Assembly: GCF_009795885.1 (NCBI RefSeq)
Contig: NZ_WTEV01000025.1
Coordinates: forward strand, 1 to 36,473
DNA: 36,473 nt
DNA from: Gilliamella sp. Pas-s25
GTDB lineage: Bacteria; Pseudomonadota; Gammaproteobacteria; Enterobacterales; Orbaceae
Reading direction: 5' to 3'
The notes under the pieces were generated by a model, which had not been told where the DNA came from, searched no databases, and saw nothing but the letters and a program-made list of their open reading frames with translations. Positions 1 to 36,473 of this stretch are shown piece after piece. The first letter of the stretch is position 1. Every line of letters begins with the position of its first letter. The translations under genes were made by a program, and so were the position numbers.

Positions 1-60
1 ACGCCGTAGTGCCGATGGTAGTGTGGGTATTACCCATGTGAGAGTAGGGTGCCGCCAGAC
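1..60 (+). rRNA. rrf: 5S ribosomal RNA, 3' part
   Basis: The first 60 bases match the 3' half of enterobacterial 5S rRNA, starting near nucleotide 59 of the usual 120. The conserved stretch around GCCGATGGTAGTGTGGG and the closing GAGAGTAGGG are present. The 3' end at CCAGAC would pair with a 5' end outside the window. This is the distal end of an rRNA operon on the plus strand. No tRNA follows before the terminator. Confidence 0.95.
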
Positions 61-75
61 TTTTAAATTAGAGAG

Positions 76-102
76 AGCCCAGCAGTGATGCTGGGCTTTT
101 TT
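76..102 (+). terminator. rRNA operon terminator
   Basis: A perfect 9-bp stem (AGCCCAGCA / TGCTGGGCT) with a GTGA loop is followed by a run of Ts. It sits 15 bases after the 5S rRNA and would end the rRNA transcript. The following 250 bases up to rppH are very AT-rich and show no clear gene. Confidence 0.93.
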
Positions 103-358
103 GCTTTTAAAGTTTTATTTATAAAAAAATAATTGAGTGCTGCATTAAAGATCATTTATAGTCTATGGATAGAATTTTTAGAAAATCTTTGGTTAGTAGT
201 AACATTTATATTAATTGATATGATAACAAATATTAAAAAGAATAAAAATTAACCAATTAAAGAGCATGTTTATCCTATTTGTATTATTTTTTTATTTATT
301 TATTACTGTATGTATGAAACAATTCAGTTATATAGGAATAAATTTTTTGAGGTAGTCA

Positions 359-931
359 GTGATCGATAATGATGGCTACCGTCCAAATGTAGGAATAGTT
401 ATTTGTAACAGGTATGGTCAAGTACTTTGGGCTCGCCGATATGGGCAAAATTCTTGGCAATTTCCTCAGGGCGGAATAAAACAAAGCGAAACGCCTGAGC
501 AGGCAATGTTTCGTGAATTAAACGAAGAAGTTGGTTTATTATCAAAAGATGTGAAGATTTTGTCCGTTACTAATGGTTGGTTACGATATAAGTTACCAAA
601 AAGGATGATCCGTTGGGAAAATCAACCAGTTTGTATCGGACAAAAGCAAAAGTGGTTCTTATTAGAATTAATATCTGATGCATCGGCAATTAATCTCAAT
701 ATGTCTTCAACTCCTGAATTTGATGATTGGAAATGGGTCAGTTATTGGTATCCTATTCGCCAGGTTATTGCATTTAAGCGGGATGTCTATAGAAAGGCAA
801 TGAAAGAATTTTCTTCACCTGTGTTTGCTATACAGTCCGAAATAGTGGCGCCAATAACGAATATTTCTAAAAAGAAAAGATTTAATTTCTTTGCTCATAA
901 ACGAAAAAATAAAAAGCGTATTAAAAAATGA
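359..931 (+). CDS. rppH: RNA pyrophosphohydrolase RppH
   Basis: Nudix hydrolase that removes pyrophosphate from the 5' triphosphate end of mRNA and so opens it to RNase E decay. The Nudix box lies at about residues 38-60 (G-x5-E-x7-REL-x-EE-x-GL). The N-terminus ([18 protein letters not shown]) and the [13 protein letters not shown] stretch match E. coli RppH closely. The start is GTG at 359, chosen because it aligns with the family N-terminus and has GAGG at 349-352. The 190-residue protein ends in a lysine/arginine-rich tail. Its stop codon overlaps the lgt start by four bases. In E. coli ptsP lies between rppH and lgt; here it is absent. Confidence 0.96.
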
Positions 932-1797
932 ATCAATATTTACAATTTCCTAACTTCGATCCAATAGCTTTCTCCATTGGTCCTATATCGCTTCATTGGT
1001 ATGGCGCAATGTATTTGTTTGGTGTGCTGGGCGCACTTTATTTGGCTAAGCGTCGCGCAAATAAGCCAAATAGTCAATGGACCTCACAGCAGGTTGAAAA
1101 TTTATTATTCTGGGGATTTCTAGGTCTTTTTATTGGAGGACGGTTAGGTTACGTTTTCTTCTATAACCTTAGTACTTTTATTAAAGATCCTGTAATTTTA
1201 TTTAAAGTCTGGGAAGGTGGTATGTCTTTCCATGGTGGTTTAATTGGTGCTATTTGTGTTATTGCTATTTTTGCTAAAAAGACAAAAAAAACCTTTCTAC
1301 AAGTAGGTGATTTTGTTGCACCTCTTGTACCGATTGGCTTGATGTTTGGGCGTTTTGGTAATTTTATTAATGGGGAACTTTGGGGAAGAGTTACTAATTC
1401 GTCTATTGGCATGTTATTTCCGACTTCATCACATGCTGATTTTATGTTTGTTCAGGCTCATCCTGAATGGTTCTCACTTTACGCTCAATTAAATGGCATT
1501 TTACCAAGGCATCCATCACAACTTTATGAAATGATGTTTGAAGGTATTGTACTATTTATTATCTTAAATATTTTTATCCGAAAACCAAGGCCAACGGGGG
1601 CCGTTTCTGGAGTATTTTTACTTTGCTATGGTTTATTTAGATTTGTTATAGAATTCTTTCGGCAACCAGATGAACAACTCGGCTTATTTTTAAATATTAT
1701 CAGTATGGGACAAATTTTATGTCTACCAATGATTATTGGGGGAATTTTGATACTGTTATATACATATAGATTTCATAAGAAGGCAAAAACAAGATGA
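928..1797 (+). CDS. lgt: Prolipoprotein diacylglyceryl transferase
   Basis: Inner-membrane enzyme that moves diacylglycerol from phosphatidylglycerol to the lipobox cysteine of prolipoproteins, the first step of lipoprotein maturation. The family signatures are visible: FHGG at residues 101-104 and [10 protein letters not shown] at 141-150, with hydrophobic segments throughout its 289 residues. It overlaps rppH and thyA by ATGA junctions, so the three genes are almost certainly co-transcribed and translationally coupled. The lipoprotein LpoA encoded at 4937 in this window would be a substrate. Confidence 0.97.
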
Positions 1798-2588
1798 AAC
1801 AATATTTAGCATTAATGCAAAAAATTTTAGCTGAAGGCACCTCTAAGTCAGATCGAACGGGTACTGGTACACTATCTGTTTTTGGGCATCAAATGCGCTT
1901 TAATTTGCAAGATGGTTTTCCTCTTGTTACAACTAAAAAATGTCATTTACGTTCAATTATTCATGAGTTGCTTTGGTTTTTGAAGGGTGATACGAATATT
2001 AAGTATTTACAAGATAATAAGGTTACTATTTGGGATGAGTGGGCTGATGAAGATGGTGAGCTTGGTCCTGTTTATGGAAAACAGTGGCGGGCATGGGGAG
2101 CTTCTGATGGTCGTCAAATAGATCAGATTTCGCAAGTAATTGAGCAAATTAAAATTGATCCTAATTCTAGACGTATGATTGTTTCTGCTTGGAACGTTGG
2201 AGAATTAGATCAAATGGCATTAGCACCATGCCATGCTCTTTTTCAATTTTATGTTGCAAATGGCAAACTTTCTTGCCAACTTTATCAACGTTCTTGTGAT
2301 GTATTTTTAGGACTACCATTTAATATTGCCAGTTATTCGTTATTACTTCACATGATTGCACAGCAATGTGAATTACAAGTAGGTGAATTCGTGTGGACTG
2401 GTGGAGATACACATCTTTATTCCAATCATATGGAACAAACCCATTTACAATTAAGCCGTGAACCAAGAGCATTGCCCAAGTTAGTAATTAAACGTAAACC
2501 TTCAACAATTTTTGATTATGTATTTGAAGATTTTGAAATTGTTGGTTATGATCCGCATCCTGCAATTAAAGCCCCTGTTGCGGTTTGA
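1794..2588 (+). CDS. thyA: Thymidylate synthase
   Basis: Converts dUMP to dTMP with methylenetetrahydrofolate. At 264 residues it has exactly the E. coli length. The catalytic cysteine is C146 in [10 protein letters not shown], and the [12 protein letters not shown] nucleotide-binding stretch follows. The start ATG lies inside the lgt stop (ATGA). It is the last gene of the rppH-lgt-thyA unit. A 41-bp intergenic repeat begins two bases after its stop codon. Confidence 0.98.
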
Positions 2589-2590
2589 TC

Positions 2591-2631
2591 TTTTGTGAAA
2601 AAGTTTCAGGAAAATATGTGTTTTAATATAA
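2591..2631 (+). repeat. 41-bp intergenic repeat, copy A
   Basis: This is one of three copies of the same 41-bp sequence in the window (the others at 16697-16737 on the minus strand and 25618-25658 on the plus strand). The shared core begins TTTTGT, runs through AAAAAGTTTCAGG, and ends GTGTTTTA-TATAA. Copy A starts right after the thyA stop codon and points towards lpxL. The differing bases are scattered, so the copies are not a recent duplication. Function unknown. Confidence 0.75.
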
Positions 2632-2652
2632 AACAAGGAAGTTCTAAGAACC

Positions 2653-2688
2653 GATCATAATGAGTAATTCTCATTATTCGCTATGATC
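2653..2688. other. Hairpin in the thyA-lpxL gap
   Basis: Perfect 8-bp arms (ATAATGAG 2657-2664 and CTCATTAT 2670-2677) enclose a TAATT loop, and an outer GATC pair (2653-2656, 2685-2688) can extend it. There is no T-run on either side, so it is not a standard terminator. It lies 21 bases after repeat copy A. It could be an operator or an RNA structure. Confidence 0.5.
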
Positions 2689-2788
2689 TGCTACTTTAAA
2701 TATAAATCGATTCTAACTTTTGTTACTGAATGATGATATAAAGTTGCTTGTTAACTCTGTTGATTTTTCTGCCCCTAAAATCAGGATA

Positions 2789-2799
2789 TGGTATATAAT
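2789..2799 (+). promoter_or_regulatory. Probable lpxL promoter -10
   Basis: TATAAT at 2794-2799 lies within TATATAAT, 36 bases before the lpxL start, and a TG is found at 2789-2790. No good -35 hexamer was found at 16-18 bp. Confidence 0.45.
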
Positions 2800-2835
2800 A
2801 ATCAACTTTATTATTAACAATAACTTGATCTTAAT

Positions 2836-3786
2836 ATGAGTCAAAATCAAGAAATTCGTCCTATCTTTACTAAATGCTTACTGCACCCTCGTTATTGGTT
2901 AACATGGTTTGGTATTGGTATTTTGTATTTAATTCTACTGTTGCCATACCCAATTATTTATCACTTGGGGAAAGGATTAGGTTTATTTTCAATGAAATTA
3001 ATTGGCAAACGAAAAGAAACGGCGAGCCAAAATCTTAAACTTTGTTTTCCTGAAAAAACACAACAAGAACGTGACCAGATGTTACGTGAAAATTTTATCT
3101 CGACCGGTTTGGCTATTTTTGAGACAGGTATGGCTTGGTTCTGGTCAGATAAACGGCTTGCCAAGCGCGTTTCTATTGTTGGCGACTGCCATATTAAAAA
3201 GGTACAACAATCAGGTCAAGGCGTTCTGCTTATAGGTATTCATTTTTTAACATTAGAATTAGGTGCACGTATTTTAGGAATGAGCCATCCAGGTGTCGGT
3301 GTTTATCGACCAAATGATAATCCCGTAATGGATTATGTTCAGCTTAAAGGCCGACTTAAGTCAAACAAATATATGTTAGATCGTCATAATACAAAGGGTA
3401 TGATCCGAGCACTAAAAAATGGCGAATTACTTTGGTATGCACCGGATCATGATTATGGTCCTAAAAATAGTGTATTTGCGCCTCTATTTTCAGTAGAAAA
3501 AGCCGCAACAACCGTTGGTACGCGCATATTAGTTAAATTAGGTCAGCCTGCTATTATCCCATTTACACCTAAGCGTGAAAAAAATGGACATTACACAGTT
3601 TATGTGACTTCCGAGCTTAAAGGCTATCCAATCGATGATGATGTACGAGCTGCCACTTTTATGAACAAAGCTATTGAACAAGAAATTTTAAAAGCACCTG
3701 AACAATATATGTGGTTACATCGACGATTTAAAACTCGCCCAAAAGGGGAAGCTCCTTTATATACCGATAATGTTCAATCTGATTGA
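2836..3786 (+). CDS. lpxL: Lipid A lauroyl-type acyltransferase (LpxL/LpxP family)
   Basis: Inner-membrane late acyltransferase that adds a secondary acyl chain to Kdo2-lipid IVA. One N-terminal transmembrane segment (about residues 22-45) is followed by the catalytic H-x4-E motif at H136-E141 (GIHFLTLELG). This is the arrangement known for LpxL. Its 316 residues are close to E. coli LpxL (306). The family also contains LpxP and LpxM, and the paralogue cannot be fixed without comparison; the Hx4E form and overall similarity favour LpxL/LpxP. It stands alone before rlmM with a 47-base gap. Confidence 0.88.
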   Translation: MSQNQEIRPIFTKCLLHPRYWLTWFGIGILYLILLLPYPIIYHLGKGLGLFSMKLIGKRKETASQNLKLCFPEKTQQERDQMLRENFISTGLAIFETGMAWFWSDKRLAKRVSIVGDCHIKKVQQSGQGVLLIGIHFLTLELGARILGMSHPGVGVYRPNDNPVMDYVQLKGRLKSNKYMLDRHNTKGMIRALKNGELLWYAPDHDYGPKNSVFAPLFSVEKAATTVGTRILVKLGQPAIIPFTPKREKNGHYTVYVTSELKGYPIDDDVRAATFMNKAIEQEILKAPEQYMWLHRRFKTRPKGEAPLYTDNVQSD

Positions 3787-3833
3787 TGTGATTGTTGCTT
3801 ATTATGGTGGTTTAATAAATTTAATATACAATT

Positions 3834-4916
3834 ATGCAAAAATTAAATAAGATCGTTTTATATTGTCGTTGTGGGTTTGAAAAAGAATGTGCTGCTGAAA
3901 TCACAGATAGAGCCGTACAAAGAGAAATATATGGCTATGCTAAAGTTAAAGAAAACAGTGGTTATGTTGTTTTTGAATGCTATCAAGATGGAGATGCGCA
4001 ATTATTGATAAAAGATTTGGCTTTTCGTTCATTAATTTTTGCCAGACAAATGTTTGTAGCGGGTGATTTATTAACAGATTTGCCGAATAATGACCGTATC
4101 TCTCCCATTATTGATGCATTATCTGGCACTATAGATAAAGCAGGGGATCTGCGTGTAGAGGTTGCTGATACTAATGATGGCAAGGCACTTTCCGGTTTTT
4201 GTCGTAAATTTACAGTTCCTCTTCGTCAGGCATTACGAAGTAAACGTATTTTATTAAAAGTTGCAAACTCATCGAGACCCGTTATTCACTTATTTTTTAT
4301 CGATAGTAATAGTTGTTATGTTGGTTATTCACTGAGTCAAAATAATTCACCTTTTTATATGGGGATTCCAAGGCTAAAATTTCCAACCGATGCACCAAGC
4401 CGTTCTACGCTAAAATTAGAAGAAGCCTTTCATATTTTTATTCCTTATGAAGAATGGGATGAACGATTAAAAGGTGGTTTGAATGCGGTTGATTTGGGCG
4501 CTTGTCCTGGAGGTTGGACTTATCAGCTAGTAAAAAAAAGCATGATGGTTTATGCCATTGATAATGGACCGATGAATGAGAAACTTATGGAAACAGGACA
4601 AGTTAAACATTATCGTGAAGATGGCTTCAAATTTGTACCTAAAAAGCATAATATTTACTGGTTGGTTTGTGATATGGTTGAAAAACCGGCTAAAGTAACA
4701 GAATTAATAGCCAAATGGCTAATTAATGGTTGGTGTAGAGAAACTATTTTTAATCTCAAATTACCAATGAAAAAACGTTATGAAGAAGTAAAACAAAGTT
4801 TACAATTGCTAAACGACGAACTAAATAATAAAAAAATTAATGTACAAATTCAAGCTAAACAGCTTTATCATGATCGAGAAGAAGTGACCGTTCATGTGCA
4901 ACGAATTTGGGGATAA
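3834..4916 (+). CDS. rlmM: 23S rRNA 2'-O-ribose methyltransferase RlmM
   Basis: SAM-dependent methyltransferase that modifies C2498 of 23S rRNA. The C-terminal Rossmann-type domain shows the SAM-binding [17 protein letters not shown]. The downstream [11 protein letters not shown] and [12 protein letters not shown] stretches match E. coli RlmM nearly residue for residue. The N-terminal THUMP-like region is also conserved ([11 protein letters not shown]). It has 360 residues against 366 in E. coli. No clear ribosome-binding site precedes the ATG. The lpoA reading frame begins 20 bases after the stop. Confidence 0.96.
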
Positions 4917-4936
4917 TAACTTACAAGAGAATGGCT

Positions 4937-6778
4937 ATGAATTTAAAACACTCCTTTTATGCTATGTTAATAATGCCGATATTTGCATTTTTGGTAGGAT
5001 GTACTTTTGAAACGTCAAAGGAATCACTTAACTTTGATAATAACAAAAATTCTAATTATTATCTATTACAAGCAGATAATAGTTCCGGTTCAATTAAAGT
5101 TAATTGGCAATTATTAGCTATTCGAGCTCTAATAAAAGAAAATAAATTTTCGCAAGCAAATACATTATTGTCGAGTTTACCTCTTAATCTCAATAGTGAA
5201 CAGCAAAAAGAAAAATTATTGTCAAAAGGTGAAATTGCGGTAAAAAAAAGACAATCATTTGACCTTAATAAATTTGCTATTTCAGATTTGAATAACTCAC
5301 AGCTATATCGTTATTATACGATTAAATTAGGTTTGGATATAAATAGTAAAGATATTAATGCTCAAGCTCACGATTATCTTCAATTAGAAAAATATGTAAC
5401 AGAAGCTGAAAAAAGGCAATTATTAAATAATACATGGAATTTTTTCCGTAAGTTGAAATCCGATAAAATTAGTAAAGTTTTAGTCGGTGAAAATGAAGTA
5501 ACATTACAAGGCTGGGTTGACTTAGCTTATACTTATCAAAATAATAGTAAAGCAATTGTTTCGCAAGATGATGATACTCCAGACACAATTGCAGCAAAAT
5601 CCGAAAATCAAAAACAGTTATTAAAACAAGCTGTCAACAATTGGGCTACACAGCATCCAGATCACCCAGCTAAAGAGATTATTTCGATATTGACCGGTGA
5701 ACAAACACTTTCTGCTGATGCTAATGCAAAAAAGGTTGCTTTATTGTTACCATTAAATGGTTCTTCACATATATTTGGTGAAACTATTCGTCAAGGTTAC
5801 ATCAGTGCCTCAAAGTTTTTTCCACAAGAACCGCAACAAAATGTGATTGTATTTGATACAACTAGTGCACCTATGGATACTTTAATCCAGCAAGCACAGG
5901 AACAGAATGTTGAATTAATTGTAGGACCTTTATTAAAAAATGAAGTTACTAAAATAAAAGAGTTAGCACCCGCTATTCCTGTTTTAGCCTTGAACAAAGT
6001 TGATAATACGACCACTTCTGCTAATAAAATGTGTTTTTTTGCATTATCTCCTGAAGATGAAGCAAAAGATGCTGCAGACCATATTTATTCTCAAAATAAA
6101 GTTAAACCATTATTATTAGTACCCCAAAGTGATTTGGGGCGACGTGTTGCACAAAGTTTTGCTACACAGTGGTCGCAATTGTCGGCAAATGCTTCACAGG
6201 CTTACGTGCAATATTTTGGTAATACTGCAACACTAAGTGCCAACATGAATCATAATATAGGTATTAGCCTTGCAGGTAGTCCTATCTCGATTGATGAAAC
6301 ACTAACAGAGGGAATGTCATCCGCTGGCTTTGATGCTATTTATGTTTATTCTTCATATGATGAATTGACATTGATAAAACCCATGCTTGATATGGGAGCG
6401 AATAAGACAATTGGTAATTCATCTGCTGTCATGCTTTATTCAAGTTCAAAAAGTCATGTAGCTAACGCTTCTAATGATTTTAATTATGATATGAATAAAA
6501 CTGAATATGCAGAAATTCCTATGGTTATGAATCAAAAAGATAATACAAATATACCAAGCAATGTTCAGAAAGATTATTCATTAATGCGTCTATATGCAAT
6601 GGGGGTTGATGCATGGAGACTTGCAAATCGTTTTAATCAGCTTAATTCGTATCAACTTAATTTTTTAGATGGTATGACAGGTAAACTATCCACAAGCGAT
6701 CAATGTGAAGTAACTCGCTCACTCTCTTGGCAGCAATATATTTATGGCGATGCTAAATCAGATTCAAAAAGCGAATAA
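4937..6778 (+). CDS. lpoA: Penicillin-binding protein activator LpoA (outer-membrane lipoprotein)
   Basis: Outer-membrane lipoprotein that reaches through the periplasm to activate the peptidoglycan synthase PBP1A. A lipoprotein signal peptide ends in LVGC with the lipidated cysteine at residue 22. A TPR-like helical N-terminal part follows. From about residue 260 there is a periplasmic-binding-protein fold (KVALLLPLNGSSHIFGETIRQGY). The frame is open from a TTG at 4907, but ATG 4937 is preferred because AAGAGA (4925-4930) lies six bases before it and the signal peptide then has normal length; ATG 4931 is an alternative. The protein is 613 residues. Its 3' end overlaps yraN by 35 bases, and the gene order lpoA-yraN-diaA is as in E. 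coli. Confidence 0.92.
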   Translation: MNLKHSFYAMLIMPIFAFLVGCTFETSKESLNFDNNKNSNYYLLQADNSSGSIKVNWQLLAIRALIKENKFSQANTLLSSLPLNLNSEQQKEKLLSKGEIAVKKRQSFDLNKFAISDLNNSQLYRYYTIKLGLDINSKDINAQAHDYLQLEKYVTEAEKRQLLNNTWNFFRKLKSDKISKVLVGENEVTLQGWVDLAYTYQNNSKAIVSQDDDTPDTIAAKSENQKQLLKQAVNNWATQHPDHPAKEIISILTGEQTLSADANAKKVALLLPLNGSSHIFGETIRQGYISASKFFPQEPQQNVIVFDTTSAPMDTLIQQAQEQNVELIVGPLLKNEVTKIKELAPAIPVLALNKVDNTTTSANKMCFFALSPEDEAKDAADHIYSQNKVKPLLLVPQSDLGRRVAQSFATQWSQLSANASQAYVQYFGNTATLSANMNHNIGISLAGSPISIDETLTEGMSSAGFDAIYVYSSYDELTLIKPMLDMGANKTIGNSSAVMLYSSSKSHVANASNDFNYDMNKTEYAEIPMVMNQKDNTNIPSNVQKDYSLMRLYAMGVDAWRLANRFNQLNSYQLNFLDGMTGKLSTSDQCEVTRSLSWQQYIYGDAKSDSKSE

Positions 6779-7115
6779 AAAACAAATTGGTGTGCATTAT
6801 GAAAATATTGCGCGCCAATATTTGCTTAAGCAAGGGCTTGAACTACTTGCCCAAAATTGCCAATTTCGCTTTGGTGAACTCGATTTAATTATGTTAGACA
6901 ATAAATGCCTTGTTTTTATTGAAGTACGTTATCGAAAAAATGCAAATTTTGGTGATGCTGAAATGACCGTGACATTAAATAAACAAAATAAAATCAAACA
7001 GGCGGCTCAACTATGGATGATAGAGCAAAATTTAAATATTGAGGATACAGAGTTTAGATTTGATGTTTTTGCTATTACAGGCAAATGTCAAAAATGGATT
7101 ATTAATGCGTTTTAA
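6744..7115 (+). CDS. yraN: YraN/UPF0102 family protein
   Basis: Small 123-residue protein with a predicted restriction-endonuclease-like fold. The family signature is visible: GELDLIMLD followed by FIEVRYRK, a PD-(D/E)xK-type arrangement. The cellular role is not established for the family. The ATG at 6744 lies inside the end of lpoA, and diaA starts 16 bases after its stop, so it is the middle gene of a translationally linked trio. Confidence 0.9.
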   Translation: MAMLNQIQKANKKQIGVHYENIARQYLLKQGLELLAQNCQFRFGELDLIMLDNKCLVFIEVRYRKNANFGDAEMTVTLNKQNKIKQAAQLWMIEQNLNIEDTEFRFDVFAITGKCQKWIINAF

Positions 7116-7131
7116 TTTTTAGGTGAAAGGC

Positions 7132-7710
7132 GTGCAAGATTTAATTAAAAATTATTTTACTGAAAGTATTCAAACACAAATTGTGATGGCAGAATCGCTT
7201 GGTTATTCTATTGAAAAGGCAGCAAATATTATTGTTGAGAGTTTACTTAACGGCAATAAGATTATGAGCTGTGGTAATGGTTCATCCGCTGCTAATGTAC
7301 AAAGTTTTACTTCACGTTTAATTACCAGTATTAATATCGAAAGACCAAGTATTCCCGCAATAGCTTTAGTCTCGGACAATGTTTTATTAAGTGCTATAGC
7401 TAATCATGAAGAAATTTATGCCCGTCAAATTCAAGCATTAGGTCAGCAAAGTGATGTTTTAATCATAGCAACTTGCCAAGGCAATAGTCGAGCTATCATT
7501 CGCGCGGTTCAAGAAGCGGTAATTAAGGATATGAAAATCGTTGCATTAACCGCTTTTGATGGGGGGGAAGTTATTGGTTTACTTGGGCAAAATGATATTG
7601 AAATAAGAGTTCCATCTTATAAAAAAGTCATGGCTTACGAAATGCATGCCATGATTTTAAATTGCTTATGTCAATTAATTGAAAATACGTTGTTTATTCA
7701 TAGCGAATAA
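7132..7710 (+). CDS. diaA: DnaA initiator-associating protein DiaA
   Basis: SIS-domain protein that binds DnaA and promotes ordered assembly on oriC. The phosphosugar-isomerase-like signature GNKIMSCGNGSSAANVQ lies at about residues 42-57. FTESIQTQI near the N-terminus is the same as in E. coli DiaA. The frame is open from GTG 7123, but GTG 7132 is preferred: it gives the family N-terminus (MQDLIKNYF) and has AGG at 7121-7123 eight bases upstream. Length is 192 residues. The close relative GmhA is less likely given the lpoA-yraN context. Confidence 0.9.
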   Translation: MQDLIKNYFTESIQTQIVMAESLGYSIEKAANIIVESLLNGNKIMSCGNGSSAANVQSFTSRLITSINIERPSIPAIALVSDNVLLSAIANHEEIYARQIQALGQQSDVLIIATCQGNSRAIIRAVQEAVIKDMKIVALTAFDGGEVIGLLGQNDIEIRVPSYKKVMAYEMHAMILNCLCQLIENTLFIHSE

Positions 7711-7753
7711 GTTGAAATAAAAACTGTTTAGTTCTGCATTAATAGTGATTTTA

Positions 7754-7762
7754 TGCTATAAT
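7754..7762 (+). promoter_or_regulatory. Extended -10 promoter of gyrA
   Basis: TGCTATAAT gives a perfect TATAAT at 7757-7762 with the extended-10 TG two positions before it. It lies 45 bases before the gyrA ATG. No convincing -35 hexamer is present at 16-18 bp, as is common for extended -10 promoters. Confidence 0.7.
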
Positions 7763-7807
7763 TATCAACTATTTTGAAGACTTAAATTAATAAGAGAACA
7801 TGGTGTT

Positions 7808-10507
7808 ATGACCGAATTAGCCAAAGAAATAACTCCCGTTAATATTGAAGATGAATTAAAATCCTCTTATCTTGATTATGCAATGTCTGTCATTGTTGGG
7901 CGTGCTTTACCTGATGTGCGTGATGGGTTAAAACCTGTTCACAGACGTGTTTTATTTGCTATGCATGAAGCGGGATATGATTGGAATAAACCTTATCGAA
8001 AATCTGCTCGTGTTGTTGGGGATGTTATCGGTAAATACCACCCGCATGGTGATTCTGCTGTTTATGACACAATTGTGCGTATGGCTCAGCCATTTTCATT
8101 GCGCTATATGTTGGTTGATGGTCAAGGCAATTTTGGTTCTGTTGATGGTGATTCAGCTGCAGCAATGCGTTATACCGAAATTCGGATGCAAAAATTTGCT
8201 GGGGCGTTATTGACTGATCTTGATAAGGAAACAGTTGATTTTTCACCTAACTATGATGGATCAGAAATGATCCCCGATGTATTACCAACTCGTATTCCAA
8301 ATTTATTAATTAACGGCTCTTCAGGGATTGCGGTTGGTATGGCAACGAATATCCCACCTCATAATCTTGCTGAAGTCATTAATGGCTGTCTTGCTTTTAT
8401 TGAAGATGAAAACATTTCAATTGATGGTTTAATGGAACATATCCATGGTCCAGACTTCCCGACCGCAGCGCTCATTAATGGGCGTAAAGGTATTGAAAAT
8501 GCTTATCGTACTGGTCGTGGTATTATCTATATTCGTTCTAAAGCCACAATAGAAGTTGATGACCATTCTGGACGAGAAACTATCATTGTTAACGAAATTC
8601 CATATCAAGTTAATAAGAAAAAATTGATCGAGAAGATTGCAGAATTAGTCAAAGAAAAGAAAGTAGAAGGGATTTCGGCATTACGCGATGAGTCAGATAA
8701 AGATGGTATGCGTATTGTTATCGAAATCAAACGAGATGCTGTCGGTGAAGTTGTATTAAATAACCTTTTCTCATTGACGCAATTACAAGTTTCGTTTGGC
8801 ATCAATATGGTGGCGTTACACAAAGGCCAACCGAAACTATTAAACTTACGTGAAATGATTGAAGCCTTCGTTCTTCACCGCCGTGAAGTTGTCACTCGCC
8901 GAACCATATATGAATTACGTAAAGCACGTGAACGTGCTCATGTATTAGAAGGTTTGGCGATAGCACTTGCTAATATCGATCCAGTTATAGAATTAATTCG
9001 TTCTGCATCAACGCCTAGTGAAGCTAAAACCAAATTATTAGCACAAGCTTGGCAGCTTGGTCATGTTGCATCTATGCTAGAAAAATCAGGTAATGATGCG
9101 GCTCGTCCAGAAGATTTAGCGCCAGAATTTGGCATTCGTGAGGGGCACTATTACTTATCTGAAGCTCAAGCTCAAGCCATTTTAGATCTTCGCTTACATC
9201 GACTGACAGGACTTGAGCACGAAAAAATTCTTGATGAATATAAAGAATTACTTGTGCAAATTGGTGAATTATTACATATCTTGGCTAGTTCAGAAAGATT
9301 AATGGAGGTGATTCGTGAAGAGCTTGAAGCTGTTCGAGATCAGTTCCAAGATGCGAGAAAAACTGAAATTACTGCAAGTAGTGCAGATATTAATATTGAA
9401 GACCTTATTGCGCAAGAAGATGTCGTTGTCACACTTTCTCATCAAGGTTATGTAAAATATCAACCGCTTTCTGATTATGAAGCTCAACGTCGTGGTGGTA
9501 AAGGTAAATCTGCAACTAAAATTAAAGAAGAAGACTTTGTCGAAAAATTATTGGTAGCAAATACCCATGATACGATTCTTTGCTTCTCAAGCCGTGGTCG
9601 TTTATATTGGATGAAAGTTTATCAGTTACCTGAAGCCAGCCGTGGATCACGTGGGCGTCCAATTATCAATTTATTACCGCTTGAGGCGGGCGAGCGTATT
9701 ACTGCGATTCTACCTGTTCGAGAATTTGATGATGAACATTGCGTATTTATGGCAACAGCGCAAGGTACCGTTAAGAAAACGTCTTTAATTGAATTCAGCC
9801 GACCTCGTAGTGGCGGTATTATTGCGATTAATCTACGTGATGATGATGAATTAATCGGTGTGGATTTAACTAACAACGACCATTTAGCTGCTACTGATGA
9901 TGAAGATCTGAATGATGATGCTATTATTGATGAAGTTGAAAATGAGGATAATGAAGTCGCCGAGCACTCTAATACAGAGGATATTATGCTGTTTTCTGCC
10001 AATGGTAAAGTTGTTCGATTCCCAGCTAATAAAGTTCGTTGTATGGGGCGAACTGCCGCAGGCGTTCGAGGTATAAAACTTGATAGTGATGATAAAGTGG
10101 TTTCATTAATTGTACCTCGAGGTAATGGTGCAATTCTAACCGCAACTCAAAATGGTTATGGTAAACGTACACAACAAGAGCTATACCCGACAAAATCTAG
10201 AGCAACGAAAGGCGTTATATCTATTAAGGTTAGTGAACGAAATGGCTCTGTTGTTGGTGCTGTACAAGTCGATGATACCGATCAAATTATGCTAATTACG
10301 GATGCAGGAACGCTTGTTCGTACTCGTGTTTCAGAAGTAAGTGTTGTTGGTCGAAATACTCAAGGTGTTATGCTTATTCGAACTGCCGAAAGTGAAAAAG
10401 TTGTTGGATTACAGCGAATTGCCGAAACAGAAGATGAAGATGGTGAATCTGAATTATTGTCGCTAAGTGAAGAACGGAGTGATTCGGAACATGAGTCTGA
10501 AGAATAA
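7808..10507 (+). CDS. gyrA: DNA gyrase subunit A
   Basis: Breakage-reunion subunit of DNA gyrase, which introduces negative supercoils. The catalytic tyrosine is Y122 (AMRYTE). The quinolone-resistance region has S83 and D87 ([10 protein letters not shown]), the susceptible form. The GyrA box QRRGGKG lies near residue 560 and the C-terminal beta-pinwheel follows. Compared with E. coli, there is an acidic insertion of about 35 residues at roughly 687-722, between the VDLT and [11 protein letters not shown] stretches of the pinwheel. The protein ends in an acidic tail. It is 899 residues against 875 in E. coli. Confidence 0.98.
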
Positions 10508-10520
10508 TTTTTAATTATTT

Positions 10521-10556
10521 AAAAGGATTAGTTAAATATAGCTAATCCTTTTTTAT
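10521..10556 (+). terminator. gyrA terminator
   Basis: An 11-bp stem (AAAAGGATTAG 10521-10531 and CTAATCCTTTT 10542-10552) runs into a T-run. It starts 13 bases after the gyrA stop. Confidence 0.9.
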
Positions 10557-10587
10557 TTAGAATAATCTCGAAAAGGAATAGTATTTG

Positions 10588-11910
10588 ATGTCATTTTCTA
10601 TAAAAAAAATCTTAACAAATCTTGCATGGCAAATTTTGATAGCTTTGATGTTAGGGGTTGCAGTAGGCGCTTATTTATTTGAACTTTCAGTTCCAAGTCA
10701 TCCATTACATTCATATTACCAATTTTCGATAGTGAATATCTTTCAACCTGCAGGCGATATCTTTATTCGATTAATTAAAATGATTGTGCTACCAATTATA
10801 CTGAGCACATTAACGCTAGGTATTGCAGGTATTGGTGGTTCTAAACGATTAGGGACATTAGGTTTTAAAACAATTCTCTATTTTGAAATTATTACAACGA
10901 TTGCTATTTTATTAGGTCTTTTTTGGGGTAATATTTTTGCACCAGGTGCAGGAATTGACTCCTCAACACTAGCAACGGCAGATATTAGTAAGTATACCCA
11001 AGCTGCTGAAGAATTAAGCGGAAAGCCTCATGGTTTAATTGTTATGATTCTTGATATGATTCCTGCCAATATCTTTAAAGCTATGACTGATGGTGCTGTT
11101 TTACCTGTCATTTTCTTCTGTGTCTTTTTTGGTTTAGGCTTAATGTCTTTGCCAGATAAACAACGCGAACCATTTGTATTCTTCTTAAAAGTAGTGTCTG
11201 ACACTATGTTTAAAGTCACTAATATGATCATGCGTTATGCGCCTGTGGGGGTATTTGCACTGATTACTGTAACGGTGGCCAAATATGGATTTGAGTCTCT
11301 ACTTCCTCTACTTAAATTAATTTTAACCGTCTATTCGGCAATGATTATTTTTACGTTAGTTGTACTGGGGCTTGTTTGTAAACTTTGCCAGTTTAATATT
11401 TTTACATTATTGAAAATATTAAAAGAAGAATTAGTGATCGCATTTTCGACCGCAAGTTCAGAGACAGCATTACCTAAAATCATTGAAAAAATGGAAGCTT
11501 ATGGTGCACCTAAATCAATAACAAGTTTTGTTATTCCTACAGGTTATTCATTTAATCTTGATGGTTCAACACTTTATCAAAGCATTACCGTTATCTTTTT
11601 AGCACAGTTATTTCAGATAGATTTAACTATTTTAGATCAGATTATTATAGTCATTACTTTGATGATAGCATCTAAAGGGATTGCCGGTGTACCAGGCGCT
11701 TCAATTCTTGTTTTATCCGCAACGCTAGGTAGTGTGGGAATTCCACTTGAAGGGATTGGTTATATTATGGGTGTAGAACGTATTTTAGATATGGGTAGAA
11801 CGGTAGTTAATGTGGTCGGTAATGCACTTGCAGCAATTGTTATTGCGCGTTGGGAACATGCCTTTGACGATAAAAAAGCAAGAGCTTATGAACAACAATA
11901 TTTAAAATAA
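10588..11910 (+). CDS. gltP: Glutamate/aspartate:proton symporter GltP
   Basis: Secondary transporter of the dicarboxylate/amino acid:cation symporter family, importing L-glutamate and L-aspartate. The STASSETALPKIIEKMEAYG stretch (reentrant-loop serine-rich motif), SFVIPTGYSFNLDGSTLYQ and NVVGNALA are diagnostic. The N-terminus (LAWQILIALMLG) and C-terminus (ARWEHAFDDKKARAYE) align with E. coli GltP rather than with DctA or GltT. ATG 10588 is taken as the start; an adjacent in-frame TTG at 10585 is possible, with AGGA at 10574-10577 serving either. Length is 440 residues. It has its own terminator and appears monocistronic. Confidence 0.92.
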   Translation: MSFSIKKILTNLAWQILIALMLGVAVGAYLFELSVPSHPLHSYYQFSIVNIFQPAGDIFIRLIKMIVLPIILSTLTLGIAGIGGSKRLGTLGFKTILYFEIITTIAILLGLFWGNIFAPGAGIDSSTLATADISKYTQAAEELSGKPHGLIVMILDMIPANIFKAMTDGAVLPVIFFCVFFGLGLMSLPDKQREPFVFFLKVVSDTMFKVTNMIMRYAPVGVFALITVTVAKYGFESLLPLLKLILTVYSAMIIFTLVVLGLVCKLCQFNIFTLLKILKEELVIAFSTASSETALPKIIEKMEAYGAPKSITSFVIPTGYSFNLDGSTLYQSITVIFLAQLFQIDLTILDQIIIVITLMIASKGIAGVPGASILVLSATLGSVGIPLEGIGYIMGVERILDMGRTVVNVVGNALAAIVIARWEHAFDDKKARAYEQQYLK

Positions 11911-11930
11911 AACTATTTGTCGACTTTTAG

Positions 11931-11960
11931 AAAGCTTCAGGTTAAAAACTGGAGCTTTTT
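11931..11960 (+). terminator. gltP terminator
   Basis: A 10-bp stem (AAAGCTTCAG 11931-11940 and CTGGAGCTTT 11949-11958, one wobble pair) is followed by Ts. It lies 20 bases after the gltP stop. Confidence 0.88.
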
Positions 11961-12044
11961 ATTGTTTAGCTACTGCTTGTGTGGCGAAATGGAGTGATGG
12001 GGATATATTGATAGTAATGTGTGCTGGTGCGTAGTAATAGATAT

Positions 12045-12070
12045 AAAAAACCCAGCATGTGCTGGGTTTT
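12045..12070 (-). terminator. rpmBG terminator, probably bidirectional
   Basis: CCCAGC-ATGT-GCTGGG is flanked by A-runs on the left and T-runs on the right, so it can act on both strands. It lies 22 bases beyond the rpmG stop on the minus strand. Confidence 0.88.
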
Positions 12071-12091
12071 TGGGAAATTTATAATAGATAA

Positions 12092-12259
12092 CTATTTAAT
12101 TTTAGCTTCTTTATAAATAACATGCTGACGAACAACAGGATCGTATTTTTTGATCTCCATTTTTTCAGGCATGGTTCTTTTATTTTTGCTAGTGGTATAA
12201 AAATGACCTGTACCAGCAGAAGAAACTAATCTGATTTTTTCGCGTACACCTTTTGCCAT
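12092..12259 (-). CDS. rpmG: 50S ribosomal protein L33
   Basis: A 55-residue ribosomal protein of the large subunit, read on the minus strand. The N-terminus [19 protein letters not shown] and the later [19 protein letters not shown] are typical of L33. This is the cysteine-free form, with no zinc ribbon. It follows rpmB by 16 bases, the usual rpmBG order. Confidence 0.96.
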
Positions 12260-12275
12260 GATATTGTTTCCTTAA

Positions 12276-12512
12276 TTAGTACTTTTCACCACGGGCACGA
12301 AGTTCAGCTAAAACCGCATCAATACCCTTTTTATCGATAGTACGCATACCTTTAGCAGATACACGTAATTTTACAAAACGTTTTTCACTCTCAATCCAGA
12401 AACGGTGAGTTTGAAGATTTGGTAGAAAACGACGTTTAGTAGCATTCATCGCATGAGAACGATTATTTCCTACTAAAGGACCTTTTCCTGTTACTTGGCA
12501 TACTCGTGACAT
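12276..12512 (-). CDS. rpmB: 50S ribosomal protein L28
   Basis: A 78-residue ribosomal protein of the large subunit. [20 protein letters not shown] and [14 protein letters not shown] are the family signatures. The frame is open upstream to 12536, but the start at 12512 gives the normal L28 N-terminus and has GGAGAA at 12521-12526, eight bases before it. It is the first gene of the rpmBG unit. Confidence 0.97.
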
Positions 12513-12657
12513 GTCAATAATTCTCCGAAATTTCAATGCTTAAGCCTTGGGCGTAATATGTTAATGGAATTAACCTCGTCAGGCTTTTAGTTTGCTGCAG
12601 TTCTATCTGAGAAGCAGTCTAACCTCTCACACTACACCCATAATAATGAGGTAGCGA

Positions 12658-12686
12658 AGTATACGCTGTTATACGCAATTTCTCAA
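12658..12686 (-). promoter_or_regulatory. rpmBG promoter
   Basis: On the minus strand, TTGAGA (12681-12686) and TATACT (12658-12663) are separated by exactly 17 bases, a good sigma-70 promoter. The leader to rpmB is about 140 bases. The rest of the 12537-12897 gap is AT-rich and holds the aroE-like gene's ribosome-binding site (AAGGAG, 12887-12892); no other feature is clear. Confidence 0.8.
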
Positions 12687-12897
12687 GCATTATCTTATTT
12701 TGGCGTAAAAATACGCATATTATCTAAATAAATATTAACGAATAGATAACTATTATTGCTATAAAACTATTATTCTATAGTTAGGGTTATCTTAGTTAAA
12801 TACAAAAACTGTTTAATTTTATAATAAATATGTTTTAATACTATTTATTATAGATTTTATCTATTAGGTCTAATTTTCTAACTTTCAAGGAGATTGT

Positions 12898-13728
12898 ATG
12901 AACCCATTCACGCCATATAGTATATACGGTATTATCGGTTATCCTTTAGGACATAGTATGAGCCCCCTTATTCATACTACATCATTTCAGGATTATGGTA
13001 TTCCCTCAGTTTTAGTTCCTTTTGCTACGCCACCAGAAGATATTTCAACTTTATTCAAATCTGTAAGATTATTAAATATTCGAGGGTTGTGTGTCACAAT
13101 TCCGCATAAACAAACGATTATTCCCTTTTTAGATAAAGTGACTGAGCATGTAAAAAAAGCCGGTGCTGCTAATTTAGTTTATTGGGAGGGTGATAAGCTT
13201 TGTGGTGACAACACCGATATTGTTGGTTTTATGCAACCTCTTGAACAGAAGAAATTACCAGCTGAATATAAAAAAGTTTTATTGCTAGGAGCTGGCGGTG
13301 CGGCACGCGCTGCGGTTGTTGGATTACAGGATCTTGGTTATACCGATATTACCGTGACTGATATAGCGAGTGACTTACCCAAAGCATTAGCTAAAGAATT
13401 TAATCTTAAAATAGTTGCTTGGGAAGAACGTAGTCAAGTTGAAGCGCAAATTATTATTAACTCTACCCCCTTGGGTATGCAAGGCAAATTTGAAGATCAG
13501 ACACCTTATGAACAAGCTTGGTTTAAAGGAAAAGGATTGGCTTATGATATTGTTTATACACCATATAATACACGATTTAGACAAGAAGCAGAAAAAGCTG
13601 GCTGGGAATCTATTTCAGGGCGTGAAATGTTTATAGGGCAAGCAAATGCACAATTTAAAATTTGGACAGGAAAAGATCTTTCCGATAGGGCAAAACAAGC
13701 TGTAATAGATGCTTTAGCTGGAAAATAA
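12898..13728 (+). CDS. aroE: Shikimate dehydrogenase-like protein (AroE/YdiB family)
   Basis: NAD(P)-dependent reductase expected to convert 3-dehydroshikimate to shikimate. The substrate-binding GHSMSP is at residues 18-23, the catalytic lysine is K71 (TIPHK), N92 and D107 are in place, and the nucleotide-binding GAGGAA is at 131-136. Q248 lies in the C-terminal GQANAQFKIWTG. Two usually conserved stretches differ: GA-A-N-L-V replaces GA-V-N-T, and GDNTD-I replaces GDNTD-G. It has 276 residues, between E. coli AroE (272) and YdiB (288). Whether it is the housekeeping AroE or a second paralogue with quinate-like activity cannot be settled here. It heads a run of aromatic-pathway-linked genes ending at 16351. 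Confidence 0.85.
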   Translation: MNPFTPYSIYGIIGYPLGHSMSPLIHTTSFQDYGIPSVLVPFATPPEDISTLFKSVRLLNIRGLCVTIPHKQTIIPFLDKVTEHVKKAGAANLVYWEGDKLCGDNTDIVGFMQPLEQKKLPAEYKKVLLLGAGGAARAAVVGLQDLGYTDITVTDIASDLPKALAKEFNLKIVAWEERSQVEAQIIINSTPLGMQGKFEDQTPYEQAWFKGKGLAYDIVYTPYNTRFRQEAEKAGWESISGREMFIGQANAQFKIWTGKDLSDRAKQAVIDALAGK

Positions 13729-13832
13729 ATATTGAAAATAGAACATACATTTCATTAAAGTGAATGAGATGTATGTTAGATAAAATTAGGTGGTTGCTTT
13801 TTAATCAAGTTATATTATTAAAAGGAGTATTT

Positions 13833-14186
13833 ATGACAAACCTAGAATTGCAAGCTTATCGTCGTTTTCTGATGCTAAAAGTATCAGAAGCTAGCCAATA
13901 TATTGGTAAAACGGATGCTAAAACATGGCATGATTGGGAGAGTGGTACTATACCCGTGCCTGAGTTTGTTGAAATAACAATGCAAAAGCTGAAAAAGCTT
14001 CGCAATGATAAAATTAATATTATTATCAATAGTATCAATGATCGTGTTGGCAGTAATACAATACGCTACTTTATGACATATGAAGAATTTAAAAAAGTGA
14101 ATTCTGATCTAGACGTGGTGCAATGGCGATTACATCAATCAATCGCCACAGAGCTCTATTTTCGTGGTTTAGAAAAACTATGTTAA
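13833..14186 (+). CDS. ydiL: YdiL-like helix-turn-helix protein (DUF1870/Aca2-YdiL family)
   Basis: A 117-residue protein that aligns with E. coli YdiL along its length: LELQAYRRFLML, WHDWESG at the end of the HTH, INDRVGSNTIRYF in the middle and ATELYFRGLEKLC at the C-terminus. The fold resembles xenogeneic HTH regulators such as Aca2; the role of YdiL itself is not known. ATG 13833 is chosen over an upstream in-frame start at 13764 because AAAGGAG (13821-13827) lies five bases before it. In E. coli ydiL sits beside ydiM, ydiN, ydiB and aroD, so its place here between aroE-like and aroL genes is unlikely to be chance. Confidence 0.85.
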   Translation: MTNLELQAYRRFLMLKVSEASQYIGKTDAKTWHDWESGTIPVPEFVEITMQKLKKLRNDKINIIINSINDRVGSNTIRYFMTYEEFKKVNSDLDVVQWRLHQSIATELYFRGLEKLC

Positions 14187-14238
14187 TTGACTTTATCAAG
14201 ATGGCTTTTAGTAATCTAAAAAGTTTTCTTATAACCTT

Positions 14239-14256
14239 TGTAAATAATTATTTACA
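14239..14256 (+). promoter_or_regulatory. Perfect TyrR box upstream of aroL
   Basis: TGTAAATAATTATTTACA is an exact match to the TyrR consensus TGTAAA-N6-TTTACA. It lies 164 bases before the aroL start and about 60 bases before its probable -10. In E. coli aroL is repressed by TyrR with tyrosine through several boxes. Confidence 0.82.
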
Positions 14257-14313
14257 AAATAACGCATAAAATTTATTTTAATTTTTTGAAAAATAACTAT
14301 TTTTTATTATTTC

Positions 14314-14319
14314 TATAAT
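14314..14319 (+). promoter_or_regulatory. Probable aroL -10 element
   Basis: TATAAT lies between the strong TyrR box and the aroL start. No good -35 hexamer was found at 17 bp. Its transcript would start inside the weak TyrR box at 14321-14338. Confidence 0.55.
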
Positions 14320-14320
14320 A

Positions 14321-14338
14321 TGTAAAAAATATGTTGCA
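14321..14338 (+). promoter_or_regulatory. Possible weak TyrR box
   Basis: TGTAAAAAATATGTTGCA keeps the left half-site, the spacing and the essential G and C of the TyrR consensus but departs in the right half. It would overlap the predicted aroL transcription start, where repression is expected to act together with the strong box. Confidence 0.45.
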
Positions 14339-14402
14339 AAAATAAGAGTGAATCACTAGCATGGTTAATATATTCTATAAATCTGAAAAGATAGAACCCG
14401 AT

Positions 14403-14915
14403 ATGAATAAAACAATTTTTTTAGTTGGTGCAAGGGCGGCAGGTAAAACAACAATGGGAAAAATGTTAGCAAATAAGCTATCGTTTTCTTTTATTGATAC
14501 CGACAGCCATTTGCTTGAAACTACTCAAAAAACAGTGGCTGAAATTGTTGAAAAAGAAGGTTGGGAAGGATTTAGAGCAAGAGAAAGCCAAGTGCTTGTT
14601 GATACAACTAAACCCAATCGTGTCATTGCCACTGGTGGAGGCATGGTATTAGCTGAGCATAACCGCGATTTTATGAAACAAAATGGCACGGTTATCTTTT
14701 TATCTGCGCCAGCGGCAACGCTAGCTGCTCGTTTAATGAAAGATCCGAATGTTGCTCAAAGACCCTCGTTAACGGGCTTATCTATTGCTGATGAAATAGA
14801 TAAGGTATTAGCTGAAAGACTACCTTTATATCATGCTGCTGCTCACTATGTGGTGAATGTTGATCAAGATGAAAGCTTGATCCTAGCTAAAATGCTCGAA
14901 ATGCTTGAAGGCTGA
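14403..14915 (+). CDS. aroL: Shikimate kinase II (AroL type)
   Basis: Phosphorylates shikimate to shikimate 3-phosphate in the chorismate pathway. The Walker A motif GARAAGKTT is at residues 9-17, the shikimate-binding DTD at 32-34, GFRARE at 57-61, and ATGGG at 76-80. TVAEIVEKEGWEGFRARE and the NRDFMKQNG stretch make it closer to AroL than AroK. ATG 14403 is chosen because it gives the family N-terminus (MNKTIFLVG); an in-frame ATG at 14361 would add 14 residues not seen in AroL. Length is 170 residues against 174 in E. coli. Upstream TyrR-type boxes support aromatic amino-acid control. Confidence 0.9.
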   Translation: MNKTIFLVGARAAGKTTMGKMLANKLSFSFIDTDSHLLETTQKTVAEIVEKEGWEGFRARESQVLVDTTKPNRVIATGGGMVLAEHNRDFMKQNGTVIFLSAPAATLAARLMKDPNVAQRPSLTGLSIADEIDKVLAERLPLYHAAAHYVVNVDQDESLILAKMLEMLEG

Positions 14916-14935
14916 ATTTAAGTTTTGTATCAGAT

Positions 14936-14959
14936 ACCACTTAAAAAGTGGTGTTTTTA
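14936..14959 (+). terminator. aroL terminator
   Basis: ACCACTT (14936-14942) pairs with AAGTGGT (14946-14952) across an AAA loop, followed by GTTTTTATT. It starts 21 bases after the aroL stop. Confidence 0.82.
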
Positions 14960-15151
14960 TTGGTATAGACAATAATAAAATTTAATAAAGATTCTATATA
15001 ATTTTAATTTTCTGTCAGATTATTAATATTTTTTAGGAATAAAGAAGATAAAAGCCAAGTAACAAATCTATACTTACTCTTTCCGCTTAATATTGATACA
15101 TATATATTGAATAGAACTAAAGTTTTATGTTTTACATATGGAGTATGACAA

Positions 15152-16351
15152 ATGGATAATCGAAAGGTCAATTCTTATGGAATTGTTGGATCTATTTATG
15201 CAAACTATATTATTCAAAGTATTGCGCTAATTGTGATTATGCAATTTTCTCAAGCGCTTTCAAAGCAACTAAATACTGATATAGTTGGGCTTGGCTATGT
15301 TGCATCGGGCATAGGAATTGGCAAAATATTTTTAATGTTCGTTGGTGGGCTGCTATCAGATAAATTTGGTAGAAAGCTATTTATTTATCTAGGTATGATC
15401 TGTTATGCAATCTTCTTTGTAGGGATGACTTTTTGTACTAACATTCACGTAGCTTTTTGTTTAGCGATTGTCGTGGGGGCAGGTAATTCTTTTTTAGATA
15501 CAGGCTCTATGCCTGCCTTGACTGAATGCTTTCCTGGATCTGCAGGATCTGCGAGTGTTCTTATCAAAGCCTTTATTTCCATCGGAACGCTAGTTCTACC
15601 TTTCATTATTACTTTTTTTGATACCAATAAAATATGGTATGGTTGGGCATTTTTCGGTTTTACTGCTTATTTAGTGATTAATAGCTTATTATTATTATCT
15701 CAACAATTCCCACATAAAGATACGACAATTAAAGGTTGTAAAGGTTCAGGAAACTATTTTATAGGTAATCCTCGATTTGAATTTGAAGGTATTTTACTGA
15801 TTATCATGGGATTTACTACAACAGCAACGTTTGTCATTATTTTACAGTGGCTACCAACTATCGCGATTAAAGGTGTTAATATGAGCGATATCGATGCCAA
15901 ACAATTGATCAGCTATTATAGTACCGCATCCATTATCTCGGTATTTGTTACAGCATTTGTGGTTAAACGTTTCTTAAAACCAATATTTTGTATTATTATT
16001 CTGCCTGCTTTGTCAGCCCTAGTATTAATTATTTTTTATTTCAATATTTCACCACAGATGTGTGTTATTGCTGCAATTGGCATGGGATTTACTGCTGCAG
16101 GTGGCGTGTTACAGTTGACGTTGGTTGTAATGCAACAACTGTTCCCAACTCGTAAAGGTCTTGCTGTTGGTTGTATGTATACATTTAGTGGACTATCGTT
16201 TGTTGTCATTCCGCTTATCGTGCCAAAATTGGCGATGCTTAACGTCAGTTATGCTATTTTAATTGATATTTTTATTGCGGCATCAAGTGTCGTACTTGGT
16301 TCAATTGTTTTTTATCGTTTTAAAAAAGTGATTGATTTAACAAAAATATAG
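15152..16351 (+). CDS. MFS transporter, YdiM/YdiN-like
   Basis: A 399-residue major facilitator with about 12 hydrophobic segments. The loop 2-3 signature GGLLSDKFGRK is present. It aligns with E. coli YdiM/YdiN: SGIGIGK, the GNSFLDTGSMPALTECFPGSAGSA stretch, ISYYSTASI and GFTAAGGVLQL. The substrate of YdiM/YdiN is not established. Their location beside ydiB and aroD in E. coli, and beside aroE-like and aroL here, suggests a shikimate- or quinate-related substrate, which is inference. GGAG at 15140-15143 precedes the ATG. A terminator separates it from aroL, so it probably has its own promoter. Confidence 0.85.
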   Translation: MDNRKVNSYGIVGSIYANYIIQSIALIVIMQFSQALSKQLNTDIVGLGYVASGIGIGKIFLMFVGGLLSDKFGRKLFIYLGMICYAIFFVGMTFCTNIHVAFCLAIVVGAGNSFLDTGSMPALTECFPGSAGSASVLIKAFISIGTLVLPFIITFFDTNKIWYGWAFFGFTAYLVINSLLLLSQQFPHKDTTIKGCKGSGNYFIGNPRFEFEGILLIIMGFTTTATFVIILQWLPTIAIKGVNMSDIDAKQLISYYSTASIISVFVTAFVVKRFLKPIFCIIILPALSALVLIIFYFNISPQMCVIAAIGMGFTAAGGVLQLTLVVMQQLFPTRKGLAVGCMYTFSGLSFVVIPLIVPKLAMLNVSYAILIDIFIAASSVVLGSIVFYRFKKVIDLTKI

Positions 16352-16401
16352 ATCATAACTTTAATAATTTTCAAAAAAAATTAATTGATAAGGAAAGAAA
16401 A

Positions 16402-16431
16402 ATATATAGGCAAGTTAGTTTGCCTATATAT
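16402..16431 (-). terminator. Hairpin with T-run on the minus strand
   Basis: Perfect 12-bp arms (16402-16413 and 16420-16431, ATATATAGGCAA and its complement) enclose a 6-base loop. On the minus strand it is followed by TTTTTC; on the plus strand there is no T-run. It therefore looks like a terminator for a minus-strand transcript, although no annotated minus-strand gene lies between it and gltD's terminator. Confidence 0.6.
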
Positions 16432-16510
16432 GTAAGCATCTCACCATCGTTAGTACAAAACCCACATCGAAAATTACATTGCGAGTTTTAGTTTTATATT
16501 TAATTGGGAA
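16424..16510 (-). pseudogene. Possible HAD-family phosphatase N-terminal remnant
   Basis: A minus-strand frame of about 28 codons ending at 16424 encodes KTRNVIFDVGFVLTMVRC. The NVIFDVGxVL stretch is the first motif of YihX-type HAD phosphatases. The frame stops soon after it and has no clear start. This may be a decayed gene start or a chance match. Confidence 0.22.
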
Positions 16511-16696
16511 TCATATTCTTTATATGCTTAGTGGGTCTTTCCATGTTATAAATCGTCAGCGATTCTTCGGTTCATATGAGTAGAAAGAGGGCTTAAATTG
16601 ACAAAGTTGGCGAGAGATGTGTTTTAGCAGTTAGATAGCAAAGCGCTTCTTAAATATAAAAAATATTTAAACCAAGCAGTAAAATAAAACTAATTT

Positions 16697-16737
16697 TTAT
16701 ACTAAAACACCTAGTTACCTGAAACTTTTTGACAAAA
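16697..16737 (-). repeat. 41-bp intergenic repeat, copy C
   Basis: This is the same 41-bp sequence as copies A (2591) and B (25618), here on the minus strand. Only this copy begins within a full hairpin (TGAAACTTTT 16720-16729, TGAC loop, AAAAGTTTCA 16734-16743). It lies in the 616-base gap 16352-16967 between the transporter and gltD. If read leftwards, the next terminator is at 16402-16431. The rest of that gap shows no supported gene. Confidence 0.75.
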
Positions 16738-16920
16738 GTTTCAAAATCACACTAGTCCCAAAAAACTCTAAAACATCTAAACTAAAAAACAGAAACTATC
16801 ATATAAATGCCTGATTTTTTAAAGTTACAAAATAAAATAAATAAGATCAACTGCATAGATGAAGTGTTTTTAATAAAAATAACAACTATTATGGAATACC
16901 TATATAATAATACAATAAAT

Positions 16921-16951
16921 AAACCCGCTGATTTAAAGCGGGTTTATTTTT
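16921..16951. terminator. gltBD terminator, possibly bidirectional
   Basis: AAACCCGCT (16921-16929) pairs with AGCGGGTTT (16937-16945). T-runs follow on the plus strand and a T-rich stretch on the minus strand. It lies 23 bases beyond the gltD stop. Confidence 0.85.
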
Positions 16952-16967
16952 TAATTTAAAATAATAG

Positions 16968-22851
<5,884 letters not shown>

Positions 22852-22946
22852 ATCATTGCCTCTAATTCATCGCTTTTATAATTTGAGAAGGTATAGGCAT
22901 TAATCCCATATTAGGTGTGAAGTTAATTAAAAATCAGTTTTTGGTC

Positions 22947-23016
22947 AAATAAATATTACTTATAACTTAATTTTTTGATAACGAAGACTAAAATTATTAA
23001 TAAAACTAATAAGTGG
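22947..23016 (+). repeat. Divergent direct repeat of about 70 bp, copy 1
   Basis: The first 19 bases (AAATAAATATTACTTATAA) are identical to those of copy 2 at 25461. Similarity continues with small gaps through AATAAA-CTAAT-AGTGG. The two copies have the same orientation and flank the split spermidine-synthase-like genes. The gap 22852-23176 between gltB and those genes holds this repeat and otherwise AT-rich DNA; the gltB promoter must lie in it but was not pinned down. Confidence 0.65.
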
Positions 23017-23176
23017 CAGTTTTAGATGAACTCAATATAGTAATTATGTGGTAAAAAAATGAAAGATGTTAATGATGGTAATTTATTTTCAATTTTTGTA
23101 AATAAGTTTAATAAATAGTGTATGTTTAAATGAAAATTTTATGCTTAATTAAACAAAACTATTTTTTGCTGGTGGA

Positions 23177-24490
23177 GTGGTTTTAATTTTTGCTGGTTTT
23201 ATTGATATATCAACTCCATTTATTCTTCAAAACATGAATCGACCAAAATATTTTTCTCAATATATAGGTATATGTTGTGTTTTGATATCTGTCGTTGCAG
23301 CTTTAAAGGCAATATTATTTCCAATTGTACACCATCTAGGTACGAAAATTGTCGCTGGAAAAGTAGGTGCATCTGTCTCTAAAGTCTATTTCTTTAATAT
23401 TGTTGGCTCAACGCTCGGTAGTTTATTAATTGGGGGTATTTTTCTTGATTATATCTCTATTTCATCAATGTTTATTCTAATTGGTATCGCTTGTATTTTA
23501 TTAGGCGCGTTGATGATAATGAAAAAATCGATGGTGTCTGTTGTCTCTGTTGTTATGCTTGGTAGCTGCTGCTTTTATTTAGTTGATAAACACACAGATT
23601 ATATGTTTAGAAATGCGTTTGAACAAGGAATATCTATCGATTCTTATATTGAAAATCGCTACGGTGTAATTCATATTATCAATGATGATAGGGAGGGCAG
23701 GGAAAATATTATATTAGGTAATAAGATGTATGATGGGATATTAAATATCGATCCAGATATCGATATAAATGATCTAAATCGGCTTTACTTATTAGCGGCA
23801 ATCCACCCAAATCCTAAAAAAGTATTGGTTATTGGCGTGAGTGGTGGAGCATGGACTCGCGCCTTATCAAGTTTTCCAACATTAGAAACCATTGATGCCA
23901 TTGAAATCAATAAAGGTTATCTAAATGTTATTAAACAATATCCTGTTGTTTCACCAATATTAAACGATCCTAAAATCAATATTTACATTGATGACGGTCG
24001 ACGTTGGCTTAAACGAAATAGTAATAAAAAATATGATTTAATCATTATGAATACCACTTATCATTGGCGTTCAGGCGTAACTAATCTATTATCGCAAGAG
24101 ATGATGAAAATAATAAAAAATTCATTAAATCCTGATGGTATTTTGGCATTTAATAGTACTCGTTCACCTGATACATTAAAAACCGCCCAATCGGTATTTA
24201 ACCATGCATATTGGGGGACACTTGGCTTTATTTATGCCTCTGATTCGATGATTAAACTTGATGAAGTTGTTGCTAAAGAGCGCCTCGATAAGTTAGTTTT
24301 AGATGGTAGACCATTGTTTAGCCAAGAATCTAAACAACTTGAAAATGGCGCTTACAAGAAAACATTAGCGACAAAACTATTAAGTTTAGATGAAGTTGAA
24401 AAAATTTATCATTTAGGGCGAGATACGGAAATCATTACCGATAGCAATATGATAACAGAATATAAATATGGACTTTTTGGAAAAAAATAA
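23177..24490 (+). CDS. Membrane-anchored spermidine-synthase-like protein (C-terminal half of the fused MFS/spermidine synthase architecture)
   Basis: Four or five hydrophobic segments (residues about 1-135) include VYFFNIVGSTLGSLLIGG, the second-half signature of fused MFS/spermidine synthase proteins. A spermidine-synthase-type Rossmann domain follows (about 155-400). The family GGGDG loop is GVSGG here (220-224), the acidic EIN is at 243-245, DDGRRW at 272-277, and the catalytic-site Asp after DLII is replaced (DLIIMNTT). True aminopropyl transfer is therefore doubtful. The start is uncertain: GTG 23177 has no well-spaced ribosome-binding site. An ATG at 23130 in another frame would join if the T6 tract at 23162-23167 had one more T. 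The matching N-terminal half is encoded ten bases downstream, in reversed gene order. Confidence 0.7.
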   Translation: MVLIFAGFIDISTPFILQNMNRPKYFSQYIGICCVLISVVAALKAILFPIVHHLGTKIVAGKVGASVSKVYFFNIVGSTLGSLLIGGIFLDYISISSMFILIGIACILLGALMIMKKSMVSVVSVVMLGSCCFYLVDKHTDYMFRNAFEQGISIDSYIENRYGVIHIINDDREGRENIILGNKMYDGILNIDPDIDINDLNRLYLLAAIHPNPKKVLVIGVSGGAWTRALSSFPTLETIDAIEINKGYLNVIKQYPVVSPILNDPKINIYIDDGRRWLKRNSNKKYDLIIMNTTYHWRSGVTNLLSQEMMKIIKNSLNPDGILAFNSTRSPDTLKTAQSVFNHAYWGTLGFIYASDSMIKLDEVVAKERLDKLVLDGRPLFSQESKQLENGAYKKTLATKLLSLDEVEKIYHLGRDTEIITDSNMITEYKYGLFGKK

Positions 24491-24500
24491 GGAACCTTTT

Positions 24501-25115
24501 ATGTTAAGCAAAAAACAATTACTACTATTAAGTACTCTATTTTTTATTTCTGGCATGAGTGGTTTAACTTATCAAGTTGCTTGGCAACGGGCACTTTATT
24601 CGGCTTTTGGGTCCGATGTTGATTCTGTTGCAGTTATTGTATCAGCATTTATGTTAGGACTTGGTTTAGGAGCCCTCGGTGGCGGAAAAATTGTTGATAA
24701 ATACCCGAACAAAGCGCTACAATTTTTTTGTTTTAGTGAATTTGGCATTGGATTATTTGGGCTAATTAGTTATCCGCTTATTTTATTTATCGGCGATATT
24801 TTTATCGTTTATAATTTGGCTGTTGTTGCAATTGTTAATTTTTTATTGGTGCTTGTTCCTACACTTTTGATGGGAGCAACGCTTCCAATTTTAATCACTT
24901 ATATTGCACGATTTTGGAAAAATATTGGTCAAACAACAGGACATCTTTATGCTATCAATACTTATGGCGCAGCAATCGGGGCTGCTTTAACAGGATTCAT
25001 ACTATTTAACTATTTTGGTCTTAATATTGTAACAATATTTGCAGCCTTAGGTAATTTTATGGTCGCGATACTTGCTTATCTATTTTTTAATAAAGCAAAG
25101 ATAGAAAAGAGTTGA
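24501..25115 (+). CDS. Membrane protein, N-terminal half of the fused MFS/spermidine synthase architecture
   Basis: A 204-residue integral membrane protein with about six hydrophobic segments. SGMSGLTYQVAWQRALYSAFGS, FMLGLGLGALGGGKIVDKYP, LLMGATLPIL and GHLYAINTYGAAIGAALTGF are the signatures of the first membrane half of fused MFS/spermidine synthase proteins. It ends after the sixth segment with no synthase domain. ATG 24501 is chosen because AAGGAA (24488-24493) lies seven bases before it. It sits ten bases after the gene for the C-terminal half, so the two are surely co-transcribed and may form one complex. Function unknown. Confidence 0.78.
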   Translation: MLSKKQLLLLSTLFFISGMSGLTYQVAWQRALYSAFGSDVDSVAVIVSAFMLGLGLGALGGGKIVDKYPNKALQFFCFSEFGIGLFGLISYPLILFIGDIFIVYNLAVVAIVNFLLVLVPTLLMGATLPILITYIARFWKNIGQTTGHLYAINTYGAAIGAALTGFILFNYFGLNIVTIFAALGNFMVAILAYLFFNKAKIEKS

Positions 25116-25149
25116 TAGAAAGATAAAATACTATAAAACCATTTAAAAT

Positions 25150-25181
25150 GATAAATCGGCAATAATTTTCGCCGATTTATC
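25150..25181. terminator. Hairpin after the split spermidine-synthase-like pair
   Basis: Perfect 11-bp arms (GATAAATCGGC 25150-25160 and GCCGATTTATC 25171-25181) enclose a 10-base loop. The T-run is weak on the plus strand. It lies between the plus-strand pair and a minus-strand frame, so it probably serves convergent transcripts. Confidence 0.6.
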
Positions 25182-25200
25182 AATATATTAATATTCATTT

Positions 25201-25401
25201 TTAAATCCAATGAGTTAATAAGTATCCTCGATACACCCCCCTTTTACCATTAAGTTCAAATAAGTAATAAAATTTACCTTGATGTATTTGTCCATGATGC
25301 TTCACCGTAATAGAATCAATAATAGGTGAGTTTGGAAAAACGTTCAGTACCAGTGCTTGAAATCTATAATAATAAACATTGAGCGACCGAGCCCCACGCA
25401 A
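25201..25401 (-). pseudogene. Hypothetical 66-codon frame, possibly a gene remnant
   Basis: The minus-strand frame encodes a polar, tyrosine-rich sequence ending YLFELNGKRGVYRGYLLTHWI. I do not recognise the family. Its only start is a TTG with a stop codon two codons upstream and no ribosome-binding site. An overlapping frame upstream has an ATG, so a frameshifted remnant of a longer gene is possible. Confidence 0.3.
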
Positions 25402-25460
25402 GAATCACATAACCACATATTATAATTGAGCAAAAAGTAACATAAAAAGAAATGCTGACT

Positions 25461-25528
25461 AAATAAATATTACTTATAAGTCAATCTGTTAATAATTAAC
25501 ATTGGCTTCTTAATAAAGCTAATAGTGG
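25461..25528 (+). repeat. Divergent direct repeat of about 70 bp, copy 2
   Basis: This is the partner of 22947-23016 in the same orientation, about 2.5 kb away. The 19 leading bases are identical; the rest matches with substitutions and short gaps. It lies in the gap 25402-25740, which also holds the 41-bp repeat copy B and a promoter-like element. Confidence 0.65.
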
Positions 25529-25617
25529 TAAATATCACAATGATTTTTGTGCGTTTGGTAAGTTAAAAACAGATTGTGACAATTTTGGGCACTATTTTTG
25601 ATATAAATTCTTTTCTT

Positions 25618-25658
25618 TTTTGTTAAAAAGTTTCAGGAAAGTAGGTGTTTTAGTATAA
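25618..25658 (+). repeat. 41-bp intergenic repeat, copy B
   Basis: This is the third copy of the 41-bp sequence described at 2591 and 16697. It ends 82 bases before the YhiN-type gene and points towards it. Confidence 0.75.
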
Positions 25659-25701
25659 GAACTACGGTTTATTCCAACGACTATGAGTGACAATTATATA
25701 C

Positions 25702-25710
25702 TGTTATAAT
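25702..25710 (+). promoter_or_regulatory. Extended -10 promoter of the YhiN-type gene
   Basis: TGTTATAAT gives TATAAT at 25705-25710 with the extended-10 TG. A transcript from here would have a leader of about 24 bases before ATG 25741, which has no visible ribosome-binding site. Confidence 0.55.
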
Positions 25711-25740
25711 TTGTTATCTTTTATTTTTAATCTATTAATA

Positions 25741-26922
25741 ATGCAAACTAAAATTACAATTGTAGGTGCTGGCGCTGCTGGAATTTTTTGTGCGGGCTTA
25801 CTCGGTCAAAAAGGGTATGATGTTACTGTGTTTGATAATGGTAAAAAGCTGGGACGTAAAATTTTAATGTCTGGTGGAGGTAAATGTAACTTTACTAACT
25901 TAACAGTTGAGTCGAGTAATTATATTTCTAGCAACCCGCATTTTTGCAAATCGGCTTTAAAACGATTTACCCAGTGGGATTTTATTCAATTAGTGAATCA
26001 ATATAATATTGCCTATCATGAAAAAGAACATGGACAATTATTTTGCGATAATTCAGCGCAAGATATTGTGGATATGTTATTAAAAGAGTGTCAAAAAGGG
26101 CATGTTAAGTTTATGATGCAAACCCAAGTTGAAGATATTGATAGTGATGGACAAGGATTTAAGTTGCATACTTCTCGTGGCATGATTGATTGTGAAAATC
26201 TTATTATTGCAACTGGTGGTTTATCTATGCCGGCTCTAGGTATGACTTCAATTGGTTATAAAATTGCCGAAAAATTTGATATTCCAGTGGTGCCGGTAAG
26301 AGCAGGGCTAGTTCCATTTACATTGCATAAACCTTTACTGGATGTGTTATCAACCTTGTCAGGCATTGCAATTCCTGTTGAAGTTTCTAATAAAAGAATT
26401 AGTTTTAAAGAAAATCTATTATTTACTCATCGAGGGCTTTCAGGACCTGCTATTTTGCAGATATCGAGTTATTGGCAAGCAGGTGAGTCAATTACTATCA
26501 ATTTATTACCCGATTTAACATTTGACTCATCGTTTAAACCATTATTAGCACAAAATCGTAATCAAACTATAAAAAATTGCTTAGCACAGATTTTACCGAA
26601 AAGGTTTATTGAAGTATTAATAAGACTGAATTTGATAAAGGACATAACAGTTAAGCAGCTAGATCTTAAACAACAGCAAGACTTGTATAATACATTAACA
26701 CACTGGAGCATTACTCCAAATGGTACAGAAGGTTATCGTACTGCCGAGGTGACACTAGGGGGAGTAAGTACTGATGCGTTGTCATCCAAAACTATGGCTG
26801 TTAAAACATACCCGAACCTTTATTTTATTGGTGAGGTTGTTGATGTATCAGGCTGGTTAGGAGGCTATAATTTCCAATGGGCATGGAGCAGTGCATTTGC
26901 GTGTGCTCAAGCGTTTAATTGA
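25741..26922 (+). CDS. yhiN: FAD-dependent oxidoreductase, HI0933/YhiN family
   Basis: A 393-residue flavoprotein. The dinucleotide-binding GAGAAGIFCAGLL is near the N-terminus, followed by the family motif MSGGGKCNFTN and the C-terminal VVDVSGWLGGYNFQWAWSS, where the last FAD contact lies. The family is annotated variously as aminoacetone-oxidase-like or BaiN-like; the physiological reaction is not known. The frame is open from GTG 25687, but that would add a hydrophobic 18-residue extension ahead of the Rossmann fold, so ATG 25741 is preferred. It converges on the sigma-54 activator gene; the stop codons are eight bases apart. Confidence 0.85.
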   Translation: MQTKITIVGAGAAGIFCAGLLGQKGYDVTVFDNGKKLGRKILMSGGGKCNFTNLTVESSNYISSNPHFCKSALKRFTQWDFIQLVNQYNIAYHEKEHGQLFCDNSAQDIVDMLLKECQKGHVKFMMQTQVEDIDSDGQGFKLHTSRGMIDCENLIIATGGLSMPALGMTSIGYKIAEKFDIPVVPVRAGLVPFTLHKPLLDVLSTLSGIAIPVEVSNKRISFKENLLFTHRGLSGPAILQISSYWQAGESITINLLPDLTFDSSFKPLLAQNRNQTIKNCLAQILPKRFIEVLIRLNLIKDITVKQLDLKQQQDLYNTLTHWSITPNGTEGYRTAEVTLGGVSTDALSSKTMAVKTYPNLYFIGEVVDVSGWLGGYNFQWAWSSAFACAQAFN

Positions 26923-26941
26923 TGATTGCATTAATCATCAA
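26919..26941. other. Inverted repeat spanning two convergent gene ends
   Basis: TTGATGATT (26919-26927) and AATCATCAA (26933-26941) are perfect 9-bp arms with a 5-base loop. They overlap the stop codons of the flavoprotein and the activator gene. There is no T-run, so a role in termination is only possible. Confidence 0.4.
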
Positions 26942-28367
26942 TGACACCCATGTGAATATTGTATTTTTTGACCTTATATTGTAGCGTTGTGCGCGAAATA
27001 TTTAATTGTTTTGCGGCCGTGATAATTTTGCCATTGGCCTGATTTAATGCATCAATGATCAGTTGCCGTTCATAGTTCTCAACTTGTTCAGTTAAGTTGT
27101 TTTCATGAGTAGATTTATTGATAGGTGTTTTGTCAGGTTTATGTATCTTATCGTCTTGGAAAAATGAACTGTTAAGTTCAAAGAGCTCTTCATCAAGAGT
27201 AATATGCTGTAATTCACCTGATTTGTTTTGTAATACCATGCTTCTGACAATTGCATTTTCAAGCATACGCACATTACCCGGCCAAGGGGCAGTCATTAAT
27301 TGTTGTAGAGCCTGTTGACTGATACCACTAATTACGACATTAACATCGTTTTTATGTTTATCAATAAAATAGCGTGCTAAAACGGGAATATCTTCTGTTC
27401 TGTCACGTAAAGCGGGAAGTTTTATTAAACCGACATTTAATCGATAAAATAGATCGCTTCTTATTTTTCCTGTTTTTAATAGTTCTGTTGGTGATTCATT
27501 CATGGCAGCAACAATACGAACATCAGAATGCATTTCTTTATTACCACCTAATTGCCAATAAGTTTTTTCTTGTAGAAATCGTAATAACTTACTTTGCATT
27601 TCAAGTGGCATCGCGTTTAATTCGTCAAGAAACAATGTACCGCCATTAGCGAGTTCTAAGTAACCTTGACGGTTTTCAGCACCTGTAAATGCACCCTTGA
27701 CTGTGCCGAACAAAGTACTTTCAATCAGTGTAGTTGGTAATGCTCCACAGTTGAGAGATATGAAGGCTTTATTACGGCGTTGGCTTGTTTGGTGTATTAA
27801 ACGAGCAAATAGCTCTTTACCTGTTCCAGTTTCGCCCACAATTAATACTGGAACATCATTGCGCCCTAACATATTGGTTTGGTCGATAACTTGCTGCATT
27901 TTTTCTGATACAAAAACAATATCGGGTAATGGCTGTTCTTTATTTTGGTATAATTTGCTGTTTAATTTCAAAACTTGATCTTGTAGGTGTCGAACTGCTG
28001 ATAGGTTTCTGCCTATTTCAATAGCACCAATGATCTCTTTTTTATCATTATAAAGTGGAACGGTGGTATGCAAGTAATCAACCACTTTGCCAACATGGTT
28101 ATAATAAGATTGGTAGTTGTCTTGATATTCTTTACCGAGTTGCAAGGCTTGCAACATCGTACTATCTTCCTTTTTTAAATTAGGATAAACCTCAAGCATT
28201 GGTTTGCCAATCGCTTGTTCTTTAGGGTAACCATCCAGTTCAGCACTTTCCTGATTATAATAAATATAATTGCCTTTTTTATCGATGATAGCTATCGGTT
28301 GATGAATTAAATCAAAAAAATGTTTAAATATTTCCAATGCTTGTAATAATTCAGGATCAATGGTCAT
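26931..28367 (-). CDS. Sigma-54-dependent transcriptional activator (PAS-AAA+-Fis HTH)
   Basis: A 478-residue bacterial enhancer-binding protein. A PAS sensor domain covers about residues 10-125. The AAA+ domain has Walker A GETGTGKE (178-185), the sigma-54-contacting GAFTGA (225-230) and Walker B GGTLFLDE (242-249). A Fis-type HTH lies near 450-470 (AAKQLNISRTTLQYKV). The architecture is that of RocR-like activators that respond to small ligands, with no receiver domain. It is divergent from the decarboxylase gene, and the gap holds a sigma-54 promoter and two palindromes, so it most likely activates that cluster. AAGGT about nine bases before the ATG is the ribosome-binding site. Confidence 0.93.
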   Translation of the reverse strand: MTIDPELLQALEIFKHFFDLIHQPIAIIDKKGNYIYYNQESAELDGYPKEQAIGKPMLEVYPNLKKEDSTMLQALQLGKEYQDNYQSYYNHVGKVVDYLHTTVPLYNDKKEIIGAIEIGRNLSAVRHLQDQVLKLNSKLYQNKEQPLPDIVFVSEKMQQVIDQTNMLGRNDVPVLIVGETGTGKELFARLIHQTSQRRNKAFISLNCGALPTTLIESTLFGTVKGAFTGAENRQGYLELANGGTLFLDELNAMPLEMQSKLLRFLQEKTYWQLGGNKEMHSDVRIVAAMNESPTELLKTGKIRSDLFYRLNVGLIKLPALRDRTEDIPVLARYFIDKHKNDVNVVISGISQQALQQLMTAPWPGNVRMLENAIVRSMVLQNKSGELQHITLDEELFELNSSFFQDDKIHKPDKTPINKSTHENNLTEQVENYERQLIIDALNQANGKIITAAKQLNISRTTLQYKVKKYNIHMGVIDD

Positions 28368-28398
28368 GATATTAGTACCTTCAATATTTGGATTATTT

Positions 28399-28410
28399 GC
28401 TAAATTTAGC
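28399..28410. promoter_or_regulatory. Palindrome in the divergent regulatory gap, candidate operator 1
   Basis: GCTAAATTTAGC is a perfect 12-bp palindrome, extendable to near-symmetry by TTT and CAAA flanks. It lies 31 bases upstream of the activator's start codon, where it could bind the activator itself or control its own expression. Confidence 0.45.
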
Positions 28411-28448
28411 CAAATTTAATTTACATTCCTTTCAACCATCATATGAAA

Positions 28449-28466
28449 ATGACAAATTTTTGTCAT
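28449..28466. promoter_or_regulatory. Candidate upstream activating sequence, operator 2
   Basis: ATGACAAATTTTTGTCAT has perfect 8-bp arms around a central TT. It lies about 100 bases upstream of the predicted sigma-54 transcription start, the usual distance for an enhancer-binding protein site. Confidence 0.55.
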
Positions 28467-28546
28467 AAAAACATATTTTGCACTAAATGACTAAATCTTT
28501 ACTTATGCTTTTTTTATTAACAAATTGATTATTTGTAATTTTAAAG

Positions 28547-28563
28547 TTGGCATGCTGATTGCA
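28547..28563 (+). promoter_or_regulatory. Sigma-54 (-24/-12) promoter of the decarboxylase cluster
   Basis: TTGGCATGCTGATTGCA matches the sigma-54 consensus closely. The invariant GG is at 28549-28550 and the invariant GC at 28561-28562, with the required ten bases between. Transcription would start near 28574, about 54 bases before the decarboxylase ATG. Confidence 0.88.
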
Positions 28564-28627
28564 CTATATGTGAGAAACCATTTTTTATTTTTTTGTACTT
28601 TTTATGTACTAATTAACTGGAGGTCAT

Positions 28628-30025
28628 ATGTCCGACGCAATTATGTCAAATTATAACAAATTACGCACAGATCTTGTAACTAAAGATCGCCGTTTCAGTG
28701 CCGAAAACGGTAAATTATGTTTAGATGGCGTTAATTTAGAAGAGTTAGCAAAAAAATATCCTACCCCTTTTTATGTGTTTTCTGAAAAGGAAATTGATCG
28801 TAATGTGCAAGAAATTAAAGATGCATTTAAGGCTCATACGAATACAAAAATTTTCTATGCTTCAAAAACTTGTTCTGTTATGGGCGTGCTAAAAGCGATT
28901 AAAGATGCGGGTATCTATGCTGAGGCGAATTCTATGTTTGAAGTACGCAAATGCTTAGAAATCGGCTTTAGCGGTAGTCAAATTGTGTTTAACGGCGTGG
29001 TAAAAAAACCGGTAGATTTAGAATTTGCTATCCAAAATGATCTGTATATCATCAATGTCGATAGTTTATATGAACTTGATATTATTGATGAAATATCAAC
29101 ACGTTTGAAAAAAGTAGCAAATGTTTGTGTGCGCGTTGAACCGAATGTCCCATCTGCGACTCATGCAGAGCTAGTAACGGCTTATCATGCTAAATCAGGT
29201 ATCGATTTAGAACAAGCAGAAGAGACTTGCCGTCGAATTTTGGATATGCCTTATGTACATTTACGTGGTTTACATATGCATGTAGGGGATCAAGTACCTG
29301 AAGCAGAACCTTTTGCAAAAGCAACTAAAGTATTAGTTGATGAATCACGTCGTTTAGAAGAAGTACTTGGCATTAAATTTGATTTAATCAATGTTGGTGG
29401 TGGCATACCTGTTCCATATAAATATGACGAGGAAAATGGTAACCCATTGCAAGATAATATGTATGCAGGCATAACCGCACAAGACTTTGCTGATGCAGTG
29501 ATTAGCGAAGTGCACAAATGGCGCACCGATGTTGAAATTTGTATTGAACCTGGTCGTAAAGTAACTGGTTCAGCGGGAGTGCTTGTAACTGAAGTTGCCT
29601 GTGAAAAACGTAAAACCAATTACGATTTAGACGGCAACATTGAAGAGCATGTTGAATGGAAATTTGTTGATGCAGGCTATAGTGTTTTGTCTGATAGTCA
29701 GCACTTTGATTGGTTTTTCTATGTTTATAATGCTTCAAAAATCAATGAAGCACATGACGAATACATTAAGCTAGCAGGACCTTTATGTGATGGTGGTGAC
29801 TATTACCATGTTGGTGTGAAAGGTGAAGAGTTCTTAATGCCAAAAGACACTCAAGTTGGTGATATTGTTGCTTTCTTGGATGCCGGTGCTTACACCATTG
29901 AAAGCCAAACAGTCTATAATAATCGTCCTCGCACATCGGTTGTCATGATCGATAAAGACGGCAAAGATAGATTAATTCGTCGTGAAGATACTTACGAAGA
30001 CATGGTTGGATACGATATATACTAA
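28628..30025 (+). CDS. Fold-III PLP decarboxylase, probable D-ornithine/D-lysine decarboxylase (DokD-like)
   Basis: A 465-residue enzyme of the diaminopimelate/ornithine decarboxylase superfamily. The PLP lysine is K80 (FYASKTC), HVGDQ is at 218-222, GGGIP at 257-261, EPGR at 307-310, the catalytic cysteine is C387 ([10 protein letters not shown]), and Y430 lies in VYNNRPR. It differs from canonical LysA (HVGDQ for HIGSQ, CDGGD for C-E-x-x-D) and is longer. Neighbours are a sigma-54 activator, an ornithine-racemase-like enzyme and two amino-acid permeases, a set I recall for the Salmonella D-ornithine/D-lysine decarboxylase locus. The expected reaction is D-ornithine or D-lysine to putrescine or cadaverine; this is inference. 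GGAGG at 28619-28623 precedes the ATG. Confidence 0.75.
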
Positions 30026-30034
30026 TCATCAATT

Positions 30035-30059
30035 ATCTGGGGCATTTTATGCTCCAGAT
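30035..30059 (+). other. Intercistronic hairpin after the decarboxylase gene
   Basis: ATCTGGGGCA (30035-30044) pairs with TGCTCCAGAT (30050-30059) around TTTTA, with one G-T pair. No T-run follows. It could stabilise the upstream mRNA or reduce read-through so that the decarboxylase is made in excess over the permease. Confidence 0.5.
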
Positions 30060-30078
30060 ATTATAATACGAGGTTATT

Positions 30079-31488
30079 ATGAGTGATTCTAAAGATTCAA
30101 GTTTACTTGGTATCAAAGACATTGTGTTTATGAATGTCATTGCGATACTAAGTTTACGCCAAATTCCTAATGTTGCTCCATATGGGGCGTCAGCAATGGT
30201 GCTTTGGCTACTTGCAGCATTTTGTCTATTTTTCCCATTAGCGATGGTTTGTGGTGAGCTTTCAACTGGCTGGCCAAAAGATGGTGGGATTTTTGTTTGG
30301 GTTAAAGAAGCCTTTGGTAAACGCATTGGTTGGATTGTTGTGGTGTGTTTCCTATTCTCGTGTGTGCTGTTCTTCCCGTTAATGTTGCAATTCGGTTTTA
30401 CTGCAATTGGGTACATGTTTAGTGCCGAGTTAGCTCAGAATCAAGTATTTATTGGTGTAGGATCTATGGTTGTATTCTGGATTTTGACACTGATGAATAT
30501 CAAAGGGATGCAATGGACTAAAATTATTAATAGTGTTAGTGCATGGCTTGGTGTATTTATTCCTGCTGCTATTATTGTTGTCTTAGCTATTGTGTGGTTA
30601 TTAATGGGGCACCCTATGGCAACAAGCTATAGTCATGCTAGTGATTGGCTTCCTGATCTAAGTAGTTGGGATACTATCGTATTTTTATCTAGTATGATGT
30701 TTGCATTTGCAGGTCTTGAAGTTGCACCAATGATTGCAGGGCGTACACGAGATCCACAACGCGACTTCCCTAAAGCGATGTTGGTTTCAGCGGTTGTAAT
30801 TGTCGGTATTTATATGGTTGGTACATGGGCTATTAATACTTTATTACCGGCAGCTGATACTGATATTGTAGCGGGTGTTATGCAGGCAATGGAGGCAGCA
30901 GCCAAAGAGTTACATATGCCTTGGTTATTACCAATAATGGCAATTTGCTTATTTTTTGGTGCATTAGGACAAATCAACTCATGGTTAGTTGGTCCTATCT
31001 ATATGCTACAAGAAGCATCAAAAGAAGATAATTTACTTGGCGAACGTATTGGTCGTTTACACCCAGTATACAAAACGCCGGCTTTTGCACTCATTATTCA
31101 AGCCATTATTGTAACTGTACTTTGTTTTTCAACCTTTGTATCACCGAGCATTGCAGCGGCATATTGGATGTTAACTGCATTAACGACAATTTGTTACTTT
31201 ATTCCATATTTAGTGATGTTTATTGCATATTATCGTTTGCGTATTACTCAACCTGATGTACCGCGTAGCTTTAAAATTCCAGGTAAAGTAATGCCGGTTG
31301 TATTACCAGCACTTGGATTCTTATCTACTCTATTTGCAGTGATATTAGTGTTTATTCCTCCTGCCCAAATTGATATGGGGGGGTATGTTGAGTATATCGC
31401 TAAAATTGTTGGTGGTGCCGTGCTTGCTATTGGTTTAGCTGAATGGATCTATTACCGAGCACAAAAACGTAATCGTTTGCAGCAGTAA
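30079..31488 (+). CDS. APC-superfamily amino-acid permease, GadC-like antiporter group
   Basis: A 469-residue transporter with about 12 membrane segments. GELSTGWPKDGGIFVWVKEAFG, GLEVAPMIAGRTRDPQRDFPKAM and INSWLVGPIYMLQEASKE resemble the glutamate:GABA antiporter group (GadC). It starts 53 bases after the decarboxylase, with GAGG before the ATG. The context suggests it exchanges the amino-acid substrate for the decarboxylated diamine; the substrate itself cannot be read from the sequence. Confidence 0.85.
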   Translation: MSDSKDSSLLGIKDIVFMNVIAILSLRQIPNVAPYGASAMVLWLLAAFCLFFPLAMVCGELSTGWPKDGGIFVWVKEAFGKRIGWIVVVCFLFSCVLFFPLMLQFGFTAIGYMFSAELAQNQVFIGVGSMVVFWILTLMNIKGMQWTKIINSVSAWLGVFIPAAIIVVLAIVWLLMGHPMATSYSHASDWLPDLSSWDTIVFLSSMMFAFAGLEVAPMIAGRTRDPQRDFPKAMLVSAVVIVGIYMVGTWAINTLLPAADTDIVAGVMQAMEAAAKELHMPWLLPIMAICLFFGALGQINSWLVGPIYMLQEASKEDNLLGERIGRLHPVYKTPAFALIIQAIIVTVLCFSTFVSPSIAAAYWMLTALTTICYFIPYLVMFIAYYRLRITQPDVPRSFKIPGKVMPVVLPALGFLSTLFAVILVFIPPAQIDMGGYVEYIAKIVGGAVLAIGLAEWIYYRAQKRNRLQQ

Positions 31489-31510
31489 TAATATATAGAG
31501 GAGTAAAAAT

Positions 31511-32617
31511 ATGTACAAGCCTATATTAGAAATTGATTTACGCAAATTAAAAAACAATGCTCGTGTTGAAAAAGATCTGTTAGCTAAACACGGCATTGAA
31601 GTTATGGCCGTTAATAAAGTCTTCGATGGCTGCGTTGAAACGGCCAAAGCCGTCCTTGACGGCGGTATTGATGTGATTGCGGAGTCAAGAACATATAATC
31701 TTAAGAAATTAAAAGATGCTTTAGGTTGTAAAACCTGCTTATTACGTAGCCCTTGTTTAAGCGAAATCAGTGATGTTGTTAAGTATGCAGATATTAGCTT
31801 AAATAGTGAAAAAGCAGTAATTCAAGCACTTTCTGATGAAGCGGTTAAACAACAAAAAGTTCATCAAGTTTTATTAATGGTCGATATGGGGGATTTACGC
31901 GAAGGGATTTGGTTTGAGCATATTGATGAAATTATAGATACGGTTAAACTAATTCTTTCTTTACCAGGTGTTGAGCTTTATGGGCTTGGCACTAATTTTA
32001 ACTGCTATGGTACGGTGCTACCTACAGTTAAAAATGGAGTAGACTTTTTAGAAATAGCGCGTAAAGTAGAACAATCTTGTAATATTAAGATAAAATATTT
32101 ATCGGCCGGTAATTGTACGAGTTACCACTTATTGGACAAAGGTATTTGGCCAGAGGGATTGAATCATTTGAGAATTGGTGGTTTACACGAGTTTGGTATT
32201 GAATATGTAGATATGAAATATCTTGACGAATTTCATCATTCAAATAAACCTGTTGATAAGGCATGTAGTAATATTTATAAATTATATGCGCAAATCATTG
32301 AACTCAATAGTAAACCGACAGTGCCTGTTGGTGAATTAGGTGTAGATGCTTTTTTAAATAGTAAAACCTTTGTTGATCATGGTATACGTAAACGAGCCTT
32401 GTTGGCTTTTGGTCGCCAAGATGTGCCAGCAGAAAGCTGTATACCTATCAATGATGATATTACTGTATTGGGTCAAACCAGTGATCATACGTTGGTCGAC
32501 ATTGAGGATGTTGCTCAAACTCTTCGGGTTGGCGATATGATTGGGTTTGAACTTGATTACACTGCCTTGCTAATGGCTTGTCAAACTAATGGTGTAGAAA
32601 AACGGTTTATTTATTAA
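31511..32617 (+). CDS. Ornithine-racemase-like fold-III PLP enzyme
   Basis: A 368-residue protein of the alanine-racemase-like N-terminal barrel family. The PLP lysine is K36 (MAVNKVFDG). MVDMGDLREGIWF, GLGTNFNCYG, LSAGNCTSY, GELGVDAF and GIRKRALLAFGRQDV match the clostridial ornithine racemase (Orr) group rather than Alr. It would convert L-ornithine (or L-lysine) to the D form for the decarboxylase encoded upstream. GAGGAG lies seven bases before the ATG, 22 bases after the permease stop. A terminator follows it, so the sigma-54 unit may end here. Confidence 0.82.
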   Translation: MYKPILEIDLRKLKNNARVEKDLLAKHGIEVMAVNKVFDGCVETAKAVLDGGIDVIAESRTYNLKKLKDALGCKTCLLRSPCLSEISDVVKYADISLNSEKAVIQALSDEAVKQQKVHQVLLMVDMGDLREGIWFEHIDEIIDTVKLILSLPGVELYGLGTNFNCYGTVLPTVKNGVDFLEIARKVEQSCNIKIKYLSAGNCTSYHLLDKGIWPEGLNHLRIGGLHEFGIEYVDMKYLDEFHHSNKPVDKACSNIYKLYAQIIELNSKPTVPVGELGVDAFLNSKTFVDHGIRKRALLAFGRQDVPAESCIPINDDITVLGQTSDHTLVDIEDVAQTLRVGDMIGFELDYTALLMACQTNGVEKRFIY

Positions 32618-32627
32618 TTTATGTTAG

Positions 32628-32650
32628 CTGCTGGGTAACCAGCAGTTTTT
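32628..32650 (+). terminator. Terminator after the racemase gene
   Basis: CTGCTGG (32628-32634), GTAA loop, CCAGCAG (32639-32645) and five Ts form a good intrinsic terminator. It lies 11 bases after the racemase stop and 22 bases before the next permease gene. Confidence 0.88.
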
Positions 32651-32671
32651 ATTAATTACTAGGCGGTTTAT

Positions 32672-34072
32672 ATGACAACATCTGAATCACAAGAAAGCCC
32701 TTATCCCAGTAGTAATTTAAAGAAAAACTTAAAAAATCGTCATTTGTTGATGATTTCATTAGGTGGATCAATTGGTACCGGATTATTTATTGGTATTGCC
32801 GCTCCACTGAGCACTGTTGGTCCATTAGGCACCATTATTGCTTATTTAATGGCCGGAAGCATAATGCTTTCAACTATGCTATGTTTAGGCGAACTTTCTT
32901 GTGCATTTCCTCATGCCGGTTCATTTCAACACTATGCATTGATGTTTATTCCAAATCCAATTTGGAGCTATACCATAGGCTGGCTGTATTGGCTAAGTTG
33001 GGTTTTGTCTATGGCTGCAGATTTAACTGCTGCTTCAATGATTGCCCACCAAGTTTTCCCTTCGATTCCTATTTATCTTTTTAGTTTGTTAATTCTAATT
33101 GTTATTACTTCAGTACATTTAACTTCTGTTCGTGCATTTGGTGAAAGTGAGTATTGGTTTTCAACCATTAAAGTACTGGCGATTATTGCTTTTATTGGGG
33201 TGGGAATTTATTTACTTTATCATCAATATACCCAAACTGATATCTTACCAACATTCAAAACCCAAAGTGGATGGTTTCCTAATGGCTTTTTAGCCATATT
33301 GGTGTGTATGACTATCGTGACTTACTCATTTCAAGGGGTTGAATTAATTGGTAATGCAGCTGGCGAAGCGCAATCCCCACAGTCGGTATTACCTAAAATT
33401 ATTACTGGTGTGGCTTTTCGCATTATTCTATTTTATATCCTAGCTATTGCTGTATTAGCCCTCGTTTACCCGTATGGAACAGTGCATTCTGAAATTAGTC
33501 CATTTGTGTGGGTATTTAATAAAGCAGGAATTACATTTGCTTCGTATGCGATGCTTTTTGTGATCTTTTGTGCAGCGATATCAGCAACGAATTCAGCCAT
33601 TTATGCCAGTTCAAGAATGCTGTGGTCTATGGCGCAAGATAACTTAGCTCCAAAATACTTTTCTCAAGTCAATCAACGAGGCGTACCAACAAAAGGCATA
33701 TTATTTATTGCAGTTATTGCATTAGTCTCACTATTTTCGAAATATATTGCCGCTGAAAAATTATATATTTATTTAGTAGCAGGTACAGGACAAGTGGGCT
33801 GTTTTGCATGGATAATCATTGCTTGGTGTCAGTATCAATTTCGTAAGGGTGTAAATAGCGGCAAATATCCAAAAGAAATGATAAAATTTAAATCACCGCT
33901 ATTTCCTTGGCTTGCTGGTGTTTCTATCATTGTTAATGTTGTGATTATTATTGGGGTTTGGTTTGGTGAGTCAGGTTATTTTATTTTACTTTCTGAAATA
34001 ATATTAATTGCGATCATTCTAATATCTTATTTTTTCTATAAAAAACGAATTGTTTCAATAAGTCATAATTAA
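32672..34072 (+). CDS. Amino-acid permease, AAT family (LysP-like)
   Basis: A 466-residue, 12-segment permease. The AAT signature LKKNLKNRHLLMISLGGSIGTGLFIG is followed by LGELSCAFPHAGSF, SVRAFGESEYWFSTIKV and FQGVELIGNAAGEAQSP. The conserved FGESEYWFS loop resembles basic amino-acid permeases such as LysP, which would fit ornithine or lysine uptake, but the family also carries aromatic and other amino acids. It lies just behind the terminator at 32628, so it is expressed by read-through or from its own promoter, which I did not find in the short gap. Confidence 0.85.
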   Translation: MTTSESQESPYPSSNLKKNLKNRHLLMISLGGSIGTGLFIGIAAPLSTVGPLGTIIAYLMAGSIMLSTMLCLGELSCAFPHAGSFQHYALMFIPNPIWSYTIGWLYWLSWVLSMAADLTAASMIAHQVFPSIPIYLFSLLILIVITSVHLTSVRAFGESEYWFSTIKVLAIIAFIGVGIYLLYHQYTQTDILPTFKTQSGWFPNGFLAILVCMTIVTYSFQGVELIGNAAGEAQSPQSVLPKIITGVAFRIILFYILAIAVLALVYPYGTVHSEISPFVWVFNKAGITFASYAMLFVIFCAAISATNSAIYASSRMLWSMAQDNLAPKYFSQVNQRGVPTKGILFIAVIALVSLFSKYIAAEKLYIYLVAGTGQVGCFAWIIIAWCQYQFRKGVNSGKYPKEMIKFKSPLFPWLAGVSIIVNVVIIIGVWFGESGYFILLSEIILIAIILISYFFYKKRIVSISHN

Positions 34073-34088
34073 TTGTATATTGTTTAAT

Positions 34089-34133
34089 TATGTAATCACT
34101 AATTCAATGTTTATTATTGTTAGTGATTACATA
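34089..34133. repeat. Perfect 14-bp inverted repeat
   Basis: TATGTAATCACTAA (34089-34102) and TTAGTGATTACATA (34120-34133) are perfect complements with a 17-base spacer. It begins 16 bases after the permease stop. No T-run follows on the plus strand. It may terminate convergent transcripts or bind a protein. Confidence 0.6.
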
Positions 34134-34231
34134 CTATTAAGAATTAATAAAACTTAACTTGATTTAGCGAAATACTATTTTTATATCTTAATATTGTTAT
34201 TATTGTACTATCAAAAAACTAAAACTAATGT

Positions 34232-34834
34232 TTACTTTAAAAAAGCAGCTATACCTGTAAAAACAACTTGTGCAGCAATAGCTGATATTAGTAACCCAGT
34301 TAATTTTGATAATATCGCGATCCCTGTATTTTTTAGTACTTTTGCAATACTTTTAGCGCATAACAGCATAATATAAATACCTATTGAAGCGACGAATAAT
34401 GAAATTGCGCCAATTAGATTTGATACAATACCAATTGAGCTAGTTCCCATAACAATGATAGTACCGATGGATGCTGGCCCCATGCACAGGGGAATAGCGA
34501 GAGGGACAACACTAATATCATCATCGCTACTAATTTTGTTTTTTTCTGGCGAATCGTTCATTAGCGACACCGCAGTGATAAATAATAATGCTCCCGAACC
34601 AATTCGAAATGCATCAAGGGTAAAACCAAAAACACTAAACATGGTATTGCCGAAAAAGAATAGAATGATACCGATGATAAATACCGCACATGATGTTTTT
34701 AGAGCTATTTTGCGCCTAAGTTGTTCATCATATTGTTTTGTGCCACTTAAAAATGCACTTAAAACCGCAGGCGGTGTCATTAATGCAAACAATTTTACTG
34801 TTGTAGACAAAATTGCAAAAATATAGTCAACCAT
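34232..34834 (-). CDS. MarC family integral membrane protein
   Basis: A 200-residue protein with about six hydrophobic segments. VVPLAIPLCMGPASIGTIIV is the family's central motif, and AFRIGSGALLFITAVSLM also fits. The MarC/YhgN/YchE family has no settled function. AAGGTGG lies a few bases before the ATG. It is convergent with the LysP-like permease and not obviously linked to the decarboxylase cluster. Confidence 0.85.
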   Translation of the reverse strand: MVDYIFAILSTTVKLFALMTPPAVLSAFLSGTKQYDEQLRRKIALKTSCAVFIIGIILFFFGNTMFSVFGFTLDAFRIGSGALLFITAVSLMNDSPEKNKISSDDDISVVPLAIPLCMGPASIGTIIVMGTSSIGIVSNLIGAISLFVASIGIYIMLLCAKSIAKVLKNTGIAILSKLTGLLISAIAAQVVFTGIAAFLK

Positions 34835-34914
34835 TGCACCACCTTTTATACCATTAAAAAAATTGCTTTAATTTTGCCAACTATTATTGTTGGATTGAAA
34901 TTATATTTTCCATA

Positions 34915-34942
34915 TATAAAAACGGTCACCACAAAGGTGACC
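34915..34942 (-). terminator. Minus-strand terminator beyond the intron
   Basis: GGTCACC (34924-34930) and GGTGACC (34936-34942) form a 7-bp stem; read on the minus strand it runs into GTTTTTATA. It would end a minus-strand transcript coming from the right, that is, from the unit the group II intron entered. Confidence 0.78.
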
Positions 34943-34956
34943 ATCTTAATCTGATA

Positions 34957-34979
34957 TTTTTATTGATAATCAATAAAAA
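34957..34979. repeat. Perfect 23-base palindrome abutting the intron 3' end
   Basis: Arms TTTTTATTGAT and ATCAATAAAAA (11 bases each) surround a single A. The last base touches the predicted intron boundary at 34980. It belongs to the 3' exon and may be part of the target site. Confidence 0.7.
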
Positions 34980-35020
34980 GTCGGGTAGCAACGACACATT
35001 ACTGTGTCGCCGCCCCCTAA

Positions 35021-35054
35021 GAACTGTACGAGCGAATTTCTCCGCATACAGCTC
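35021..35054 (-). ncRNA. Group II intron domain V
   Basis: On the minus strand this 34-base element begins GAGCTGTATGCGGAGAAA and ends CGTACAGTTC, the standard domain V hairpin with the AGC-type catalytic triad. Domain VI follows at 34980-35020, with a GACACA/TGTGTC stem and the bulged A. Confidence 0.88.
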
Positions 35055-35076
35055 AAGCCTTTCTATTAACTTATTG

Positions 35077-36473
35077 CTAAGTCGGTTTCAATACGTCTAA
35101 CTTCAGTGCATGAACTTTAGTATGACATACAGGATGTAATAAAACCCTGTTTTTCAGCTTATTATCCCCGCCATTTACACGGTATATGATATGGTGGTCA
35201 TGCCAGCCCGTCTCTTTTGTGATAGGGAGATGACATAATCCACAACGCCCTTTTTGTTCCTTATACAACATTTGCCATTGTCTTCTGTGTGAATAGTTCT
35301 CATACATCCGTTTTTGGTATAATGTTTCACCGTATAATTCCCATTCAGGTAAAAATGGGTTGTACTCCGATTTTACCTTTATATGACGTTTAATTCCTGT
35401 CTTACTACAGAGCAGTAATTCAGTCCATATCTTTTCACCATGCCGATTCGTTGTATGTGTGCCAAATATCCAGTCCCTGCTTTGTATCTTTGTAAAGTAT
35501 TTCGCTTTAACAAATCGTTTCCGCCTGTTACTGTGTCTTCGACAACACCATCGCCAAATCGCTTGCCAGACTAAATGGTCTACTTTACTAAACGTATCTT
35601 TGGCTACAATGCTACGATGATAGTTAGCCCATCCCCTTAACATTGGATTTAACTTTCCTATTAATATGTCTTGTTTAACCATCTTCATGGCACTTATTGT
35701 TTCTTTCACCTTGCGATAGAATGCTTTCACATTCTTTTTACTTGGTTTAATCAACAATTTGCCTTTAAATGATTTCACCGTCCAACCGAGAAAGTCAAAA
35801 CCTTGTTCAATATGCACAATGTGTGTCTTTCTTTCTGAAAGCGTTAATCCTCTCTCTTTAAGAAATTCACGCACCAACGGTATTACTTCATTTATCAGTA
35901 GCTCTTTCGAACTTCCCGATATAATAAAGTCATCTGCATATCTTACCATGTGCGTTTTATTTTTGGCAAATTTTCTACTTCTTTTGTCACCAAATTCCTG
36001 TAACAACTCCGCTTCTAATCCATCTAACGCCATGTTTGCCAAAGTTGGTGATATTATTCCGCCCTGTGGCGTTCCCTCCACCGTTTGTTTGACCTGTCCC
36101 ATATCTACAACCCCTGATTTTAACCACTTTGTTAATATCCGTTTATTTATCGGTATATTATTAATTAACCAATCATGGCTAATATGGTCAAAACAGCCCT
36201 GTATATCTGCATCTAGTACCCACTGTGCTGATTTCTTGTTCCTACTTCCACCAGTTGTGAATATTCGATGTATATGCTCTATTGCATCTGCCGTTGAACG
36301 GTTAATGCGAAAGCCATACGAGCTTTTATCCGCAGTTGTTTCTGCAACAGGCTGTAAAGCAAATAAATACAGCGCTTGCATTGCTCTATCTTTCATGGTC
36401 GGAATGCCTAAAGGGCGCTTCTTTCCGTCAGACTTGGGAATATAAACTCGCCTTAACGGCATGGGTTTATATC
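35077..36473 (-). CDS. ltrA: Group II intron reverse transcriptase/maturase with HNH endonuclease (5' end outside window)
   Basis: Multifunctional protein that reverse-transcribes and helps splice the intron. The frame is open through the window edge, so the N-terminus is missing; the internal ATG at 36462 is not the true start because YKPMPLRRVYIPK continues upstream. The polymerase motif YADD is in MVRYADDFIISG. The maturase (X) domain shows LNPMLRGWANYHR. The C-terminal HNH endonuclease has the paired cysteines CGLC and the HDHHI...N...LLHPVCH pattern. No stop or frameshift is visible in the visible part, so the element may be active. The stop lies 22 bases before domain V. Confidence 0.93.
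   Translation of the reverse strand, partial: YKPMPLRRVYIPKSDGKKRPLGIPTMKDRAMQALYLFALQPVAETTADKSSYGFRINRSTADAIEHIHRIFTTGGSRNKKSAQWVLDADIQGCFDHISHDWLINNIPINKRILTKWLKSGVVDMGQVKQTVEGTPQGGIISPTLANMALDGLEAELLQEFGDKRSRKFAKNKTHMVRYADDFIISGSSKELLINEVIPLVREFLKERGLTLSERKTHIVHIEQGFDFLGWTVKSFKGKLLIKPSKKNVKAFYRKVKETISAMKMVKQDILIGKLNPMLRGWANYHRSIVAKDTFSKVDHLVWQAIWRWCCRRHSNRRKRFVKAKYFTKIQSRDWIFGTHTTNRHGEKIWTELLLCSKTGIKRHIKVKSEYNPFLPEWELYGETLYQKRMYENYSHRRQWQMLYKEQKGRCGLCHLPITKETGWHDHHIIYRVNGGDNKLKNRVLLHPVCHTKVHALKLDVLKPT

Follow-up and report, generated by a model that had tools for sequence, protein, structure and literature searches.

Closest described systems

A set of five genes comprising an activator, a decarboxylase, a GadC-like protein, a racemase-family enzyme and a permease is already known from Salmonella (STM2361 and STM2360-STM2357). 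Sigma-54 control of this Salmonella locus has been published, and STM2360-56 is listed at 100 in a sigma-54 array table (PMC3844500); a 2016 review gives the inducer and the binding site of the activator as not known. Mutants of the Salmonella decarboxylase DokD at C387 are described in PMC13294871, and a Y430F variant appears in a title of its reference list. The E. coli system of CadA, CadB, LysP and CadC likewise combines an uptake permease, a decarboxylase and an antiporter, makes a diamine and uses a proton (PMC12764776). The Gilliamella operon analyzed here differs from it: the regulator is a sigma-54 activator instead of CadC, the route via DokD needs a racemase, the antiporter candidate (the GadC-like protein) has no match to the CadB model PRK10435, and DokD has the alanine-racemase fold, not PF01276, the fold of SpeC and CadA.

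The five genes are present and intact in Gilliamella

The window investigated is a stretch of 36,473 nucleotides from Gilliamella sp. Pas-s25 (contig NZ_WTEV01000025.1), whose genome comprises 2.81 Mb on 109 contigs with a completeness of 100%. Analysis of the open reading frames in the window confirmed the five adjacent genes of the original prediction as uninterrupted frames at 26931-34072, each located where it had been placed (Table 1). Order and orientation are identical to those in Salmonella (locus L029), and the proteins share 83% (DokD), 81% (GadC-like), 76% (racemase), 59% (permease) and 58% (activator) identical residues with their Salmonella enterica counterparts, so the likeness to the Salmonella locus proposed originally holds. 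Identity comparisons show that DokD, the GadC-like protein and the racemase evolve slowly. The next gene in the window after the operon is a convergent marC, whereas a ubiX-type gene follows in an annotated Salmonella Infantis record.

Table 1. Genes and regulatory features of the dokD locus (positions in the window)
Feature	Position	Strand	Characteristics
Sigma-54 enhancer-binding activator, STM2361 counterpart	26931..28367	-	PAS - AAA+ with GAFTGA - Fis-type HTH
Palindrome TGACAAATTTTTGTCA, candidate enhancer site of the divergent activator	28450..28465	.	-24 element 98 bp after palindrome start
Sigma-54 -24/-12 promoter TGGCATGCTGATTGCA	28548..28563	+	12/12 specified positions
dokD, D-ornithine/D-lysine decarboxylase (putative activity)	28628..30025	+	NF052544 equivalog 886.2 bits
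Intergenic stem-loop, dokD / GadC-like gene	30034..30060	+	junction fold -16.9 kcal/mol
GadC-like APC protein, candidate antiporter of diamine and amino acid	30079..31488	+	AA_permease_2 206.5 bits
Alanine/ornithine-racemase-family PLP enzyme	31511..32617	+	NF040742 Orr 365.3 bits
Terminator-like stem-loop, racemase / permease genes	32626..32647	+	9-bp stem, 5 G-C pairs, T-rich tail
APC-family permease, proposed basic amino acid uptake	32672..34072	+	AA_permease 322.5 bits

The decarboxylase is DokD and not a second LysA

The predicted DokD-like decarboxylase scores well above the cut-off of 700 bits of the DokD model, matches PDB 6n2h with an E value of 1.5e-270 and contains both C387 and Y430 with numbering identical to the Salmonella enzyme. 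Judged from its sequence, the assignment as DokD is secure; activity on D-ornithine and D-lysine is known from the Salmonella counterpart and putative in Gilliamella. Since DokD and diaminopimelate decarboxylase (LysA) belong to the same fold III family, we compared the protein with both models. It scores 300.9 bits on the LysA model TIGR01048, barely above the cut-off of 297.9, and 886 on the DokD model, and the LysA of this Gilliamella genome shows the opposite pattern (530.6 and 214.6 bits, respectively). DokD carries a CDGGD motif where that LysA has CESSD. We therefore rejected a second LysA. Action of DokD on meso-diaminopimelate only, which the original prediction had raised against itself, is unlikely because a separate LysA is present in the genome.

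The racemase-family enzyme

The description of the fourth gene product as ornithine-racemase-like stands with respect to family and fold; as an assignment to Orr it falls short, since the Orr model NF040742 is matched over positions 2-350 of 351 but the score stays below the cut-off of 480. Counterparts in four other loci score similarly (353.5-376.7 bits). The protein and clostridial Orr thus share a family model, matched here over nearly its full length. Clostridial Orr feeds D-ornithine breakdown, whereas the Gilliamella gene adjoins one for a decarboxylase.

A structural model of the protein, searched with Foldseek, matched alanine racemase 5yyc (E 5.4e-20) and lysine racemase 4dza (E 1.9e-18) over about 390-405 alignment columns, and broad-specificity racemases are also among the best matches. 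The model thus supports an alanine-racemase fold, one which the structure matches show to be common to D-threonine aldolase and beta-hydroxyaspartate aldolase as well. Lys36 and Arg221 are invariant in 15 orthologs, and Lys36 would be the PLP lysine, judging from the VNK motif. The second catalytic base of alanine racemase is Tyr265. When the profiles of the protein and of E. coli Alr were compared, the alignment was confined to the N-terminal residues 1-137 (probability 1.1) and placed no counterpart of this tyrosine.

The two transporters

GadC is the best match of the GadC-like protein in both NCBIfam and PDB (4dji, E 1.1e-45), which agrees with the proposed likeness; scores on the GadC equivalog models are nevertheless far below their cut-offs (321.4 vs 650 for TIGR03813, 302.0 vs 640 for NF053662 and 191.6 vs 673.5 for TIGR00910). 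The permease had been called LysP-like. It does match PDB LysP 9eyd (E 1.2e-75) and shares 35% identical residues with E. coli LysP, but 36% with MmuP, and the S-methylmethionine permease model gives a higher score (322.2 bits) than PRK10836 (296.9 bits, cut-off 735). PRK10836 is presumably the LysP model. The racemase, the GadC-like protein and the permease all remain under every substrate-specific NCBIfam cut-off.

Residues of the lysine site and of proton coupling have been described for Pseudomonas aeruginosa LysP (PMC12764776). Four of these eight are identical in the Gilliamella permease (Trp105, Lys162, Ser216 and Gln218), and the others are changed (N104 to S, E112 to D, F215 to Y and S377 to T). 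E. coli LysP keeps seven, GabP six and MmuP four; because the GABA carrier GabP keeps so many, the signature is not diagnostic of lysine carriers. Lysine specificity has been proposed to depend on two positions with Asn and Ser; each of the 12 rows in our comparison carries Ser and Thr there.

A sigma-54 promoter and a conserved palindrome precede dokD

Sigma-54 control was part of the original prediction, and both of its elements, activator domains and promoter, are found. The activator contains the Pfam domains Sigma54_activat (214.8 bits), PAS_4 and HTH_8; with the GAFTGA motif read in its translation, the AAA+ sigma-54 domain and the Fis-type HTH identify it as a bacterial enhancer-binding protein. 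An rpoN gene is present in the genome. The promoter pattern TGGCAYRNNNNTTGCW has its sole exact match in the window 80 bp before dokD. When one mismatch is allowed, three matches are found with 2.0 expected, so the weight of the promoter comes from its position and conservation. The Gilliamella promoter has the form of the one published for STM2360, which is also that at Salmonella locus L029, and by analogy with the Salmonella counterpart, for which sigma-54 dependence is known, the Gilliamella operon would be sigma-54 dependent, too.

A conserved palindrome, TGACRAATTTTYGTCA, located at near-fixed spacing before this promoter is a new observation. In both Gilliamella and Enterobacterales, the -24 element follows 96-99 bp after its start; the Salmonella copy has the same form (15/16) and starts at 97 bp. 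Across 44 Orbaceae genomes it has 24 exact matches, every one of them beside dokD, and the copy in the window is the sole exact match there (up to three mismatches: 4 matches vs 2.7 expected). In the Gilliamella locus that lacks the activator gene (L022, strain Choc4-2), promoter and palindrome are both decayed; another (L023) has kept activator and promoter with a palindrome of 13/16, a value reached by 7 of 200 shuffles. The activator would bind this palindrome, as these sequence patterns suggest. Co-variation of its HTH with the altered palindrome of Edwardsiella was considered and rejected: the helix is nearly unchanged and thus gives no explanation of the change.

Nitrogen control, also predicted originally, found no support; the presence of a sigma-54 activator need not mean control by NtrC. 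Nitrogen genes often depend on sigma-54, and the neighboring Salmonella gene argT (STM2355) is NtrC-controlled (PMC4987338), yet a search of 28368-28627 with up to three mismatches found no NtrC-like site, and the whole window contains 5 such matches at three mismatches with 6.8 expected by chance. Published tables place the Salmonella operon under STM2361, not NtrC (PMC3844500, PMC4987338). The conserved palindrome is unlike that of NtrC and has decayed, together with the promoter, in the locus without the operon's own activator. Membership of the operon in the NtrC regulon, with a role in supplying nitrogen during starvation, is in our view very improbable.

Stem-loops are located at two junctions within the operon. 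The fold at the dokD / GadC-like junction was equalled by none of 200 shuffles, and other genera have a stem-loop there with a different sequence; the racemase / permease fold, also kept in other genera, was reached by 5 of 200. Terminator-like sites in the region are not above chance (5 vs 5.4 expected).

Proposed pathway

The five genes jointly probably constitute an inducible module that turns amino acids into diamines. The APC permease would import a basic amino acid, L-ornithine or L-lysine, and the racemase-family enzyme would convert it to the D form. DokD would then decarboxylate D-ornithine to putrescine or D-lysine to cadaverine, consuming a cytoplasmic proton, and the GadC-like protein would exchange the diamine for more amino acid. 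Such an exchange could give acid protection, proton-motive force or both. The activator is proposed to sense a ligand via its PAS domain, to bind the palindrome and to open the promoter. In this scheme we infer the racemase substrate, the substrates and direction of transport, and the inducer.

Conservation of the gene set

Scanning 84,980 species genomes by pattern, a method limited to close relatives, yielded 51 dokD loci, the closest to that of the window being from Gilliamella. The five-gene order with divergent activator is present in 33 of them: 22 from Gilliamella, 9 from Enterobacterales (one, L035, in frame-shifted pieces) and 2 from Syntrophomonadaceae. In three loci the activator lies downstream of the four-gene operon, in one (L022) it is missing, one consists of the GadC-like, racemase and DokD genes only, two are contig fragments and 11 have dokD without operon partners. 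Such gene order is beyond chance, and the retention of the gene set in all three groups indicates that the genes act as a unit.

These loci also bear on D-amino acid salvage, in which the permease would take up D-ornithine or D-lysine from gut bacteria or peptidoglycan, DokD would remove it and the racemase would work mainly from D to L. Racemases run both ways, and in Brenneria (L033) and Aquitalea (L044) DokD proteins above the cut-off (862 and 726 bits) have no racemase alongside; both genes adjoin one for an extracellular amino acid binding protein (SBP_bac_3), as expected for an external D form. Such a protein is present, however, at two of the five partner-less loci scanned (part of the neighbors; 5 of 11 such loci), and 39 of the 51 loci have the racemase together with the GadC-like gene, the type of partner that decarboxylases use for amine export. 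Loci without racemase also lack relatives of both transporters, except for fragment L054. We regard salvage as unlikely and the diamine-exporting module as the better reading.

Presence of dokD in 31 of 35 Gilliamella genomes and in none of 9 other Orbaceae might suggest horizontal transfer of the operon, but the G+C content of the five genes (0.35-0.39) is close to that of the window (0.36), three of the proteins evolve slowly, and the order of the deep forks in the trees is not fixed. A mobile origin was rejected: identity above 60% was found in only 3 of 299 matching plasmid records, all Salmonella replicons of ~500 kb, and in one of 18 phage records, a short unannotated Salmonella record. 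No blastn match to the Gilliamella or the Salmonella gene was found in 5,426 E. coli genomes.

DokD in the diamine metabolism of Gilliamella

Profile searches found no PF01276 protein above the cut-off in 35 Gilliamella genomes and at most two PF02784 proteins per genome, which in the Pas-s25 genome are LysA and DokD; PF00282, searched for in the Pas-s25 genome only, was absent there. An 18-bit PF01276 match in this genome is serine hydroxymethyltransferase (664 bits, cut-off 335). DokD thus looks like the only diamine-forming decarboxylase in Gilliamella among the families searched, a new observation whose scope is these three families. AdoMet decarboxylase was found in none of 44 Orbaceae genomes; the pathway would accordingly end at a diamine, with no spermidine made by the AdoMet route. 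Of the route to polyamines predicted originally, the diamine part remains. Upstream of the operon lies an MFS/spermidine-synthase-like pair (23177-25115), which was left aside as a downstream polyamine enzyme because no AdoMet decarboxylase would feed it.

This scarcity would fit a supply of putrescine or cadaverine for the cell's own use, with the GadC-like protein mainly recycling. The dedicated sigma-54 activator and the GadC-like partner point instead to induced export, and dokD is missing from two 99%-complete Gilliamella genomes (G028 and G029). Moreover, five of the nine other Orbaceae (G001, G002, G040, G041 and G043) lack DokD, PF01276 above the cut-off and a second PF02784 protein; Orbaceae can thus live without such decarboxylases. 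Own supply as the main role is therefore rather doubtful, and a D-ornithine decarboxylase has been deemed unlikely to serve polyamine metabolism (PMC7857480). Since DokD stands alone among the families searched, the D-amino acid route may be the genus's only home-made diamine source. That racemase and DokD are indeed the sole origin of home-made putrescine or cadaverine, with an obligatory D-amino acid intermediate and without enzymes of the SpeC, SpeA or CadA type, we put forward tentatively, leaning against it.

For the diamine-exporting module, the palindrome is a ready candidate site for activator binding. Gilliamella, a symbiont of bees, is amenable to laboratory culture, and as it has no SpeC/CadA-type decarboxylase above the cut-off, the role of the operon can be tested without that background. 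Should diamines reach the bee gut through this operon, they would have a single genetic source within this symbiont.

Gene content of the DokD locus

All five open reading frames of the original prediction are intact, with boundaries as predicted. Among solved structures, the best match of DokD was the D-ornithine/D-lysine decarboxylase 6n2h (E 1.5e-270). C387 and Y430, which the accessible part of PMC13294871 (including a title in its reference list) gives as residues altered in published mutants, are in place in the Gilliamella protein.

Genes of the DokD locus in the window and the models supporting their assignment
Feature	Coordinates	Strand	Evidence
Sigma-54 activator, PAS/AAA+/Fis-HTH	26931-28367	-	Pfam, NCBIfam
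DokD	28628-30025		NCBIfam DokD equivalog, 886.2 bits (cut-off 700)
APC protein, GadC-like	30079-31488		Best models are GadC ones (Pfam/NCBIfam); below cut-off
Racemase-family protein	31511-32617		Best model is ornithine racemase Orr; 365 bits, below the cut-off of 480
APC permease	32672-34072		Pfam/NCBIfam

A structural model of the racemase-family protein was built from 15 orthologs (mean pLDDT 81.5). It matched alanine racemase 5yyc with a TM of 0.75 over 391 columns and lysine racemase 4dza with a TM of 0.73 over 405 columns, thus covering most of the 368 residues; D-threonine aldolase also matches the model. Lys36 and Arg221 are invariant among the orthologs; no position could be assigned to the second catalytic base.

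The APC permease shares 35% identity with E. coli LysP, 36% with MmuP and 31% with GabP. Eight functional residues of P. aeruginosa LysP were taken from an excerpt of PMC12764776, and the permease keeps four of these and changes four. In all 12 rows compared the specificity pair is Ser/Thr and not Asn/Ser, which makes a different amino acid possible as the substrate. MmuP keeps 4/8 of the excerpted residues and GabP 6/8, showing that the LysP signature alone does not mark lysine carriers.

Both enzyme-to-permease junctions contain stem-loops (window 30034-30060 and 32626-32647), which vary in sequence by genus and are kept in structure. The same junctions were compared in the dokD loci L006, L015, L022, L024, L025, L027, L029, L030, L034, L038 and L042. 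Against 200 shuffles, folding energy fell in the bottom 5% for 11 of 12 loci at the dokD/GadC-like junction, for 11 of 12 at the racemase/permease junction and for one of the eight loci of sufficient length at the GadC-like/racemase junction, where the 30-base stretches partly overlap the end of the preceding gene. We infer that the stem-loops may reduce how strongly the membrane proteins are expressed. Terminator-like sites are no more numerous in this region than chance predicts.

Elsewhere in the window, a group II intron reverse transcriptase/maturase frame lies near the end (35077-36462, minus strand), and a small Aca2/YdiL-like protein (13764-14186) is flanked by two shikimate-pathway genes.

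Distribution of dokD loci

The closest loci are from Gilliamella, and DokD is 100% identical to that of Gilliamella sp. App6-5 and G. mensalis. A scan of 84,980 species genomes with short exact patterns yielded at least 51 loci; all counts are lower bounds. The same five-gene order with the divergent activator was found in 33 of the 51 loci: 22 from Gilliamella, nine from Enterobacterales (among them two Salmonella enterica subspecies, and one locus, L035, in frame-shifted pieces) and two from Syntrophomonadaceae. Three loci (two Sutterella, Photobacterium) keep the four-gene operon with the activator downstream, one Gilliamella locus is without the activator gene, two are contig fragments, and one from Veillonellaceae has the GadC-like, racemase and dokD genes. 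In a Salmonella Infantis record, activator, dokD, racemase and permease are annotated with a gap at the expected GadC-like entry, the gene table of this collection being incomplete; a ubiX-type gene then follows.

The remaining 11 loci have dokD without these partners. Neighbors were scanned at five of them, covering part of the frames at each. In Brenneria (L033 7164-7937) and Aquitalea (L044 9426-10271) dokD lies beside a family-3 extracellular amino-acid binding protein, without a racemase, and in two Desulfobacterium loci a GGDEF protein adjoins it; neither was seen among the scanned neighbors at L049. The DokD proteins of L033, L044 and L040 pass the DokD cut-off. These contexts fit a salvage alternative, in which D-amino acids are taken up ready-made.

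Promoter and palindrome upstream of dokD

In the available part of the sigma-54 array table of PMC3844500, STM2360-56 is entered with a value of 100, with STM2361 as predicted activator and TGGCATGCCTTTTGCTTT as promoter; the accessible text of PMC4987338 enters the binding site and signal of STM2361 as not known. The sole exact match of TGGCAYRNNNNTTGCW in the window starts at 28548, 80 bp before dokD (three matches with one mismatch, 2.0 expected). The palindrome TGACAAATTTTTGTCA begins 98 bp further upstream; all spacings are start to start. In 24 of 25 Gilliamella rows with upstream DNA, the window included, a 12/12 sigma-54 match is accompanied by a palindrome of 13-16/16 at a spacing of 97-99. 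Ten Enterobacterales rows have the palindrome at 96-98 with 12-16/16 positions; eight of them have a 12/12 sigma-54 match, one has 11/12 and one 10/12. In the two Edwardsiella loci (L027, L028) the palindrome score is only 12/16, which 8 and 19 of 200 shuffles also reached. At the same spacing, some 170 bp ahead of dokD, both carry a long perfect palindrome with altered and longer arms, and the activator HTH is nearly unchanged despite this. The palindrome was not seen at that spacing in Sutterella, Photobacterium and Syntrophomonadaceae.

Because the consensus was derived from these upstream regions, their match to it is partly circular. An independent test was a genome-wide search of 44 Orbaceae genomes, counted by hand. 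Each of the 24 exact matches was upstream of a dokD gene and no more than about 200 bp away from it, and one mismatch added five further dokD genes, so that 28 of 31 full-length dokD genes and one split dokD (G032) have the site. Elsewhere, 21 one-mismatch rows were found, compared to 39 for a backward control pattern, with no conspicuous second target in these genomes. The palindrome is a candidate enhancer-like element.

In Gilliamella sp. Choc4-2 (L022 7380-8010), where the activator gene is gone, the -24 element has lost its GG, leaving a 9/12 match, and the palindrome reaches only 13/16; the operon proteins are kept and still 87-95% identical. A partial counter-example, L023, also has a 13/16 palindrome, yet keeps activator and promoter; the loss in L022 therefore links the activator more firmly to the promoter than to the palindrome. 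The predicted racemase-decarboxylase-antiporter cluster was confirmed as an observation and its interpretation was supported in part; its proposed nitrogen control was not supported.

Other decarboxylases in Orbaceae

In the 2.81-Mb genome of the window, PF02784 is represented by LysA and DokD only, and PF01276 (over cut-off), PF00282 and the AdoMet decarboxylase PF02675 gave nothing. A single 18-bit PF01276 match is serine hydroxymethyltransferase. Of 35 Gilliamella genomes, 31 have DokD over cut-off; among the 30 that are at least 90% complete the figure is 28, with G028 and G029 lacking it. The other two without a match over cut-off are G032, where the gene is split over two contigs, and G033, which is 59% complete. 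None of the nine other Orbaceae has DokD over cut-off. PF01276 is over cut-off in 0/35 Gilliamella genomes and in three of the nine others, all of one genus. PF02784 never exceeds two per Gilliamella genome; outside the genus a second one occurs only in G042, within an open frame of 641 aa, a size like that of SpeA. PF02675 was absent from all 44 genomes. Altogether, the families searched yielded no diamine-forming decarboxylase besides DokD in Gilliamella, a result that we count, together with the palindrome, as added value of this analysis.

One Gilliamella genome has a LysA-like match with two in-frame stops (G004:C22:75429-76691). An MFS/spermidine-synthase-like protein is present in the window (23177-25115) as two adjacent frames, the first carrying the synthase and the second resembling the N-terminal membrane part, and side-by-side matches to both were seen in five Gilliamella loci (L004, L009, L010, L013, L037).

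The accessible part of PMC7857480 cites two DokD papers and considers involvement of D-ODC in polyamine metabolism unlikely. Two complete Gilliamella and five of the nine other Orbaceae have neither DokD nor PF01276, nor PF02784 beyond one LysA-like protein, which counts against an essential role. Since the literature on Salmonella STM2360-56/DokD already covers it, the racemase-decarboxylase-antiporter set does not represent a new kind; in the open-access literature, as far as its texts were accessible, we found no paper linking Gilliamella with this pathway. The locus is a complete Salmonella-type DokD operon in a bee-gut genus.
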